A stretch of DNA of 64,000 bases from Iodidimonas sp. SYSU 1G8 (GTDB lineage Bacteria; Pseudomonadota; Alphaproteobacteria; SMXS01). Below are positions 1-64,000 of the stretch, piece after piece (the first letter of the stretch is position 1; every line of letters starts with the position of its first letter). The stretch spans positions 1,178,001-1,242,000 of the forward strand of contig NZ_JBBYXJ010000002.1 of assembly GCF_039655775.1 (NCBI RefSeq), written 5' to 3'. The position numbers were made by a program, and so were the translations under genes. Under the pieces are notes generated by a model, which worked only from the letters and a program-made list of their open reading frames with translations, was not told the origin of the DNA and searched no databases.

Positions 1-792
1 CCCGATCCCCAGCGCCTTACAGAACTTGGCCCATGCGCCGGGCATGGGCGCCATGTTCACATGGCCGTCCGCCGTGCGGAAGCAGCCCATGGGCACGGCG
101 GTGGGGTGATCGTTGCCGGCCTGTCCCGGCACCTCGCCCCTGATCAGCCAGCGCGCGGCCTGGAAGTCGAGCATGAATATCTGGGACTCCAGCAGCGACG
201 TCGTCACCCACTGCCCTTCGCCGGACACCTCCCGCTCCAGCAACGCGGTCAGCGTTCCGTTCGCGGCCAGCAGCCCTGACGCCATGTCCGACACCGCGAT
301 GCCGGCCCGCATCGGTCCGCGTCCGGCCTCGCCGGTGATCGACATCATGCCGCCCATGCCCTGCGCGATCTGGTCGAGTCCCGGGCGGTCCGCATAGGGA
401 CCATCCTGGCCGAAACCGGAAATGCTGACATAGACGAGGTGCGGATTATCCGCCTTCAGCGTCTCGTAGTCGATGCCCAGCCTGCGTTTCACGTCGGGCC
501 GATAATTCTCGATGAGCACGTCCGCCTTGCACGCCAGGCGTCGCAGGACGGCGACGCCGTCGGGTGCCTTCAGGTCGAGCGTCAAGCTGCGCTTGTTGCG
601 GTGCAGATTCTGGAAGTCCGGGTCGTGCCGGCTGGCGAAATCGGCAGGCTCTCCCGCCGAAGGCGGCGCCTCTACCCGGATCACATCGGCGCCCCAGTCG
701 GCCAGCTGCCGCGCGCAGGTCGGCCCGGCGCGGGCACGCGTCAGGTCGATCACGGTAAAACGGGACAAGGCGGACGAGGCGCGGACATTCAT
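1..792 (-). CDS. CaiB/BaiF family CoA-transferase (C-terminus outside window)
   Basis: Type III CoA-transferase that moves CoA between an acyl-CoA and a free acid. The minus-strand frame is open from an ATG at 792 to the window edge, giving 264 N-terminal residues of a family usually near 380-410. Visible family features are the early VIDLTRARAGP segment, the GADVIRVE strand, the NKRSLTLDLK segment, the ENYRPDV stretch, and an Asp at residue 169 in VSDMASG. That is the position of the catalytic aspartate in formyl-CoA transferase. The substrate cannot be told. No partner gene is visible, because the 3' side lies outside the window and the next gene upstream is unrelated. Confidence 0.9.
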   Translation of the reverse strand, partial: MNVRASSALSRFTVIDLTRARAGPTCARQLADWGADVIRVEAPPSAGEPADFASRHDPDFQNLHRNKRSLTLDLKAPDGVAVLRRLACKADVLIENYRPDVKRRLGIDYETLKADNPHLVYVSISGFGQDGPYADRPGLDQIAQGMGGMMSITGEAGRGPMRAGIAVSDMASGLLAANGTLTALLEREVSGEGQWVTTSLLESQIFMLDFQAARWLIRGEVPGQAGNDHPTAVPMGCFRTADGHVNMAPMPGAWAKFCKALGIG

Positions 793-838
793 CGATAACT
801 CTCCCCGCCGCGAGTGTGGCCGCAGCGGCGGGGCCGGG

Positions 839-1762
839 TCAAGGCATGGTCCGGGGTGCGAACCGAGCGGCGATCGGGAAATGATCCGAGCCGATGTATG
901 GAAGGGTCCTGAAGCGGTCGCTCTTTGCGCCTCGGACAAGAATATGGTCGATTTGGATGCCGAGCGGCCTGAACCCGGTAGGCCATGTCCAGGCCATGCC
1001 GGTGCGGTTCGCGGGAGAAAAGCCAGCGCTGATCAGAGGCTTCATAGTGTCTGCCCAGAGCGTGGTGTTCAGGTCGCCGGCAATGATCATGGGCTTGCTG
1101 GTAGCCTCGGCCAAATACAGGATCTCCCGCAGATAGCGCTTCTGGCTATCCGCACCCTGCCGGCCAAGGGGCGGCGGGGGATGGGCTGCGATCAGGACGA
1201 ACGAGCCGAAATCCAGATGGAAAAGTGGAACGCTTCCGGGGTCAACCCGAATGACCCTGCCTTGAAAAGGTCGTTTCGAAAGGACCGCCATGCCGAAATT
1301 ATCCAGTCTCGGATAACTGAGCTGGTGCGGATATTGCGCGTCAGCAAACCTGAGTGCGTCGGTCCACTCGTGGTCTGCCTCCAGCGCGACGAAAATGTCC
1401 GGGGCCTCCCGCTGGATCATGGCGCGAACGGCCTGATGGTCGTTGTTGGAGGACAACAGGTTCGCGGAGATCAGCGATACGGGTTCATCGGATACAGTCT
1501 GGGGCTGACTTTGGACAGTCAGGAGACGTGTCGCGATCAGTCCGCCATTCAAGAGCAGGATGAGACATGCCAACACCACACCCGTCCGGTATCTCAGAGC
1601 AACACCGAAAACGAGGAGGGTAAGACCGGCGACCAGCGCCTGGGGCCTGAAATGATTGAACAGGTCGAAGAACCAGTGCGAGCTGCCCAAAAGGCCGGTG
1701 AGGCTGCACACTCCTGTGAGCGTGGCGAGAGCCAGAACAATACCTTGCAAGACCGATCTCAT
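839..1762 (-). CDS. Membrane-anchored endonuclease/exonuclease/phosphatase (EEP) family protein
   Basis: 307 residues. The N-terminal 80 residues hold about three hydrophobic segments (roughly 5-25, 40-56 and 62-80). An EEP-fold domain follows from about 93 to 300. The metal and catalytic motifs of the fold are present: the ISANLL start, a Glu in LEADHEW, AGDLNTT near 225, QIDHIL near 270 and GSDHFP near 292. The family includes nucleases and phosphodiesterases acting on nucleic acids, phosphoinositides or sphingomyelin, so the substrate is open. The gene starts 2 bases after the SRAP stop codon and is probably co-transcribed with it. Confidence 0.85.
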   Translation of the reverse strand: MRSVLQGIVLALATLTGVCSLTGLLGSSHWFFDLFNHFRPQALVAGLTLLVFGVALRYRTGVVLACLILLLNGGLIATRLLTVQSQPQTVSDEPVSLISANLLSSNNDHQAVRAMIQREAPDIFVALEADHEWTDALRFADAQYPHQLSYPRLDNFGMAVLSKRPFQGRVIRVDPGSVPLFHLDFGSFVLIAAHPPPPLGRQGADSQKRYLREILYLAEATSKPMIIAGDLNTTLWADTMKPLISAGFSPANRTGMAWTWPTGFRPLGIQIDHILVRGAKSDRFRTLPYIGSDHFPIAARFAPRTMP

Positions 1763-1764
1763 CG

Positions 1765-2403
1765 CTACGGATTGTCCGGCAATGTGCCTGGACGGTTCAG
1801 CGCGGGCGAGGCGGGTTCGATCCGGAGCGGCGCGGCCGATGGCGCGAGCAGCGCTTCGTCCGGAGCCTCGAGCCAGCGGTCGATGGCGTCCGCCTCGAGG
1901 ATCACGGGCATGCGGTCGTGGATCGGCTGCATCTGGTCATTGGCCGTCGTGACGATCACCGTGCAGGACAGCGTTCCCAGTGCCAGGTTGCGATCCCACA
2001 GCCCCGCCAGGGACAGCGGCTCTCCATCGGCCCGCGAGATGTTCATGGGCACCCGCGCGCCCTTCTCGCCGGTCCATTCGTAGAAGCTGCTGGCGGTCAC
2101 CACGCAGCGGCGATGGCGCAGCGGATCGCGCCACATCGGCTTGTCCCCGATCCCCTCGGCGCGCGCGTTGAACGTCGCGGCCTTGGGCATTTCGCCGGCC
2201 CAGTGCGGCACCAGACCCCATCGCATCATGCCCGCGTGACGGCCGATATTGCAATGCTTGTCACGACCGCGCAGGACGACCAGCACATCCTCCGTCGGGG
2301 CGATGTTCAGGCGGACCTGAAGGTTCAGCGGCTTGGTGAACAGCAGCCGGTAATAGTCGGCGACATCCGTCCAGGTCAGGGTGCTGGCAAGGCGGCCGCA
2401 CAT
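1765..2403 (-). CDS. SRAP/HMCES-family protein (YedK-like)
   Basis: The SRAP family shields abasic sites in single-stranded DNA by forming a covalent thiazolidine link through Cys2. The protein begins MCGRLAS, so the reactive Cys is in place after Met removal. The other family signatures are visible: NARAEGI near 77, ASSFYEW near 108 and PIHDRMP near 160 with the conserved His. At 212 residues it is close to the usual 210-230. It lies directly ahead of the EEP gene, and the two may form a small DNA-repair-associated unit. That pairing is inferred from spacing only. Confidence 0.92.
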   Translation of the reverse strand: MCGRLASTLTWTDVADYYRLLFTKPLNLQVRLNIAPTEDVLVVLRGRDKHCNIGRHAGMMRWGLVPHWAGEMPKAATFNARAEGIGDKPMWRDPLRHRRCVVTASSFYEWTGEKGARVPMNISRADGEPLSLAGLWDRNLALGTLSCTVIVTTANDQMQPIHDRMPVILEADAIDRWLEAPDEALLAPSAAPLRIEPASPALNRPGTLPDNP

Positions 2404-2413
2404 GGGTGCGCGC

Positions 2414-3043
2414 TCAGCGCCACTCGCCCAGAACCGCCTCGAACGGCGCGGCGCCGCGATTGGTCAGCCGCTGGCGGACCGGCCCGTCGTGCCAGATGGC
2501 GTCGCCCGGCGAAAGCGACAGGGTGCGGGCTCCGTCGGCGCCGGCGATCTCGATCACGCCGCCCGAGATGACGATCAGCAGGCCCGAGAACGCGCAGGCC
2601 ATGTCGCCGGTGGAGGCGTCAGGCTCCAGCACGACGGTATAGGTGCGCACGCGCGGCTTCTCGCTCGCCAGGGTCAGGCCGGGCGCGGACAGGGCGGTCT
2701 CGGCGACGACGGGCGGCGAGGCGAGGATTTCCGCGCCGATCAGCCGCATGTCCGCGTCGCCTTTGTTGGTGACCTGATGCACGATCGGCTTCGTGCGGTG
2801 CGGCATCACCATGATGGTGCCCTTAGCGACGTCGCCGATCTGCGCGTCCTGGCCCAGCGGCTGGTTGCACACATGGGCGCCCGCGATGGCGACGTAAAGC
2901 GTGTCCTCGTTGTGGCTGTGATACAGCGTGACATCGGCGGGCGGGATCAGCACGTCGTAGACATAGGCGTGATCATTGCGGAACCGGAACCGGTGGCGTG
3001 GTTCGTCATGAACCGATACGACGTCTGGCGGTGCATCGGTCAT
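2414..3043 (-). CDS. Cupin-domain protein
   Basis: 209 residues from the ATG at 3043, chosen because AGGAGA precedes it at good spacing; an in-frame ATG further upstream lacks a clear ribosome site. The N-terminal half shows a cupin strand set with a YHSHNEDTLY metal-site-like motif near residue 40. The C-terminal half (FSGLLIVISGG, LSPGDAIWHDGP) looks like a second, degenerate cupin barrel. A bicupin is therefore likely. Function is unknown. Its stop lies 10 bases from the SRAP start on the same strand, so it may head that operon. Confidence 0.75.
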   Translation of the reverse strand: MTDAPPDVVSVHDEPRHRFRFRNDHAYVYDVLIPPADVTLYHSHNEDTLYVAIAGAHVCNQPLGQDAQIGDVAKGTIMVMPHRTKPIVHQVTNKGDADMRLIGAEILASPPVVAETALSAPGLTLASEKPRVRTYTVVLEPDASTGDMACAFSGLLIVISGGVIEIAGADGARTLSLSPGDAIWHDGPVRQRLTNRGAAPFEAVLGEWR

Positions 3044-3477
3044 GGCGCGTTCTCCTGTCGCGGGATACGGAATCTGGACGTCCGGATACCGTACTCGCAT
3101 GCGGCTCCTCAAGCGATATGTGGCCTCCGGGTCTCCCGCGCCGGCTTAACAATTCTTCACACAATGGCCGTTGCCGTTGCCGGAGGCATGACCGACATCT
3201 CCTCTCGATGGCGGTTCGTCAACCGCGTGACAAAACCCATGCAGTCGAGAATGACGCCAGCCGCGATAGCTGCGTCGTCGACATACCGGAAGCGGTCTTC
3301 ACCCCCCTCGGAGACCGCGGCCGCGTCAGGGGCCGGGCTGGAGGCATTATGGCTCCGCCCGGCCCCGTCCACTCCCGTGATATCAAAGAGATCTCCGTAA
3401 TTTGCTTGTTGCCGGACCGTCCGCGGCCGACAATCGGTCTGGCGCGCCGGCGCTCCCCGCACGAGAAGGACGAGGCA
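3044..3477. other. Intergenic region without a recognised gene
   Basis: This 434-base gap separates the divergently transcribed cupin gene and the two-domain small protein, so both promoters should lie here. I see the two ribosome sites at its ends (AGGAGA for the cupin, GAAGGACGAGG for the small protein). No convincing tRNA, hairpin-terminator or coding frame is apparent; the open frames that cross it have no start signal or family features. Confidence 0.5.
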
Positions 3478-3924
3478 ATGAAGTTCGAGACCAGACGGCC
3501 CAAATCGCGCTTTGCCGTTCAGATCGAGTTGCAGGGCATGCACGCCGGCGATCCGTTGCGCGGCAACGTGTTCCTCGATCATGGCGACATTCTTGAAGAC
3601 GTCATTGATTCCGATGCTGCCTTTCTTGTCTTCGAGGATGAGAGCGGCAGCATGCAGCTCATTCAGAAGACCCACATCAAGCGGATCGTCTCGCTGAAGG
3701 ACGAGAGGATCGGGCTGTTGGTCCAGGAACGGCGCGAGGAGCCGGTCGCCATCGTGATCGGCGGCGAGAAGCGCACCGGTCGGCTGCTGCTGACGACCTA
3801 TCAGCGCGTCTCCGATCACATGAACAAGGGCGGCATGTTCACGGCGTTCGCGCCCGATGGCGAGAGCCTGGAGTTCATCAACAAATCGATTATCGACCGG
3901 GTCATCCTCACCCCGAAAGAATGA
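3478..3924 (+). CDS. Small protein of two similar tandem domains (DUF6812-like)
   Basis: 148 residues from an ATG preceded by GAAGGACGAGG. There is no signal peptide or membrane segment. Two stretches of about 45 residues follow the same pattern: a Gly-hydrophobic start (LRGNVFLDHGDILEDVID, then TGRLLLTTYQRVSDHMN), a Phe-centred strand (AAFLVFEDESG, then GMFTAFAPDGE), and an I/LxK-(T/S)xI(K/D)R(I/V) end (IQKTHIKRIVSL, then INKSIIDRVIL). The second copy reminds me of the DUF6812 family. This suggests an internal duplication that forms a pseudo-dimeric beta fold. Function is unknown, and the neighbours on both sides are unrelated. Confidence 0.7.
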   Translation: MKFETRRPKSRFAVQIELQGMHAGDPLRGNVFLDHGDILEDVIDSDAAFLVFEDESGSMQLIQKTHIKRIVSLKDERIGLLVQERREEPVAIVIGGEKRTGRLLLTTYQRVSDHMNKGGMFTAFAPDGESLEFINKSIIDRVILTPKE

Positions 3925-4017
3925 TGGTGCACAGGAAAGCAATTGCGGTCTCGCATGCCGGATGACAGCGTGCGGTGTCACGCTAGGCCACTGCAGGCAT
4001 CACGGGGAGAATCGACG

Positions 4018-4641
4018 ATGAGCACGATCAAGATCTATGGCACGCCCGGTTCGCGAGCGATGCGCACGCTGTGGATGGCGGAAGAACTGCGGCGGGAGGT
4101 CGGCCTCAGCTACGAGCTGGTGCCGACCCATTTCATGAAGGACGCGAAGCAGCCCGCTTTTCTGGCCATTAATCCCAATGGGCGGGTGCCGGCCATGGAC
4201 GATGATGGCTTCGTGCTGTTCGAATCTCTTGCCATCAATCTTTATCTGGCGAAGGCCAACCCGGTCAGTGTCCTGGCGCCGCGAGACCTGCGCGAGGATG
4301 CTCTCGCGACCCAGTGGAGCATGTGGGCCCTGACCGAGCTCGAGGACAACATCATCGCCCTTGTCGCGCGCCATCCGAACATCGCCATGCTGCCGCCGGA
4401 CGAAAAGATCGAAGCCGAGGCGCAGGCGAAACTGGCCCGGCCGCTCAAGGTGCTCGATCAGCACCTGTCCTCCCGTGACTGGCTGGTGGCGGAGCGATTC
4501 ACCGTCGCCGACCTGAACGTGGCCGGCGTCATCGCCCTTTCCACGTTCATTCAGTACGACCTGTCGCCCTATCCGGCGGTGAAGAAATGGTTCGAGGCCG
4601 CCACCGCGCGTCCGGCGTTCGCCGCCGTCCGCGCGATGTAG
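4018..4641 (+). CDS. Glutathione S-transferase family protein
   Basis: 207 residues starting MSTIKIYGTPGSRAMRTLW. The thioredoxin-like N-terminal domain (about 1-85) ends with the conserved NPNGRVPAMDDDGFVLFESLAIN block that binds the gamma-glutamyl part of glutathione. An all-helical C-terminal domain (about 95-205) contains the FTVADLNVAG capping-box motif. The catalytic Ser/Cys/Tyr of the N-terminal loop is probably Ser12. It likely conjugates or isomerises an electrophile in the cytoplasm, which fits the oxygenase-rich region. The substrate is unknown. Confidence 0.9.
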   Translation: MSTIKIYGTPGSRAMRTLWMAEELRREVGLSYELVPTHFMKDAKQPAFLAINPNGRVPAMDDDGFVLFESLAINLYLAKANPVSVLAPRDLREDALATQWSMWALTELEDNIIALVARHPNIAMLPPDEKIEAEAQAKLARPLKVLDQHLSSRDWLVAERFTVADLNVAGVIALSTFIQYDLSPYPAVKKWFEAATARPAFAAVRAM

Positions 4642-4655
4642 CCGGAACGCCGCCT

Positions 4656-5207
4656 TCAGGGCACGCGGTAGCCGTCTTCGGTGATGATGCGGACGGGGTC
4701 GCTGCCATCCCAGTCCATGGCGGCGCGGCGGACCATGTCGTTGCGGGCCATCAGGATCGGCGCCTGGCTGATCACCTCGGTGAAGATGTCGAAATCCTTC
4801 CGCGTGTCGAAATAGGCGAACTTCACCACGCCGTCGGGCGAGCCGCCTTCCATGGCCGTCGGATAGCCCGCCGCTTCGAACACCGCTTGGTCGGATTTGA
4901 AGTCATGCGTGTAGACGCACACATGATGAAAGCCGCTCCGGCCCTCGTCGATCATGTCGCGATAGACGCTGGGCCCTCTGTTGTGTTGCTGGATCAGTTC
5001 CACCTGGACAGGACCCGCCTGGGCAAGCCCGACGGACAGAACCAGCTCCGACGGCGCGCCGCGATACAGCGTACCGGTGAGGTCCAGATGATCGAGCACA
5101 TAGAATGGCCCGACGCCGTAGAAATCGGTCCACTTCTTCATGGCGGCGGCGAGGTCGTCAACCACCCAGGCGTTCTGGAATATGGTCCTGTCGGAAAGCA
5201 GCGTCAT
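4656..5207 (-). CDS. VOC (glyoxalase/bleomycin-resistance fold) family protein
   Basis: 183 residues. The opening FQNAWVVDDLAAAMKKW and the later FHHVCVYTHDFKSD pattern are typical of the glyoxalase_4 branch, with two beta-alpha-beta-beta-beta modules. A metal-ligand-like Gln/His early, HHV near residue 94, and Glu residues late in the chain (FTEVISQ) are visible. It converges on the GST gene, leaving 14 bases between the stops. Family members include lactoylglutathione lyases, ring-cleaving dioxygenases and epimerases. The specific reaction is not determined. Confidence 0.8.
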   Translation of the reverse strand: MTLLSDRTIFQNAWVVDDLAAAMKKWTDFYGVGPFYVLDHLDLTGTLYRGAPSELVLSVGLAQAGPVQVELIQQHNRGPSVYRDMIDEGRSGFHHVCVYTHDFKSDQAVFEAAGYPTAMEGGSPDGVVKFAYFDTRKDFDIFTEVISQAPILMARNDMVRRAAMDWDGSDPVRIITEDGYRVP

Positions 5208-5354
5208 GTGGGGTCCCGTTTATTGGAGTGTGTCGCAGGTGCCGGTTCCGCGCCAGTGTGTGGGTCGGATGGCACGGCGGCAAGACCGATCGGTTGGCGC
5301 TGGGGTCGCGATACACTAGTTTCATCGTCAGCGGGCGACATCAGGGGGCGATCC

Positions 5355-5984
5355 ATGCGGCGGCGGCTGATACACGGAACATTTGCGGCGATCCTGGCGC
5401 TGGCGGCGTCTGGCCCGGCATGGGCCGGCGCCTACGAGGAAGGATTGTCCGCCTATGAACGAGGGGACTTCGCCACGGCCGTGGAGCTCTGGCGGCCTCT
5501 GGCCCATCGGGGCGACGCCGAGGCCGAGGCGGGAATGGGCTTGCTGTTCTCCACGGGCGAGGGTGTGGCGCAGGACTACAAGGAAGCGGCGCGCTGGCTC
5601 CGCTCCGCGGCCGATAAGGGTGATGTGAACGGTCTGCGGACGCTAGGCCACCTCTACAGGCTCGGCCAGGGCGTCGACAAGGACGATGCCAAGGCCGCCA
5701 ATTATTACGGGCTGGCCGCGCAGCAGGGCGATCCCGAGGCTCAAAACAGCCTTGGACTGATGTTCGCGCAGGGGCTCGGCGTGCCGCGTAACTTCGTCGA
5801 GGCCTATACATGGTTCGCGCTCGCGGCGGCGGGTCATTCACCCGAGAATGCCGCCGCGATCGCTTCCGCCGAGCAGAACCGGGATAAGGCCGGCGGGGAA
5901 CTCACGCCGGCTCAGCTGGCCGAGGCGCGCAAGCGCGTCAAGGAGTGGCGGCCCCGGGACTGGGCGACGCTGAACGCCCGATAG
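5355..5984 (+). CDS. Secreted Sel1-repeat protein
   Basis: 209 residues. The ATG at 5355 starts a clear signal peptide (MRRRLIHGTFAAILALAASG, cleavage around AWA-GA). Mature positions 28-150 hold about three Sel1-like helical repeats with the signatures AEAGMGLLFSTGEGVAQDY, LRTLGHLYRLGQGV and AQNSLGLMFAQGLGV. Such repeats form a solenoid that binds other proteins in the periplasm. The tail is charged and helical. It ends one base before the convergent hydrolase stop. The partner is unknown. Confidence 0.88.
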   Translation: MRRRLIHGTFAAILALAASGPAWAGAYEEGLSAYERGDFATAVELWRPLAHRGDAEAEAGMGLLFSTGEGVAQDYKEAARWLRSAADKGDVNGLRTLGHLYRLGQGVDKDDAKAANYYGLAAQQGDPEAQNSLGLMFAQGLGVPRNFVEAYTWFALAAAGHSPENAAAIASAEQNRDKAGGELTPAQLAEARKRVKEWRPRDWATLNAR

Positions 5985-5985
5985 C

Positions 5986-6705
5986 TTACTTCAGCGTGCG
6001 CGCGAACAGGTCCAGCAGCCGTTCCCAGTGGCGCTCGGACATGGCCTCGTCATAGACGCTGAGACCGGGCACCGTGAACCCGTGCTGGGCGCCGGGATAG
6101 ATTTCCACGGTGTGCTTGGTGCCTCCGGCCTCCAGGGCCGATTTCAGGCGTTCAGTCTCGCCGGGTTCCAGCCACGGGTCGATTTCCGACACCCCGACAT
6201 AGATTTCCCCCTGCATTTCGCTGGCGCGTCGATGCGGGCTGTCTGGCTCGTCGATGGCGAGGCGACCGCCATGGAACGATGCCGCGGCGGCGACGCGGTC
6301 GGGAAAGGCGGCGGCCGCCGCCAGGGCAGGAGCGCCGCCCATGCAATAGCCGACGCAGCCGACCTTGTGCCCCTGGACAGCCGGATGATCGCCGAGAAAG
6401 TTCAGAAAAGCCTTGGTGTCGCGATTGGCGGTCGTCGGCGTGATCGTGGCGACCATTGCCATCATCCGGTCGTGATCGGTCGCCAGGTTCAACGGCTCGA
6501 AAGGGTTGAAGCGGTAATACATGTTGGGAAGCAGCACCGCGTAACCATTGGCCACGAGGCGCTCGGCCATGGCGATATACTCGGGACGCAGGCCCAGGCC
6601 GTCCATGAAGATGATGATGGCGGGCGCGGGTCCGTCCTGCGGGTGGAGGAAGTAGCCATCGGCGACACCCTCCGATGTCTCGATAGCGGTGGTCTCCGTC
6701 GGCAT
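5986..6705 (-). CDS. Dienelactone hydrolase family protein
   Basis: 239 residues from the ATG at 6705, chosen because GGAAGGGAAG precedes it; an ATG 15 bases upstream lacks such a site. It is an alpha/beta hydrolase of the DLH type with nucleophile Cys121 in GYCMGG, Asp176 in SEIDPW and His208 in AQHGF, so the Cys-Asp-His triad is complete. Dienelactone hydrolases open the lactone made during chloroaromatic breakdown, but many relatives act on other esters. It diverges from a Rieske oxygenase across a short palindrome at 6760, which hints at shared control. Confidence 0.9.
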   Translation of the reverse strand: MPTETTAIETSEGVADGYFLHPQDGPAPAIIIFMDGLGLRPEYIAMAERLVANGYAVLLPNMYYRFNPFEPLNLATDHDRMMAMVATITPTTANRDTKAFLNFLGDHPAVQGHKVGCVGYCMGGAPALAAAAAFPDRVAAAASFHGGRLAIDEPDSPHRRASEMQGEIYVGVSEIDPWLEPGETERLKSALEAGGTKHTVEIYPGAQHGFTVPGLSVYDEAMSERHWERLLDLFARTLK

Positions 6706-6759
6706 GGTCTTCCCTTCCATCAGTTCAAAGCGTCAGTTTATCACGCTCCCGAAGAAATT

Positions 6760-6773
6760 CAGCACGTGTGCTG
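6760..6773. promoter_or_regulatory. Inverted repeat in the divergent hydrolase/oxygenase promoter region
   Basis: CAGCAC-GT-GTGCTG is a perfect 14-base palindrome centred between the divergent dienelactone hydrolase and Rieske oxygenase genes. It is the most symmetrical sequence in this 146-base gap and has operator-like size. No regulator gene adjoins it, so the binding protein is unknown and chance remains possible. Confidence 0.4.
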
Positions 6774-6851
6774 TATTGTATCGATCGAGTTGCCGGACTA
6801 TGTTCCGGGCTTACGGGACGCCCAGTACGCGATGAGATCGGGAGACGGTAG

Positions 6852-8204
6852 ATGAATATTCAGAATCCGGACGCGCTGAAGCCCGGCGAGGCCCGGACAC
6901 CGGGCCAGAGCACCAAGGACATCATCCTGCGCGACCCGAAGGCGGCGCCGGTCCCGCTGGTGACGGAACAGTACGAGTTCCTCGGCAGCGAGGACATCCC
7001 CTTCGACCGCTACACCTCGCGTGAGTTCTTCGATCTTGAGATGAAGAAGCTCTGGCCGAAGGTCTGGCAGTGGGTGTGCCGCGAGGAACATATTCCCGAA
7101 CCCGGCGACCACATGGTCTACGAGATCGGTGACTATTCCTTCATCATCACCCGCACCGACAGCGGCGAGGTGAAGGCCTACTACAATTCCTGTCTGCACC
7201 GCGGCACCCAGCTGCGCCCCGGCGCGGAAGAGGAAGGTTACGCCCTCTCAGGCAATGATTTCCGCTGCCCCTTCCATGCCTGGACGTGGAACATGGACGG
7301 CACGCTGAAGGATCTGCCCTGCGACTGGGATTTCCCGCACCTCGACAAGGAAAAGCTCTGCCTGCCCGAGGCCAAGGTCGGTCTGTGGGGCGGCTTCGTG
7401 TTCATCAACATGGACCACGACGCCAAACCGCTGGAGGAGTATCTCGAAGTGCTGCCCGAGCACTTCAAGCACTTCTTCCCGCTGGACCGGCGCTATGTGG
7501 AAGTCCATCTTCGCCGTACCCTGCCGTGTAACTGGAAAGCTGGCCTCGAGGCATTTCTCGAGGCGTATCACGTCCGTGAAACCCATATGGGCGGCGATCC
7601 GATCGGCAATGCGCAGACCAACGCCCAGTACGATATCTTCGGCGACAATGTGAACCGCTTCGTTCACACCATCGGCTATCTGGCGCCGAAATGGCCCGAG
7701 CCGGAGACCGAGGAAGACATCGCCAATTCCATGGCGGCGCGGATCATGGCCGCGCAGAAGAACCGCGAGAAGCTCGGTGAGAAGTACGGTGTCGATCTGA
7801 CGAACTATTCCGAGAGCGAGATGCTCGATTCCATCGAGTATTTCGTGTTCCCGAACATGTTCATCTTCCCCGGAATCACCCTGCCGATGATCTACCGTTT
7901 CCGGCCCGCCGGGACCGACGTCGATACCTGCTGGTTCGACCTGATGTTCCTGCGTCCACTCAAGGAGGGCGAGGAACATCCCGAGCCGCCGCGCGTGGTC
8001 AAACTGGGCGTGAACGAGACCTATGATACGGTGCCCAACATGGACAAGCCGCTCGCGGCGGTCTACGAGCAGGACACGTCCAACCTCGAGCGACAGCAGC
8101 GCGGCTTCAAGGCCTCCGCCAAGAAGGCCGAATCCCTGGCCAATTACCAGGAAGCCCGCATCCGTCAGGTTCATATCACGCTGGACAAGTATCTGAAGGC
8201 CTGA
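6852..8204 (+). CDS. Rieske non-heme iron oxygenase, alpha subunit type
   Basis: 450 residues. The Rieske [2Fe-2S] ligands are Cys114-x-His116 (SCLHRGT) and Cys139-xx-His142 (RCPFHAW). The catalytic domain has the mononuclear-iron motif around FLEAYHVRETH, with His240 and His245, and a later Asp as third ligand. It should hydroxylate an organic substrate using electrons from a separate reductase and ferredoxin, neither of which is encoded nearby, and no small beta subunit adjoins. The chain resembles steroid- or phenylpropionate-type oxygenases in layout. The start codon follows a purine-rich GGAGACGG. Confidence 0.92.
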   Translation: MNIQNPDALKPGEARTPGQSTKDIILRDPKAAPVPLVTEQYEFLGSEDIPFDRYTSREFFDLEMKKLWPKVWQWVCREEHIPEPGDHMVYEIGDYSFIITRTDSGEVKAYYNSCLHRGTQLRPGAEEEGYALSGNDFRCPFHAWTWNMDGTLKDLPCDWDFPHLDKEKLCLPEAKVGLWGGFVFINMDHDAKPLEEYLEVLPEHFKHFFPLDRRYVEVHLRRTLPCNWKAGLEAFLEAYHVRETHMGGDPIGNAQTNAQYDIFGDNVNRFVHTIGYLAPKWPEPETEEDIANSMAARIMAAQKNREKLGEKYGVDLTNYSESEMLDSIEYFVFPNMFIFPGITLPMIYRFRPAGTDVDTCWFDLMFLRPLKEGEEHPEPPRVVKLGVNETYDTVPNMDKPLAAVYEQDTSNLERQQRGFKASAKKAESLANYQEARIRQVHITLDKYLKA

Positions 8205-8210
8205 GTACCC

Positions 8211-8726
8211 GTGACGTCACCGGCAGGGCAGCCGCCGCGCCTTTTGGCCGGCGGAACCCTGCCTGCTTATGCTCATCTTCCCGGCGTCACGCCGCATCCG
8301 GTTCGCGATCCCGCGGGCCACTCCCATGGTCTGGATGAACCCGATCCACCGCCACCGGACCCCGCGTGCTGGCGTGACAGCAGAGCCTATCTCCGCGGAA
8401 TCGATCTGTTTAATCACGGTTATTTCTGGGAAGCGCATGAAGCGTGGGAATGTCTCTGGAACGCGTGTGGACGAACCGGACGTACCGCTCTGTTCCTCAA
8501 AGGGCTGATCGCGCTCGCAGCGGCGGGACTGAAACGACGCGGGAAAGCGCCGGGCGGGGCCCGCCATCATGCCGCGCGGGCGCGCGGCCTGTTCCTCCAG
8601 GCCGATCTGGCGTCGGCCGGGACCTTCATGGGCCTCTCATTGGCGGATTTGCATCGCGTGGCGGACAAGCTCGAAGACGAGGGAGCGCGCGCAGACCACC
8701 TCGTTCTCCGTCCGGTCGACGACTGA
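8211..8726 (+). CDS. DUF309-family protein
   Basis: 171 residues with a GTG start 6 bases after the oxygenase stop, so it is probably translationally linked. Residues 60-125 carry the DUF309 signature: DLFNHGYFWEAHEAWECLWN followed by ALFLKGLIALAAAGLK. In this family a helical bundle presents conserved Glu/His residues (here E-AHE-W-E) whose role is not established. The N-terminal 55 residues are Pro-rich and probably disordered. Coupling to an oxygenase gene could mean an accessory role, but the sequence gives no direct support for one. Confidence 0.85.
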   Translation: MTSPAGQPPRLLAGGTLPAYAHLPGVTPHPVRDPAGHSHGLDEPDPPPPDPACWRDSRAYLRGIDLFNHGYFWEAHEAWECLWNACGRTGRTALFLKGLIALAAAGLKRRGKAPGGARHHAARARGLFLQADLASAGTFMGLSLADLHRVADKLEDEGARADHLVLRPVDD

Positions 8727-8820
8727 TCCGGAAAAAAGATGTCGCTGCAGTGGATTACCCTTTCCGTAGCCCTGGAATGCCCGGATAATTTCCGCGCATG
8801 GGTTACGGAGGGAAAAGGTC

Positions 8821-9183
8821 ATGCATCGTTACATGTTGATCTTTGTCGCTGGCATGATGTTGGCGTCGGTCGCCGCCGCGCAGACCCGCGCGGATGTGGA
8901 CGCCGCGGTGAAGTGTCGCGGGCTGGTGAGTGCGGCTGCGGCAACCCACCGGATTCAGCCGGACGCGGCGAAAGCCGCCGGCCTACCGTTACCGCCCTCG
9001 GGCCTCGATATTCGTTACCTCATGGAGATAGACCGACGCGCCAAGGCCGCGAAACTGCCTGAAAGCGAGGTCAATACGCTGCTTGCCAGCGGTGTCGCGC
9101 GTGTGCTCGCCAACGCAGACGCCATGAAGGCCGCGGCGCCGGACGTCCAGCGTTGCATAGACGAGGCGCCGAAGCGCCAATAA
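8821..9183 (+). CDS. Small secreted protein of unknown function
   Basis: 120 residues. The N-terminus (MHRYMLIFVAGMMLASVAAAQ) is a signal peptide with likely cleavage at AAA-QT. The mature part is about 99 residues, mainly helical, with two cysteines (in KCRG and RCID) at either end that could form a disulfide. GGAGGGAAAAGG precedes the ATG. I do not recognise a family. It converges on the peroxiredoxin gene and may share only a terminator region with it. Confidence 0.65.
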   Translation: MHRYMLIFVAGMMLASVAAAQTRADVDAAVKCRGLVSAAAATHRIQPDAAKAAGLPLPPSGLDIRYLMEIDRRAKAAKLPESEVNTLLASGVARVLANADAMKAAAPDVQRCIDEAPKRQ

Positions 9184-9187
9184 CACC

Positions 9188-9778
9188 CTATCGCTTCAGG
9201 CCGCGGACGATTTCCAGCGCCTTGCTGGCATGATCCACGGGCGCGATCTTGTCGTCCGCCGAGGACAGGGTGGCCGCGATCGTGCCGTCGGCGGCGATGA
9301 CGAAGGTGGTTCGCTCGGTGAAGTCGTGATCGATGGCCTGGCCGCGCGTGTCCTTCATGCCCGGCTTGGCCGACATGGTCTTCAGCTCATAGGCCTGCGA
9401 AATCTTGCCGCCTGCATCGGAGGCGACCGGAAACTTGCCGGCGCAGTATTCCGGGTCGGCGGAGAATTCGTTCAGCTCGGCGATGCTGTTCTGAGACACA
9501 CCGACGATGGAGGCGCCGGCCGCGGCGAACTGGTCCGCCTCCTCGGCAAACGCCCGTGCCTGAACGTTGCAGCCGCCCGTGTAGGCCGACGGGTAGAAGT
9601 AGACCACGACAGGGCCCTTCTTCAGCGCGCCCTTCAGCGAGAAATCGAACGCCTTGCCGGCCAGCGACGCCTCGGCGGTAAACTCCGGTGCACTCTGGCC
9701 GGGCTGCAGGGCTGCTACAGCAACGGCAGGCAATGTAAGAGCGCTACAGATCAAGGCGCTCAGAACAAGATGCTTCAT
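9188..9778 (-). CDS. Exported peroxiredoxin (AhpC/TSA, Prx-Q-like)
   Basis: 196 residues from the ATG at 9778, which follows GGGGAGCG and starts a signal peptide (MKHLVLSALICSALTLPAVA). The thioredoxin-fold domain has the peroxidatic Cys70 in YPSAYTGGC and a candidate resolving Cys112 in PEYCAGKF. The downstream DFTERTTFVIAADG strand is typical of the family. It should reduce peroxides in the periplasm. The peroxidatic motif is slightly unusual (Tyr-Thr-Gly-Gly-Cys rather than Phe-Thr-x-x-Cys). It lies between two oxygenase genes. Confidence 0.88.
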   Translation of the reverse strand: MKHLVLSALICSALTLPAVAVAALQPGQSAPEFTAEASLAGKAFDFSLKGALKKGPVVVYFYPSAYTGGCNVQARAFAEEADQFAAAGASIVGVSQNSIAELNEFSADPEYCAGKFPVASDAGGKISQAYELKTMSAKPGMKDTRGQAIDHDFTERTTFVIAADGTIAATLSSADDKIAPVDHASKALEIVRGLKR

Positions 9779-9882
9779 GGTTTCGCTCCCCACGGACACA
9801 CGGCATCGAGCCGCGACGCTGCGAGCATAAATCATTCCGCGACGTCTGGCCTGCTCTTATGGTCGCGGCCTGCGGCCCTGCG

Positions 9883-11217
9883 TTATCGGCGACCCTCGAT
9901 ATAGTCGTTGAGCACCTCATGCCAGCGCCTCACGCGGGTCTCCTGGCCTGACAGATAGGCGTCGTCATAGCCTTGCGAGCGCCAGCCGCGCTGTTGTCCC
10001 TCCGCCAGCATCATGTCCTGGAACACGATCTGGCCGTGCATCTCCGGCACGCCGCGGCCTTTGTCGAACACCTTGCGCTCGAACTCGGCTTCCTCGACCT
10101 TGCGGCGGCCGCCCATGGTCTCGACCTCGGTGACGCCCTCGACGGGGAACACCATGTGCCACAGGTCGAAGGTGCACTTGTTCGGATCGTCCGGATGCGG
10201 TTCCGTGCGAAAGAAGATCACGTCGTCCGGCAGCACCGACAGAGTGACGTTGGGGAACAGCACATTGTGCGGGCTGTCGGTCAGCTCGGTGGGCGTCATG
10301 TGCTCATAATGCAGATAGCCCTTCTCGCGCCACAGCCGCTGCTTGGCTTCCTGCAGGTCCAGCCATCCCTGCATGACCTTGGTCTCGTAGTCGGGGTACT
10401 GGTGCGGATCGATATCCCAGGGGACCAGAAAGTCGTCGAACGGGTGCGGCTCGCCCTCGGCCGGCCGGTCGCGCAGGGATGGGCGGCCCGGCTGGACGAT
10501 ACGGCCGTGGCCGTTGGGGAACATTTCCAGCACCGAGGTCCAGTGGTCCTGGTCGATCCAGGCGGGCACCTGCGGATGGGCGGTGCGCGTATGATAGGAT
10601 TCGCTGAAGTTCTCGCTCGCGAACTTCCAGTTGCACTCCAGCTCGACCTTCAGATTGGTCACCCGGACCAGCTTGTCCCAGGGCCAGTTCTTGTAGAGCT
10701 CGGGAATGGGCTCCAGATACTCCATCAGCGGCGGCGCGTTCGGGTCCATGCTGTACCAGACGAAGCCGCCCCATGTGTCGCACTGCAGTTCCTTGAGGCG
10801 CAGCTTGCCGCAGGGGTCGCCCTGCGGAAAATCGTCGGGATCGGGGACGTCGTTGAGCAGGCCGTCCTTGCCCCAGACCCAGCCATGATAGGCGCAGGTG
10901 AAGCTCTGTTGATGCCCATTGTCCCAGACCAGCCGCTGCCCGCGATGGCGGCAGGCGTTGTAGAAGGCACGGATCGCGCCATCGTCCTGCAACACGCAGA
11001 TCACCGATTCATGCATGAAATCATGGATGATGTAGTCGCCCGGCTCCTGTATCTCGTTGACCCGTCCGGCAACGTGCCACACGCGCTTCCACATATGGTC
11101 CCATTCCTTCTGCGCGAATTCCCGGGACCAGAACCGGTCGCCCGTGATCGGGTCGCCCCGGACGTTGCGCGCGTCGCCGCCGTCGATCGCCTGCGGATGT
11201 GTGACCGGTAATCCCAT
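9883..11217 (-). CDS. Second Rieske non-heme iron oxygenase, alpha subunit type
   Basis: 444 residues. The Rieske ligands are Cys89-x-His91 (ACRHRGQ) and Cys108-xx-His111 (TCAYHGW). The catalytic iron motif is ENFSESYHTRTAH with His209 and His214. It resembles aromatic ring-hydroxylating or quaternary-amine oxygenase alpha subunits, without adjacent beta subunit, ferredoxin or reductase. GGGAGAG precedes the ATG. A crotonase gene diverges from it across a TetR-like inverted repeat (11266-11283). It is not a close copy of the first Rieske protein, so this is probably not a local duplication. Confidence 0.92.
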   Translation of the reverse strand: MGLPVTHPQAIDGGDARNVRGDPITGDRFWSREFAQKEWDHMWKRVWHVAGRVNEIQEPGDYIIHDFMHESVICVLQDDGAIRAFYNACRHRGQRLVWDNGHQQSFTCAYHGWVWGKDGLLNDVPDPDDFPQGDPCGKLRLKELQCDTWGGFVWYSMDPNAPPLMEYLEPIPELYKNWPWDKLVRVTNLKVELECNWKFASENFSESYHTRTAHPQVPAWIDQDHWTSVLEMFPNGHGRIVQPGRPSLRDRPAEGEPHPFDDFLVPWDIDPHQYPDYETKVMQGWLDLQEAKQRLWREKGYLHYEHMTPTELTDSPHNVLFPNVTLSVLPDDVIFFRTEPHPDDPNKCTFDLWHMVFPVEGVTEVETMGGRRKVEEAEFERKVFDKGRGVPEMHGQIVFQDMMLAEGQQRGWRSQGYDDAYLSGQETRVRRWHEVLNDYIEGRR

Positions 11218-11265
11218 GCTTCTCTCCCGTCGTCGCGCCGGGCCGTCTGCGGCCGACTCTGAAAT

Positions 11266-11283
11266 ACTGACAGTAATGTTAGT
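11266..11283. promoter_or_regulatory. Candidate operator between divergent oxygenase and crotonase
   Basis: ACTGAC-AGTAAT-GTTAGT is an 18-base inverted repeat with one mismatch between its 6-base arms. It overlaps a perfect 11-base palindrome, TACTG-A-CAGTA, at 11265-11275. Size and symmetry fit a TetR-type operator that could control both divergent genes. No TetR gene is in the window, so this is inference from symmetry and position. Confidence 0.4.
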
Positions 11284-11391
11284 TTAAGAACGACCTGATC
11301 GGCAATGACTCCGTGCCGCCGCGCGATTTCGCTGGACCCTGACCGACCGGGGCGGAACAATGCCGCGCCAGTTCCATGGAGAAAGCATCCC

Positions 11392-12168
11392 ATGTCCGAC
11401 CCCGTTCTGCTGATCCAAAAATCCGGCGAGGTGGCGACCGTCACCCTGAACCGCCCCAACGCCATGAACGCCCTGTCGCGCGAGTTGCGGGCCGAGATCG
11501 CCCGCGCCGTGGATGCGCTGGAAGCCGATCCGGAGGTGCGGGTGCTGATCCTGACCGGTGCCGGTCGCGCGTTCTGCGCCGGACTCGATCTGAAGGAACT
11601 GGGCGCGAAGGGGCTCGCCAGCCCCAATGACGCGGTGACCAAGGACGATCCCGTGCGGTCCATCGGCCGCTTCAGCGGCCCGGTCATCGGCGCGATCAAC
11701 GGTGTCGCTGTCACCGGCGGTTTCGAACTGGCATTGGCCTGCGACGTGTTGATCGCCTCGAGCGCGGCGCGCTTCGCCGATACCCACGCCCGCGTCGGCG
11801 TCATGCCCGGCTGGGGGCTCAGCCAGAAGCTCAGCCGCGCCATCGGCGTGTACCGGGCAAAGGAACTGTCGCTGACCGGCAATTATCTGTCGGCTCAGCA
11901 GGCAGCCGATTGGGGCCTGGTGAACCGGGTGGTCGAACCCGATGATCTACTGCCCACATGCCGGGCTCTCGCGCAGGACATGCTTTCGGTGATCCCCGAG
12001 ATGCTTGTCGGCTACAAGCGTGTCATCGACGAGGGCTTCGCCCAATCCTTTGGCGACGCCATGGAAACCGAGGCGCGAACCGCGCGCGCGGCCAACGCGG
12101 CCGTCTCGCCCGAGGAAGTGGAAGCCCGCCGCGAGGCGATCCGCTCGCGCGGCAAGGCTCAGGTCTAG
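11392..12168 (+). CDS. Enoyl-CoA hydratase/isomerase (crotonase) family protein
   Basis: 258 residues from the ATG at 11392, chosen for the preceding GGAGAAAG. Crotonase hallmarks are visible: NRPNAMNALS near 20, the first oxyanion-hole segment FCAGLDLKEL near 63, the second GAINGVAVTGGFEL near 100 with the conserved Glu, and MPGWGLSQKLSRAIG near 140. It should hydrate or isomerise an enoyl-CoA in the cytoplasm. Its 3' end overlaps the convergent VOC gene by four bases (CTAG). Confidence 0.92.
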   Translation: MSDPVLLIQKSGEVATVTLNRPNAMNALSRELRAEIARAVDALEADPEVRVLILTGAGRAFCAGLDLKELGAKGLASPNDAVTKDDPVRSIGRFSGPVIGAINGVAVTGGFELALACDVLIASSAARFADTHARVGVMPGWGLSQKLSRAIGVYRAKELSLTGNYLSAQQAADWGLVNRVVEPDDLLPTCRALAQDMLSVIPEMLVGYKRVIDEGFAQSFGDAMETEARTARAANAAVSPEEVEARREAIRSRGKAQV

Positions 12169-12599
12169 GCGTCCATCCGTTCGTTCGCCGGGACGACGGT
12201 GACCATCCACGATACGCCGAAGCGGTCGGTGAGGCTGCCGAAGCGGGACGAGAAGAAATTGCTCTCCATGGGCGTATCGATGGTGGCGCCGTCCGACAGC
12301 GCGGCGAACACGCGCTCGGCCTCTTCGTCGCTTGCCGTCGCGATGGACAGGGTAATGCCCTTGAAGCCTGGCTTTCCCGAACACATGCCGTCCGACGCCA
12401 TCAGATGCGTGTCGCCGACACGGAACGAGGCGTGCATCACCTTGTCGCCAAAATCAGCCGGCATGCCCGGATGGTCCAGAGATTCAGGGTGATCCCTGAA
12501 GCGCAGCATCATGTCGATGCGGGCGCCGATGGCCGATTGGTAGAAATCCAGGGCTTCTTCGGTGCGGCCGTCGAAGAACATGTAGGACTGGACGTACAT
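12165..12599 (-). CDS. PhnB-like VOC family protein
   Basis: 144 residues from an ATG preceded by GAAGGAAG. The pattern VQSYMFFDGRTEEALDFYQSAIGA at the start, then VMHASFRVGDTHLMASDG, and the ending NFFSSRFGSLTDRFGVSWMV are typical of the PhnB/3-demethylubiquinone-9 methyltransferase-like glyoxalase branch (DUF1428/YjdN type). Its enzymatic activity is generally not established. It is on the same strand as, and downstream of, the ThiS-like gene with a 23-base gap, so co-transcription is possible. Confidence 0.82.
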   Translation of the reverse strand: MYVQSYMFFDGRTEEALDFYQSAIGARIDMMLRFRDHPESLDHPGMPADFGDKVMHASFRVGDTHLMASDGMCSGKPGFKGITLSIATASDEEAERVFAALSDGATIDTPMESNFFSSRFGSLTDRFGVSWMVTVVPANERMDA

Positions 12600-12622
12600 T
12601 CTCGTCTTCCTTCTCAAGCGGG

Positions 12623-12898
12623 TCAGCCGCCGCTGATCGCGGTCAGTACCGTCACGTCGGTGCCGGGCGGCAGGCGGGTTTGCAGGGTGGCGCGCTCGCC
12701 ATCGACGAACACGTTGATGTGGCGGCGGATGCGCGGCGTGGAATCGCAGAGCCGGTCCCGCATGCCGGGCCACCGGTCATTGAGACCGTTCATGACGTCA
12801 TCGACGGTATCGGCCTCGATCTCCACCTGACGCGGAGCGCCGGGAAACAGCGCCACGAGGGCGGCAGGTAGCCAGACGGTCACGGTCGTCGCGCTCAT
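12623..12898 (-). CDS. MoaD/ThiS-family ubiquitin-like sulfur carrier
   Basis: 91 residues ending in Gly-Gly, the feature that allows C-terminal adenylation and thiocarboxylation in MoaD and ThiS. The beta-grasp pattern is visible: the VTVWLPAALVALF strand, DTVDDVMNGLNDRWPGM helix, HINVFVDGE strand and PPGTDVTVLTAISGG end. The start overlaps the stop of the upstream beta-propeller gene by one base (TGATG), so translation is coupled. No E1-like adenylating enzyme, moaE or thiG is nearby. The sulfur acceptor is unknown, and the pairing with the propeller is its only context. Confidence 0.85.
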   Translation of the reverse strand: MSATTVTVWLPAALVALFPGAPRQVEIEADTVDDVMNGLNDRWPGMRDRLCDSTPRIRRHINVFVDGERATLQTRLPPGTDVTVLTAISGG

Positions 12899-13980
12899 CA
12901 GGCATCGACGACCAGGGTTTCGACCGACAGGATGGCGGGCAGATGCCGCGCCGCACAGCTCCAGGTGTCGCCTTCGTCGGCGCTGGCATAGACCTCGCCC
13001 GAGCCGGTGCCGAAATAGACGCCCGCCCGGTCCAGTGTATCCGTCGCCATGGCCTGGCGCAGGACGCCGAAGAAGGCGTTCTGCTGCGGCAGGCCTTCGC
13101 GCAGATCCTGCCAGCTGTCTCCGCCGTCTCGGCTGCGCCAGACAGCGGCCTTGCCGTCCGGCACGTAGCGTCCGGCGGAATCGCCGTTCAAGGGCAGAAG
13201 GTAAAGCGTGGATGGATCCCTCGGATGGGCGGCGGCCGGAAAGCCGAACGAGGAGGGCAGGCCGTTCTCGATACTCTGCCAGTGCTTGCCGCCATCGTCG
13301 CTGCGATACATGCCGCAATGGTTCTGCTGGTAGAGCCGGTCGGACATGCCGGCGGCCATGGCGATGGAATGAACGCACTGGCCGAATTCGGGATATTTCT
13401 GGCCCTCGGGCAGATAGTCGCAGCGCGTGCCCTGGTTGCGCGGCTCCCACGTGTCGCCGCCATCGGCGGTGTGAAACACGCCAGCGGCCGAGATGCCGAC
13501 CCACAGGCGTTGCGGGTCCCTGGGGTCCGGGATGAGCGAGTGCAGGATCAGGCCGGCGCCGCCCGGCTGCCAGTCGGGACGGGTGGGATGATCGCGCAGC
13601 CCCTTGACGTGCGTCCAGGATTGGCCGCCATCATCGCTGCGGAACAGACCCGCGGGTTCCACGCCGGCATACAGCGCGCCGTCTCCTGCCGCCAGGCTCC
13701 AGACGGACTTCACCGGCTCCTCGCCGGCCGGATAGGACAAGCCTTCGCTGGAATGGCTCCAGGTCGCGCCCAGATCGTCCGACTTCCAGACGGCGGGGCC
13801 GAACCATTCATTGCCGCCGCCAGCATAGATCGTGCCGGTATTGGGGTCGGCGACCACATGATTCAGCGGCCACGTTTCACAGAATGGCCCGCGTAACTCC
13901 CAGGTGCGACGCGCCCCGTCGCTTTCCAGAATGAATGCCCCCTTTTTCGTGCCCAGCAGAACCAGAACTTTTTGTGCCAT
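12898..13980 (-). CDS. BNR/Asp-box beta-propeller protein (sialidase- or sortilin-like fold)
   Basis: 360 residues from the ATG at 13980, preceded by GGAAGAG. At least six Asp-box motifs (S/T-x-D-x-G-x-x-W) are spaced along the chain: SDDLGATW, SDDGGQSW, TADGGDTW, SDDGGKHW, SRDGGDSW and SADEGDTW. The family forms a six- or seven-bladed propeller. There is no signal peptide, so it is probably cytoplasmic, unlike true sialidases. The catalytic Arg triad and Tyr/Glu of sialidases are not evident. It is coupled to the ThiS-like gene and diverges from a MarR regulator. Confidence 0.85.
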   Translation of the reverse strand: MAQKVLVLLGTKKGAFILESDGARRTWELRGPFCETWPLNHVVADPNTGTIYAGGGNEWFGPAVWKSDDLGATWSHSSEGLSYPAGEEPVKSVWSLAAGDGALYAGVEPAGLFRSDDGGQSWTHVKGLRDHPTRPDWQPGGAGLILHSLIPDPRDPQRLWVGISAAGVFHTADGGDTWEPRNQGTRCDYLPEGQKYPEFGQCVHSIAMAAGMSDRLYQQNHCGMYRSDDGGKHWQSIENGLPSSFGFPAAAHPRDPSTLYLLPLNGDSAGRYVPDGKAAVWRSRDGGDSWQDLREGLPQQNAFFGVLRQAMATDTLDRAGVYFGTGSGEVYASADEGDTWSCAARHLPAILSVETLVVDA

Positions 13981-14050
13981 GGACTCTTCCCATCGACTCA
14001 TGTGCGCGTGTTGCCTGAAACGGCGGATTCCAGCCATAAAGCGCTGGACA

Positions 14051-14072
14051 ATTAAGTTGATATCAACATAAT
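14051..14072. promoter_or_regulatory. MarR-type operator palindrome
   Basis: The core GTTGATATCAAC (14056-14067) is a perfect 12-base palindrome. The flanks ATTAA and ATAAT extend the symmetry to 22 bases with one mismatched pair. It lies just ahead of the MarR start codon and upstream of the divergent propeller/ThiS operon. TTGATATCAA-like sites are common for MarR proteins, so autoregulation plus control of the divergent operon is likely. Confidence 0.7.
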
Positions 14073-14078
14073 GGGGGA

Positions 14079-14525
14079 ATGTCAAATCAAGACGAGCCAT
14101 CCTTCTCGACCACGCTCATGGTCCGGGACGCCTGCCTGTGCCTTCACGTTCAACGCGCCGCCCGCGCCCTCGCGCGGCGTTTCGACGACGCCTTGCGTCC
14201 CGTGGGGCTGACCAGCGGTCAGTTTTCCCTGCTGATGTCGCTGAATCGGCCGAAGCCGCCGACCATGGGCAGCGTGGCCTCCTTGCTGGCGATGGACCGC
14301 ACCACCTTGACCGCGAATGTGAAGCCGCTGGAACGTCGCGGCTTCCTTGCGGTCACGCCCGATCCGTCGGACCGCCGGAGCCGCCTGTTGACCCTGACCG
14401 ACGCGGGCCGCGCCGCACTGCGCGCCGCAGTGCCTATCTGGAAACGCGAGCATGAGGATGTGGAGCGCCTTTTGACCGGGGCGGATCCGGAAACCTTGCG
14501 GGCCGATTTGCGCGCGCTGTCTTGA
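14079..14525 (+). CDS. MarR-family transcriptional regulator
   Basis: 148 residues with a winged-helix core. The helix-turn-helix covers about GSVASLLAMDRTTLTANVKPLERRG (residues 66-90) and is followed by the wing DPSDRRSRLLTLTDAG, a hallmark of MarR proteins. A helical N-terminal dimerisation region precedes it. It has one or two cysteines near residues 20-23 (ACLCLHV), which might sense oxidants or electrophiles; that is inference. It is divergent from the propeller/ThiS operon with a palindromic operator between. Confidence 0.9.
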   Translation: MSNQDEPSFSTTLMVRDACLCLHVQRAARALARRFDDALRPVGLTSGQFSLLMSLNRPKPPTMGSVASLLAMDRTTLTANVKPLERRGFLAVTPDPSDRRSRLLTLTDAGRAALRAAVPIWKREHEDVERLLTGADPETLRADLRALS

Positions 14526-14705
14526 GCGACCGAGTCGTCTGAGGAGCCCGCGCGAACTCGCAAGAAAAAGCACCCAATTCAGTTTCCAGAGTAACCCATG
14601 TTAACCGGCCAGCCCCGGCCATCTTCTACTGTTGGCGCGCGTCAGGATCGACATCACGTCATACCAAACCAAGAAAAACTGCAGAAGCGGTCGAGCAGCA
14701 TATTA

Positions 14706-15443
14706 ATGGATCTGAAGAGTGGGACCGCCTCCGAGGTGCTGAGGCTGAAATTTCGGTCGATTTACCCACTGACCGCCGACGAGATCGCAGCACTTGAGCG
14801 TGCATGTACACGGACATATAGCCTCGCCCGCAACCAGGATGTTATCCGGGAAGGCGACAGGCCGGACAGCTGCAACCTGCTGATCGATGGAATCGTCTGC
14901 CGTTACAAGATACTGCCGGATGGACAGCGCCAGATTCTGTCCTTTCAGTTTCCCGGCGATCTATTCGACTCCCAGAGTTTCCTGCTCGATGCCATGGACC
15001 ATGGTATCGCCACCATCTCGCCCTGCGTCATCGCGACGATTCCGCACGCGGCCATGGCGGCGCTGACCAGTGAACATCTGCGGCTGGGACGGGCTTTGTG
15101 GAAGGATACTCTCGTGGACGCGGCCATATTCCGGGAATGGCTGACCAATGTGGCGCGGCGTACCGCCTACCAGCGCATCGCGCACCTGTTCTGCGAGACC
15201 TTTATCCGCGTTAGGGCCATCGGCATGGCGCGCGGCGACACCATCGACTGGCCGATCACCCAGCGGGATATCGGCGACGCGCTCGGCCTGACCGTGGTTC
15301 ACGTCAACAGGACGCTGCGAGACATGCGGAACGCGCATATCATCAGCCTGCAGTCCTCGACCTTGCGAATCCTGGACTGGCCCGCGCTGGCCGATGCCGC
15401 CCAGTTCGATCCGGCCTATCTGCAGATCCGGGACGCGGCCTGA
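14706..15443 (+). CDS. Crp/Fnr-family transcriptional regulator
   Basis: 245 residues from the ATG at 14706; earlier in-frame starts lack family similarity. Residues 30-140 form a cyclic-nucleotide-binding-like beta barrel (QDVIREGDRPDSCNLLIDG, then QRQILSFQFPGDLFD). The C-terminal winged helix contains TQRDIGDALGLTVVHVNRTLRDM near 188-210. The Cys cluster of Fnr is absent and there is no clear cAMP site, so the ligand is unknown. It ends 6 bases from the convergent rhodanese stop. It is unlikely to belong to the chemosensory operon. Confidence 0.88.
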   Translation: MDLKSGTASEVLRLKFRSIYPLTADEIAALERACTRTYSLARNQDVIREGDRPDSCNLLIDGIVCRYKILPDGQRQILSFQFPGDLFDSQSFLLDAMDHGIATISPCVIATIPHAAMAALTSEHLRLGRALWKDTLVDAAIFREWLTNVARRTAYQRIAHLFCETFIRVRAIGMARGDTIDWPITQRDIGDALGLTVVHVNRTLRDMRNAHIISLQSSTLRILDWPALADAAQFDPAYLQIRDAA

Positions 15444-15449
15444 CGGCGT

Positions 15450-15764
15450 TCAGTAGCGGGCCATCTCCGGATCGACGGCCACTGCCCAAGCGTCGATGCC
15501 GCCGCGCAAATTCACCGCCTGATCGAAACCCCGCTCGCGCAGGAAGCGCGTTACCATGCCGCTCCGGGAGCCGTGATGGCACAGCACCACGAGCGCCATG
15601 TCGGCCGGCACGTCGGCCAGACGCGCGGGCACCTGCTGCATCGGGATATGAACCGCGCCGTCGATACGACATATGGCGATCTCGTCCGCCTCCCGGACAT
15701 CGAGGATCGCGTGGGGTTCGCCATTGTCGCGCAAGGCCTTGAGCGTCAGTACGTCGATTTCCAT
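15450..15764 (-). CDS. Rhodanese-like single-domain protein
   Basis: 104 residues from the ATG at 15764, which has GGAAGA upstream; a TTG at 15800 that overlaps the preceding stop is an alternative. The active-site loop is CHHGSRSG with the nucleophilic Cys, and the DVREADE motif and VNLRGGIDAW C-terminus match GlpE/PspE-type rhodaneses. It transfers sulfane sulfur. As the last gene of the chemosensory operon it is either a passenger or a redox/sulfur input. Position is the only evidence. Confidence 0.9.
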   Translation of the reverse strand: MEIDVLTLKALRDNGEPHAILDVREADEIAICRIDGAVHIPMQQVPARLADVPADMALVVLCHHGSRSGMVTRFLRERGFDQAVNLRGGIDAWAVAVDPEMARY

Positions 15765-15796
15765 CAGGTCTTCCGTTGCAGTGTCATCTCGGGCGT

Positions 15797-17704
15797 TCAA
15801 GCCGGGCCGGCGGGACGGGCCACCCGCGCCCGACCGTCGAGAATGACGGCGATGCGCGCGGCCAGTTCGCTTTCGTCGCAGGGTTTCATCAGCACGGGCA
15901 CGTCGTCGGGTATCCGCACGAAATCCGTGTGGCCCGAGACCAACAGAACCGGCAGATCCGGCCGGTCCGCGCGCGCCTGCAGCATGAGTTCGAGGCCGGT
16001 CATGCCGGGCATCGCGAAGTCGGCGATGAGCAGATCGAACTGGTCCGGTCCATTGAGGATGTCCAACGCCTCTTGGCCGCTCGAGGCGGCAACGGCGCTA
16101 TGGCCCAGCTCCGAGAGATATTCGCACAGCACCTCGCGGACGCCGTCATCATCATCGACCAGCAGCACATGAGCGGGCGCGATCGCGGGAACGTTGCCGC
16201 CCTCGTGCAGTATCCGTGCGATCGCGTCCGCCTGAGCACGCGGCAGGTACAGCTCGACGAGCGTGCCTTCGCCCCATGCGCTCTGGATCGTCAGCGCGCC
16301 GCCAAGCTGTTGCGCGACGCCATAGGCCATGGACAGGCCCAATCCGGTACCCTTGCCATCCTTGGTGGTGAAAAAAGGCTCCAGCGCCCGGCGCAGTACA
16401 TCGGGCGACATGCCGGTACCGGTGTCTCCGACGCCCAGAACCACATACTCGCCGCTGCCCAGGCCATCGACCTGGCCGACATCGATCCGTTCGTTGCGCG
16501 CGGTCAGGGTAATGGTGCCGCCATCGGGCATGGCGTCGCGCGCGTTGATGCACAGGTTCAGGATCACCAGCTCGAGCTGGTCGGCATCGGCGGTTGCCGC
16601 CCACAGATCGCTCTCGATGCGCTTGTCGAGGACGACGAGTCCTCCGAGGGTGCGCGCCAGCAGGTCGTCCATGCCGGCGACCAGATCATCGACATCCACG
16701 GCCTCGGCGGTCAGGCCCTTGCGGCGACTGAAGCTCAGGAGCCGCTGGGTCAGGCCGCTGCCCCGCTCGGCGGCCATGGCAGCGTTCTCGATCTGCCGCC
16801 GGAGGCGCGAGCCCTCGGGCACCGCCTTGCGGGCGAGATGGAGGTTGCCCAGCACCGCCGTCAACAGGTTGTTGAAATCATGCGCGACCCCGCCCGCCAG
16901 CGTTCCGAGCGCCTGCATCTTGTCGGCCTGGCGCAGCCGCTCCTCCAGATGCCGCTGCTTGGTCACGTCCCGCTCTATCACCACCAGGCGAGCGGGAGAC
17001 CCTGGCTGCGTCAGGGGAATGCGGCTGACCGCCAACCAGCGCTCACCGTGCTCCGTGTCGTGCCGTTCTTCGAGGGACTCGGACGGCTCGCCGGTCGTCA
17101 TCGCCGCCTGGTCCGCTTCGGTCGCCGCCGACGCGGCATGGTTCTCGCGCAACGCGTCCTCGGTTTTCCCGAGGCAAGCCTCGACCGGCAGGCCGAACGT
17201 GCCCGCTTTGATGGCGTTCAGTCGAATGAAGCGCCCTTCGGCATCCTTGAAGGAGACGGCGTCGCTGGTGTTGTCCAGCAAACCATGGAAGAGCGCGCGT
17301 TCCTGGTCGAGCGCGCGCGCCAGACGATATCGTTCGTAGGCGCCGCCGACCATGGCGCGAAGCACCGCGGGATCCCACGGTTTCGGCGCGTATCCGACGA
17401 TGCCGCCCCGGTTCACCGCCGCCGCGACCGCTTCGATGTCCGCGTAGCCGGTCAGGAGGATGGCCTCTGCCTGAGTGAGTTCCCGCGCTCGGGCGAGAAA
17501 CACGTCGCCTGTCATCTCGGGCATGCGCTGGTCGGAGATGATCACCCAGACATCCTCGCCTGATTTCAGCAGGTCCAACGCGTGCTGCGGAGACGTGGTC
17601 GTGATGACCCGGTAGGAGGATTCGAAGAGATCCTCCAGCGCGACCAGGATCTCTGCCTCGTCATCGACGATGAGGATGCTGCCATGAGCGGAGCGAACGG
17701 TCAT
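15797..17704 (-). CDS. Hybrid histidine kinase: REC-PAS-kinase-REC
   Basis: 635 residues. An N-terminal receiver (about 8-125) has phosphoacceptor Asp58 in SDQRMPEM. A PAS domain (about 135-250) follows, then the dimerisation/phosphoacceptor helix with His275 in GGVAHDFNN. An ATP-binding domain shows NLCINARDAMP, GDTGTGM, FFTTK and GTGLGLSM. A C-terminal receiver has Asp562 in ADFAMPGM. No membrane segment is seen, so it is cytoplasmic. The ATG lies one base after the previous stop. Its place at the end of the CheB-CheA operon suggests it receives phosphate from, or modulates, that pathway. Confidence 0.92.
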   Translation of the reverse strand: MTVRSAHGSILIVDDEAEILVALEDLFESSYRVITTTSPQHALDLLKSGEDVWVIISDQRMPEMTGDVFLARARELTQAEAILLTGYADIEAVAAAVNRGGIVGYAPKPWDPAVLRAMVGGAYERYRLARALDQERALFHGLLDNTSDAVSFKDAEGRFIRLNAIKAGTFGLPVEACLGKTEDALRENHAASAATEADQAAMTTGEPSESLEERHDTEHGERWLAVSRIPLTQPGSPARLVVIERDVTKQRHLEERLRQADKMQALGTLAGGVAHDFNNLLTAVLGNLHLARKAVPEGSRLRRQIENAAMAAERGSGLTQRLLSFSRRKGLTAEAVDVDDLVAGMDDLLARTLGGLVVLDKRIESDLWAATADADQLELVILNLCINARDAMPDGGTITLTARNERIDVGQVDGLGSGEYVVLGVGDTGTGMSPDVLRRALEPFFTTKDGKGTGLGLSMAYGVAQQLGGALTIQSAWGEGTLVELYLPRAQADAIARILHEGGNVPAIAPAHVLLVDDDDGVREVLCEYLSELGHSAVAASSGQEALDILNGPDQFDLLIADFAMPGMTGLELMLQARADRPDLPVLLVSGHTDFVRIPDDVPVLMKPCDESELAARIAVILDGRARVARPAGPA

Positions 17705-17705
17705 G

Positions 17706-19460
17706 TCACTCATGGGTCTTGTAGGGCACGCGGACGATGAAGCGCGTTCCGCCGCCGGGACGATCGTCAATCTCGATGACTCCGCGGTGAGCATCGACGA
17801 TCCGATAGGCAATGGACAGACCGAGTCCGGTACCCGCGCCGACTGGCTTGGTGGTGAAGAAGGGCTCGAAAATGCGTTCACGAATGTCCTTGGGAATCCC
17901 GGGTCCTGTGTCGCTGACTTCGATCACGTAGTCGTTGCCCGCGATGCGTGTCTCGATCCCGATCACGCCGCCGCCCTGCAGAGCGTCGATCGCGTTGCCA
18001 ACGATGTTCATGACAGCCTGGTTGATAAGTGCCGGCGCGCAGAAAAGTTCCTCGGGTGCCTCCAGCCGGCGCTCGATTTTCACGTCTTCGCCCAATTTCG
18101 TCGACGCCAGGGCCACGACCGTGTCCAGCGCCTCCGGAATGTTGATGCGCTGGAACTCGCCTTCGTCGAAGCGCGAGAACTTGCGCAGATTGAGGACGAG
18201 ATTCTGAATGCGCCCCAGCCCCAGCCGCATGGACCGCAGCCGGTCGCGGGCCTTCGCGCCGCGTGCTTCGCGATCCGCTAACGGCATGTCGGGCGTCACC
18301 TCGCCCAGAACGCGTTCCACCGTGTCCTGATGGGCCAGGATGAAGGCGAGAGGATTGTTGATCTCGTGGGCGATGCCCGCGACCAGCTCGCCCAGCGAGG
18401 CCATTTTGGCGGACTGTACCAGCTGCGCCTGGGTTTCCCTCAGCTTGTGATTGGCGGCCTCGAGATCCTGGTTGGCACGGGCCAGCGCCTCGGCCAGGGT
18501 CGCCTTCGCTTCGGCGGCGGCGGCCTCCGCACGGGCGCGCTCCAGCGCCGTTTCCCGGTCACGGTGCTCGCTGGATATGCGCTGGTTCTCGTCCGTCAGC
18601 AGCTTGCGCCTGACGAGCGAACGGATACGGGCTTTCAGGATGTCGCGATGGGTGGATTTGGCCAGCACGTCGTCGACGCCGGCATCGAAGGCGCGCAGGA
18701 ATATGTTCTTGGCCGCGCCCTCCTTGTCGTCGCTGCCAAGAGCGACGATCTGGAACTGGGCGCTCTGCACGGCCGATGCCGTCTCCCGCCTGACCGTGTC
18801 CAGCCGGGCACACAGGCTGATGCCGTCGAATCCCGGGCTGAGTACGTTGACGACGACCGCGTCGCAGTCCTCACCCGAGGCACCAATCGCCGCGACGGCC
18901 GCTTCGGCGGTCTGCACGGCGGTCACCTCGTAGCCTTCCAGGGTCAGGATTTCCCGCAGATAGGCGGTGAAGGTCGGGCTGTCGTCCACCACCAGGAGAC
19001 GGGCGCGCCGGAACGGTGTAAAGGCGGCCGAGGCGTTCTCCCGGTTGATCTCGACAGCCCCGGTCTTTGCCTGCTGGCGCAGCAGCGCGCGGATGCGCGG
19101 CAGGATCAGTTCCTGGTCGGCCGATTTCGGCACATAGGCGTCGACGCCGCTTTCCAGCCCCTGTCTTTCGCGCTCCGGCGCCAGTTCCCCCGTCAGCATG
19201 ATGATGGGGATGGCGCGGGTACGCATCTTCAGTCGCAGCTGCCGCGACAACTCGTCGCCATTCATGCCGGGCAGGTGATAATCGGCGATCACCAAGTCGG
19301 GCAGGTGGCGGTTCAATTCTTCCAGCGCCGCCTCCGCCGTCGGGACGCATTCGACCATGTAGCCGTTTCGCTCCAGGGTGCGGCGGAGCTGGAACGCCTG
19401 GGTCGCGGAATCTTCGACGACCAGGATACGCGTTGTCTCTGCCGGGCTGGGCAAGGTCAT
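17706..19460 (-). CDS. Hybrid histidine kinase: REC-pseudoREC-coiled coil-kinase
   Basis: 584 residues. The first receiver (about 10-130) has Asp60 in IADYHLPGM. The second (about 154-285) keeps the acidic pair VVDD (159-160) and the Lys in LAKST (268) but has Asn205 where the phosphoacceptor should be ([12 protein letters not shown]). A coiled coil (about 290-350) joins to a kinase core with His365 in [10 protein letters not shown], then [21 protein letters not shown] and GTGLGLSI. It is soluble. It overlaps cheB by four bases. Phosphate from CheA could enter through the first receiver; this is inference. Confidence 0.92.
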
Positions 19461-20524
19461 GCCTTGGCGTCCCGTCTCAGCATGGTGGCGACACGCGGTC
19501 CAATCAGGTTAAGCGGCAGTGACAACGATGCCGCCCCCAGTCTCACGGCGGCTGCCGGCATGCCATAAACGACGGCCGTGCTCTGGTCCTCGGCGATGGT
19601 GCGTCCACCCGCGCGGCGCAGCTCCAGCAGACCCTCGGCGCCGTCCTCACCCATCCCGGTCAGCACGATGCCGAGGCCCCGCGCACCGTAGTGCTCGGCG
19701 ATCGACTTGAACAAGATGGTCGCCGACGGGCGCTGACCGCGCAGGGGCGCGCTGGCATTCAGACGAAGCACGCCGCCCGGCCTGACTTCGAGATGCCTGT
19801 CGCCCGGTGCGACGTAAACCGTGCCGGGGCGGGCGATCTCCTGATCCTGGGCCAGCTTCACGCGCTGGGGAACGACACTGTCGAGCCAGGATGCGAAGCC
19901 TTCCATGAAGACCGGACCCATGTGCTGCACGATGGCAACGGGTGCGGCCGGCTCGGCCGGCATCCCGGCGAGGAGCTTGGCCAGCGCGGGCGGTCCGCCT
20001 GTAGAGGCCGCGATGCCGACCATGCTTGGCGGACCGATTTCCACATCGGGCGCGGATGACGTCGCGCCACTGCGCCATTCGCCGCCGATCACCCGGCGCC
20101 GCACCACGGCAACCTGACTCATGATGTAAAGCTGGGTACAGATGGTACCGGCGACATCCAGATATTTGCCATGACTTTCGCCGACCGGCTTTTCCACGAC
20201 CGACAGGGCGCCGGCGCGTAGCGCGTTCATGGAGATCTGGAGCGAGCTGTCTTCCAGGTCGCCCGCGATAATGACGATGGGCGTCGGAAATTCCGTCATG
20301 ATCTGGCGCGTCGCGTCGAGACCGTTCATCCCGGGTAGACGCACATCCATGGAAATGACGTCCGGACGGACCGTAGGCAACTGCTGCAGCGCTTCCTCGG
20401 CCGTGCTGAAGGCGGCCGCGACGGTCAGGCGCGGATCCTGCTCGATGATATGCATCAGCAGATGACGCACCACCGGCGAATCCTCAACCATCATCACTCT
20501 GACGGGTGCGGCGTTCTTCTTCAT
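19457..20524 (-). CDS. cheB: CheB-type chemoreceptor methylesterase
   Basis: 355 residues. The N-terminal receiver has acidic residues near VEDS and phosphoacceptor Asp60 in SMDVRLPG. A linker (about 125-165) leads to the methylesterase domain with the Ser174-His201-Asp294 triad (AASTGGP, VQHMGP, TGMGEDGAEG). It removes methyl groups from the operon's transducer when phosphorylated by CheA. It overlaps the CheA gene and the following kinase gene by four bases each, typical of a translationally coupled array. Confidence 0.95.
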   Translation of the reverse strand: MKKNAAPVRVMMVEDSPVVRHLLMHIIEQDPRLTVAAAFSTAEEALQQLPTVRPDVISMDVRLPGMNGLDATRQIMTEFPTPIVIIAGDLEDSSLQISMNALRAGALSVVEKPVGESHGKYLDVAGTICTQLYIMSQVAVVRRRVIGGEWRSGATSSAPDVEIGPPSMVGIAASTGGPPALAKLLAGMPAEPAAPVAIVQHMGPVFMEGFASWLDSVVPQRVKLAQDQEIARPGTVYVAPGDRHLEVRPGGVLRLNASAPLRGQRPSATILFKSIAEHYGARGLGIVLTGMGEDGAEGLLELRRAGGRTIAEDQSTAVVYGMPAAAVRLGAASLSLPLNLIGPRVATMLRRDAKA

Positions 20525-22632
20525 AGCAATTGGGTGATCGCCGACAGGAGTTCGCGCTGATCGAACTTCTGCTTGGTGATGTAGGAATCAGCCCCCAGGT
20601 CCAAGCCCCGGCGCATATCCTCGGGATCGGCGCGCGAGGTCATCAGGATCACCGGAATGGTGGCCAGATCCGCGTCGTTCTTCATGGCTTGCAGCAGCGA
20701 GAAACCGTCCATCCGCGGCATCTCGATATCCGTGATCACGAGGTCGATGCCGGTGCCACCGCGCAGCACGGAAAGAGCGTCGATCCCGTCCATGCTGAGG
20801 ATGACGCGGTAACCTTGGGATTCGAGGATGCTTTTCTCGAGTGTTCGCGTGGTTATTGAGTCATCGACCACCAGAATGGTCGGTGGCGTGGCGGGGGTGG
20901 CGACGCGGTCGAGCAGGCCGGTCTCATAGGCGCCGGCGAAGCGGCCGCTGCGGCCCCATCGTGCCAACAGCTCGGCTGGATTGAGCACCAGCACCGGACG
21001 CTCATCGTAGAGCAGCGAACCGTTCACGAGGTGGGGATCGCTGCTCAGCACCGCCGTATCCGTCACGATGGCATTGCGGGATTCGATCAGCCTGTCCACC
21101 ACGAAGGCGCAGCGGTAGGCACCCCAGCGCACCAGCACGGCGCTGACCATTCCATTCTCCGCCGGTATTCCCTTGTCGCCCATGTTCAGCAACGCCCCCA
21201 GTCCGACGATCGGCACGATGATCTCGCTTCCGTCCAGCGTAACCGGAACGACCGCCGATCCACCCATGCTGTGAATATCCGATGTCTTTAAACGCAACAG
21301 ACTTTCGATAGGATGCATGGGGAGGGCAAATATATTCGGGCCCGCCTCCACGAGCAGCACGTTATGGCGGGCTGCCACCAGAGGCGCGGCGATCACGATC
21401 TGCGTGCCGTAGGGGGTGGCGGGGTGGATGTCGATGGAGCCCTGGAGACGGCGCACCGTGTCATGAACGATGGCCAGGCCCATCCCGCGGCCCGACAGCC
21501 GGTCTACGGCGCCGGCGGTGGAAAATCCCGGCGAGAACAGCAGGCGGGCAAGTTGCTCGCGGCGCAGGGCCGGTGCGTCGTCCATCTGGGGGGGGAGGAT
21601 GCCTGCCTCACCCGCCACGGCCGCGATGCGATCAAAGTCCAGGCCTCTGCCATCATCCCGGACCGTAAGTACCAGCATCCCTTCATTGGCGGCCGCCTCC
21701 ACCGAAATGCTGACGGTTTCCGGCTTGCCTGCCGCCCGTCGTTCCGCGCCGCCCTCTGCCCCGTGGCTCACGGCGTTGCGCAGAAGGTGCATCAGCGGGT
21801 CCTTCAGGGCCTGCAGGACCCGCCGGTCGGCATGCAGGGAAAATCCCCGGTCTCGGAAGGTGACGTCACGATCGTTCTCCCGTGCCAGTTCCCGGACCAT
21901 GCGGCCGAAGCCGCCGAAGACGCTTTCGATGGGCACCAGCGAGAGCTCGGCGATGTCGTCGCGCAGCCGGGCCGCGGCCTGGTCCAGGTTCCATGTACCT
22001 TGCCGGCGCTCGCGCATCGCGCTGCCGACATCCCGCGCCAACTGGAGCAATTCGTGCTCGAATGCCGCGCCGGCATCGCTTTCCTCTGCCCGGCGGGCAC
22101 GGCGCCAGCGCTGATCCAGGCTCTTGAGACTCGCCTGAATCTGGAGCAGGGCGGTTTCGGCCCGGTCGCGGCGCTGCAATTCTTGGGACAGTGTTTCCAT
22201 GGAATGCAGCGCGCGGTCGACCTGCGCGGCGGGAATGCGCAGATAATCGACCCCGCCAGCGCTCTGTTCCGTCGCGGGGACTTCCACAGCGGCATCGTTC
22301 GGCGCCGCTTCGGGCGCGGCGATCCGCGCCATGTCGCCCGCCTCGCCCTCGATCGCATCAAGGAGCCGCTCCATCTCGGCCAGCCCAGGAGCCGCCGCGC
22401 CGGTCGCGGGCGCGTCCGAGAGCAGCGCCTCGAGATCGTGCGCCAGGCTTTCGATCGCCGGATTGTCGACCGCGCGCGCGGCGCCTTTCAGGCTGTGGGC
22501 GCGGCGAAAGGCATCGATGAAATCGGCGTCGCCATCTTCCCTCGCGGCGAGGAGGACTCGGCGAATCTCCGACAGATGTTCGCGCACTTCGTCGCGAAAG
22601 ATCGCCAGCAGTTCCTGTTGCAGGTCGGTCAT
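20521..22632 (-). CDS. CheA-type kinase with C-terminal receiver (WspE/FrzE-like)
   Basis: 703 residues. The Hpt domain holds His46 in AHSLKGAARAV. There is no separate P2 domain of CheA type. The dimerisation region and ATPase follow, with HLLRNAVSHG, DDGRGLD and SGRGMGLAIV. A CheW-like P5 domain spans about 435-565, and a C-terminal receiver has Asp635 in ITDIEMPRMDG. Hybrid CheA-REC kinases are typical of Wsp, Frz and other alternative-function chemosensory systems, in which the fused receiver is output or phosphate sink. A gap of 33 bases separates it from the transducer gene. Confidence 0.95.
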   Translation of the reverse strand: MTDLQQELLAIFRDEVREHLSEIRRVLLAAREDGDADFIDAFRRAHSLKGAARAVDNPAIESLAHDLEALLSDAPATGAAAPGLAEMERLLDAIEGEAGDMARIAAPEAAPNDAAVEVPATEQSAGGVDYLRIPAAQVDRALHSMETLSQELQRRDRAETALLQIQASLKSLDQRWRRARRAEESDAGAAFEHELLQLARDVGSAMRERRQGTWNLDQAAARLRDDIAELSLVPIESVFGGFGRMVRELARENDRDVTFRDRGFSLHADRRVLQALKDPLMHLLRNAVSHGAEGGAERRAAGKPETVSISVEAAANEGMLVLTVRDDGRGLDFDRIAAVAGEAGILPPQMDDAPALRREQLARLLFSPGFSTAGAVDRLSGRGMGLAIVHDTVRRLQGSIDIHPATPYGTQIVIAAPLVAARHNVLLVEAGPNIFALPMHPIESLLRLKTSDIHSMGGSAVVPVTLDGSEIIVPIVGLGALLNMGDKGIPAENGMVSAVLVRWGAYRCAFVVDRLIESRNAIVTDTAVLSSDPHLVNGSLLYDERPVLVLNPAELLARWGRSGRFAGAYETGLLDRVATPATPPTILVVDDSITTRTLEKSILESQGYRVILSMDGIDALSVLRGGTGIDLVITDIEMPRMDGFSLLQAMKNDADLATIPVILMTSRADPEDMRRGLDLGADSYITKQKFDQRELLSAITQLL

Positions 22633-22665
22633 TGGCGACTGTGCCCCATTGCCCGAAGACGCCGG

Positions 22666-24339
22666 TTACAGCCGGTAGCGTTCGGTCAGCGACACCAGCT
22701 GTTCGGAAAGCTGCGTCAGGTTGGCGGCGGCCTGATCCAGCTGCCGGGTTCCGGCGGCCGTCTGCTGACTGCCCTGCCGGATATTCTGCAGCGCACCCAT
22801 CACCTGCTCGATGCCCAGCTGCTGCTGGTTGGTCGACGCGACGATCTGCTGGAAGGTATGCACGCTCTCCTGCACGCGGCCGCTGATTTCCTCGATGGTT
22901 CGCTGGGTGGTCTCGGTTTGCTGCTTGCCGGCCGAGACACGCTTCACGGCTTCTTCGGTCAGCATGACCGACGAGTTGATGCCGCGCTGGATATCGCCCA
23001 GGATGGCTCGGACCTGCACGGTCGCCTCCTTGGCCTGATCGGCGAGCATCTTCATTTCCGAGGCGACCACCGCGAAGCTGCGTCCTGCCTCGCCGGCCGC
23101 GGCCGCTTCGATGGCCGCGTTCAGCGCCAGCAGATGGGACCGTTCCGATACGTCGTTGACCGTCAGGATGATCTCGCCGATCGCCTGGGTCTTTTCGCTT
23201 AGCGCCACGATGTTCTCGGCCACGGCTTCGGCCTGGTCGCGGATGGAATCCATGGCATGCATGGCGTCATCGACCGCGCGCAGGCCCGCATTGCTCGTCT
23301 CGGCGGTCATCTGCGCGGTGGCGATGACTTCTTGCGCCCGCTTCCCGATCTGTCCGCCCGCATGGGTGATTTCGTCAACCGTCGCGGCGGTTTCCTGCAC
23401 GGCGGCCAGCTGTTCCTCGACGCTGGCGGCTTGTTCCTGGGTCGAGGCACGGATTTCCGCCGCCGCTGCGTTCAGATTTTCTGTCGCTTCCCTGCTCTGC
23501 CGCGTGAGCTGACGCAGCCCGTCGACCATTCCATTCAGAGCCTGGGCCAGGCGCCCCATTTCATCCGTACTCTCCGGCGCCCGTTCCGCCAGATCGCCGC
23601 GTCCGACCCGCTCGGCGAACTGCGAGAACCGTTGCAGTTGCGAGGTGATGGACTGGCGGATCAGGAAACTGATGGCAATGGCGGCCAGCGCCGCGACCAC
23701 GATGGCGGCGATGATCGCCGTTTGGCTGGTGGCGTAGATTTCGGCCGTCCGGGTCCTGCCGACGTCGATGGCCATGTCCACGGCTTCCCTTCCATCGTCC
23801 AGATTGGCGAAGAAACGGGCGCGGTGATCGTTGATTTTCGCCTCGGACGCGGACACGCCGGCATAGTTGCCGGTTCTGACCGCTTCGAACTGAACCAGTG
23901 TCTCGGCGCGGATCTGACGTTCATCCCCACGCGCCTTCTCCAGCGCTTCCGCCAGCTTGCGCCAGGACTGAGACCGCTGCGCGCTCGTCGCGGTCGAGCT
24001 GAACTGCCGGGCCGACGCGGACATTTCCGACAGCAGATTGTCCAGGGTTTCGCTGTTGCGCTGCCACTCCGCGACGGTGTCCTCGCCTGATGGCGGTGCC
24101 CGGTCGATAATTCCCAGCAAGGCGTTGATCACCGTCTGCTCTCGCATCTTGCCCTGGTCCCGCTCGGCGGTCTTGATGCGGTCGAGATGAGACAGAGCGG
24201 CGATGTCGCGCGATACCGTCGTTTCGGTATTGTCCTGCACCTCGCCCATCTGCACGAGCATATACACGCCGACGCCGATCAGCGCGAAGGTGATGATGGC
24301 GAAGCCGAGAAGGATTCGGTTTGCAATGGAAAGGCCCAC
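22666..24339 (-). CDS. Methyl-accepting chemotaxis protein (transmembrane)
   Basis: 557 residues from a GTG at 24339, one base after the CheW stop. A TTG further upstream is less likely because it would overlap the previous gene by about 30 bases. TM1 covers about 8-28 and TM2 about 190-210, flanking a four-helix-bundle-type periplasmic domain of about 160 residues. HAMP follows (about 212-265), then the cytoplasmic signalling domain with the hairpin tip around [13 protein letters not shown]. No C-terminal pentapeptide tether is present. It is the only receptor in this operon and so the presumed input. Confidence 0.93.
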
Positions 24340-24340
24340 G

Positions 24341-24901
24341 TCAGGTCGCTCCGGCAATTGATGAGGGTTCAAGCAGCGGTATCAGCAGAGTGTCGATATC
24401 GAGCAGGCCAAAGCCTTGGCCGGCCTCGGGCTCGCGCAGAAAGTCGGTGACCGCGTCGGGCGCGGCGGGCGGCCTTTCGCCGGCCATGGCCGGCTCATAG
24501 GCATGCGTCACATGCAGGACATTGTCCACCAGCAAGGCGACGCGCGGCCGCTGATGGCGCAGCAGCAGCAGGGTCCCGCCGGTACGGTCCACGGCCGGGC
24601 GGCCGAGCAGAATGGCGAGATCGACGGCGTTGTAGACGATGGCTTTCTCGGCGATCAGCCCCAGCACGCCAGAAGGACTTGCCGGGATCGCGGACGGGCG
24701 GCGCCACGGCACTACCGCCACCACGCTATCGAGGGCGATGCCATAATGCTCCGGCCCGATGGCGCAGACCAGCAGCGGTGTGGTTTCCGTGGCGGCGACG
24801 TCCCGCGCGACACCCCGGCGTGCCAGTTGTTCCGTGCGGGCGTCGAGGATCGACTGCACCGCGTCGTCCTGCATTTCGGGCAGGTGATTTTGTGCCATCA
24901 T
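24341..24901 (-). CDS. CheW-domain adaptor (second of two)
   Basis: 186 residues. After a variable N-terminal stretch of about 40 residues, the CheW beta-barrel pattern is visible: [24 protein letters not shown], the conserved [19 protein letters not shown] region (the usual RG-x-x-P-V-x-D is degenerate), and [12 protein letters not shown]. It should link receptor and CheA-like kinase. ATG directly follows the CheR stop with no gap. It corresponds in position to WspD or WspB. Confidence 0.88.
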
Positions 24902-26359
24902 CTATGCCACGTCCGAAAAAGCGGACGCGATCGGCGTCCTCAAACCCATGATGTCGAGCTGCAAAGCAATGCCGCCGCTCAATTCACCGGCGGTCAGGCC
25001 GTCGCCCTCTGGCACCACGGTGCCCGAGGGCTGCGCCGCCGCGAGGCGAAGCGCGTTGGTCAGGGCGCGCCGGGCATCGCGCGGTTGACGGCGGCCAGCG
25101 AGTAGCAGGCCGAGATGGTAATGGGCCGCAATGAACGTGCGGTCGAGGAAGATGGCTCTGCGAAACGCCTGTTCAGCGTCCGTCTCGCGCCGAAGGGCGT
25201 GTAGGCACAGCCCGCGCCTGAAATGCAGCAGCTTGTTTTCAGGTTCCTGGGCGAGAAGGATTTCGCACTGGCCGAGGGCTTCGGCAGTCTCACCGGCTTC
25301 GATCAGCGCGGCCAGCGCGGCCAGCGAATCCGGCCCTGCCACCGCGGTTTCGCGAGGTGGCAGCGATGCCGTTTCGGGGCGCCGGCGTGCCGGGGCAGTC
25401 GGCTCTGGCCGGGGCCGGTAACGGACCGCGGCAGGGGCGGGAGGAGGGGCGATGCTGGCCTCGGCGGCTGGAGCAGCCGGTTGCGCCAGTGCTTCCACGC
25501 GGCGGTAGGCGGTGGCGCCGGGAAAAGCGCGGGTTTCGAAGACCGAAGCCAGCGCCGGATTGGGTTCGGCGTTGCCAACGAGGAGCCATCCGCCATCGAC
25601 CATGGTATCACGCAGGCCGCGAAGAATCCGCTCGCCCGTCTCGTAATGAAAGTAGATCAGCACGTTACGGCAAAGCACGAGGTCGAAGTCGCTGAACTGG
25701 AGCGGAGAGGTCCCGTCCAGCAGGCTGAGCAGATTGTGCCGCTCGAAACGTGCCATCGCTCGATATTCCGACCGAAGCTGGAAGGACCGATTGCCGGCTT
25801 GCGGTGTAAAGTACCGAGCGATCAGATCGTCGGGCGTCGAGCGCAAGGCCCACCGGCCGAAGATTCCCTGGCGCGCCGTATCCAGCGCCGCCTCGTCGAT
25901 ATCTGTGCCAATGATGGAGATGCGCCAGTCGGCGATCCGTTCGCCCAGCAGATCACGCAGAATGATGGCGATCGAATAGGGCTCCGCTCCGGTCGAGCAG
26001 CCGGCGCTCCAGATCCGGATCGACCGGCTTTCGGCATTTCTGGTCAGAATTTCCGGCAGGATCGTCTGGCGCAGCGCGTCGAACTGATCGGCGTAGCGGA
26101 AGAAATAGGTCTCGCCGATGGTGATCTCTGACTCCAGCGCGGCCCATTCCTTCACGCCGAGCACCGGATCGCGCAGGCGTCGGAGATATTCGGCGCACGA
26201 GACCATGTCGCCTGCCCGCATCCGCCGGCTCACCCGCTCCCAGAGGACGTCGTCCTTGTCGTGATAATAGAAGTGCCCGGTGCGCGAGATGATGATGTCC
26301 TTCAGCGCCGGAAAGGACGCATCGGGCAGCAATGTCGTCGGCAGGGCCGGGGGACTCAT
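24902..26359 (-). CDS. CheR-type methyltransferase with C-terminal TPR (WspC-like)
   Basis: 485 residues from the ATG at 26359, which overlaps the stop of the first cheW by four bases. Residues 1-270 are a CheR domain: an N-terminal helical part, the SAM-binding motif IWSAGCSTGAEPYSIA near 118, GTDIDEAALD near 150, and DLVLCRNVLIYF near 215. A Pro/Ala-rich linker (about 290-345) leads to roughly three TPR-like helix pairs (CEILLAQEPENKLLHFRRGLCLHAL, then AEQAFRRAIFLDRTFIAAHYHLGL). CheR-TPR proteins typify alternative chemosensory operons. Confidence 0.94.
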   Translation of the reverse strand: MSPPALPTTLLPDASFPALKDIIISRTGHFYYHDKDDVLWERVSRRMRAGDMVSCAEYLRRLRDPVLGVKEWAALESEITIGETYFFRYADQFDALRQTILPEILTRNAESRSIRIWSAGCSTGAEPYSIAIILRDLLGERIADWRISIIGTDIDEAALDTARQGIFGRWALRSTPDDLIARYFTPQAGNRSFQLRSEYRAMARFERHNLLSLLDGTSPLQFSDFDLVLCRNVLIYFHYETGERILRGLRDTMVDGGWLLVGNAEPNPALASVFETRAFPGATAYRRVEALAQPAAPAAEASIAPPPAPAAVRYRPRPEPTAPARRRPETASLPPRETAVAGPDSLAALAALIEAGETAEALGQCEILLAQEPENKLLHFRRGLCLHALRRETDAEQAFRRAIFLDRTFIAAHYHLGLLLAGRRQPRDARRALTNALRLAAAQPSGTVVPEGDGLTAGELSGGIALQLDIMGLRTPIASAFSDVA

Positions 26360-26937
26360 GGCGTGACTGCCGACCATTCGGACAGCCGGCTCTGGGCCAT
26401 GCCGTACAAGGCATCCAGCGTGTCGCGTTCTTTTGCCATCAGGATGCGTTCGACGCTCAGCACGTGGACGAGGGCGCCATCGATGGAAATCTCGAACTCG
26501 ACGCAACCATTCAGCGTGCGGGTCTCGTCCACGGCCAGGAACCCGTCGGATGGCGCCGCCGTGATGTCGCGCACCCTGTCGACGAGAAACGCGACCTGGC
26601 TCGATCCCTGGACGCGGGGCAGGACGAGGTGGCGATAGATGGTCTCGGGGGCGTCCGTGGCGGGAAGTCGGAAGAGCCGGGCGAGCGCCAGCACTGGCAC
26701 GGCGCTGCCGCCGAGATTGAAGAAGCCTTCCACCGGAGCGGGCAGTTCGGGCGGTCGCCACAAATTCGGCAGGGGCAGGATGGCACGTACATCTTGGCGT
26801 GCCAGCGCGCAAACGGCGCCGCCGGTCTCAAAGATAACAATGTCGGCGGTGCCGGACTGCGCGATCAATTCCCTTACCCTGCTCCGGATAGTCGGGGCGC
26901 TTGCGGACAACAAGCCGAAGGGAGGAGTGTAATACAT
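26356..26937 (-). CDS. CheW-domain adaptor (first gene of the chemosensory operon)
   Basis: 193 residues. The CheW fold is seen in IVIFETGGAVCALARQDVRAILPLPN, the loop GFFNLGGSAVPVLALARLF (matching the usual G-x-x-x-R-G-x-x-x-P-V-x-D-L), and QVAFLVDRVRDI. It heads a run of eight coupled genes plus a rhodanese on the minus strand. The start codon has only AGG immediately before it, so the ribosome site is poor. A divergent gene begins 131 bases away, and the shared gap should contain the operon promoter. Confidence 0.88.
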   Translation of the reverse strand: MYYTPPFGLLSASAPTIRSRVRELIAQSGTADIVIFETGGAVCALARQDVRAILPLPNLWRPPELPAPVEGFFNLGGSAVPVLALARLFRLPATDAPETIYRHLVLPRVQGSSQVAFLVDRVRDITAAPSDGFLAVDETRTLNGCVEFEISIDGALVHVLSVERILMAKERDTLDALYGMAQSRLSEWSAVTP

Positions 26938-27067
26938 CCTGACGGGACAGCGTTAACTTTGATCAGCTTCATATCAGGGTTCTTGTCGGAGGCGCGTCTC
27001 CCGGCTGGATTGGAACCGAAATCCTGCCGGGTGGTTTCTGGTCCTGAACCCATCTCAGGAGGCCCGC

Positions 27068-27637
27068 ATGGTCAAGACCGGCAATGATGCCAACATCGTC
27101 TCTACCCTTTCAGATCGGCATGGCGTGTCCGAGGATGCCGTGCGTACCGTGCTGAATGCGCTGCGCTCGGGGGGCGGGCGGATGGCCCAGTTCTCCCATC
27201 CTGATTTCGGCGGCATGGCGCAGTGGTCCTCGGGCATGACCATGGTCGGTGACATGTTCAACGATCGTATGAAGGCGACACTCAACGCCTTGGCGAGCGA
27301 TCTCGTGGACTATCTTCGTGACGCCCCGGCGCCCGAGGGGGCATCCAAGGGAAACGATGATGTCAGCTATCGGTCGAGCCGGTCGCCTTCCGACTGGTGG
27401 CCCGATGGCCTCGGCTCACCGGCATCCAGCGGGTCACAGAATCACATGCGCTACGCCATCTTTCCCAACAGTTCGCGCCTGGTCATAGATGATGGCGGCC
27501 GTGTCACCGTCTACGATACCGGAGACCACCGGATATCCGGCATCTCGCAGGCCCAGAGCACCGACTCGCGGCTGACCTTCACCAGCCAGAATGGGCTGGT
27601 GAAGGTGTCCGAACTGGAAATCGTCGAACGATCCTGA
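27068..27637 (+). CDS. SHOCT-like conserved hypothetical protein
   Basis: 189 residues preceded by a strong CAGGAGG. The N-terminal half has an HTH-like helix pair (LSDRHGVSEDAVRTVLNAL), then MAQFSHPDFGGMAQW and MVGDMFNDRMKATLNALASDL. A low-complexity Ser-rich linker (about 95-125) leads to a beta-rich C-terminus (MRYAIFPNSSRLVIDDGGRV, LTFTSQNGLV). I recall this layout from proteins annotated as SHOCT-domain hypotheticals. No function is known. It is divergent from the chemosensory operon and convergent with the P450. Confidence 0.7.
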   Translation: MVKTGNDANIVSTLSDRHGVSEDAVRTVLNALRSGGGRMAQFSHPDFGGMAQWSSGMTMVGDMFNDRMKATLNALASDLVDYLRDAPAPEGASKGNDDVSYRSSRSPSDWWPDGLGSPASSGSQNHMRYAIFPNSSRLVIDDGGRVTVYDTGDHRISGISQAQSTDSRLTFTSQNGLVKVSELEIVERS

Positions 27638-27641
27638 TCCG

Positions 27642-28907
27642 TCAGGCCGCATCGAACTCGAGCGGCAGGTGCCAGGGTTCGATGCGGATGGCGATGGGCG
27701 TGGGGTTGGAGCCCGGCTTGAATCGTGGGTTTCGGATCACTTCCATCAGCAGCTGCGTGCCGATGACGGTCTCCGCGCGGGCAAGCTGATAGCCCACGCA
27801 GAAATGCGCGCCCAGACCAAACCCCATATGACCGGCCCGGCCATTCTCGTGATAGCCGGACCGTAGTTCCTTGCCGAAATACAGGTCCTCGCGGGACAGG
27901 TCGAACCTGTCGGGATCGCGGAACACGCGCTCGTCGCGGTTCGCGCCGTAGAGCGACAAATGGACATAGTCGCCTGCGCGAATGACTTCGCCGTGCAACT
28001 CCACGTCACGGACGGCCCGGCGCGTCTGGATTCCCGCGGGTCCGTGAATGCGCATCATCTCGCTGAAGGCGCGGTCCAGAAGCTCCGGATCCTTTTGCAC
28101 CGCTTCCCACTGGCTGGGATTGGCGAGCAGCTGATACCACAGATTGGCGATGGCCTTGTCCGTGGTCTCGGCGCCGGCCACCAGGATCAGGCTGGCGAAC
28201 GACTTGATCTCCTGCTTGGTCATGCGTGCGCCGTCCACCTCGGCGACGGACAAGCGTGACAGCAGGTCATCCTCCGGCGCCTTGCTGCGGGCCTCGATCA
28301 GCGGGTCCAGATAGGCGTGATATTCCGCGTTCGCCTTCTGGCCCTTGACGCGCAGCTCGGGCCCGCCATTGATGCCGTTCATCATGGCGGGATACCAGTC
28401 ATGGAACATCTCGTGCGCTTCCTGCGGCAGGTTGAGCACGTCGAGAATGACGTTCAGCGGCAGGCGGGTGGCGAAATCGTCGACGATGTCGATCTCGCCG
28501 GTGGCGGCGGCCCGCTCGGCGATCAGCCGTGCGTGCTTTTCGGTGAACTTGCGGATCAGCTCCATGGCGTTGCGCTGGATCGTCGGCAGCAGCGTCTTCA
28601 GCTTCAGGCCGACGAACTGGGGCGCGACGATGTTGCGCAGCTTGGTGTGGTCCTCGCCGTCATACTCCATCAGCGTCGGACCGAAGACCGCGCCGATGTG
28701 CTCGCCATTCGGCGACGCCGAGAAATTGATGTTGTCGCGGAACAGGTTGGTGACATCCTCGTAACGGGTCACCATCCAGTGACCCGTGCGGGGGTTGCGA
28801 TAGGCGGGGTAATGATCGCGCAGGATCTTCAGCGTCGGGTACGGATTGGCCGCGTAGGCGGGACTGGTGAAGATCGCGGGATCGACAACAGGCTTGGTCG
28901 TGGTCAT
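27642..28907 (-). CDS. Cytochrome P450
   Basis: 421 residues from the ATG at 28907, chosen for GGAG upstream and agreement with the family length. The I-helix oxygen-activating motif is AGAETT (244-249), the ExxR pair is Glu283/Arg286, and the heme-thiolate loop GFGLGAHFCVG places the axial Cys at 370. It is a soluble bacterial class I P450 that needs a ferredoxin and reductase from elsewhere. The overall pattern resembles CYP125/CYP142/CYP107-like enzymes, but the substrate cannot be assigned. A small dimeric-barrel protein lies immediately upstream on the same strand. Confidence 0.94.
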   Translation of the reverse strand: MTTTKPVVDPAIFTSPAYAANPYPTLKILRDHYPAYRNPRTGHWMVTRYEDVTNLFRDNINFSASPNGEHIGAVFGPTLMEYDGEDHTKLRNIVAPQFVGLKLKTLLPTIQRNAMELIRKFTEKHARLIAERAAATGEIDIVDDFATRLPLNVILDVLNLPQEAHEMFHDWYPAMMNGINGGPELRVKGQKANAEYHAYLDPLIEARSKAPEDDLLSRLSVAEVDGARMTKQEIKSFASLILVAGAETTDKAIANLWYQLLANPSQWEAVQKDPELLDRAFSEMMRIHGPAGIQTRRAVRDVELHGEVIRAGDYVHLSLYGANRDERVFRDPDRFDLSREDLYFGKELRSGYHENGRAGHMGFGLGAHFCVGYQLARAETVIGTQLLMEVIRNPRFKPGSNPTPIAIRIEPWHLPLEFDAA

Positions 28908-28939
28908 GGGAGTGGCTCCCTGAAAAGGATCGCGGACGT

Positions 28940-29323
28940 TCAGCCCTTGGCTTGGGGGCCGTCGAACGACTTGAGCAGCTCGTACCAGCCCGAGCCCTTC
29001 ACCGCGAGCGGCATGCCGTCGAAGCGTTCGGCCGTTTCCAGGTGGGTGCGGCGGCCTTCCCACGCATTAGGATCGCGCTGCCATTCGTTCAGCACCCGTT
29101 CCGCCTCTTCGTAGCTCGGCGCCTCGACTTCATAGAGCGACAGGTAGCCGGAGACGGTTTCGCTGCCGAGGTGAGGCCCCGCCAGTTTGAACACGCTGCC
29201 CCGGATGAAGTTCGGGCATTTGGCGGTGTCTTCGATGTGCTGGTCGACGAACCATTCGTCGAATTGCGCCTGTTTGTCGGCGCTGGGCGGCTCGCAAAGT
29301 CCGATGAGAACGAAACGCGGCAT
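28940..29323 (-). CDS. Small dimeric alpha/beta-barrel (EthD/DUF4286-like) protein
   Basis: 127 residues from the ATG at 29323 after GGGGAGAC. The pattern FVLIGLCEPPSADKQAQFDEWFVDQHIEDTAKCPNFI near the start, and SGYLSLYEVEAPSYEEAERVL later, matches ferredoxin-like dimeric barrel proteins of the EthD group, which often sit beside oxygenases. Here the P450 follows 32 bases downstream, so the two are probably one operon. The role in P450 chemistry is unproven. Confidence 0.75.
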   Translation of the reverse strand: MPRFVLIGLCEPPSADKQAQFDEWFVDQHIEDTAKCPNFIRGSVFKLAGPHLGSETVSGYLSLYEVEAPSYEEAERVLNEWQRDPNAWEGRRTHLETAERFDGMPLAVKGSGWYELLKSFDGPQAKG

Positions 29324-29443
29324 GGCTTGGTGTCTCCCCTTTCCAAACATGTAGGCGTGAAGGTAACAGCTTCTCGCCCCGGTTCGGATGGGAAAAATCC
29401 ATCGCTTCGCCACATTTTTCGGGCGATTTCGCCCGTCCGACGC

Positions 29444-31294
29444 TCAGATCGCGTGCGCCGCGGCAGGGATAGCGGTGGCCGGCGGCGGGGCAAGGGGGTG
29501 ATCATCGTCCGGCCCCGCGTTCTCGCGCCAGCCCATCCGGTCGAACAGCATGGCGAGGTAGAACAGCCGCAGGAATAAGGCCGGCCGGCCGACCCCGGTG
29601 CTGAACTTGGTCCACACCCGCCGCTGCACGGCATTGGTGAGGGCCGCGGGCAGCAGTTTGCGCCGGACGATCATCTTGCCCAGCGCGAAGGTCCCCGTAC
29701 GCAGGGCCGAGGGCCGTTCGCCATCGGTGCGCACCAGCTCCAGCGCGGCCAGCAGAGTGTCGGGGGTGAAGCGCCCGCCGCTGCCGCCGAGGGCGCCGAT
29801 GGCGGCCGTCAGACGGCCCGTTCCGCCCAGGATCGTGGCGGAGATATCCGGCTGGGATTGGCGGGTCCGGGCGCGGCGAATGCGGAAGAGGTCTGGCAGA
29901 TTGCGCGCGGCCGCTGCTTCGAACAGCGCCTTGTCCACCCGGATATGGCTGGGCACGTGGCGCGCCATGTCGAGCACCCTCAGATCGAGATAGGGCAGGG
30001 CGAACGGCGTGTGCGGGCCGATCAGGGCGGCGCGGATCCGCACCATGTTGGCGATCAGGAAGGTGTCGAGGAACAGGCTGTCCATGATGTCGTAGCGGCT
30101 GGCGGCCGCGGGCATTTCGGCGACGAGGTCGTCATAGGACTGGCGCAGCGACCGGACCAGCCGCGCCGCGTCGCCGGCGGGCAGGGCGGCGGCGATCTTT
30201 TCGATCAGGCGCGGGTTCTTGAGTGTGATCGCGCCCAGCAATTCGTCCGGTTCCTCGAGGCGCAGCGCGCCCTGGCCGAACGCCTCGTCCCCGAAGAGCA
30301 GCAGGGGATTCCGCCAGCGTTCCCTGGCATCGGTGGCGGCCCGGTGATAGGCATCGATCTCGTAGCAGGGCTTGCGCATGAATGCGCCGTGCCGCAGGTG
30401 GGTCTCCACGAGGTCCACGGGATCGAGGGCCTGGGGAAGGGTGTAGACCTTGTGTTCGATCCCGAGGAACGCGGCCTGTTGCCGGGCGACGTCGGCATCG
30501 CTGCCGGGCTTCGGCGTTCCCGTGGCGAACGAGAAGGTGCTGACGCGCGCGCCGGCCGCGTGGAGAATCCCTAGCAGCGCCGAGGAATCATATCCGCCCG
30601 ACAGCGCCAGGACCGAATGACGGCCCGCGGTATGCGCCGCCGCCGAGGCGGTGACCCGGGACCACAGCTCCCGCTCCATGGCGGTCCGGTCCGCCCACGG
30701 GTCGGTGCCCGGCCGGTGGCGCCAGTACCGCGCGACCGCCATGTCGCCGCCGGGCGCGATCCGGGCGATGGCGGCGGGCGGCAGACCGCGCACCCGCGCG
30801 AACAGCGTGCGCCCGCGCAGCATGATGCCGGTGGCGAGGAAGCTGGCGACCATGGCATCGTCCACGCCCGGCGCCAGTTCGGCCAGCAGGCCGGGACCAT
30901 CGGAAACGAGATGGGTGCCGTCGATCACCGCGTGATACAAGGGCGAGATGCCCAGATGATCGGTCCACAGCACCAGTTCGCCGGCTTCGTCGAGCCAGAG
31001 ATAGCTCTGGTGCTGCCGGGCGGTGTTGCGCAGGCCTACGGGCGCCGATGCTGCGTCGATCATGGCGAGCGGGATTGGGATCTCGTTGCCCCGGCTCGCA
31101 TCGAGGGTGATCAGGGGGTTCTTGTCGAATGACGCGGTTTGCCAGGCATACAGGGTCAGCCAGCCGCCGGGCAGGGCAAGCCGGGTCACACAGGCTGGCG
31201 CATGGCGGCTTTCGATCGCCTCGACTACAGAATTACTGACCGCAGTGCTGACCACCGCGATGAATGTTGCCGTCCGCACAGAGCAGGCCCCCAA
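29444..31294 (-). CDS. Asparagine-synthase-like protein, possibly frameshifted at the N-terminus
   Basis: 616 residues if started from the TTG at 31294. A degenerate Ntn-type N-terminal domain (about 40-190, with LVLWTDHLGISPLYHA and FARVRGLPPAA) precedes the synthetase domain, whose PP-loop is SGGYDSSALLG (232-242). There is no Cys2, so glutaminase activity is unlikely. AsnB-like proteins without a glutaminase act in lasso-peptide ring closure, polysaccharide and beta-lactam pathways. A different frame from an ATG at 31304 encodes MTRLGGLLCADGN, which looks like the true AsnB start, so a one-base frameshift near 31233-31290 is possible. No lasso precursor or protease was seen. Confidence 0.82.
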   Translation of the reverse strand: MGACSVRTATFIAVVSTAVSNSVVEAIESRHAPACVTRLALPGGWLTLYAWQTASFDKNPLITLDASRGNEIPIPLAMIDAASAPVGLRNTARQHQSYLWLDEAGELVLWTDHLGISPLYHAVIDGTHLVSDGPGLLAELAPGVDDAMVASFLATGIMLRGRTLFARVRGLPPAAIARIAPGGDMAVARYWRHRPGTDPWADRTAMERELWSRVTASAAAHTAGRHSVLALSGGYDSSALLGILHAAGARVSTFSFATGTPKPGSDADVARQQAAFLGIEHKVYTLPQALDPVDLVETHLRHGAFMRKPCYEIDAYHRAATDARERWRNPLLLFGDEAFGQGALRLEEPDELLGAITLKNPRLIEKIAAALPAGDAARLVRSLRQSYDDLVAEMPAAASRYDIMDSLFLDTFLIANMVRIRAALIGPHTPFALPYLDLRVLDMARHVPSHIRVDKALFEAAAARNLPDLFRIRRARTRQSQPDISATILGGTGRLTAAIGALGGSGGRFTPDTLLAALELVRTDGERPSALRTGTFALGKMIVRRKLLPAALTNAVQRRVWTKFSTGVGRPALFLRLFYLAMLFDRMGWRENAGPDDDHPLAPPPATAIPAAAHAI

Positions 31295-31406
31295 GCCGCG
31301 TCATAAGCCGTTCTCGCTCATGCGTTTATGCCGCAGTGGCGGCAGACCGCAAGCGCGATCACACGGCCGGCCGCCGATAGTTCCACCCGGAGGTAGCGAC
31401 GTGCCG

Positions 31407-31640
31407 CTAGGCCTGTACCAGCTGCGCCTTGCGGATTTCCAACTCGGCGTTACAGGCTTCGCAAGTCACGGGCCACTCTTCGGCCCGGCTGCCATTGGGC
31501 GGCGTCTGGACGCCGCACAATGTGATGGCGACCGGCACCTTGCGGTCGCCGACCTTGAGCCATTCGCATTTGTGGATGGTGCCGTTGGCATCCGCCCAAA
31601 CCTTGCGCGGACGTGCCTCTGATCTGGCCGATTCAGACAT
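31407..31640 (-). CDS. Small four-cysteine protein of unknown function
   Basis: 77 residues with GGGGAG upstream of the ATG. Cysteines at 25, 42, 60 and 63 (KCEW, LCGV, TCEACN) could form a zinc-ribbon-like site or a redox pair. The tail is helical and charged. It has no signal peptide. It precedes the asparagine-synthase-like gene on the same strand with a 112-base gap. I do not recognise a family; a nucleic-acid or protein-binding zinc finger is one possibility. Confidence 0.6.
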   Translation of the reverse strand: MSESARSEARPRKVWADANGTIHKCEWLKVGDRKVPVAITLCGVQTPPNGSRAEEWPVTCEACNAELEIRKAQLVQA

Positions 31641-31721
31641 TGGTGTCTCCCCTGACCTTTGCCGACCCCATCACGCTAGACCCAATCGACGGGCCGCGCC
31701 AGTCTCGCGGGAAACGCGGGG

Positions 31722-32555
31722 TTATGACCGCGTCAGTCTTTCGACCCGCGCCAGCCAGTTGCCCAGTTCTGCGGTCCGCTCCTTCGGGTCGATGACGGGG
31801 CGGAAGGCCGGCGGCGCCTCGGCCGGCTCCGCGGCGCGTTTCGTGAGGTCGTTCATCTCGTCGACCAGCTGAGCAATCCGTTCGTGGTCCATCGCGCCTG
31901 TCTTCAGGATGCTTTCCCGAAAGCCGCCGACCAGCGCGGCCACTTCCGCGCCATCGAACTCCAGATGGTACTGGGTGGCCCAGAATTCGCCTCCGCCGCG
32001 CCGCAGGATGGCCGCCTGCACCGGCGAATGCGCGTTGCCCGCCAGGAGTACGGCGTCGTCCGGAAGCCGGGTCACGGCATCATTGTGCCAGCACAGGGCG
32101 TCGAACCGCCCGGCCTTGCCGGCATACATGTCGTGGGCGCGGCCCTCGCCAGTCAATGTCACGTCGCGCGCCCAGCCAATCTCGGCGCCGGCCGGGCTCG
32201 CCTCGACCGCGCCGCCCGAGGCCACGGTGGCGAGCTGGAGGCCGTAGCAACAGCCGAACTGGGGGATGCCCCGGTCGAAGAGCGCGCCGGCCATCTCGAT
32301 CTGGGCGTCGATCAGGGCATTGCGGCGATGGATCGTCAGGTTCGAGCCGCTCCAGATGACTCCATCGAAACTCTCCAGCGGCGCCGGAAGCTCGGGCGCG
32401 TCGTTATCGAACGTCATGACCGAAATCTCCGCGTCCGGACGGTGGATGTCGACCGCGCGGGTGAACATGTCGCCGGCGCGGGATCCCCCTGCGCCGACGA
32501 TGCCGGCGCGCCCATTGGCGGTGTAGGCATCGCAGATCAGAAGTTTCAGGGACAT
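31722..32555 (-). CDS. Class I glutamine amidotransferase-like protein
   Basis: 277 residues from the ATG at 32555, preceded by AGGAGG. The triad-type motifs are present: a nucleophile elbow FGCCYGLQL near residue 99 and a His-x-Glu pair in TQYHLEFD near 195. The LESFDGVIWSGSN segment matches GuaA-like domains such as YfeJ. It releases ammonia from glutamine or hydrolyses a gamma-glutamyl bond. The C-terminal 60 residues are helical. No partner synthase is coupled; the AsnB-like gene lies downstream after the 77-residue protein, but operon membership is unproven. Confidence 0.88.
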   Translation of the reverse strand: MSLKLLICDAYTANGRAGIVGAGGSRAGDMFTRAVDIHRPDAEISVMTFDNDAPELPAPLESFDGVIWSGSNLTIHRRNALIDAQIEMAGALFDRGIPQFGCCYGLQLATVASGGAVEASPAGAEIGWARDVTLTGEGRAHDMYAGKAGRFDALCWHNDAVTRLPDDAVLLAGNAHSPVQAAILRRGGGEFWATQYHLEFDGAEVAALVGGFRESILKTGAMDHERIAQLVDEMNDLTKRAAEPAEAPPAFRPVIDPKERTAELGNWLARVERLTRS

Positions 32556-32875
32556 GGCATCAACCTCCTGTCGTTCACCGGGCGTCCGCGCCTGGGCTGC
32601 GGCTCGTCCATCCATATAAGCCGATGGGCGCCGCAGGGGCGCATCTGGTCCGTCTGGTCTATATCGACCGGATCGCCATTGTCATGGCCTTCCTCGCGGT
32701 CCCGGCTTCCAGCGTGCGGCCGCGCCCTGCATCGGAACAAGGCGGGATGCTGCTCGTTAGCGGTGGGCGAAGGCATGTGAACCGGCTCGACACCCAAGCC
32801 TCCATTCGTTCCATGGGCTTCAAACTCCCAGTCGTGCCGGAGATCAGCCCAGTTTCTTTTTGTGGGAGGGAGCTT
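32556..32875. other. Divergent intergenic region without a confident gene
   Basis: This 320-base stretch separates the amidotransferase and the DUF1206 protein. A plus-strand frame runs through it into DUF1206, but the strong GGAGGGAG site at 32865 places the real start at 32876. A stretch at 32640-32690 could encode LVYIDRIAIVMAFLA, which resembles the sequence before the HD-GYP gene at 38340. It may be a decayed copy, but the similarity is short. No terminator or operator is obvious. Confidence 0.4.
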
Positions 32876-33640
32876 GTGGATAGTCGGCCATTGCTTGTCG
32901 CGACCCGGGTGGGATTCGCGGCACGAGGCGTGATGTACCTGCTCGTCGCGTATTTCGCGCTGACGTTCGGTCTGGCGCAAGACGGCTCGGAGGCGCTCGA
33001 GCATCTGGAGAGCGGCCTGGGCCGTGTCCTGTTGGGTATCATGGCGCTGGGCTTCGCCGCGTACGGGGTCTGGCGGCTCCTGGAAGCGTTCATGGACAGT
33101 GCGGGTCACGGGACATCCGCCAAGGGACTTGCCAAACGCATCGGCGGCGGCGTCAGCGGTCTTATCCATCTCGGCTTGAGCTTTTCGGCCTGCAAGCTGG
33201 CTCTCGGACTCGGTGCGGAAGGCGGCGACAGCACCGAGGCGGGCGCCTCGACGGCGCTGGGAATGGCTGGCGGTGAATGGGCCCTCGGCATTGCGGCGGT
33301 CGCCGTGATGGCGGTGGGGCTCTACCAGTTCGTCAGCGCGATCAAACTCGGGTTTCTCAAGCATCTCGAACCGCGCGTCGCGGGGAAAGCGTGGATCAAG
33401 TGGGCGGGACGCGCCGGCTTCGCGGCGAGAGGCGTGGTGTTCGTCCTGGTCGGGATCTTCTTCTGGCGCGCCATGATAACGGAGAGCGCCGCGCAGGCGG
33501 GCGGCATGGGGGACGCGATCGCCGCGCTGCCCGCCACGGCACAGACCGTGGTCGCGGCCGGCCTGTTGATGTTCGGTATCTTCAGCCTGATCGAGGCCCG
33601 CTACCGGTCGATCGACAACCCCGCCCGAAGTGGGCGGTGA
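32876..33640 (+). CDS. DUF1206 integral membrane protein
   Basis: 254 residues from a GTG with GGAGGGAG at ideal spacing. It shows three repeats of the DUF1206 unit, each a membrane-entering TRVGFAARGV-like motif followed by helices: residues about 8-30, about 90-115 (divergent: KRIGGGVSGLIHLGLS) and about 180-205 (GRAGFAARGVVFVLVG). About six transmembrane helices are expected in the inner membrane. The role is unknown. It is followed by ligD after 105 bases on the same strand. Confidence 0.88.
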   Translation: MDSRPLLVATRVGFAARGVMYLLVAYFALTFGLAQDGSEALEHLESGLGRVLLGIMALGFAAYGVWRLLEAFMDSAGHGTSAKGLAKRIGGGVSGLIHLGLSFSACKLALGLGAEGGDSTEAGASTALGMAGGEWALGIAAVAVMAVGLYQFVSAIKLGFLKHLEPRVAGKAWIKWAGRAGFAARGVVFVLVGIFFWRAMITESAAQAGGMGDAIAALPATAQTVVAAGLLMFGIFSLIEARYRSIDNPARSGR

Positions 33641-33745
33641 GACGAGGGCGGCCTCAAGTCTCCGGAGCATCCCGTCGGCGGGAAACGGACCCGTGGAACC
33701 ATCGTCCGGCGCGGGTGTTCGCGGAGTCAGTCCTGGAGGTAGCCG

Positions 33746-36433
33746 ATGGCCATGAAAATCCGAGGAAAGGCTGACACCGAGCCGGCGAAGCAAAAGCTGG
33801 GCAAGTACCAGTCCATGCGAGATTTCAGCGTGACGGCTGAGCCGAGCGGCGAGTCGGCCGTGAAAGGCTCGGACCGTCTGCGTTTCGTGATCCAGAAGCA
33901 CGCGGCGACGCGTCTTCATTACGACCTTCGGCTCGAACTGGATGGCGTCTTCAAATCCTGGGCTGTGACCAAGGGACCGAGCCTGGATCCGCACGACAAG
34001 CGTCTCGCGGTCGAAGTCGAGGACCACCCGCTGGACTACGGGGATTTCGAGGGCACGATCCCGAAGGGCCAATATGGCGGCGGCACCGTCCAGCTCTGGG
34101 ATCGGGGATTCTGGGAACCGGAAGGCGATGGCTCTCCGGCACGGGCGCTGCAGAAGGGCGAACTCAAGTTCACGCTCTCCGGCAAACGTCTCGGTGGAAG
34201 CTGGGTGCTCGTGCGTCTGCGCAAGGACCGGGAGCGGAGCAAACGGAACAACTGGCTGCTGATCAAGCATCGTGACGACGCCGCGCGCGAAGGCGCCGGC
34301 GACGCCGCGCTGGTTGAGGAGAAGTCCGTCGCGTCGGGCCGTTCCATGGCGCAGATCGCCGCCGGCAAGGGCAAGGCGCCAAAGCCATTCATGCTGGACA
34401 CCGGGACCGAGATCGCGGCGGCAGATGCGGTGTGGCATTCGAAGGAGAGCCCCGGCAGCACCGGAGATCCGGCAAAGCAGGCCAGGGCGCCCAAAACGGC
34501 GAAGGCCAAGCGCACGGGGGGCAAGTCGCCCTTCTTCGTGGAGTTTCAGCTCTGCAAGACCGTCTCCCGTCCGCCCGAAGGCGACGATTGGGTGCACGAG
34601 ATCAAGTTCGACGGATACAGGATCCAGATGCACGTGTCGGACGGCAAGGCGGTGCTGAGAACGCGCAAGGGCCTGGACTGGAGCCGCAAGTTCAGTGCCA
34701 TCGCCAAGGCCGGCGCGCGCCTGCCAGACGCGATCATCGATGGCGAGATCGTCGCGCTGGATGAATATGGCGCGCCCGATTTCCCGGCCCTGCAGGCGGC
34801 CATTTCGGAAGGCAAGACGGACGACCTGGCCTATTTCATGTTCGACCTGCTGTTTCTGGACGGTGAGGACCTGCGGGACAAACCCCTGGTCGAGCGAAAG
34901 GCCGCGTTGGAAAAAATGCTGGCCGCACAGAAAGCCGAGCCTCGCCTGAAATATGTGGAGCATCTGGAGACCACCGGCGACGCGGTGCTGCGGTCGGCCT
35001 GCAAGCTCGATCTGGAGGGCATCGTCTCCAAGCGCGCCGACGCGCCTTATCGATCGGGCCGGACCGACACCTGGACAAAGGCGAAGTGCCGGGGCGGCCA
35101 GGAGGTCGTCATCGGCGGCTGGACCGAGACGAATGGCCGGTTCCGCTCGCTGATCGTCGGCGTCCACCGCGGCGACCACCTGGTTCATGTGGGCCGCGTC
35201 GGCACGGGCTATGGCGAGGCCAAGGTCCGCACCCTGCTGCCGCGGCTGAAAGCCGTTGAATCGGAGACCAATCCCTTTGGCGGCAAGAACAAGCCGCGCA
35301 ATGGACGCGGTATCCACTGGACCCGGCCCGAACTGGTCGCGGAAATCGCCTTCGCCGGCTGGACCGGTGACGGCAGTGTACGCCAGGCTTCGTTCAAGGG
35401 ATTGCGCGAGGACAAACCCGCCGCCGAGATCGAGGCGGAACTGCCGGCCCCGGCCGACACCGCGCCAGCCAAGCCGGCCATCGTGCGCAAGCACGGCCGG
35501 GCCGAGGTGATGGGCGTGGTGATCTCGCACCCCGAAAAGCCTTTGTGGCCCGCCGACGACAAGGGGCCGCTGACCAAGCTCGATTACGCGACGTACCTGG
35601 AAACGGTGGCGGACCGGATGCTTCCTCACATCAAGGGGAGGCCGTGCTCCATCGTGCGCGCGCCCGACGGGATCGGCGGCGAGCAGTTCTTCCAGCGGCA
35701 CGCCATGCCCGGTGCATCCGCCCTGTTCAGCATGGTCGAGGTGTCCGGCGACAAGAAGCCGTATCTTCAGATCGACCGGGTCGAGGCGCTGGCGGCCTTG
35801 GCGCAGCTTGGCGCCATCGAACTTCATCCCTGGAACTGCCAGCCGGGCGCGCCGGACGTGCCGGGCCGGCTGGTGTTCGATCTCGATCCCGCCCCCGACG
35901 TGGACTTCAAGGCCGTCGTGAAGGCTGCCCTGGAGATCAAGGAGCGGCTCGAGGCGCTGGGCCTTTCCACGTTCTGCAAGACGACGGGCGGCAAGGGACT
36001 GCATGTGGTCACACCGCTTACCAAGCCGAAGCGCGGCGGCCTGACATGGGCGGAGGCGAAGGCATTCGCGCAGGACGTGTGCCGCCAGATGGCGCGGGAC
36101 GATCCGGACCGCTACGTCGTCAACATGGCCAAGAGCAAGCGTACCGGCCGGATATTCCTCGACTATCTGCGCAATGACAGGACCGCCACCGCCGTGGCGC
36201 CGCTTTCGGCGCGCGCGCGGGACGGCGCGACCGTGTCGATGCCGATCGGGTGGAGCCAGGTGCGCGCGACGCTCGATCCCCAGCGGTTCACGATCAGGAC
36301 CGTCCCGAAACTGTTGAAAAAGAGCGATCCCTGGGAAGGATACCGGGATGCCGAGCGGCCCCTGCTCGATGCCGCGAAAAAGCTGCAGAAGGAACGCGGC
36401 GCCACGGACCGCGTTAACGGCGGATCAATATAG
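33746..36433 (+). CDS. ligD: Multifunctional NHEJ DNA ligase D (PE-LIG-POL)
   Basis: 895 residues in the order 3'-phosphoesterase (about 25-170, with [13 protein letters not shown] and its His residues), ATP-dependent ligase (about 255-570, adenylated Lys287 in EIKFDGYR) and primase-like polymerase (about 600-885, metal ligands Asp712/Asp714 in FDLDPAP). This is the Pseudomonas-type order. With Ku it repairs double-strand breaks by end joining. A Lys/Arg-rich linker separates the phosphoesterase and ligase parts. A Ku gene follows 10 bases downstream and a second Ku is convergent. Confidence 0.97.
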
Positions 36434-36443
36434 GGAGCGCATC

Positions 36444-37247
36444 ATGCCACCGCGTTCATTCTGGAAGGGTTACCTCAAGCTTTCGCTGGTTACCTGTCCG
36501 GTGGCCATGACCCCGGCCGTCACCCAGGCCGAGCGGGTCAGCTTTCACACGATCAACGCCAAGACGGGCAACCGCATCCGCAGCCAGTACATCGACAGCG
36601 TCACGGGCGACGACGTGGATCCGGGTGACGAGGTGAAGGGCTTCGAAGTGGCCGACAGCAAGTACGTCATGCTGGAGGACGAGGAACTGGACGCGGTGGC
36701 GCTTGAGACGACCCACACGATCGACATCGAGAAGTTCGTCCCCAAGGACGAGATCGACAGCATCTGGCTGGAGAACGCCCATTACCTGACGCCGGACGGC
36801 GAGGTTGGGGAAGAGGCGTTCAGCGTCATCCGCGAGGCCATGGCCGAAACCGGCATGGTGGGCATCTCGCGTCTCGTACTGTACCGCCGCGAGCGTGCCG
36901 TCATGCTGGAGCCGCGGGACAGCGGCATCATCCTCTGGAGCCTGCGCCAGGCGGATGAGGTTCGTGATCCGGAGGCGTATTTCGGCGAGATCAAGGAGGG
37001 CAAGTCCCGGGCAGACGCCCTGAAACTCGCGCTTTCGGTCATCGAGGAACGCACGGTGACGTGGGACACGGCGCTACTGGGCGACCGCGTCCAGCAGGAG
37101 CTTCTCGACCTGATCGAGGCGAAACAGAAGGGTAAGAAGCCGCGCAAGCCCAAGGCCGAGAAGGCGCCCGCGGACGGCAACGTGATCAATATCATGGATG
37201 CGCTGAAGGCAAGCATCGCCAAGGAAACGAAGGCGAAGAAGCGTTAG
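36444..37247 (+). CDS. Ku DNA end-binding protein (first copy)
   Basis: 267 residues from an ATG with AGGGAG upstream. Ku-family features: SFWKGYLKLSLVTCPV at the start, the EVKGFEVADSKYVMLEDEEL segment, and VGISRLVLYRRERAVMLEPR. The ring-forming core is followed by a Lys-rich C-terminal tail (KGKKPRKPKAEK) that in other Ku proteins contacts DNA or LigD. It is in an operon with ligD (10-base gap). Its last four bases overlap the stop of the convergent second Ku. Confidence 0.96.
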   Translation: MPPRSFWKGYLKLSLVTCPVAMTPAVTQAERVSFHTINAKTGNRIRSQYIDSVTGDDVDPGDEVKGFEVADSKYVMLEDEELDAVALETTHTIDIEKFVPKDEIDSIWLENAHYLTPDGEVGEEAFSVIREAMAETGMVGISRLVLYRRERAVMLEPRDSGIILWSLRQADEVRDPEAYFGEIKEGKSRADALKLALSVIEERTVTWDTALLGDRVQQELLDLIEAKQKGKKPRKPKAEKAPADGNVINIMDALKASIAKETKAKKR

Positions 37248-38110
37248 CTGGCCTTGCGGCGGGCTGGCGCCTTCGCCGCCCGCTTCGGCGCGGGTTTCGC
37301 CTTCGCGGCCGGCTTGGCCGGTTTCGGATTGGGGGCAGCCTTGCCGGCGCTCTCGCGCAGGGCATCAAGCAAGCTGACGACGTTGCCTTTCTTCGGCGGC
37401 GCCGGCGCCTTGATCTTGCGGCCCGCCTGCTTGGCCTTGATCAGATCGGCCAGCGCGGTCTCGTAGCGGTCCTCGAACTCCTCGATGTGGAAGCTGCCCT
37501 TCTTGGTGTCGATGATGTGTTCGGCCAGTTCCAGCATTTCGCCGGTCACCTTGCTGGCGGGCACGGTCTCGAACACCTCGGCGGCGGGGCGTACCTCGTA
37601 GTCGAAGCGCATCAGCCTGACGAGGATACCGTCATGCTCGGGCCTGATCATCAATACGCGGTCGCGTCGGAACAGCACGGTCCGTGCGATGCCCACGACC
37701 TTTCTGGCCCGCATGGCGTCGCGTATCAGGGCAAAAGCCTCCTGCGCGGGCTTTCCAGAGGGGGCCAGGTAGTACGGGTTGCCCATGTAGGTATCGTCGA
37801 GCTCATGGCAATCGACGAAGGCCTCGATGTCGATGGTCTTGGTGCTTTCGGGAACCGCCGCGTCAATCTCTTCCTGGGTCAGGATGAGATATTCGTCCTT
37901 GTCGATTTCGTAGCCCTTGACCTGCTCATCCCGCTCGACGGGCTTTCCTGTCGCTTCGTCCACATATTCCCGTTTCACCCGATGGCCGGTCGCCCGGTTG
38001 AGGGTGTGGAGGGAGATGCGATCGGATTTGGAGGAGGCCGTGTACAACGCGACCGGGCAGGTCAGCAGACCGAGCTTCAGGAACCCCTTCCATTGCGCAC
38101 GTATCGCCAT
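37244..38110 (-). CDS. Ku DNA end-binding protein (second copy)
   Basis: 288 residues from the ATG at 38110, picked because GGAG sits about ten bases upstream; an ATG nine bases earlier is too close to it. The same Ku core is seen (AQWKGFLKLGLLTCPVALY, EQVKGYEIDKDEYLILTQEEI, VGIARTVLFRRDRVLMIRP), with a longer, strongly basic Ala/Lys/Pro tail of about 45 residues. It clearly differs from the first Ku along its whole length, so the duplication is old. Some alphaproteobacteria use Ku pairs as heterodimers; that is only a possibility here. Confidence 0.96.
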   Translation of the reverse strand: MAIRAQWKGFLKLGLLTCPVALYTASSKSDRISLHTLNRATGHRVKREYVDEATGKPVERDEQVKGYEIDKDEYLILTQEEIDAAVPESTKTIDIEAFVDCHELDDTYMGNPYYLAPSGKPAQEAFALIRDAMRARKVVGIARTVLFRRDRVLMIRPEHDGILVRLMRFDYEVRPAAEVFETVPASKVTGEMLELAEHIIDTKKGSFHIEEFEDRYETALADLIKAKQAGRKIKAPAPPKKGNVVSLLDALRESAGKAAPNPKPAKPAAKAKPAPKRAAKAPARRKAS

Positions 38111-38392
38111 GATTTCCATTCTCCGGACACCGTCGATAACGGACGGCCAAGGCGGCGGTTCCATTCGGCGGCCTGCTCTCCCCCATGCCCAGCGAACAAG
38201 GTAGCCGGATACGCCGATCCGACCGGACGCAACAGTGGTGTCAGATTACCGGAGTTATGTTCTGACGATCGATGCGGTACGCGCCAACTCCCGCCTATGA
38301 TAAGCTGACCTTAGGAAGCGAGGGGACGCGGACTGGCCATTCACCTCTATATCGACCTGATCGGGGTCGTCATTGCTTTCTTCGCCGCGTTC

Positions 38393-39535
38393 GTGGTGGC
38401 GGACGCGCTGGCGCGTCGGTTCGATCTCCTTCAAGGTCGACCGTGGCATCAGGCCGTGTTGTATTCGGCCATGCTGATCCTGGCGCTGATGACCGGCGTC
38501 GAAGCCGCAACAGGCGTGTTCATCGATGCGCGCGGCGCCGTCATCGCGGTGGCGACCGTGTTTGGCGGGACGGTGTGGGTGGGTTTGGCGACCAGCCTGG
38601 CCGGCGCCGCCGCGCGCCTGCTGATGGGCGGCGAGGGGGCTTTGGCCGGCGCGGCCGGCATGTTGCTGGACTGGGCCGCCTGCTACGGGGTGGTTGCGGC
38701 ATTCGCGCGGTGGCGGCCGGTGCAGCGGGGCGATTGGGGCCAGCTTGGGGTGGTCGCCCTTGTCGTCGGCATGATCGAGGCGCTCTCTCTGTTCTTCGTC
38801 GGAGGCGCGAGCGGCTTCGAGGTGACCCGGGAAGTCGATGTCGGCATATTCGGCGTACAGGTCGTCTCCACCTTCCTCCTCGGGGCGTTGATGTCCCTGT
38901 ATCTGACGCGTGAGGCCGCGCTGCGCGCCGCGCTAGATGGCCGCAACCGGTTGAGCGGCGTGCTGAAGCAGGCGGTTCGGGCCCTGGGCGAAGTGGTCAT
39001 GCAAAGGGACATGCCCACGGCCGAGCACCAGCAGAGGGTGGCCCACCTCGCGGTGGCGATCGGCCGTGACCTGGGCCTGGAGCCGGCTCAAGTCGAAGGA
39101 CTGGAACTGGCAAGCCTGGTCCATGATATCGGGCAGATCCAGGTGCCCGGAGAAATCATCTCCCGTCCGGGACCGCTCAGCAGCGCGGAGTTCGATCTGG
39201 TGCGCATGCATCCGGAGACCGGCTACGAGATCCTCAAGACCATCGATTTTCCGTGGCCCGTCGCCGAGATCGTCCTGCAGCATCATGAAAATGTCGACGG
39301 CAGCGGTTATCCCGGGGGGCTGGCCGGCGAGGAGATCCGTATCGAGGCCCGAATCCTGAGGGTCGCCGATGTCATGGATGCGCTGACGTCGTTCAGACCC
39401 TTTCGGGCGCCGCTTTCCGTCGGACCGGCGCTGGAGGAACTGCGCGCGATGGCGGGCACCAGCCTCGATCCGCGGATCGTCGACACCTGCATCGGCCTCT
39501 TCACGCGGGGTAGCTACGCGTTTCCACGTCCGTAG
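38393..39535 (+). CDS. Membrane HD-GYP protein with 5TMR-LYT-like sensor
   Basis: 380 residues from a GTG at 38393. The frame is open back to 38315, and a CTG at 38333 behind GAGGGG would add one hydrophobic segment (LYIDLIGVVIAFFAAFVVAD), so the true start may be earlier. About residues 20-170 are hydrophobic with GVFIDARGAVIAVATVFGG and ARLLMGGEGALAG, the pattern of LytS/YhcK-type five-helix sensors. The HD-GYP domain (about 190-370) has His244-Asp245 and GYP at 305-307, so it should degrade cyclic di-GMP. Its end overlaps the convergent HD-GYP gene by 35 bases. Confidence 0.9.
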   Translation: MVADALARRFDLLQGRPWHQAVLYSAMLILALMTGVEAATGVFIDARGAVIAVATVFGGTVWVGLATSLAGAAARLLMGGEGALAGAAGMLLDWAACYGVVAAFARWRPVQRGDWGQLGVVALVVGMIEALSLFFVGGASGFEVTREVDVGIFGVQVVSTFLLGALMSLYLTREAALRAALDGRNRLSGVLKQAVRALGEVVMQRDMPTAEHQQRVAHLAVAIGRDLGLEPAQVEGLELASLVHDIGQIQVPGEIISRPGPLSSAEFDLVRMHPETGYEILKTIDFPWPVAEIVLQHHENVDGSGYPGGLAGEEIRIEARILRVADVMDALTSFRPFRAPLSVGPALEELRAMAGTSLDPRIVDTCIGLFTRGSYAFPRP

Positions 39536-41087
39536 CGCCGGCGGCAAGCGGGGCGGCCGAGGTGTCACCGAACACGTCGATGGCCGCGGCGACCACGTCG
39601 GGGTCCAGTTTGGCGCCGGCCTGCCGCCGAATCTCGGCCAAAGCCGCTTCCATGCCCAGGGCCTGGCGGTAGGGACGATCGGTCGACATGGATTCGACGA
39701 TGTCGGCGACGGCCAGAATCTTTCCTTCCAGCAACAACTGATCGCCCTTCAGGCCGAGCGGATAACCGGACCCATCCATCCGTTCGTGATGTTGGGAGGC
39801 AATCTCCGCAAGCGGCCACGGCCAGTCGATTTTCCCCAGAATGTCCAGGGTCGCCTTCGCATGACGGCGGATGATCTGCAATTCAACCGGCTTCAACCGG
39901 CCCGGTCGCGTCAGCAATTCGACGGGCACCTGTATCTTGCCGATGTCGTGCACCATGGCGGCGAGCCGCAGCACCCGCCGTCGCTGCGGCGCCAGATCCA
40001 TCCGGACGGCGATCCGGTCGGCCATGTCAGCGACACGCCGCTGATGATCGGCCGTATACGGATCACGTCCGCTCAGCGCCTCGGACAGGGTTTCGACCGC
40101 CTGCTCCAGGGCCCGTTCGATCCGCTCCGCCGCTGCCTCGTTCTTGGCAACCTGATCGGCATAGGCACGCTTCGCCTTGAGGCCACCCAACGCGGTCATA
40201 TGCGCCGCGGCAAATTGCTGGAACAGGTCGATCTCGCCCGAGGTGAAGGCATTGGGATGCTTCGATCCAACCGTAAAGGCACCAATCGCGCGCCCGTCCT
40301 CCATGAGCGGCATGGACAGCAGCGACCGGATGCCATGCTGCAGCGCATGGTCTCGCCATGGGCCGTAACCAGTGTCGGCAAGCACATCGTTGGTAATCTG
40401 AAACCGGCCTCTTCTGATGGCCGTGCCTGCCGGACCCCGGCCCATGGGAACATCAGCCCATGACAGTTCCAGTCCCTCCACATAGGCGCGAGAGGCGCCG
40501 GCGGCCGCCGCCACCCGCACCGACATGTCCTCCTGGTCCGCCCAACCGATCCAGCAAAGCGCGTAGCCGCCGGCCGACACCACGCCCTCGCAGGTCACCC
40601 GGTCGAGATCCTCGAGCGTATCGGCGCGCGCGCGTTCCTTGGTCGCTTCGTACACGGCGGTGAGGGCGAGGTTGAGACGGTCCGCCTCATCGTCTTCGCT
40701 CAATCTTTTCAAGGTGTGGTGAAGGCTCGTCACGACGGTCGGGCCTCGCCCGAGATGGAGGACTTCGCTGCTGGTAACATCGACGGGAAGCAAGACCCCG
40801 TCCGCTCGCGCGATGTGGCGCCGGAAGGCGAAACCGGCATTTTCATCCGCCGCCGCGAAAACCGCGGCGGCTGCTTCACGCTGGGTCAGGGGATGAAGAT
40901 CGGCCTGGGGCATACCGATCAGCTGGTGCAGATCGATGCCCGTCATATCCTCGGCCTTGCGGTTGGCGTCGACGATGATGCCGGTTTCGGCATCCGTCAG
41001 CAGAAGCGCTTCGCCCACATGATCCCAGACGGCGCCGAGCAGCTCCATGCCATCGGCAAATCGCGTCGGCGTGCTTCTACGAATCAT
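39501..41087 (-). CDS. PAS-GAF-HD-GYP protein
   Basis: 528 residues. A PAS domain (about 15-125) is followed by a GAF domain (about 140-300, with VPMGRGPAGTAIRRG) and an HD-GYP domain (about 330-515) with His380-Asp381 (MVHDIGKIQ) and GYP at 441-443. It is soluble. It should hydrolyse cyclic di-GMP in response to small ligands or redox state. It converges on the membrane HD-GYP gene; the last 35 bases are shared on opposite strands, so read-through would give antisense RNA to either gene. Confidence 0.93.
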   Translation of the reverse strand: MIRRSTPTRFADGMELLGAVWDHVGEALLLTDAETGIIVDANRKAEDMTGIDLHQLIGMPQADLHPLTQREAAAAVFAAADENAGFAFRRHIARADGVLLPVDVTSSEVLHLGRGPTVVTSLHHTLKRLSEDDEADRLNLALTAVYEATKERARADTLEDLDRVTCEGVVSAGGYALCWIGWADQEDMSVRVAAAAGASRAYVEGLELSWADVPMGRGPAGTAIRRGRFQITNDVLADTGYGPWRDHALQHGIRSLLSMPLMEDGRAIGAFTVGSKHPNAFTSGEIDLFQQFAAAHMTALGGLKAKRAYADQVAKNEAAAERIERALEQAVETLSEALSGRDPYTADHQRRVADMADRIAVRMDLAPQRRRVLRLAAMVHDIGKIQVPVELLTRPGRLKPVELQIIRRHAKATLDILGKIDWPWPLAEIASQHHERMDGSGYPLGLKGDQLLLEGKILAVADIVESMSTDRPYRQALGMEAALAEIRRQAGAKLDPDVVAAAIDVFGDTSAAPLAAGATDVETRSYPA

Positions 41088-41213
41088 CGGTCGGGCGCCC
41101 TCACCTGCAGCGGAACATGACGCGCCTGGAATATGGCGCGTGCGTTAAGGGTCCCGCCGCGTCACCTATCCTAGCCGATCGATCCACGTGTTGCAGACCA
41201 CATTTCCGCGAGG

Positions 41214-41642
41214 TCAGTGAAGAACCCGGAACCCGCTCTGGGGCGAGGGAGTTGCCGCCGCATGGGCCCGTACCCTTGGGATCAGCAGGCATAATTCGGC
41301 ATAAAGCCTGTCCCAGAACGCGAAGGGAAGGGCAATGCTCCGGCCTGCCTCGGTCTGGCGGACCAGGATGATATGGTCGATGTCCTGAAGAAGACTGAGT
41401 TCGGCGGCCCACAGGCCATCGACCTGTTCGGAGCCAAGGGCATCCGGCAGAGCGAGGCGGGCCGCCATGATGTAGCCGGCGAGCATCTCCGCGCCATAGG
41501 CGTCGAGAACGGCGGATTGCGGCGCCGGCAGGTCCGGTCGTTCCAGGACGACGACAAGGCCGCTCCAGCTATCGTCGATGCTGACCCGGATTCTGACGCC
41601 CGTCGTGTCGCTCAGTTCGCGAATACGGGAATGCGATAACAT
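41214..41642 (-). CDS. Unrecognised protein downstream of flagellin
   Basis: 142 residues, GGAG upstream of the ATG. The middle is rich in Leu/Ala/Asp (LDAYGAEMLAGYIMAARLALPDALG, then LWAAELSLLQDIDHIILVRQTEAG). The fold looks mixed alpha/beta, with no signal peptide, membrane segment or Cys motif. It lies just after the flagellin terminator on the same strand, which suggests a flagellar link such as assembly or regulation, but I do not recognise FlaF, FliS or another known family in it. Confidence 0.6.
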   Translation of the reverse strand: MLSHSRIRELSDTTGVRIRVSIDDSWSGLVVVLERPDLPAPQSAVLDAYGAEMLAGYIMAARLALPDALGSEQVDGLWAAELSLLQDIDHIILVRQTEAGRSIALPFAFWDRLYAELCLLIPRVRAHAAATPSPQSGFRVLH

Positions 41643-41684
41643 GCCCGGTGCTCCTTTGGGGCGCGGCCTTCTGGCGCGGGGCGG

Positions 41685-41716
41685 AAAAAACCGGGACGGG
41701 CGTGGCCCGCCCCGGT
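41685..41716 (-). terminator. Rho-independent terminator of the flagellin gene
   Basis: Read on the minus strand, CCGGGGCGGGC and GCCCGTCCCGG form an 11-base stem (one wobble) with a CAC loop, followed by TTTTTT at 41690-41685. It lies 52 bases after the flagellin stop. This is the strongest terminator in the window and fits a highly expressed single-gene transcript. Confidence 0.9.
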
Positions 41717-41767
41717 CCTTCCGGCATGGTTCCCTCCGAGGGGGGGGAGAAGGGAACCCTGTCGCTC

Positions 41768-42589
41768 TTAACGGAAGAGCGACATGATGCTCTGCGGCGC
41801 CTGGTTGGCGATGGACAGAGCCTGCACGCCCAGCTGCTGCTTGACCTGCAGGGCTTGCAGTTTCGCCGACTCCTTGGCCAGGTCGGCATCGACGAGGTTG
41901 CCGATGCCGCCTTCGATCACGTCGGACAGCTTGCTCACGAAGGAGGCCTGTCCGTCGATCTTGCGCGACGCCGAGCCCAGCGTGCTGAGGCTGTTCTTGA
42001 CGTCACTGGCGACCGTGTCCAGCGTGCCGATCATGGTCTTGGCGGTGGCCGCGTCCGTGAACGTCGCGCCGATGGCGGTGATCACCGAGGCATTGAAGTC
42101 CTGGTTGGCTACGTCCAGCGTCGCGCCGGCCGTATCCAGGGACTGCAGCGCCTTGACTTCGCCGCCGCCGGCCTTCAGCAGATTGGTGCCGTTGAACTCC
42201 GAGGAGTCCACGATGGTCTGGATCTGCGCCTTGAGAGCGTCGAAGTCCTTGCCCATCGCGTCACGGCTGGCCGTATCCACGCCTTCGTCGGCGGCTTCGT
42301 AGGCCTTGGCCTTCATCTGGTTGACGAGGTCCGAGATCTGTTCCGCACCGGCAACAGCCACGTCGGTCGCGCTCTTGGCGCGGCTCAGCGAGGAGCCGAC
42401 CGACTTCAGGCCGCCCAGGTCGCCGCGAAGCGTCTGGGCGATGGTGAACGATGCCGAGTCATCCTTGGTCGAGGCCACGTTCAGACCGGTATTGATCCGG
42501 CTCTGGACGGTGGACATGCCGCGGTTGGTGTCGGCGAGGCTCTGGAGGGCAGCCATCGCACCGGTGTTGGTATTTACAGAAAAGCCCAT
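41768..42589 (-). CDS. fliC: Flagellin
   Basis: 273 residues, a short alphaproteobacterial-type filament protein. The conserved N-terminal helix region (SVNTNTGAMAALQSLADTN, GLNVASTKDDSASFTIAQTLRGDL) and C-terminal region (ASRKIDGQASFVSKLSDVIEGGIGNLVDADLAKESAKLQALQVKQQLGVQALSIANQ, shown here only as landmarks) flank a small variable centre of about 60 residues. It is exported through the flagellar secretion system. The gene has an upstream TCCTATAAAAT element about 90 bases ahead, leaving room for a leader on which FlbT-type control acts in related bacteria, and a strong terminator behind. Confidence 0.96.
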   Translation of the reverse strand: MGFSVNTNTGAMAALQSLADTNRGMSTVQSRINTGLNVASTKDDSASFTIAQTLRGDLGGLKSVGSSLSRAKSATDVAVAGAEQISDLVNQMKAKAYEAADEGVDTASRDAMGKDFDALKAQIQTIVDSSEFNGTNLLKAGGGEVKALQSLDTAGATLDVANQDFNASVITAIGATFTDAATAKTMIGTLDTVASDVKNSLSTLGSASRKIDGQASFVSKLSDVIEGGIGNLVDADLAKESAKLQALQVKQQLGVQALSIANQAPQSIMSLFR

Positions 42590-42681
42590 AGTCGTTTCCT
42601 TTCTAGGATAAGGGGTCGCATTCTCGCGCCCTGGGCCAGAAGCGCTGGCCCTCGACGCCCGATGATTATCGGATCGTAATT

Positions 42682-42692
42682 ATTTTATAGGA
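42682..42692 (-). promoter_or_regulatory. TCCTATAAT-type element ahead of flagellin
   Basis: Minus strand reads TTTTTCCTATAAAATAATT, a one-base-longer variant of the element found before the other flagellar units. It starts about 93 bases before the flagellin ATG, so the transcript leader would be about 80 bases if it acts as a -10 region. No matching -35 block is evident. Confidence 0.6.
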
Positions 42693-42719
42693 AAAATTGA
42701 GGCGCCACCCAAACGGTCC

Positions 42720-42734
42720 GGCGAGTTTTTCGCC
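42720..42734. promoter_or_regulatory. Inverted repeat GGCGA-N5-TCGCC
   Basis: GGCGA-GTTTT-TCGCC lies 7 bases beyond the flgH stop and 28 bases upstream of the flagellin element. On the minus strand it reads GGCGAAAAACTCGCC, similar in form to the GGCA-N5-TGCC repeats at 45588 and 55921. It could be a flagellar activator site or simply a short hairpin after flgH. Confidence 0.35.
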
Positions 42735-42740
42735 ATGGCA

Positions 42741-43499
42741 TCAGAAGGGGAACAGGGCGTCGTAGATCTGCTGGCCCCAGCGGGCCTGCTGGGCATCGGT
42801 CAGCTGGCCGCGGCCGCCATAGCTGATGCGTGCCTCGGCGATCTGGCTATGGGCGATGCTATTGTCGCGGGCGATGTCCTCCGGCCTGACGATGCCGGTG
42901 ACGATGACCTCGCGCAGCTCGAAGTTCACCCGGACTTCCTGGCGGCCCCGGATCAGCAGATTGCCGTTGGGCAGGACGCCGGTGACGATGGCGGCCATGG
43001 TCATGTCGATCTTCTCGCTGCGCGACATGCTTCCCGCGCCGCCGGATTGGGATTTGGTGCTGGTATCGACCAGTTTCGATGGATCGACGCTGCCCGGCAG
43101 CACCTTGGTGATCTGCGATTCCAGGCCAAGGAGCGCGCCGAGATCGGCGGTTTCCGAACCGGAACGCGAACGGGTGGTCGAGTTGCCCACTTCGGCCTTG
43201 TCCGAGATCTTGATCCGGACGGTGAGGATGTCGCCAATGCGCGAGGCGCGCTGGTCGTGAAAGAACGCACCGGCGCCGGTCCGGAACAGCGAGGCGCTGG
43301 TGGCGGGAACCGGCGGCGGCGCGGCGGCGCCGGTCCGCGCGGCGGCGCCCTGCATGGCCAGCGAGGCTTCGACGACCGGGACTTCGGATTGCTCGGGCGC
43401 GGTCATCTTTGGCGCGCGGCCGACATTGGAGAGCTGGGATGCGACGCTGCAGCCCGACAGAAGCGCGGCAGCCGAGAGAATGAGAACGGCGCGGTTCAT
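42741..43499 (-). CDS. flgH: Flagellar L-ring lipoprotein FlgH
   Basis: 252 residues from the ATG at 43499. The lipobox LLSGC gives a lipidated Cys about 16 residues in, as expected for the outer-membrane L-ring subunit. FlgH landmarks: SLFRTGAGAFFHDQRASRIGD, ILTVRIKISDKAE, and the end DAQQARWGQQIYDALFPF region. An ATG overlapping the flgA stop (43526) would add nine residues and is an alternative start. It is the last gene of flgF-flgG-flgA-flgH. Confidence 0.96.
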   Translation of the reverse strand: MNRAVLILSAAALLSGCSVASQLSNVGRAPKMTAPEQSEVPVVEASLAMQGAAARTGAAAPPPVPATSASLFRTGAGAFFHDQRASRIGDILTVRIKISDKAEVGNSTTRSRSGSETADLGALLGLESQITKVLPGSVDPSKLVDTSTKSQSGGAGSMSRSEKIDMTMAAIVTGVLPNGNLLIRGRQEVRVNFELREVIVTGIVRPEDIARDNSIAHSQIAEARISYGGRGQLTDAQQARWGQQIYDALFPF

Positions 43500-43522
43500 G
43501 AATGTGTCCTTTCCCGGCGCGA

Positions 43523-43981
43523 TCACGGCGCCATGATGTTGACGACGCCCGGTCCGGAAACCGTCGCCTCGAGCGTGCGGTTGGTGCTGGTGCTGACGAC
43601 GCGGACCTGATCGCCGACGGCGCCGCCCGACAGGGCGCGGCCCATGGCGGAAATCGACAGTCCGCCCCGGGCGACCAGGATGTTGACGGGTTCGCCGCGC
43701 CTTACCATCTGGGGCGGCATGACGTCGCTGGCCCGCAGGACGGCGCCGACATTCAGCCTTCGCCTTGCTTCCATGCCGACGGCGGCAGACAGTGCCAGCG
43801 CGCCCCTGACTTCGTTGGGCCCGCGCTGTTCGCTGGTGAAGTCGGCTTCCTCTAGGGTCTCGCCCTTTTCGACGGCCCGCGCGAGGACGGGAACCTCGAC
43901 CGGCTCGGCGGGGACCGGGCTGGCGACGGCGGGGCCGGCCAAGGCGATGAAAACAGCGGCGCAGATCAGGAACCGGGGCAT
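43523..43981 (-). CDS. flgA: Flagella basal-body P-ring formation protein FlgA
   Basis: 152 residues with a signal peptide (MPRFLICAAVFIALAGPAVA) and a SAF-like domain (VPVLARAVEKGETLEEADF, then the conserved R/A-x-L-x-A-x-D start of the chaperone core in LNVGAVLRASDVMPPQMVRRGEPV). FlgA is the periplasmic chaperone for P-ring assembly. It is shorter than enterobacterial FlgA because the N-terminal extension is absent, which is common in alphaproteobacteria. It is five bases from flgG and followed closely by flgH. Confidence 0.94.
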   Translation of the reverse strand: MPRFLICAAVFIALAGPAVASPVPAEPVEVPVLARAVEKGETLEEADFTSEQRGPNEVRGALALSAAVGMEARRRLNVGAVLRASDVMPPQMVRRGEPVNILVARGGLSISAMGRALSGGAVGDQVRVVSTSTNRTLEATVSGPGVVNIMAP

Positions 43982-43986
43982 GGCGC

Positions 43987-44772
43987 TTACCGGAGCTGCG
44001 TGGTCGTGGCGAGGAGCTCGTCGACCGTCTTGACGACGCGGCTGTTCATCTCGTAGGCGCGCTGGGCCGTGATGAGGGCGGTGATCTCGGACACCGGATT
44101 GACGTTGGAGGCTTCCAGGAAGCCCTGGGTGAGACCACCAAAGCCGGGCTCGCCGGGCGAGGCGACCGTCGGCTGCCCGGAGGCCGGGGTTTCCTTGAAC
44201 AGGCTGGATCCCATGGCCTCGAGGCCGGCATCGTTGACGAAGGTGGCGAGCTGGATCTGTCCGACGGTCTGCAGATCGGGAGAGTCGGCCAGTTTCACCT
44301 GGACCTCGCCCGTCTTGGAGACGATCACATCGACGACACCCTGGGGCACGGTCACGCCGGGCTGAACCCGGTAGCCTTCATTGGTCACCAGCTCGCCCTG
44401 ATCGGACACCTGGAACGAGCCCGCCCGGGTATAGGCGGTCTCGCCGCTGGGCAACTCGACCTGGAAATAGCCCTGACCGTCGATCGCAAGGTCGTACCGG
44501 TTGGAGGTCTGGGTCAGCGCGCCCTGTTCGGCGATCCGGTAAACGCCGCCGGTCTTCACGCCAGCGCCGATCTGAATGCCGGAGGGAGTGAGGGAATCCG
44601 TGCCGCCTGCCGCCGCGCCCGGCCGCTCGACCTGCTGGTAGAGCAGGTCCTGAAATTCCGCCCGCTGGCGCTTGAACGCGGTCGTGTTCATGTTGGCGAT
44701 ATTGTTGGAGATCACGTCCACGTTGGTCTGCTGCGCCAGCATGCCGGTCGCCGCGATTGAGAGGGAGCGCAT
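43987..44772 (-). CDS. flgG: Flagellar distal rod protein FlgG
   Basis: 261 residues. The N-terminal rod motif MRSLSIAATGMLAQQTNVDV-ISNNIANMNT and the C-terminal ALITAQRAYEMNSRVVKT region are the coiled-coil-forming ends shared by rod and hook proteins. The middle contains the FlgG-type DLAIDGQGYFQVELPSGETAYTRAG landmarks. AGGAAC precedes the ATG. It forms the distal rod in the periplasm. It follows flgF by 35 bases. Confidence 0.97.
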   Translation of the reverse strand: MRSLSIAATGMLAQQTNVDVISNNIANMNTTAFKRQRAEFQDLLYQQVERPGAAAGGTDSLTPSGIQIGAGVKTGGVYRIAEQGALTQTSNRYDLAIDGQGYFQVELPSGETAYTRAGSFQVSDQGELVTNEGYRVQPGVTVPQGVVDVIVSKTGEVQVKLADSPDLQTVGQIQLATFVNDAGLEAMGSSLFKETPASGQPTVASPGEPGFGGLTQGFLEASNVNPVSEITALITAQRAYEMNSRVVKTVDELLATTTQLR

Positions 44773-44807
44773 GGTGTTCCTTTCCTGAAACGAATGGTGG
44801 GCGCCGG

Positions 44808-45551
44808 TCAGTTGACGCGGCCAAGCCTGTCGATGGCGCGCTGGCGCATGTCGCCGAGGTCCTGCGACATGCGCGCGCTGTTCTGGTAGGAGCGGAGAAT
44901 CTCCACCATGGCGGTGGTCTCGGCCACGGGCTGCACGTTGGAGCCTTCGACGCCGCCCGCCTTGAGCCGCGTTTCCTCGGCGGGGAGCACCGTCCCTCCG
45001 GTACCGGCCAGCAGACCGTTGCCCCTTTCCTCGAGCCCGCCATCATTGGCGAAGCGGGTGACGGTCAGCCTGCCCAGGGATCCTTGTGGCCCCATCACGG
45101 TGCCGTCGGCGCCGACCGAGATCTGGTTCACCTGATCGGGCGGAATGCTGATGGGCTGGTCGCCTTCGCCCAGCAGGCGCTGTCCGCCGGCGGTTCCCAG
45201 CTCGCCTGTCGAGAGGACACGGACGAAACCGGCCCGCGTATAGAGCGGCGTCCCGTCCGGACCCTCGACACTGAGATAGCCGGGGCCTTCGATCATGACA
45301 TCGAGAGCATTGCCGGTGGACTGGAAGCCGCCCTGCGTCAGGTCCTGCACGGTGCCGTAGTCGAGCACGAAGGATGTGTTGCGCGCATCCTCGACCACGG
45401 CGTCGGGGCTGGTCTCGACATATTCATGAAAGACGGCCTGTTCACGTTTGAAGCCGACGGTGCCGCTGTTCGCCAAATTGTTGGAGACGACATCGAGGCG
45501 CCGGCGCAGGGCCTGCTCCTGACTGAGGAGTACGTAGGATGAGATGTCCAT
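44808..45551 (-). CDS. flgF: Flagellar proximal rod protein FlgF
   Basis: 247 residues from the ATG at 45551 (MDISSYVLLSQEQALRRRLD), the usual FlgF N-terminus; an in-frame ATG at 45575 would add eight atypical residues. The NLANSGTVGFKREQAVFHEYV and MVEILRSYQNSARM segments are typical of rod proteins. The TCCTATAATAGGA palindrome at 45613 lies about 60 bases upstream and is shared with divergent fliL. First gene of the flgF-flgG-flgA-flgH operon. Confidence 0.95.
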   Translation of the reverse strand: MDISSYVLLSQEQALRRRLDVVSNNLANSGTVGFKREQAVFHEYVETSPDAVVEDARNTSFVLDYGTVQDLTQGGFQSTGNALDVMIEGPGYLSVEGPDGTPLYTRAGFVRVLSTGELGTAGGQRLLGEGDQPISIPPDQVNQISVGADGTVMGPQGSLGRLTVTRFANDGGLEERGNGLLAGTGGTVLPAEETRLKAGGVEGSNVQPVAETTAMVEILRSYQNSARMSQDLGDMRQRAIDRLGRVN

Positions 45552-45587
45552 TCGCGCGTTATCCAGAAATTCCACGATCTAGCCGCA

Positions 45588-45606
45588 CTAGGCAGTTTTT
45601 GCCGTG
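45588..45606. promoter_or_regulatory. CTAGGCA-N5-TGCCGTG motif (copy 1)
   Basis: CTAGGCAGTTTTTGCCGTG lies between divergent flgF and fliL, six bases from the TCCTATAATAGGA element. The same 7+7 fixed bases with a 5-base spacer recur, inverted, between flgE and flbT at 55921-55939. The form recalls FlbD-binding (ftr) sites of Caulobacter flagellar promoters from memory; I cannot verify this. Confidence 0.55.
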
Positions 45607-45612
45607 CGGTTA

Positions 45613-45625
45613 TCCTATAATAGGA
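45613..45625. promoter_or_regulatory. TCCTATAATAGGA palindrome between flgF and fliL
   Basis: Perfect 13-base inverted repeat (TCCTAT-A-ATAGGA) containing TATAAT on the plus strand and TATTAT on the minus strand. It lies 62 bases before flgF and about 72 before fliL, so one element could serve both directions. Same element as at 49504 and 55964. Confidence 0.7.
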
Positions 45626-45696
45626 AAAAATGCGGAAAGATGATCGCGCCGACGCCTTCGAATGACGCAGGCAGGCCGACGGAACTGGAACGAGGC

Positions 45697-46221
45697 ATGA
45701 CAACTGAAGATCTGGACCGCGAGGACGCCGAGCCGGCCGCAGTTCCGACGGCGGCCAAGCCGGGCAAACGCAAGAGGCTGATCCTGACAGGTGCCGCGGT
45801 GGTTCTGCTCGCCGCAGGCGGCGCGGGCGCCTTCTTCGTGCTGGGCGGCCCCACACCGGCAGCGGAGGGGCACGAGGATGCGGCGGCCCCGCCGGCCGAA
45901 GACCACGCGGCGGAGCCCCCCATTTACGTGGATGTCCCGGCGATGGTGGTGAATCTGCGCGGCCTGGGCGGGCAGCCGGGATATCTGAAGCTGCATTTCG
46001 TCATCGTCGCGGCGGATGCCGAAAAGGGCGCCGAGATCACCGCCCGGCTGCCCTCGATCCTCGATGCCCTGCAGCCTTTCCTGCGGGAGCTTCGCCCGGA
46101 AGACCTTGCGGGTTCCGCCGCAGTCTACCGGCTCAAGGAAGAAATGCTCGCCCGGACGGCTACACAGGTCAGCGCCGGCGCGGCTCGTGATGTGCTGATA
46201 CAGGATCTGATCCAACAATGA
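45697..46221 (+). CDS. fliL: Flagellar basal-body-associated protein FliL
   Basis: 174 residues from the ATG at 45697; an in-frame ATG at 45640 close to GGAAAG is an alternative. A cytoplasmic basic stretch (KPGKRKR) precedes one transmembrane helix (about 32-52, LILTGAAVVLLAAGGAGAFF). The periplasmic FliL domain contains YVDVPAMVVNLRGLGGQPGYLKLHFVIV and the end VSAGAARDVLIQDLI. It supports stator function at the motor. It overlaps fliM by four bases. Confidence 0.93.
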   Translation: MTTEDLDREDAEPAAVPTAAKPGKRKRLILTGAAVVLLAAGGAGAFFVLGGPTPAAEGHEDAAAPPAEDHAAEPPIYVDVPAMVVNLRGLGGQPGYLKLHFVIVAADAEKGAEITARLPSILDALQPFLRELRPEDLAGSAAVYRLKEEMLARTATQVSAGAARDVLIQDLIQQ

Positions 46222-47237
46222 GCGACGATTTTGACGACATCGCACTGCCTGAGCCGCACGCCGCGGCGCAGGATGGTCCTGAAAGGTTCGATCAGGCCGG
46301 TATCGACGCCTTGTTCGACTTCGACTCCGTGGCGCCCGTCAGCCCGAAAAAGGGCTTGCGCGCCGTCATAGAATCCGACGTGGTCAGCCACGAAAGGTTG
46401 CCCATGCTCGAGGTGATCTATGACCGCATGGTCCGGACCTTCGCGACCAGCCTGCGGAACATGACGTCGGATTCCATCGAGGTCACGCTGGAGGAAATCA
46501 CCTCCATGCGGTTCGGGGAGTTCATGAACCGTGTTTCGCTGCCGGCGATGATCGCCGTGTTCAGCATCCCGGAGTGGGACAATTACGGCATCATCACCGT
46601 GGATTCCAACCTGATCTATTCGGTGGTCGATGCCCTGCTGGGCGGTCGCAAGGGAAATGCGCCGCTGCGGGTGGAGGGACGTGCGTTCACCACCATCGAG
46701 ACCGCTCTGGTCGCCCGCATGGTGCGTCTGGCACTGAACGACCTGGCGGTCGCCTTCGAGCCCCTCTCGCGTATCCAGATGGTTCTTGACCGGATCGAGA
46801 CCAGTCCCCGCTTCGCCGCCATCGCCGGCCCGAGCAATGTGGCCGCCGTCGCCAGTTTCCGCGTCGACATGGATGCGCGGGGCGGCACGTTCAACGTCCT
46901 GTTGCCGTATGCCACGCTGGAGCCGGTGCGGGAAAAGCTGCTCCAGCGGTTCATGGGCGAGAAGACTGGCAGGCTGAACATCTGGGAAAGCCACATGGTC
47001 AACGAGATCCGCCGCACCGAGGTCACGCTGGACGTGGTGCTGGGCGAACGCCTGATGTCGCTGGAGTCGCTGATGAAGCTGGCTGTCGGCGACGCCATCC
47101 GCTTCGAGGACGGTCCGGACGAGCCGCTGGAGGTGCGCTGCGCCGGGGTGCCGCTCGGGCGCGCCTTTATCGGCCAGCGCTCTGGCAACGTCGCCGTTTC
47201 CATGACCAACGATATAGCCAAGGGGCATGCGCAATGA
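46218..47237 (+). CDS. fliM: Flagellar motor switch protein FliM
   Basis: 339 residues. The N-terminal CheY-binding segment is QAGIDALFDFD near 27. The middle domain has LEVIYDRMVRTFATSLRNMTSD and FIGQ-like contacts, and the C-terminal FliN-like (SpoA) domain lies at about 260-330 (EVTLDVVLGERLMSLESLMKLAVGD). It forms the C-ring part that binds phospho-CheY and FliG. It overlaps fliL and the DUF6468 gene by four bases each. Confidence 0.97.
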   Translation: MSDDFDDIALPEPHAAAQDGPERFDQAGIDALFDFDSVAPVSPKKGLRAVIESDVVSHERLPMLEVIYDRMVRTFATSLRNMTSDSIEVTLEEITSMRFGEFMNRVSLPAMIAVFSIPEWDNYGIITVDSNLIYSVVDALLGGRKGNAPLRVEGRAFTTIETALVARMVRLALNDLAVAFEPLSRIQMVLDRIETSPRFAAIAGPSNVAAVASFRVDMDARGGTFNVLLPYATLEPVREKLLQRFMGEKTGRLNIWESHMVNEIRRTEVTLDVVLGERLMSLESLMKLAVGDAIRFEDGPDEPLEVRCAGVPLGRAFIGQRSGNVAVSMTNDIAKGHAQ

Positions 47238-47596
47238 GCTACGCCGTCATCACCAACGTATTCACCATGCTCTTGTGCGGGGCCGTCCTGATCCAGAGCG
47301 CGAGGCTGATGCGGAACCTCAAGGCGCTGCGCGAGGCGGGTTTGCGCGACATGGTGGACTCGCTCGACCGGTCCACCGCCGAGGCGCGCGGGGTTCTCGG
47401 GCGCCTCAAGGAGGTGCTGTCGCACGAACTGGCCGAGAGTAACCGCACCGTCGCCGAGGGTCTCGAGATGCGCGAGGAACTGACCATCATGGTCGGTATC
47501 GCGAACGCGGTGGCCGAACGCATCGTTGAAGCGGCGAACGTGACGGCGCGGGCCGCCTTGCCCGAAGTGGCGGGCGAGGAAGAGATGATCCCATGA
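47234..47596 (+). CDS. DUF6468 flagellar-cluster protein
   Basis: 120 residues with one N-terminal hydrophobic helix (ITNVFTMLLCGAVLIQSARL) and a long amphipathic, probably coiled-coil remainder (LKALREAGLRDMVDSLDRSTAEARGVLGRLKEVL). This matches my recollection of the DUF6468 family found between fliM and motE-like genes in alphaproteobacteria. The function is unknown; the membrane anchor and position suggest a basal-body or stator accessory role. Confidence 0.8.
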   Translation: MSYAVITNVFTMLLCGAVLIQSARLMRNLKALREAGLRDMVDSLDRSTAEARGVLGRLKEVLSHELAESNRTVAEGLEMREELTIMVGIANAVAERIVEAANVTARAALPEVAGEEEMIP

Positions 47597-48138
47597 AGCG
47601 GCCCTATCTGCTCGTCGTCACGGCGCTGGGCGCGGGCGCGTCCATGATTGCCCACGGCATGGCGCTGACCACCGACAAGGTTGAACCGCCGGCGCCGACG
47701 CGTCTTGGCGTATCCATCCAGGAGAGTATCGCCGACCGCGACCGAAAGGCGGCCGAGCAGCAGCGGGCCCTGGAGTTGCGAGAGAAGGCGGCGCAGGCGC
47801 TGGAAGCACGGTTGCTGGCGCTGCAGCAGGCACAGCCCGATCCCGCCGCCGCGCCGCAGCCCGCAGAGGCGCCGGACAAGGAAGAACAGTTCGACAATCT
47901 CGCCCGCATCTATCAGACCATGAAGCCCGCCAAGGCGGCCGTCGTCTTCGAGAAGCTGGACATGGAGGTGCAGATGAAGGTCTCCCAGCGCATGCGGGAG
48001 CGATCGATGGCCATGATCCTCGCCAGCATGACACCCGACGGCGCCGCCGCGCTGAGCATGTCCCTGGCCAATCGCCGACCTGCCACGATCGAGGCGCGCG
48101 TCGAGGATCCCGCCGCGAAACCGGTGCTGGTGCCCTAG
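47593..48138 (+). CDS. MotE-like periplasmic flagellar chaperone
   Basis: 181 residues. An N-terminal signal/anchor (YLLVVTALGAGASMIAHGMAL), then a coiled-coil stretch (IADRDRKAAEQQRALELREKAAQALEARLLALQQ), then an MgtE-N-like helical domain (NLARIYQTMKPAKAAVVFEKLDMEVQMKVSQRMRERSMAMILASMTPDGAAAL, landmarks only). MotE in Sinorhizobium folds the stator protein MotC; whether a MotC partner exists here is not visible. Last gene of the fliL operon. Confidence 0.85.
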   Translation: MKRPYLLVVTALGAGASMIAHGMALTTDKVEPPAPTRLGVSIQESIADRDRKAAEQQRALELREKAAQALEARLLALQQAQPDPAAAPQPAEAPDKEEQFDNLARIYQTMKPAKAAVVFEKLDMEVQMKVSQRMRERSMAMILASMTPDGAAALSMSLANRRPATIEARVEDPAAKPVLVP

Positions 48139-48168
48139 GCCGCCGCGAGACCGGCGGCGTGCCCTGGG

Positions 48169-48912
48169 TCAGCGCGCAGAAAGCTGGATTTTGTCCGGCG
48201 CGTTCCGGGCCGGCGCGAGCAACCAGCCGCCGCGTTCGCTGAGCGAATAGACCGGCCGATATTGAGGCCACTCAGATGGCGCCGCCGGTTCCAGTTCGAT
48301 GTTATCCAAGAGCACGGCCGCGTCGCCGACCATGACCAGGGTCAGCATATGGGGCTGGTCGTCATGCGACACCATGTCGAGACGCACCTGATCATCCGGA
48401 ATACCGACGGCCCGCAGCAGAAAATATTTGAATGCCGCGAAATCCTCGCAGTCGCCTGCGCCGCGATGGAACATCTCTTCGGGCGTGGCCCAGTGATCCG
48501 CCTGAGCGTAAAGGCTGGAATCGGGAGCATAGGAGAGGTGGTTCACCAGTTCGTTGACGCGTCGCAGCTGTTCGCTGCGCGGGAGCGGCATCAGGGCGGC
48601 GACCGTCTCGCTCCAGAAGGAGGCGAAACAGGCGTCCGCCGCCGTATCAGGGCAGGGTGCGGGTGCGGCAAGCGACGCGGCATGCCGCGCCAGCAGCTCC
48701 TTCCATTGGACCAGATCCTCAAGCGCGAGCGGCATCACGGAACGGACGCCCAGCGGGACGGCGAGTGGATCGCCGGTCAGGCCGGTGCTGCTCAGGACGG
48801 GGTGTTCCCCGGCGTGCTCAGCGGCGGCGCAGGGATTGGCGACTGTGCAGAGAGTAAGAATGGCCACGGATGCCGTGAGCGCGCGCGGAAGTAGGCGAGA
48901 GGAATGGGGCAT
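48169..48912 (-). CDS. LapG-like periplasmic transglutaminase-fold cysteine protease (BTLCP)
   Basis: 247 residues with a signal peptide (about 1-30). The bacterial transglutaminase-like cysteine proteinase domain has a full triad: Cys155 in GAGDCEDFAAFK, His188 in QPHMLTLVM and Asp203 in LLDNIE. LapG, the known member, cuts the adhesin LapA at the outer membrane and is held off by the cyclic di-GMP receptor LapD. No lapA or lapD is in the window. It has its own TCCTATAAT-type palindrome at 49018 and so appears to belong to the flagellar promoter class. Confidence 0.88.
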   Translation of the reverse strand: MPHSSRLLPRALTASVAILTLCTVANPCAAAEHAGEHPVLSSTGLTGDPLAVPLGVRSVMPLALEDLVQWKELLARHAASLAAPAPCPDTAADACFASFWSETVAALMPLPRSEQLRRVNELVNHLSYAPDSSLYAQADHWATPEEMFHRGAGDCEDFAAFKYFLLRAVGIPDDQVRLDMVSHDDQPHMLTLVMVGDAAVLLDNIELEPAAPSEWPQYRPVYSLSERGGWLLAPARNAPDKIQLSAR

Positions 48913-49017
48913 CCTGGGTATCCTTTCGGCGGTCCCGCTGCCCGCGCGGACGAAAATCCGCGGGTGGGCCGGTGACTTTGCGTCCCGCCGTTTCCGACGG
49001 TTTGCCGTTATCGAGGC

Positions 49018-49040
49018 TTATCCTATAATTTATAGGATAA
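49018..49040. promoter_or_regulatory. Perfect 23-base palindrome ahead of the LapG-like gene
   Basis: Half-sites TTATCCTATAA and TTATAGGATAA surround a single T. Both contain the TCCTATAA core, with the two TCCTAT/ATAGGA arms 5 bases apart instead of 1. It lies about 105 bases upstream of the minus-strand protease gene. Nothing starts on the plus strand here, so it probably acts only toward the protease. Confidence 0.65.
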
Positions 49041-49058
49041 TTTTTCCCAGTACGGTGG

Positions 49059-49460
49059 TCAGGACGGAAAAGCACCCACTTCCAGGATCAGCACCTTGCC
49101 GACGCCCGGAGTGACGCGTTGCAGGGCGCGCGTCAGACCAGCCCGCAGCCGCTCGGAATTCACCGGCTTGAAACCGGACGCCTCCAGATGCGCGTACTCG
49201 ATCACGGCCGCCAGCGCCGCCGCCCGCAGCAAGGGAAGGTGCAGCGTCAGTAGAGCCGCGGCGGCGGAGTCGGCCGGCTCGATCGCCAGCTTGACCCGGA
49301 TGACGCCGTCGATGGACGAAGAGTCGATGATCGGCGTCCTGATCTCCTCGAGGGTGAGGAAGGCGCTGGCGGTATCGGCCGTCTCCGATGCCGCGGCCGT
49401 ACCGGCCGGCAGGGCCAGGGCCGCGAGCAGGAACATGGCGATGACGGGCGCTTGTAACAT
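49059..49460 (-). CDS. Secreted FliL-like protein
   Basis: 133 residues with a signal peptide (MLQAPVIAMFLLAALALPAGTAAA). The mature part (about 25-133) follows the FliL periplasmic domain pattern: a strand of target-facing residues (RTPIIDSSSIDGVIRVKLAIE), a helix of the type LLTLHLPLLRAAALAAV, then LRAGLTRALQRVTPGVGKVLILEV. It lacks the transmembrane anchor of FliL. It may be a soluble FliL paralogue at the motor. It diverges from a small membrane protein over a TCCTATAATAGGA palindrome. Confidence 0.65.
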   Translation of the reverse strand: MLQAPVIAMFLLAALALPAGTAAASETADTASAFLTLEEIRTPIIDSSSIDGVIRVKLAIEPADSAAAALLTLHLPLLRAAALAAVIEYAHLEASGFKPVNSERLRAGLTRALQRVTPGVGKVLILEVGAFPS

Positions 49461-49503
49461 GGAGGCTCTCCGTCCGGCGGGGGGCCGGTGATGAATGTGT
49501 TCA

Positions 49504-49516
49504 TCCTATAATAGGA
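49504..49516. promoter_or_regulatory. TCCTATAATAGGA palindrome between FliL-like and small membrane protein genes
   Basis: Perfect 13-base palindrome identical to those at 45613 and 55964. It is 25 bases before the GTG start of the plus-strand gene and 44 bases from the minus-strand start. This is the second divergent pair that shares a single copy. Confidence 0.7.
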
Positions 49517-49540
49517 GATGTGCAAGCCTCGGAGGTGTCA

Positions 49541-49768
49541 GTGAGCCGCGATCAGAAACCAGGCCGCGTGAAAGTCGTCAACGGAAGCGCCGGCGGCGCC
49601 TCGAAGCCCCAGACGATCAGTCCAGCGGCATCGGCCGGCGTGGCGCCCGTCGAACGACCGGCCTCGCGCACGGCAGGTCCGGCACTTGCCGTGCTGTATC
49701 TGCTCGCCTGCCTGTTCGGCGGTGCCGCCGTCGCCCTTTGGGCGTCGATCGAGGGATGGCAGCCATGA
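49541..49768 (+). CDS. Small single-span membrane protein, unrecognised
   Basis: 75 residues from a GTG with GGAGG five bases upstream; GTG codons at 49520 and 49535 are in frame but worse placed. The first 45 residues are basic and disordered, followed by one transmembrane helix (about 47-69, LAVLYLLACLFGGAAVALWAS). This gives an N-in, C-out topology, with a few residues after the helix. It is coupled by a four-base overlap to the large periplasmic protein that follows. No family is recognised. Confidence 0.65.
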   Translation: MSRDQKPGRVKVVNGSAGGASKPQTISPAASAGVAPVERPASRTAGPALAVLYLLACLFGGAAVALWASIEGWQP

Positions 49769-51462
49769 GGGCCGCGCTTCTGTTTTCGACGGCGCTGGCA
49801 TCGGTCATGCTCCCACAGCCGGCGGCACTGGCATCGGAGGTGCCGGTGGCCGCCGTGATGGAGCGCGCTCTGGAATGGCGCGTGACGCCGCCGGCGCAGG
49901 CCTGGGCGGCGCTGGTCGGGACGCCGGCCCCGCAGCGGCAGGAGGCGCGTTGGACCTATGCGCTCAGTCTGGTCAGCGCGGGCCTGGGGGCCGAGGCGAT
50001 CGGCATGCTGGACCTGATGCGCGAGCAGGACGCGGGGGTAGAGACGCTCGCCCACTACCGCCTGGCCCGGGGCATGGCGCTCGTTCAGATGCGCCGCCAT
50101 GCCGAAGGCGTGGCCGCCCTGGAGCTGCCCGCGCTGGCTGAGCGGGCTGAGGCATGCGCCTGGCGTCTCGTGGCCTTGTCCGCGCTGTCCTCGGACAAGG
50201 CGCTGGATGAGGTGGAATGCGCGCTTCCCGCGGTCAAGGCTTTGCCGACCGATCGGCGCGCGCCGTTCATCAGCGCGCTCGCGGCGGCGGCGATTCAAGG
50301 CGACAAACCCGGCGTGGCGCTCGACTGGCTGCGCCTGCTCGATCAAGAGCTTCCGTTGACCCACCTGCTGCGGGCGCAAGCGCAGGCCAAAAGCGGGCAG
50401 TATGACGCGGCGGAAAAGAGCCTCGAAAACGTGAGCCGATCCGGTGACGCCGAGCAACGCGCCCAAGCCCAATTGATGAAGGTGGTCATTGGCCTGGATC
50501 GGGGCGTCCTGGACCCTGTCGCGGCGGGCAAGGCGCTCGATGCGCTCAGGTTCGGCTGGCGCGGCGGCGAGGTGGAGAAGCAGGCGCTGTTGCTGAATTA
50601 CCGCGTCGCGGTGCAGACCAAGGACATTGATCGTGCTCTGGCGAACGGCGCGGCGCTCGTGCGGTACCACCGCCTGGATGACGAGAGCGCGTCGGTCATC
50701 ACGGCGGTGCGGGGGTACCTGACCGCGGCGCTGGACCCTAAAAGCGGTCTGCCTGTCGATCGCGCGGGCGGCCTCTACTGGAATTATCGTGATCTGGCGC
50801 CGACGGGGGCGGAGGGAGATCTGCTGGTCAGCCGGCTGGCGGCTCGTCTCGAGGAGGCCGGCCTTTACGACCGGGCGGCCGAACTGCTGGAGCATCAGCT
50901 GTTCGCGCGTGCGCGAGATGTGGCGCAGGGGCCGGTTTCGATCCGGGTCGCGACCCTTTTCCTGCGGGCGGGCCACCCGGAGCGAGCCGTCCGCGCAATC
51001 AGGAACAGTGAAGGCCCGGCCTATCCGGGCGGCATGACAGACGACCGCAAGAGGGTTCAAGCCATCGCCCTGGCCCGGCTTGGCAAGACCGACGACGCCG
51101 TCGCCGTCGTCGAAGGGTTGCCGGACAGTGCCCGGCTGAGGGCGGAGTTCTATTGGAAAGGCAAGAACTGGCAGGCACTGGCGGATGCATTCCCGGGGGT
51201 CGAGCCCAACGGGAAGACCCTTGACGACCAGGAACAGATCATCGTGCTCCGCCAGGCCATCGCGTTGGGGATGCTGAACAAGAAAGCCGAGTTGCAGCAC
51301 TTGCGCGCGCTTTATCAGGCCCGCTTTCGGGACCTGGGGGCGGCTTCATCCTTCGAGATGCTGACCGCACCGGTCGAGACACTGGCCTCGGAAACCATCG
51401 GCAAGGCACTGGCGGTCATGCCGTCGGCAAGTCCCGCAGGCGCGCTCGGCGATCTGCTCTGA
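49765..51462 (+). CDS. Large secreted helical-repeat (solenoid) protein in the flagellar cluster
   Basis: 565 residues with a signal peptide (MRAALLFSTALASVMLPQPAALA). The mature chain is almost entirely helical, with about a dozen degenerate TPR-like pairs, for example LVSAGLGAEAIGMLDLMREQ, HLLRAQAQAKSGQYDAAEKSLENV, and RVATLFLRAGHPERAVRAIRN. No enzyme motif is present. It overlaps the 75-residue membrane protein start-to-stop (ATGA) and shares its TCCTATAATAGGA element, so both are presumably flagellar. Such proteins can form periplasmic scaffolds around the motor; this is inference. It is convergent with flgL. Confidence 0.75.
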   Translation: MRAALLFSTALASVMLPQPAALASEVPVAAVMERALEWRVTPPAQAWAALVGTPAPQRQEARWTYALSLVSAGLGAEAIGMLDLMREQDAGVETLAHYRLARGMALVQMRRHAEGVAALELPALAERAEACAWRLVALSALSSDKALDEVECALPAVKALPTDRRAPFISALAAAAIQGDKPGVALDWLRLLDQELPLTHLLRAQAQAKSGQYDAAEKSLENVSRSGDAEQRAQAQLMKVVIGLDRGVLDPVAAGKALDALRFGWRGGEVEKQALLLNYRVAVQTKDIDRALANGAALVRYHRLDDESASVITAVRGYLTAALDPKSGLPVDRAGGLYWNYRDLAPTGAEGDLLVSRLAARLEEAGLYDRAAELLEHQLFARARDVAQGPVSIRVATLFLRAGHPERAVRAIRNSEGPAYPGGMTDDRKRVQAIALARLGKTDDAVAVVEGLPDSARLRAEFYWKGKNWQALADAFPGVEPNGKTLDDQEQIIVLRQAIALGMLNKKAELQHLRALYQARFRDLGAASSFEMLTAPVETLASETIGKALAVMPSASPAGALGDLL

Positions 51463-51465
51463 TCG

Positions 51466-51502
51466 AGGCCTGCGACTGCCGGACCAGCGGCAGGGCAGGC
51501 CT
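51466..51502. terminator. Hairpin between convergent genes (probable bidirectional terminator)
   Basis: AGGCCTGC pairs with GCAGGCCT over an inner CTGCCG/CGGCAG stem with the loop GACCAG. It fills the gap between the solenoid gene stop and flgL stop. No T-tract follows in either direction, so it may act as a Rho-assisted or mRNA-stabilising hairpin. Confidence 0.55.
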
Positions 51503-52409
51503 AGCTGAAAAAATTGACCAGACTCAGTCCCGAGAGTTTCGCGAAGACCGAATAGGATGCGTCCAGCGCCGTCTTCTGCTGCGCCAGGTTGATGGCGACC
51601 TGCGCCAGGTCGACGTCTTCACTGTCCGAGATGATGGTTTTCAGGATGACGCCGCGCGCCTCCGCATTGTTGGCCAGCGTCTCTACGTGCGCCTGCTTGC
51701 GACCGTTCTCCGCATTGGCGGTCTGGATGGCGCCGATGCCCTTGTCCAACTGCTCGATGGCCTGTTTCAATGCCGCTTTCTGTGCGTCAGTCGGCATTTC
51801 GCCGAACGGGCCTGCAGCCGCCAGGGTGCGGAACGCCTCAAGCGCATCGCCGCCGATGGTGTGCGCGCCGACGCCGAAGCGAACATCGAGTCCATCGCCC
51901 AGGCGCGCGGTCTGCTGACCGTCGTCGCTGGCGAACGCGGCGTTGCCCGCGAGGCTCAGGGTGTCGGCGAGGCTGCCGACCTTGAACGGGGTTTCGCTGG
52001 TGCGCGAGCCGGCGAACAGGGGGACCCCGCCTTCCGTCGCGTTCAGGGTGTTGGCGAACGCGTCGAAGGCAGACTCGATCGTCGATTGCAGGCCCAGCGT
52101 ATTGCCGCGGCCGAGCGCCGTGAAGAGATCCTGCCGCAGCGTCGACGCGGTGCTCTCCGCCTGGGTGAGGTTGGCGTCGTAGAGCGACAGGGTCGTGGCG
52201 GTACGGGCCGCCACCGTTGCATAGGCTTCGGTCCTGCTCAGCATGGAGCGGGCCGAGATGCTTCTGACCGTATCGCCGCCCAGACCGGCATAGGTCGATG
52301 CCTTCTTGCCGCTGGCGACCTCCTGCTGGGTCGTGACGAGCTGCGCCTGGGCGCGCTGGATAGAGCCGGAAAGAGCTTGGTGAAAAACGGGGGTCGCGAC
52401 GCGGTTCAT
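51501..52409 (-). CDS. flgL: Hook-filament junction protein FlgL
   Basis: 302 residues of the flagellin superfamily. The N-terminal helix region (ATPVFHQALSGSIQRAQAQLVTTQQEVASGKKAS, landmark) and the C-terminal helix ending in AQVAINLAQQKTALDASYSVFAKLSGLSLVNFF resemble flagellin ends, with a smaller middle. FlgL sits between FlgK and the filament. Last gene of flgE-flgK-flgL, 11 bases after flgK. Confidence 0.95.
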   Translation of the reverse strand: MNRVATPVFHQALSGSIQRAQAQLVTTQQEVASGKKASTYAGLGGDTVRSISARSMLSRTEAYATVAARTATTLSLYDANLTQAESTASTLRQDLFTALGRGNTLGLQSTIESAFDAFANTLNATEGGVPLFAGSRTSETPFKVGSLADTLSLAGNAAFASDDGQQTARLGDGLDVRFGVGAHTIGGDALEAFRTLAAAGPFGEMPTDAQKAALKQAIEQLDKGIGAIQTANAENGRKQAHVETLANNAEARGVILKTIISDSEDVDLAQVAINLAQQKTALDASYSVFAKLSGLSLVNFFS

Positions 52410-52420
52410 GATCTGGACCT

Positions 52421-54511
52421 TCAGCGCATCATGTTGAGCAGGGTGTCGTACATATCGTTCGCCGTCGCGACGACGCGCGCGGCGGCGGAGTAGCTGTTCT
52501 GCAGAATCACCAGCTGGGCCAGTTCCTCGTCCACATTGACCCCCGAGAAGCTGTCACGGCGGCTCACGGCGTCGTCGAGGCGCGCGCTTGCGCTCGCGCG
52601 AGCGTCTTCGGCGCGCGACGCCTCGGCCCCCGCGCTGCTGATCAGCCGTGCCGCGGCCTGCCCCACGGTGGCGCTGCCGTACCGTCCCAGCGCGACGGGC
52701 GCGGCCAGTTGGTCGACATAGGCATTCGCGCCCTGCTTGTTCCCGGCGCCGATGACGGTTTGGCCCAGCACGGCGCCGGCCGGAACGCGGGCCAGCGGCA
52801 GGCGCGCGGGGGTGGCGGCGATATCCGCTCGGACGGACATCGAGGACACGGGACCCCGCGCGAGACCCAGCAGGCCCGAAAGGGATTGGCCCGTGCCCAG
52901 ACGGTCGGTGGTGTCGCCGGTGACCGCCAGGGTGACGCCGCCGCCCGCCGCCGATGGCTCGAACGCGAGCCGACCGGACTCATCCAGGGAGAAACCGCCG
53001 AAGCGGGACAGCGGACCCGCGTTCAATTCGCCCAGCATGTCCGCCAGGGCCGGCCCGGACGTACCGGTGACGTACTGGCTGGCGAGAATTCTGCCGCCGC
53101 CGTCGCGCAGTTCGAGGCCGAGCGACTGACCCGGCGCGATGCCGTGGGCGTCGGATGGCTGGAATCCGGGCGGAACCAAGGGGGCTTCCGACCGGATGAG
53201 ATCGTTGAGCCCGAAGAAGTGCGAAAAGCTCATGCCGGCGCGCACGGCCGGCATTGCCGGATCCTGGGCGACCGACACGCCGTTACCCGGGGCCGTCGCC
53301 CGCAGCGTGAAACGCCCGTCCGAAAATGACGCGGTCGCGGCCCCGCCGAGCCCGGTATTCATGGCGGCCAGCGCGTCGGCGATGGTGGCCGCCGGTCCAA
53401 GGGACGAGAAGTCGATGCTGGCAGCGGCGACGAGGGTGCCCGCTCCGTCGGTGACCGAGAGGCTGGCCGTTCCGGAGAAACCGAGCCGGTCGGCCGTCAC
53501 GAGGCCTGTATCGCGGCCCGCGAGCACGTTGGGCGCGGGTACCGCCGTGGCGGCATTCGATGCCGCGTTGAGCGAGTATGCCAGGGCGTCGCCGATGATA
53601 CTCAGTTGTTCGCTGAACAGGGGCAGAGCGCGGTCGCGCATGTCGAGCAAACCGCCCAGCTTGCCGCCGACTTGGGGCGAGACGATCACATCTCCGGTCG
53701 ACGGCCCTTGTTCGCCCGCCTCGCCGGAGAAGCGGACGCCGATCGCCGGTGACCCGGTCTGCAACCCGCTTCCCGAGGCGGCGGGATAGGTGAGCTGGCG
53801 CAGCCGCCGGTCGAGCAGCACGGTCCCGTCCGCGGCATCGATGGTGACCCGGCCATCCGGCTGATCGCGCACCGTGATCCCGATCAGACCACCCAGATCG
53901 CCAATGGCCGACATGCGCTGGCTGGCCAGCGCCGCGGTGCTGCGACCCATGCCTTCCGAACGGGCGATATTGTCGTTCAGATCGTGGATCCGGGTCAGCA
54001 GTCCGTTTACCCGGGTAACGGTGTCCTCGATTTCCGCCGCCGCGTTTGCCCGCAGGGCCGCAACGTCGTCGTCGGTCTGGCGGAGTGTCTCCAGCATGCT
54101 GGAGACATCGCCGACGAACACGGCGGCCGCCTCGGGACTGGTGCTGGACGCCGTCATGGCGATGGCGGACGACGTGAGCGCGTCGAGCCGCGCGGGCAGC
54201 GTCGCCGCCGAACCGGGCTGACCGATGGCGGCCTGTAACTGGTCGAGATAACCGGCGGTCACGTCGGCCCGGCCGGACATGGCCGCCCGGCCGTAGACCG
54301 CCGCCTCGAGAAACCGGTCCGCGATACGCTGGGACTCTCCGACCAGGACGCCGTTCGTCCGGCCGCCCGTGACGCCCGCCGACAAGGCGACACGCTCGCG
54401 CGCGTAGCCGGCGGTGCCCACATTCGCGATGTTGTTCGAGGCGGCGCCCATGCCGGCCTGGGACGCGGCCAGGCCCGACATGGCGGAATTGAGGATGCTG
54501 TTGAGCGACAC
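52421..54511 (-). CDS. flgK: Hook-filament junction protein FlgK
   Basis: 696 residues with a GTG start preceded by AGGATC. N-terminal motif LNSILNSAMSGLAASQAGM then SNNIANVGTAGYARERVAL, and the C-terminal EELAQLVILQNSYSAAARVVAT region, are the family ends. The middle is extended relative to enterobacterial FlgK (about 545), as is common in alphaproteobacteria. It forms the first junction ring on the hook. It is followed by flgL after 11 bases. Confidence 0.95.
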   Translation of the reverse strand: MSLNSILNSAMSGLAASQAGMGAASNNIANVGTAGYARERVALSAGVTGGRTNGVLVGESQRIADRFLEAAVYGRAAMSGRADVTAGYLDQLQAAIGQPGSAATLPARLDALTSSAIAMTASSTSPEAAAVFVGDVSSMLETLRQTDDDVAALRANAAAEIEDTVTRVNGLLTRIHDLNDNIARSEGMGRSTAALASQRMSAIGDLGGLIGITVRDQPDGRVTIDAADGTVLLDRRLRQLTYPAASGSGLQTGSPAIGVRFSGEAGEQGPSTGDVIVSPQVGGKLGGLLDMRDRALPLFSEQLSIIGDALAYSLNAASNAATAVPAPNVLAGRDTGLVTADRLGFSGTASLSVTDGAGTLVAAASIDFSSLGPAATIADALAAMNTGLGGAATASFSDGRFTLRATAPGNGVSVAQDPAMPAVRAGMSFSHFFGLNDLIRSEAPLVPPGFQPSDAHGIAPGQSLGLELRDGGGRILASQYVTGTSGPALADMLGELNAGPLSRFGGFSLDESGRLAFEPSAAGGGVTLAVTGDTTDRLGTGQSLSGLLGLARGPVSSMSVRADIAATPARLPLARVPAGAVLGQTVIGAGNKQGANAYVDQLAAPVALGRYGSATVGQAAARLISSAGAEASRAEDARASASARLDDAVSRRDSFSGVNVDEELAQLVILQNSYSAAARVVATANDMYDTLLNMMR

Positions 54512-54557
54512 GGAAGATCCTTACGGCGGGAAGAACGGCCTGTTCAGGCCGGCGGCG

Positions 54558-55859
54558 TCAGCGCTTCAGATTGTTGACCTCCTGCAGCATGTCATCGACG
54601 GTGGTGATCACTTTCGACGAAGCGCTGTAGGCGCGCTGGAAGCGGATCATGTTGGTGAATTCCTGCGCCAGATCCACGTTGGATGCCTCCAGCGCGCTGC
54701 TGACGATGCTGCCGGAGCCAAAGCTGCCGGGAGGGTTGATCGTCGGGCTGCCCGATTCGTTGGAGATCGAGTAGGCGTTGCCTGAAAGCCGGGTCAGTCC
54801 GTCCGGGTTGGCGAAGGTCGCCAGTGGCAACTGGAACACGGCGCGGGAGGTGCCGTCGTCGAAGATGGCGCTGACGAGGCCTGTCTTGGAAATATCGATC
54901 GAGGCGATGTTGTTGAGCAGGCCGCCGTCGAGCGACGAGGACAGCAGGGCGGATTCGCCGCCGAACTGGGTGAGACCGTTCACGGCCGCATCGCTTCCCA
55001 GATTGAGGGCGATCGGGCTCGAGCCCGCGCCATTGGTCCAGGTCACGGACAGCGGACTGAACAGCGTGCCGGTGGAGCCGGCCAGATCAAGGCTGCCATC
55101 GGCGTTGAAGGCGATGGCGCCGCTGGCGAGCAGGCCGCCCGCCGCGGTCACGTCGGTCGCCGGATCGGCGTAGATTTCGCCCGCCCACTGATTCACGCCG
55201 GTCTTGGCGAAGCCCATGGTGACGCGGTGCGAGCCGCCCTGGGCATCGAAGATGTCGAGCGAGCGCGTGAAGTCGGGGACCATGGTACCGCTGGCGAGGT
55301 CGCCGACCGCATAGGCCGCGGTCTGGACCGGCGTCGTCGACTGCAGGTTGGCGCGGATCGTGATCGCGGTGGTCGCGGTCGCGGTGCCGTTGAGATCGCC
55401 GAGACCCACGGGCTGCAGCTCGTCCAGATTGCCGGTGTTCACGTAGCCGCCCGCGCCGTCCAGCGGCCAGCCCTGCAGATAGTAGCCGCTGGTGTTGCGA
55501 AGGAAGCCTTCGGCGTCGGGCGAAAACGATCCTGCCCGGGTGAACGACACGGTGCTGTCGGGGGCCTCCGTCGAGCGGACGACGAAGAAGCCGCTGCCGT
55601 CGATCCCCATGTCGGTCTGGTTGCTGGACGTCTGCAGCAGGCCCTGTTTCGAGATCAGCATTTGCGGCGATGCCGCGACGCCGCCCGCCGTGTAGCTGCT
55701 GCTTGCCTGGCCGTCGACGACCAGCGACTTGAACTCGGTCTGCACGCCCTTGTAGCCGACGGTGTTGATGTTCGCGATGTTGTCCGCGACGCCCGCCATG
55801 GCGCTGGACTGGGCGCCGAGACCGGACACGCCCGCATAGAGAGCTGAATAGAGGCTCAT
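54558..55859 (-). CDS. flgE: Flagellar hook protein FlgE
   Basis: 433 residues from the ATG at 55859 (MSLYSALYAGVSGLGAQSSAM). NIANINTVGYKGVQTEFKSLV and the end SNVDLAQEFTNMIRFQRAYSASSKVIT are typical. The DMGIDGSGFFVVRS landmark is present. The middle domain is of moderate length, which fits a smooth hook. First gene of flgE-flgK-flgL. A TCCTATAAT element on the minus strand lies about 31 bases upstream of the ATG. Confidence 0.96.
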   Translation of the reverse strand: MSLYSALYAGVSGLGAQSSAMAGVADNIANINTVGYKGVQTEFKSLVVDGQASSSYTAGGVAASPQMLISKQGLLQTSSNQTDMGIDGSGFFVVRSTEAPDSTVSFTRAGSFSPDAEGFLRNTSGYYLQGWPLDGAGGYVNTGNLDELQPVGLGDLNGTATATTAITIRANLQSTTPVQTAAYAVGDLASGTMVPDFTRSLDIFDAQGGSHRVTMGFAKTGVNQWAGEIYADPATDVTAAGGLLASGAIAFNADGSLDLAGSTGTLFSPLSVTWTNGAGSSPIALNLGSDAAVNGLTQFGGESALLSSSLDGGLLNNIASIDISKTGLVSAIFDDGTSRAVFQLPLATFANPDGLTRLSGNAYSISNESGSPTINPPGSFGSGSIVSSALEASNVDLAQEFTNMIRFQRAYSASSKVITTVDDMLQEVNNLKR

Positions 55860-55889
55860 GGTGTTCTCCGTGGATGGCTTGGTGCAGAT

Positions 55890-55898
55890 ATTATAGGA
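55890..55898 (-). promoter_or_regulatory. TCCTATAAT element ahead of flgE
   Basis: Minus strand TTCCTATAATATC. It starts about 39 bases before the hook gene ATG. The right arm is missing, so the conserved part here is TCCTATAAT rather than the palindrome. That points to a -10-like role at this site. Confidence 0.65.
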
Positions 55899-55920
55899 AC
55901 ATTCCTTGGGAACAGTTCTA

Positions 55921-55939
55921 CACGGCAATTTTTGCCTAG
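55921..55939. promoter_or_regulatory. CTAGGCA-N5-TGCCGTG motif (copy 2, inverted)
   Basis: The minus strand reads CTAGGCA-AAAAT-TGCCGTG. It lies between the flgE and flbT elements in the divergent promoter region. It shares all 14 fixed bases with the copy at 45588-45606 while the 5-base spacer differs, as expected for a protein-binding site. Confidence 0.6.
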
Positions 55940-55963
55940 CGTTCCCTTGGTTTCGAACTTCTT

Positions 55964-55976
55964 TCCTATAATAGGA
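55964..55976. promoter_or_regulatory. TCCTATAATAGGA palindrome ahead of flbT
   Basis: Third exact 13-base palindrome, 24 bases before the flbT ATG and 105 bases from the flgE start. flgE also has its own separate copy at 55890. Downstream AGGAG of the element is not the ribosome site; AAGGTGAG nearer the ATG fits better. Confidence 0.7.
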
Positions 55977-55999
55977 GGAGCATAACCAAGGTGAGACCC

Positions 56000-56404
56000 A
56001 TGGCCCTGAGAATTTCCCTGCGTGATGGAGAGAAGGTGATCGTCAATGGCGCCGTGCTGCGCGCCGTCGGCCGCATGACCCTCGATGTGGAGAATGGCGC
56101 CGCCGTCCTGCGCGGACGCGAGCTGATGCAGCCCGACGAGGCCCGCACGCCGGCCAGCCGCGTGTATTTCGCCTGCATGATGGCCTATATCGATCCCGAG
56201 GGGCGCGCCGCGTATCAGGAGTCCCTGGTGTCCCTGATCGGCGATCTGCTGGAGGCGCTGCAGGCGCCGGACGCGCGGGCGTGCTGCATCAGGGTCGCCC
56301 AGAAGGTGGCGTGCCGTGACTTCTACCGGGCGCTGACCGATTGCCGCTGGCTGATGCGCTACGAGGCCGACGCGATGGCGCGTCTGCTGCCAGAGGCGGT
56401 GTGA
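56000..56404 (+). CDS. flbT: Flagellar biosynthesis repressor FlbT
   Basis: 134 residues from the ATG at 56000 (MALRISLRDGEKVIVNGAVL), preceded by AAGGTGAG. The FlbT pattern LRDGEKVIVNGAVL, VLRGRELMQPDEARTPASRVYFACMMAYI is clear. FlbT binds flagellin mRNA leaders and controls their stability in Caulobacter and relatives. No flaF is coupled; fliI follows after four bases instead, which is an unusual partner. Confidence 0.93.
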   Translation: MALRISLRDGEKVIVNGAVLRAVGRMTLDVENGAAVLRGRELMQPDEARTPASRVYFACMMAYIDPEGRAAYQESLVSLIGDLLEALQAPDARACCIRVAQKVACRDFYRALTDCRWLMRYEADAMARLLPEAV

Positions 56405-56408
56405 GATC

Positions 56409-57734
56409 ATGTCGCCCTTGTCGGCCGCCGCCGCCGCCCTGCGCGGAATGCCCGCCGAGCACCGCTTCGGTCAGGTCGCCGCCGTGCGCGGCGCCTTGAT
56501 CGAGGTCGATGGCCTGGGCGGTGCCGCGCGGGTCGGATCGCGTCTCGACATCGCGACGCGCGCGGGTACGCTCGCGGCGGAGGTCACGGGCATGGACCGG
56601 GGCGTCTGTCACTGCATGCCGTTCCAGGACCCGCAGGGCGTGGGCACCGGGATGCGCGCCGATCTGGCCGCCGGCCAGTTCGTGCTGCGGCCGTCTTTTG
56701 GCTGGCTGGGGCGCCTGGTCGATGGTCTCGGCAACCCCATCGACGGCAAGGGCCCTCTTCAGGCCGGCGCGCATCCGCAGCCGATCCGCGCGGCGGCTCC
56801 GCCCGCCGCGACGCGCGCCAGAGTCGGCGCGCGCATCGAGACGGGGGTGCGAGCCCTCGATCTTTTCGCATCGCTGTGCGTCGGACAGCGGCTGGGCCTG
56901 TTCGCCGGTTCGGGCGTCGGCAAGTCGGTGCTTCTGTCCATGCTGGCGCGCTGGACCGCGTGCGACATCGCGGTGATCGGCCTGATCGGTGAACGAGGGC
57001 GCGAAGTCCAGGAATTCGTCGAGGACGATCTGGGGGCCGAAGGTCTCGCCCGGAGCGTCGTGGTGGTCGCGACCGGCGACGAGCCGGCGCTGATGCGGCG
57101 CCAGGCGGCCTGGACGACCATGGCCATCGCCGAGCATTTCCGCGACCAGGGCCATCACGTCCTGTGTCTCATGGACTCGGTGACCCGCTTCGCCATGGCA
57201 CAGCGCGAGATCGGCCTGGCCAGCGGCGAGCCGCCGGCCACCAAGGGATACACGCCCACGGTCTTCGCCGAGCTTCCCCGTCTGCTCGAGCGCGCGGGGC
57301 CGGGACTGCCGGGCCAGGGATCCATCACGGGCGTGTTCACGGTGCTCGTCGATGGTGACGATCATGACGAGCCGGTCGCCGACGCGGTCCGCGGGATTCT
57401 CGACGGTCACGTGGTGCTGTCGCGGCGCATCGCGGAACGCGGGCGGTATCCCGCCATCGACATCCTCAAATCCGTGTCGCGGACACTACCACGCGCGCAG
57501 ACGGACAGGGAAAACGCGCTTCGGCTCGAGGCCCGTGGCAATCTCGCGCTCTATTCGGACATGGCGGAGATGGTTCGGCTTGGCGCCTATAGTACCGGTT
57601 CCGATGCACGGGTGGATCGGGCCGTGGCGCTTGAGCCGCGTATCGAGGCGCTGATCGGGCAGGGCAAGAATGACCGGGGGCGGCTCGACCAGGCCTTCGC
57701 CGATCTCGAAATGATCCTCGGCGGTGCGGCATGA
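56409..57734 (+). CDS. fliI: Flagellum-specific ATPase FliI
   Basis: 441 residues. The Walker A motif is GLFAGSGVGKSVL near 165-177, the Walker B strand is HHVLCLMDSVTRF, and the catalytic Glu follows in GERGREVQEFV near 195. The GEPPATKGYTPTVFAELPRLLERAG segment is typical of FliI/InvC. It energises export of rod, hook and filament subunits in the cytoplasm. It overlaps fliJ by four bases. Confidence 0.96.
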   Translation: MSPLSAAAAALRGMPAEHRFGQVAAVRGALIEVDGLGGAARVGSRLDIATRAGTLAAEVTGMDRGVCHCMPFQDPQGVGTGMRADLAAGQFVLRPSFGWLGRLVDGLGNPIDGKGPLQAGAHPQPIRAAAPPAATRARVGARIETGVRALDLFASLCVGQRLGLFAGSGVGKSVLLSMLARWTACDIAVIGLIGERGREVQEFVEDDLGAEGLARSVVVVATGDEPALMRRQAAWTTMAIAEHFRDQGHHVLCLMDSVTRFAMAQREIGLASGEPPATKGYTPTVFAELPRLLERAGPGLPGQGSITGVFTVLVDGDDHDEPVADAVRGILDGHVVLSRRIAERGRYPAIDILKSVSRTLPRAQTDRENALRLEARGNLALYSDMAEMVRLGAYSTGSDARVDRAVALEPRIEALIGQGKNDRGRLDQAFADLEMILGGAA

Positions 57735-58168
57735 CGACGCCCTATGACCCGGCGATTCGCATAAAGCGGCGGCAGGTCGACGATATCGCGCGGCAGATCG
57801 GCGACGCGCTCGCGCGCGTGGCCTCGCTGGATGAAGGGGTCGAGCAATTGGCAGGGGACGCCAGACGCGAGGCCATGTGCGGCGCGGAGGCGCCGATGGT
57901 GTCCTCTCATCACTATGCCGCGCGCCTGCGGACGCGCCGGGCCGGCCTCATGGAAGAACGCGCGTTCACGCAGGCAAGGCTCGTCAGCCTCCGGGCCGAA
58001 GCGGCCAGCGCCATTGCGTCGCTGCAGGCCATCGAGACCGCGGCCGAGAGGCACCGTGCCGAGCACAAACGCCGCCGTGACAACGCCGTCCAGGCGCAAC
58101 TCGACGACATGGTGGCCTCGTCGGTGGTTCGCCGACACCACGCGTCCAGGGAGCATCGAACGTCATGA
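57731..58168 (+). CDS. fliJ: FliJ-like export chaperone
   Basis: 145 residues of long helices with an Arg/Ala/Glu-rich coiled-coil pattern (IRIKRRQVDDIARQIGDALARVASLDEGVEQL, then RLRTRRAGLMEERAFTQARLVSLRAEAASAI). The position immediately after fliI, the length and the coiled coil identify it as FliJ-like, although sequence conservation in this family is weak. FliJ helps the FliI ring and the export gate. It overlaps fliI and the lytic enzyme gene by four bases. Confidence 0.78.
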   Translation: MTTPYDPAIRIKRRQVDDIARQIGDALARVASLDEGVEQLAGDARREAMCGAEAPMVSSHHYAARLRTRRAGLMEERAFTQARLVSLRAEAASAIASLQAIETAAERHRAEHKRRRDNAVQAQLDDMVASSVVRRHHASREHRTS

Positions 58169-59130
58169 TTTCGGAACTCGACAGCGTGCAGGCGGGCCCG
58201 GCCCGAAAGGCGGAGCTGATCAATGCCACGGCGCGGGCGCAACTGGCGCTTCCTCTCTGGCGGGCGGCGCTGGGAGATGGCGATGATGCGTCGGGAGCAG
58301 CGCCCGATCGGGTCGCCCCGGTGGCCATGGGCGGAGAATCGCTGTTCGCCCTGCTCGAACAGGCGGCTTTTTCCGGCCTGCCGGCGGCGCCGCCCGCGAC
58401 GGACTTGCGTAACCCGGTCGGTGTGGCGGCGCGTGAGACCGTGTCGGCGCCTCAGGCCATGGCGGTTACGGAAAAAGGCGCGGCCGCGACCAATCTGGGC
58501 GCCAACAGCCGTTTTGGCGGCGCCATCGCCGCCGCCAGCGAGCGGACGGGCATTCCCGCACAGGCGCTTGCCTCCATCATCGACGCGGAGGCGGCGAAGC
58601 AGCCGGATGGCGCGTGGAAGACCATGTCCCGTAATCCGCGCTCCAGCGCGGCCGGCCTCGGCCAGTTCCTCAACCGCACCTGGGTCGATGAAGCGGAACG
58701 CGACGGCACATGGCTGAACGCCGCAGCGCGCGAGCGGGGATGGATCGGCGCCAATGGCAAGATTTCTCCCGGCAGCCGCGCGGCGCTTCTCGCGTTGCGT
58801 TACGATGGCGAGGCCTCGATCCAGGCGACGGCGGACTACGCCCTCGCCAATCTCCGCTACTTGCGCAAGCAAGGGATCGAAGTGGGCAGCGGCGCCGAGA
58901 GCGTCGCCCGGACCGCGTATCTGGCGCACCATCTGGGCGCCGGAGATGCCGCCCGCTTCCTGGGCGACGGCATCAAGCCGGCCCGTGCCGAAATGCTTCT
59001 GACCGCACAGGTCGGGGCGCGTGCGGCGAGCACGCGCATCGCTCAAGCGGGCGACGCAGCCGGCGCGCACCGGGCCTGGCTGCTCGACTATGTGGATCGC
59101 CACGTGAACCCGGATCGATTTATCGCGTAA
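58165..59130 (+). CDS. Flagellar-operon lysozyme-like lytic enzyme
   Basis: 321 residues. A disordered N-terminal 110 residues (rod-scaffold-like) is followed by a lysozyme-fold domain (about 118-310) with candidate catalytic Glu142 in IIDAEAAKQ and the SAAGLGQFLNRTW motif typical of lytic transglycosylases. No signal peptide is seen, so it may be exported through the flagellar apparatus or by the rod, as FlgJ is. It probably cuts peptidoglycan so the rod can pass. Position after fliJ supports this. Confidence 0.8.
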   Translation: MISELDSVQAGPARKAELINATARAQLALPLWRAALGDGDDASGAAPDRVAPVAMGGESLFALLEQAAFSGLPAAPPATDLRNPVGVAARETVSAPQAMAVTEKGAAATNLGANSRFGGAIAAASERTGIPAQALASIIDAEAAKQPDGAWKTMSRNPRSSAAGLGQFLNRTWVDEAERDGTWLNAAARERGWIGANGKISPGSRAALLALRYDGEASIQATADYALANLRYLRKQGIEVGSGAESVARTAYLAHHLGAGDAARFLGDGIKPARAEMLLTAQVGARAASTRIAQAGDAAGAHRAWLLDYVDRHVNPDRFIA

Positions 59131-59153
59131 AGCCGCCGGGTCGATAAATTCTA

Positions 59154-59162
59154 TCCTATAAT
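59154..59162 (+). promoter_or_regulatory. TCCTATAAT element ahead of the globin-coupled transducer
   Basis: CTATCCTATAATTC, 67 bases before the transducer ATG. The ATAGGA arm is absent. A TAAA at 59145 lies too close to act as a -35 element of FliA type. Confidence 0.6.
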
Positions 59163-59228
59163 TCTATTCAATCCGGCCAAGAGAGACGTGCCAGGCCGTG
59201 TTTATCCGACAATGGAAAGGCAACATTC

Positions 59229-60578
59229 ATGTCTGTTAGCAGTGACCTTATCGACCGCGTTTCCTTCGTGGGATTGGACAGGGAAGATAGTGATGCGCTC
59301 GCCGGCTTCCTGCCCGTCATCGAGCGCGAGCTGCCCGCCATCATCCGGCTCTTCTACGGCAATATGCGGAAATGGCCGCAGCTGGTCGCCATGTTCCGGG
59401 GCGACAGCGGGATGGATGCCGCAGGCCGCGCGCAGACCTCGCATTGGATGAAGCTCTTTTCTGGCCGGTTCGACGATGACTATGTTGTTTCCGTGCGCAA
59501 GATCGGTCTGGTCCATAGCCGTATCGGTCTGGACCCGCGTTGGTACATCGGCGGTTATTCTTTCATTCTGAACCATCTTTATCGGGTGGCCGCCAAGCAT
59601 CACACCAGCAGACTCAATCCGGCCGCGGCGCAGGCTGCCACGGGGCAGCTCATGGCGGCGATCAGCAAGGCCGTGATGCTGGACATGGACCTGGCGATCT
59701 CGGTCTACATCGAAGAGAATCAGGCCGTCTATGATCGCAAGCTGACTGCTCTCGCCGACGATTTCGAAACCAAGATCGGTAACATGACCGAAATGCTGGC
59801 GGTTGCCTCGACCGAGCTGGAAACCACGGCGCAGTCGATGACCAACACGACAACACAAGCCAACCAGCGCGCCATGACCGTGGCGGCGGCCGCGGAACAG
59901 GCCAGCGCCGGCGTTCAGACGGTGGCCTCGGCGGCGGAGCAGCTCACTTCGTCCATTTCCGAGATCAGCCAGCAGGTGAAGCGCTCGGCCCAGAGCACCG
60001 ACCGTGCCGTGGTAGACGCGCAGCGGACCGACATTATCGTGCGTGCCCTGTCGGAAGGGGCCGAGAAGATCGGCAATGTGATCGGCCTGATCACGCAGAT
60101 CGCCGGCAAGACGAACATGCTGGCGCTGAACGCCACGATCGAGGCCGCGAGGGCCGGCGAGGCGGGCAAGGCCTTCGAGGTGGTCGCAACGGAAGTGAAG
60201 AATCTGGCGACCCAGACAGCCAAGGCGACGGAACAGATCGAATCGCAGATCACGGAAATCCAGGCAGCGACAAAGGAGGCCGTCAGCGCCATTCAGGCGA
60301 TCACCTCCACCATCGGTGAGGTCGCGGCCATTTCCTCGAACATCGCGACCCAGATCGAACAGCAGAGTATCGCCACTCACGATATCACCAGCAACGTGCA
60401 ACAAACCGCCCAGGCGGCCCAGGAAGTGTCGATCAACATCGTCGGCGTCAGCCAGGCGGCCGAGGTCACCGGCGCAGCCGCCAAGGAGGTCTTTACGTCC
60501 GCGGCGAATCTCTCGGGGCAGGCCGATGCCTTGAGGGTCGAAGTTGGCAGCTTCGTCGCGAGCGTGCGCGCCGCCTGA
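59229..60578 (+). CDS. Globin-coupled methyl-accepting protein (HemAT-like)
   Basis: 449 residues, soluble. The N-terminal 175 residues are a protoglobin-type sensor with proximal His96 in [19 protein letters not shown]. The remainder is an MCP signalling domain with the tip [14 protein letters not shown] and heptad-rich arms ([34 protein letters not shown]). HemAT proteins sense oxygen through heme and signal to CheA for aerotaxis. The gene has its own flagellar-type promoter element and a strong terminator. Confidence 0.94.
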
Positions 60579-60604
60579 CGGCCAGTCCGTCCAACAGGCC
60601 ATCA

Positions 60605-60649
60605 GGAAAGCCGCTCTCCGCCATGCGGAGGGCGGCTTTCCACGTTTTT
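60605..60649 (+). terminator. Rho-independent terminator after the globin-coupled transducer
   Basis: GGAAAGCCGCTCTCCGC pairs with GCGGAGGGCGGCTTTCC (one mismatch, CAT loop), followed by CACGTTTTT. It ends 27 bases after the transducer stop. It insulates the sigma-factor gene that follows. Confidence 0.88.
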
Positions 60650-60663
60650 ACGGGAAAATATAA

Positions 60664-60711
60664 TTTTCCAATAAATTTATCTTTTCCAATAAAAATGTAT
60701 CCTTTATAAGG
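60664..60711 (+). promoter_or_regulatory. AT-rich promoter region of the sigma-factor gene with repeated TCC-ATAA elements
   Basis: Two direct copies of TTTTCCAATAAA (60664-60675 and 60682-60693, 18 bases apart) and TATCCTTTATAAGGG (60698-60712) lie in a stretch that is about 80 percent A+T in a GC-rich region. They are one or two bases from the TTTTCCTATAAA of the flagellin element. Three degenerate copies in a row suggest autoregulation. Confidence 0.55.
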
Positions 60712-60758
60712 GGTCCTGCCATCGCGAGGATGGCATCCCAGTGAGGGGGACCCGAAAA

Positions 60759-61835
60759 ATGTCGAAGACCACTATCGCCCTAGAAGCTCTCGTTGCTGAC
60801 GTCATCGCCAACACGCCGCGCGACGGCCAGTCATCGACCGCGCGGCAGCGCTTTAACGTGGACCGCGCCTTTGCCTCCATTCTGAAGCTGGCGGCGCCGC
60901 GCATTCGGCACTTCATCCGAAAATACGGTCTGATGGCGCATTGGGAAGATGCCGAACAGGCGGCGGCCATCGGCATTCACCGGGCCATCCAGGCCTATGA
61001 TCCGGAGAAGGCGCAGTTCACGACCTTCGTGAACTGGCAGATTCGGGGCGAGTTGCAGGCGCTGCGGTTCCGGCTGATGACCGACCAGCGGCCTTCCGCA
61101 AAAAAGGTGGAAGCGACGACCGTGTCGATGCAGGCCCTCGGCTATCGGCCCGATGGCGAGGACATGGATTTCGAGGCGACGATCGAGGACGAAGGCGCGC
61201 TTGCCCGCGTGGAATCAGAAGCGTCGGCCTATCTGGCCCACGCCGCCATCGACGCGCTGCTGGACCAGTATGTGAAGGATCAGAGGACCAGTGCCGTGGC
61301 GCTGCTCCAGCGTAAGATCAAAGGGCAGAAGTCCGCCGTTGGCGCAGATGGCGGTAAACCACGGCTCAAGGTCAACGCCATCGATCCCGCCGAGATCGCG
61401 GCGGTGGACGACAAGCTGCTGCGCGATCGGCAGATCGTCCGGCACCGCATTCTGGATCAGGTGTCGGAGGACGAGTTGGCCGCACGCTTCTCGCTGACCA
61501 AGGAAAGAATCCGCCAGATCACCAAGCATGCCGTGCGCGCCATGGCGAACCTGGTCGAGCGTCATCCAAGGTTCGCGCTGCTGGCCGAATATGGCCGCGC
61601 GCTCCAGGCCGCGCCCGCCACGCCGGTGGTGGCTCAGCCCAAGCCCGTCGCCATGGACGCCCAGCCCGCGGCGGTCAGCCTGCTGCCCGTTCCCCGGGTG
61701 CCGCAGACCGACAGAATCAGGGTCGTTGCCATTCAGGCGAACGGCTCCGTCACGTCCGACTTTCTGGCCGAGAGCTTCATGGCCGGCCACGCCAACGATC
61801 CTCATGCCAACGGATCCCACGCGGCGCATGGCTGA
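60759..61835 (+). CDS. Sigma-70 family sigma factor in the flagellar cluster
   Basis: 358 residues from the ATG at 60759 after GAGGGG. Region 2 spans about 40-107, with the core-binding part EDAEQAAAIGIHRAIQAYD and the -10-reading helix FTTFVNWQIRGELQALR. A variable middle (about 108-220) replaces region 3. Region 4 (about 225-268) has an HTH, LAARFSLTKERIRQITKHAVRAM. A Pro/Ala-rich tail of about 85 residues is extra. It is not a typical FliA by length. It could be the factor that reads the TCCTATAAT elements, including those in its own promoter; this is inference. Confidence 0.88.
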   Translation: MSKTTIALEALVADVIANTPRDGQSSTARQRFNVDRAFASILKLAAPRIRHFIRKYGLMAHWEDAEQAAAIGIHRAIQAYDPEKAQFTTFVNWQIRGELQALRFRLMTDQRPSAKKVEATTVSMQALGYRPDGEDMDFEATIEDEGALARVESEASAYLAHAAIDALLDQYVKDQRTSAVALLQRKIKGQKSAVGADGGKPRLKVNAIDPAEIAAVDDKLLRDRQIVRHRILDQVSEDELAARFSLTKERIRQITKHAVRAMANLVERHPRFALLAEYGRALQAAPATPVVAQPKPVAMDAQPAAVSLLPVPRVPQTDRIRVVAIQANGSVTSDFLAESFMAGHANDPHANGSHAAHG

Positions 61836-61866
61836 GCATTCGCAAATCCCGGTCTCTCCACGGCAA

Positions 61867-61889
61867 GGGCGGCGCAAGCCGCCCTTTTT
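61867..61889 (+). terminator. Rho-independent terminator after the sigma-factor gene
   Basis: GGGCGGC-GCAA-GCCGCCC followed by TTTTT, 32 bases after the stop. A perfect 7-base GC stem, so the sigma gene forms a one-gene transcript. Confidence 0.9.
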
Positions 61890-61950
61890 CGTTCGCGGCC
61901 TGATGCGGATCAAGTTTGGGGCCGCCTCCCGGCGAGCTTCACGGCATTTA

Positions 61951-61959
61951 TCCTATAAT
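61951..61959 (+). promoter_or_regulatory. TCCTATAAT element ahead of the second transducer
   Basis: TTATCCTATAATGATAGGG, 81 bases before the ATG. A partial right arm (ATAGGG) is 4 bases from TCCTAT, so arm spacing varies between sites (1, 4 or 5). CACGGCA lies just upstream, reminiscent of half of the TGCCGTG motif. Confidence 0.6.
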
Positions 61960-62031
61960 GATAGGGCAGGTCACCGGTGTCGCCGGGCTCTGAGCCTGCT
62001 TTCGCAATCAATCTGAGGCGCGAGACACAGC

Positions 62032-63627
62032 ATGCTTGGATTTTTCGAAGACTGGCCCCTCCAGCGCTCCAACAACGCCGCTTTTGCTCTGGGCGGCCTG
62101 ACAATCGTCGCGGCCGGCGGCCTGGCGCTTCTGGCCGGACAGGATATGACGGTAACGGTCCTGGTGGCGGCGGCATCGCTGGCGAGCCTTCTTGGCATCT
62201 GGCACGTAACGGGTCGCCGCCTGGCGGCGGCCTTGTCCCGGCTGGCCGCGGACGCCCATGAGACCGGGGCTCTCGCGGCCGAGCGGAAGGACGTGATCGG
62301 ACAGATTGCCACGGCGATCGTTCGGCTGCGTGACGAGGCGGCGGCCCAGAAGCGACTTCGTGAGCAGCAGGGGCAGGAATACGGGGCGATCACCGCAGCG
62401 CTCGCGACGGGCCTCGAAGCCCTGCGTTCCGGCGACCTGGCGACCAGTGTTTCAGCGGCGGTACCACCGGAACAGGAAGCGTTGAAAACGGCGTTCAACG
62501 AGGCGGTTGTCCGTCTGCGCGAGTTGATCGCCGCCGTTAATCGCACGGCGGGCGGTATCACGCTGCGCAGCGACGAGATTGCCCGGGCGGCCGAGGATCT
62601 CGCGCGCCGGACCGAGAGCAGCGCCGCCAGTCTCGAACAGAGCTCGGCGGCGCTGGTCACGATCGATGACAGGCTGCGCATGGCCGCGCAATTGGCAACG
62701 GGCACGGCGAACCGGGCCAACGAGGCGGTGACGGGCGTGAAGCAGGGCGTGGATCTGGCCCACGGCGCCGTCGATGCGATGGGCCGCGTCCAGGAAAGCG
62801 CGAAGGGGATTGCGTCGGTTATCGGCGGTCTCGACAAGATCGCGTTCCAGACGCGGGTGCTCGCCATGAACGCCGCCATTGAAGCCAGTCGGGCGGGAGA
62901 CGCCGGCCGCGGCTTCTCGGTCGTCGCCGATCTGGTGAATTCGCTGGCGATGCGTGCCGAGGAAGAGGCCAAGCGCGCGCGTGACCAGCTCGCGGCCGCG
63001 CGGAGCGATATCGACATCGCGGTAGAGGCGGTGCATCTGGTGGACGGCACGTTCAACGGCATTTCCGACGAGATGTCGGAAGTCCACAGCCTGCTCGAGC
63101 GCATGGCGACCGACCACAAGACCCAGTCGGCGGTCATTTCCGAGATCAGCAACGCCATTCGTACCATGGAGCAGGTGACGCAGCAGAACGCCGCGACGGC
63201 CGAGCAGGCGGCGGCCGCATCGCGGAATCTTCACGGCGAGGTCGCCGCTCTGGGCGACCAGGTATCCCGCTTCCGTACCGGGGCCCCTGTGAGCCGCGCG
63301 TCAGCTGGTGCGAGGCTGGTCACCAGGATGCCTGAGAGCCCTGCCGCTCCGGCCCCGGCGACCACCGTGGCACGCACCGAGCCTCGCGCGATGGCGGAGC
63401 CGGCCCGAGCGCCTGTCGAGGCACCGGCCAGCGCAGCCGCCAAGCCCGCATCCGCGAAAGCGGTCATCATGCCGATCCGGCCCAAGGCCGCTCCGGTGGT
63501 CCCGGAAAAGACCGTACAGCTTCCGGTCAGGACCGTGCCGTCTCCGGTGAAGACCGTCTCGCCGCCAGCCAACGTCAATGATGTGCCCGCGTCGGCGGTC
63601 GGCGACGACGACTGGAGAAACTTTTAA
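62032..63627 (+). CDS. Methyl-accepting chemotaxis protein with C-terminal CheR-tether motif
   Basis: 531 residues. Two adjacent transmembrane helices (about 17-36 and 41-58) with almost no periplasmic loop, then a cytoplasmic helical region with a HAMP-like part and the signalling domain (about 170-420). The tip, DAGRGFSVVADLVNSLAMRAEEEAKRA, is a degenerate version of the usual hairpin. A 105-residue Ala/Pro/Val-rich linker ends in DWRNF at the very C-terminus, which fits the x-W-x-x-F pentapeptide that tethers CheR and CheB. It probably senses an intracellular or membrane signal. Confidence 0.92.
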   Translation: MLGFFEDWPLQRSNNAAFALGGLTIVAAGGLALLAGQDMTVTVLVAAASLASLLGIWHVTGRRLAAALSRLAADAHETGALAAERKDVIGQIATAIVRLRDEAAAQKRLREQQGQEYGAITAALATGLEALRSGDLATSVSAAVPPEQEALKTAFNEAVVRLRELIAAVNRTAGGITLRSDEIARAAEDLARRTESSAASLEQSSAALVTIDDRLRMAAQLATGTANRANEAVTGVKQGVDLAHGAVDAMGRVQESAKGIASVIGGLDKIAFQTRVLAMNAAIEASRAGDAGRGFSVVADLVNSLAMRAEEEAKRARDQLAAARSDIDIAVEAVHLVDGTFNGISDEMSEVHSLLERMATDHKTQSAVISEISNAIRTMEQVTQQNAATAEQAAAASRNLHGEVAALGDQVSRFRTGAPVSRASAGARLVTRMPESPAAPAPATTVARTEPRAMAEPARAPVEAPASAAAKPASAKAVIMPIRPKAAPVVPEKTVQLPVRTVPSPVKTVSPPANVNDVPASAVGDDDWRNF

Positions 63628-63650
63628 GACCAAGGGAAGAGAACAGATCC

Positions 63651-63683
63651 AAGGGCTTTCCGGTATCCCCGGAAAGCCCTTTT
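63651..63683. terminator. Terminator between convergent transducer and FliX-like genes
   Basis: AAGGGCTTTCCGG pairs with CCGGAAAGCCCTT around a TATCC loop; TTTT follows on the plus strand and AAGG-rich flanks on the other. It ends 6 bases before the stop of the minus-strand gene, so it can serve both. Confidence 0.85.
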
Positions 63684-63688
63684 CCCAT

Positions 63689-64000
63689 TCAGGGAGGGCG
63701 GCCCTGTTTGGCCAGCTCCACCCTGATGCGCAGATCGATTTCCTGCATCAGCGCCGCGAGGCGTTCGTCCTCGACCGGCGCGCCAGGGGCCAGCCAGTCG
63801 GCCAGCGCCTGTAGCTGGCTCTCCACAGGATCGCCGCTGAGCAAGCCGGCATGCAACCCGTCCAGGAGATCGAGCGCCGTCCTGCAGCGCCGAGCCTGTC
63901 GTTCCCGCTGATCCCTGGGGTCCACGGCATTCGCAATGGCGAGCAGCATGTCCACGCTGGCGGACTGCTGCCGGGGCGGCGGCGGAGCGGCATGGGCCGC
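63689..64000 (-). CDS. fliX: FliX-like flagellar assembly regulator (N-terminus outside window)
   Basis: The C-terminal 103 residues of a frame that stays open to the window edge. The pattern ALDLLDGLHAGLLSGDP, then ERLAALMQEIDLRIRVELAKQ, matches the C-terminal region of FliX (class II regulator that couples basal-body assembly to FlbD activity). An in-frame GTG at 63955 exists but the coding likely starts upstream, outside. In Caulobacter FliX pairs with FlbD; the GGCA-N5-TGCC motifs in this cluster would fit such control. Confidence 0.75.
   Translation of the reverse strand, partial: AAHAAPPPPRQQSASVDMLLAIANAVDPRDQRERQARRCRTALDLLDGLHAGLLSGDPVESQLQALADWLAPGAPVEDERLAALMQEIDLRIRVELAKQGRPP

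Follow-up and report, generated by a model that had tools for sequence, protein, structure and literature searches.

A putative flagellum-dedicated sigma factor and a proposed composite -10 element in the flagellar cluster of Iodidimonas sp. SYSU 1G8 and sphingomonads

Introduction

In Caulobacter, the regulator FlbD represses early flagellar genes and activates later ones (PMC3096577). Apart from RpoE6 of Azospirillum brasilense, no flagellum-specific sigma factor is known in the Alphaproteobacteria (PMC12826043), and Swit_1281 of Sphingomonas wittichii, a putative Fli-type sigma-28 factor, is named and left unstudied in the available part of the report that mentions it (PMC8921679). A literature search in which subscription journals were thinly covered returned no description of the element TCCTATAAT in connection with flagella, or of sphingomonad flagellar sigma factors.

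The stretch of DNA analyzed here (64,000 nucleotides, hereafter the window) holds at positions 41768-64000 (contig C2 of genome G000) part of a flagellar gene cluster that is most similar to those of sphingomonads (FliI about 75% identity), possibly as a result of horizontal transfer. Searches of the family and order to which the organism belongs gave only 10 genomes, 9 of them without the cluster, and the comparison was centred on sphingomonads instead. FlbT and the sigma factor described below are both absent from these nine order-mates, which suggests that the cluster was either gained by transfer or lost in other members of the order.

Results

The sigma factor gene and its relatives

The gene for the sigma-70-family factor occupies positions 60759..61835 of the plus strand, from an ATG at 60759 to the stop codon at 61835, and encodes 358 amino acids with regions 2 and 4 and a disordered tail. 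The relatives share this start methionine, which argues against the GTG further upstream, at 60741, as the true start. The protein scores 25.8 bits against Pfam Sigma70_r2 (cut-off 24), 23.9 bits against Sigma70_r4 (just below the cut-off of 24.1) and 39.9 bits against TIGR02937 (cut-off 42.9), and the presence of regions 2 and 4 in this order assigns it to the sigma-70 family. The layout described in the earlier note on this DNA, with regions 2 and 4 and an atypical middle in place of region 3, was borne out, the middle of about 120 residues giving no region-3 match. In the predicted fold (an AF2 model with pTM 0.45, which makes TM-scores over the whole length uninformative), the protein is helical up to residue ~284 and disordered over residues ~286-358 (pLDDT <50), and the top Foldseek matches in the PDB are mostly sigma factor chains. 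Among relatives, the core-binding and melting residues of region 2 are nearly invariant, and region 4 is degenerate in several of them. Judged from its sequence, the ORF is a real, conserved sigma-70-family protein.

The protein scores far below every cut-off of the curated FliA, RpoH, RpoD and RpoS models, and with 30.2 bits against a cut-off of 189.6 it falls outside the NCBIfam FliA_WhiG family. It also differs from ECF (group 4) factors in its length of 358 residues, its long middle and its position apart from the six ECFs of the genome. The earlier note had proposed a phylogenetic placement as a check that could refute its reading, and the outcome favoured that reading: the flagellar sigma family formed a clade of its own (SH-aLRT 90), with a sister family beside it, apart from FliA (97; 15 FliA sequences, with the sigma factor outside), RpoH-like (99), RpoD and ECF (97) sequences; the tree comes from a quick search and has long branches, which makes the deeper position of the clade unsure. 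The factor appears to represent a previously uncharacterized type, with its own lineage, in the flagellar cluster of sphingomonad-like bacteria.

The family was found at 27 loci in Sphingomonas, Sphingobium, Stakelama and relatives, mostly at 50-60% identity. In 18 of the 27, the gene order is that of the window, namely flgL-flgK-flgE divergent from flbT-fliI-fliJ and a muramidase-like gene, followed by the sigma gene; the remaining loci are mostly second copies outside the flagellar cluster, with flanks devoid of TCCTATAAT except at L028 and L041. A distant homologue in genome G263 is likewise encoded within a flagellar cluster. In the order of one relative, homologues (E < 1e-14) occur in ~31 of 299 genomes, many of them belonging to the shorter, non-flagellar sister family, which consists of ~230-aa proteins with strongly reduced C-termini.

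Several peculiarities of these copies were recorded. The second, non-flagellar copy in six Sphingomonas loci (L020, L021, L023, L029, L032 and L037) is preceded by a different conserved motif, GTAAGGTGCGACTACCATAAGGGTTCCC. At L028 (Sphingomonas sp. IBVSS2, contig000001), the upstream flank of the sigma copy is non-flagellar and the downstream flank flagellar, probably through misassembly or recombination between two copies. In many Sphingomonadales, sister-family genes are preceded by an inverted repeat, TAGGTA-N5-TACCTA, that is conserved among them, and lie near a response-regulator gene (L171-L175, L177), which points to an uncharacterized sigma-like family of its own.

A probable promoter element confined to the flagellar cluster

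The window contains 7 exact copies of TCCTATAAT plus close variants, and 14 matches with at most one mismatch against 1.5 expected. In the whole 3.92 Mb genome there are 14 exact copies, all located at operon promoters inside a 45-kb flagellar region (C2:1223613-1268630), compared to a single copy of the reversed element used as a control. The element and its one-mismatch variants precede fliC, fliL-M, a transglutaminase-like gene, a TPR gene, flgE-K-L, flbT-fliI and two chemoreceptor genes, as well as flgI-J, fliG-H, fliF-N-flbD-flhA, fliK-flgD, flaF, motA and fliN/O/P. Almost all of them point at the gene, with 16-95 bp between element and start codon; a palindromic pair (49021-49037) departs from this pattern, as do three operons whose likely true start is downstream of the mechanically assigned ORF start.

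Within the window, the promoter of the flagellin gene fliC (41768..42589, minus strand) spans 42665..42692 (minus) and combines TCCTATAAA (42684-42692) with TCCGATAAT (42665-42673). Copies of TCCTATAAT mark the fliL-fliM promoter (45613..45621, plus), the upstream region of a 655-aa TPR-type gene (49504..49512, plus; true start about 49537), the promoters of the protoglobin chemoreceptor gene at 59229 (59154..59162, plus) and the chemoreceptor gene at 62032 (61951..61959, plus), and the two sides of a divergent promoter. On one side of the latter lies the flgE element (55890..55898, minus) in front of flgE-flgK-flgL (51501..55868, minus), and on the other the element of the flbT-fliI-fliJ-muramidase operon (55964..55972, plus), which is conserved in sphingomonads and precedes the module (55991..59130, plus) that is located directly upstream of the sigma gene and conserved with it. 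The pair at 49021..49037 comprises TCCTATAAT on the plus strand and TCCTATAAA on the minus strand, the minus copy preceding the transglutaminase-like gene (48912-48169); it is embedded in a 23-bp near-perfect palindrome (49018-49040, TTATCCTATAATTTATAGGATAA) that might be a bidirectional promoter. Four elements of the cluster, at 45613, 49021, 49504 and 55964, are quasi-palindromic (TCCTATAATAGGA), and most element sites in relatives lack the palindromic half.

Most sphingomonad clusters with the sigma gene also contain the element. Summed over genomes, 18 sigma-bearing sphingomonads contain 190 copies against 69 of the reversed control, whereas the nine order-mates without the sigma gene contain 13 against 27. 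In most loci, TCCTAYAAT is present on both sides of the divergent flgE-flbT promoter, and where the sigma gene occupies this place, nearly every locus retains the flbT element. The exact element was not found in the stretches read of two sigma-bearing clusters, L162 and G168; L162 has GCCTATGAT at flbT. Alignment of the element sites revealed no fixed -35 column upstream of TCCTATAAT.

The sigma gene itself was said in the earlier note to lie behind an AT-rich promoter with degenerate copies of the element, which would allow autoregulation. The composition and the copies stood up: the 60 bases ending at 60712 have an A+T content of 78%, and the stretch at 60664..60712 (plus) carries TTTTCCAATAAA twice, 18 bp apart (60664 and 60682), and TATCCTTTATAAGGG at 60698. 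The autoregulation fared less well. Two occurrences of TCC[AT]ATAA in the 62-bp upstream stretch were reached in 0 of 3000 dinucleotide shuffles, whereas TCCTATAAT with at most two mismatches occurs twice against 0.55 expected (P 0.09, marginal), and the TCCAATAAA copies are degenerate and not conserved in relatives. Since they are not conserved and marginal at this threshold, we rejected the degenerate copies as proof of autoregulation, which is thus weakly suggested. Upstream of the sigma gene, relatives have TCCTATAAT at ~215 bp and an inverted version (CATATAGGA; GTAGGANTACATATAGGA) at ~105 bp.

A second palindrome and the decay of FlbD

A second palindrome, GGCAANNNTTGCC, is present with at least 8 of 10 positions upstream of 59 of the 146 distinct element sites (~40%), with 65 matches where base shuffles gave 3.9. 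With few exceptions, its distances from the element fall into three tight classes (8-12, 24-29 and 44-46 bp), the 24-29 bp spacings at flgE and flbT and the 8-12 bp spacings at fliL and fliF in several genomes. At the remaining 87 sites (~60%), the element is kept with neither the box nor a -35. In the window, one such palindrome (GGCAATTTTTGCC, 55924..55936) lies between flgE and flbT, at 27 and 25 bp from the two copies of TCCTATAAT there, and another (GGCAGTTTTTGCC, 45591..45603) precedes the fliL element by 9 bp. We infer that the palindrome is an FlbD site, as proposed for the flgE-flbT copy. The GGCAAAAATTGCC palindrome was also considered as a sigma-54 promoter and rejected, the GG-N8-GC spacing being wrong for -24/-12.

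FlbD is encoded in the cluster outside the window (C2:1251063-1252412), and FlbD is the best of the bEBP models for it (NF050807, 470 bits, the next model scoring 246), at a score below the curated cut-off of 750. Aligned to ZraR, it has GAFEGA in place of GAFTGA and YLRD in place of FLDE, changes that set it apart from sigma-54-activating bEBPs, and it would not plausibly activate sigma-54. Seven relatives' clusters encode FlbD with GAFPGA, GAFAGA or GDFPGA and a broken Walker B motif, so that both motifs are affected in eight clusters (G000, that of the window, and G011, G012, G015, G016, G022, G027 and G283). In about four more, the AAA+ domain is missing: between fliN and flhA, all that remains of FlbD is a ~94-aa HTH protein in G024 and a receiver with an HTH in G318, and the domain has apparently been deleted in G010 and G026, because the matches to the end pieces of FlbD lie ~25 bp apart in the former and overlap in the latter. 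Both GAFTGA and Walker B (LDE) are intact in 30 of 30 high-scoring FlbDs from genomes of the same order without the sigma gene; these controls belong to other lineages, so the correlation between the sigma factor and FlbD decay is partly phylogenetic.

RpoN is present in the genome, and in a pattern scan of the cluster none of the intergenic flagellar positions held a sigma-54-like site. The genome encodes no FliA, its top match to the FliA model being RpoD, and no Pfam match to FlgM was obtained among the cluster genes scanned, which include part of the small ORFs. Another enhancer-binding protein, with intact GAFTGA and Walker B, is encoded at the edge of the cluster (C2:1275647-1276987; L091:17647-18987, minus), next to a 1057-aa hybrid histidine kinase.

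Discussion

Building on what was seen directly, that is, the gene, its synteny, the distribution of the element, the phasing of the box, the decay of FlbD and the absence of FliA, we consider it likely that the protein serves the flagellar cluster as its dedicated alternative sigma factor and reads TCCTATAAT, with FlbD as a plain DNA-binding regulator. The earlier proposal of a sigma factor serving a TCCTATAAT flagellar regulon in place of FliA/sigma-54 is supported by the separate clade, the lack of FliA and of intergenic sigma-54 promoters, and the decayed FlbD. Much of the case comes from two features outside the note, the FlbD-type box and the decay of FlbD. The link between the factor and the element, which it presumably binds, follows from their co-localization and co-occurrence. 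Region 2 (FTTF..WQIRGELQSLRFRLMTDQRPSAKKV) would recognize a composite -10 consisting of an extended TCC and a core TATAAT, and the factor would bring RNA polymerase to almost all flagellar operons; no conserved -35 is present. FlbD, having lost the sigma-54-activating machinery, may act through DNA binding alone, with the sign of regulation set by spacing: a box 24-29 bp upstream, at flgE and flbT, probably activates, and one 8-12 bp upstream, at fliL and fliF, probably represses early operons, a dual role that would echo that of Caulobacter FlbD.

We lean, if only slightly, toward the fuller scenario in which a new sphingomonad sigma lineage arose from a local sigma-like family and, with one composite -10, took over the early, middle and late flagellar promoters, while FlbD, freed from sigma-54 and with its ATPase decayed or deleted, came to activate or repress for this sigma factor depending on spacing.

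TATAAT is the housekeeping -10 as well. This consensus would allow RpoD to read the TCCTATAAT promoters with the help of FlbD by class II activation, leaving the sigma-like protein to a subset of genes or to another role; the missing -35, together with the phased activator box at many sites, is compatible with such a scheme, and NtrC-type regulators of Caulobacter without GAFTGA have been reported to work with RpoD (PMC12421884). We nevertheless regard this explanation as unlikely: the invariant TCC is foreign to RpoD promoters, some 60% of the sites keep the element with neither box nor -35, the exact 9-mer occurs nowhere else in the genome, and order-mates that possess RpoD and lack the sigma gene show no enrichment of the element.

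Less probable still is a protein that no longer works as a sigma factor, being either a sigma-derived DNA-binding regulator with the TCCTATAATAGGA palindromes as its operators or an anti-sigma decoy. The weak or marginal Pfam scores, the degenerate region 4 of several relatives and the truncated sister family would fit such a role, as would the quasi-palindromic extensions at four sites, which might be bound by a dimeric repressor or activator; against it stand the near-invariant core-binding and melting residues, the orientation and start-codon distances of the elements, which fit a -10, and the absence of the palindromic half from most sites in relatives. That the cluster is still under sigma-54/FlbD control, with the elements incidental or serving basal transcription, is highly improbable, since, although RpoN and FlbD are both encoded, no intergenic sigma-54 promoter was found in the cluster and the relatives' FlbDs are missing either the threonine of GAFTGA together with the acidic residue of Walker B or the entire AAA+ domain.

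If correct, the preferred reading, a dedicated sigma factor reading TCCTATAAT, would mean that this factor replaces the sigma-54/FlbD arrangement known from Caulobacter. It would provide a flagellum-specific sigma factor for a large and environmentally common alphaproteobacterial group, with a predicted promoter code that is testable in culturable Sphingomonas, and a natural case in which an enhancer-binding protein lost its ATPase once its sigma partner had been swapped, in a stepwise rewiring of the hierarchy.

Among known systems, FliA/sigma-28 (e.g. of Pseudomonas and E. coli) is likewise a sigma-70-family factor dedicated to the flagellum, as is proposed here, and region 2.3-2.4 is similar in both (FTT...IRG...LR...D..PRS/RPS). 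The FliA -10 GCCGATAA agrees with TCCTATAA of the present element at 6 of 8 positions, and TCC+TATAAT resembles the composite -10s of both sigma-28 (GCC+GATAA) and sigma-32 (CCC+CATNT). Unlike FliA, the present factor belongs to a separate clade, its element is found at early and late operons alike rather than at late ones only, and the conserved sequence is TCCTATAAT instead of GCCGATAA with a TAAA -35, no such -35 having been seen. The Caulobacter FlbD-sigma-54 hierarchy shares FlbT, FlaF, FlbD and a palindromic site at flagellar promoters with the present cluster, which differs in a FlbD devoid of GAFTGA/Walker B or of AAA+, in the lack of detected sigma-54 promoters and in the dedicated sigma factor. 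RpoE6 of Azospirillum brasilense is also an alternative sigma factor of an alphaproteobacterial flagellar cluster; by its description, however, it is an ECF factor with the anti-sigma Asf6 that controls a minor flagellin and metabolism (PMC12826043). Swit_1281 is again annotated as a sigma factor and lies in the flagellar cluster of a sphingomonad; it may well be orthologous, and the available part of its report describes no function, element or relation to FlbD (PMC8921679). Finally, Caulobacter NtrC without GAFTGA is an enhancer-binding protein that has lost its coupling to sigma-54 and works at other promoters (PMC12421884), whereas here the protein concerned is the flagellar FlbD, its AAA+ domain is fully lost in some species, and its proposed partner is a dedicated sigma factor.
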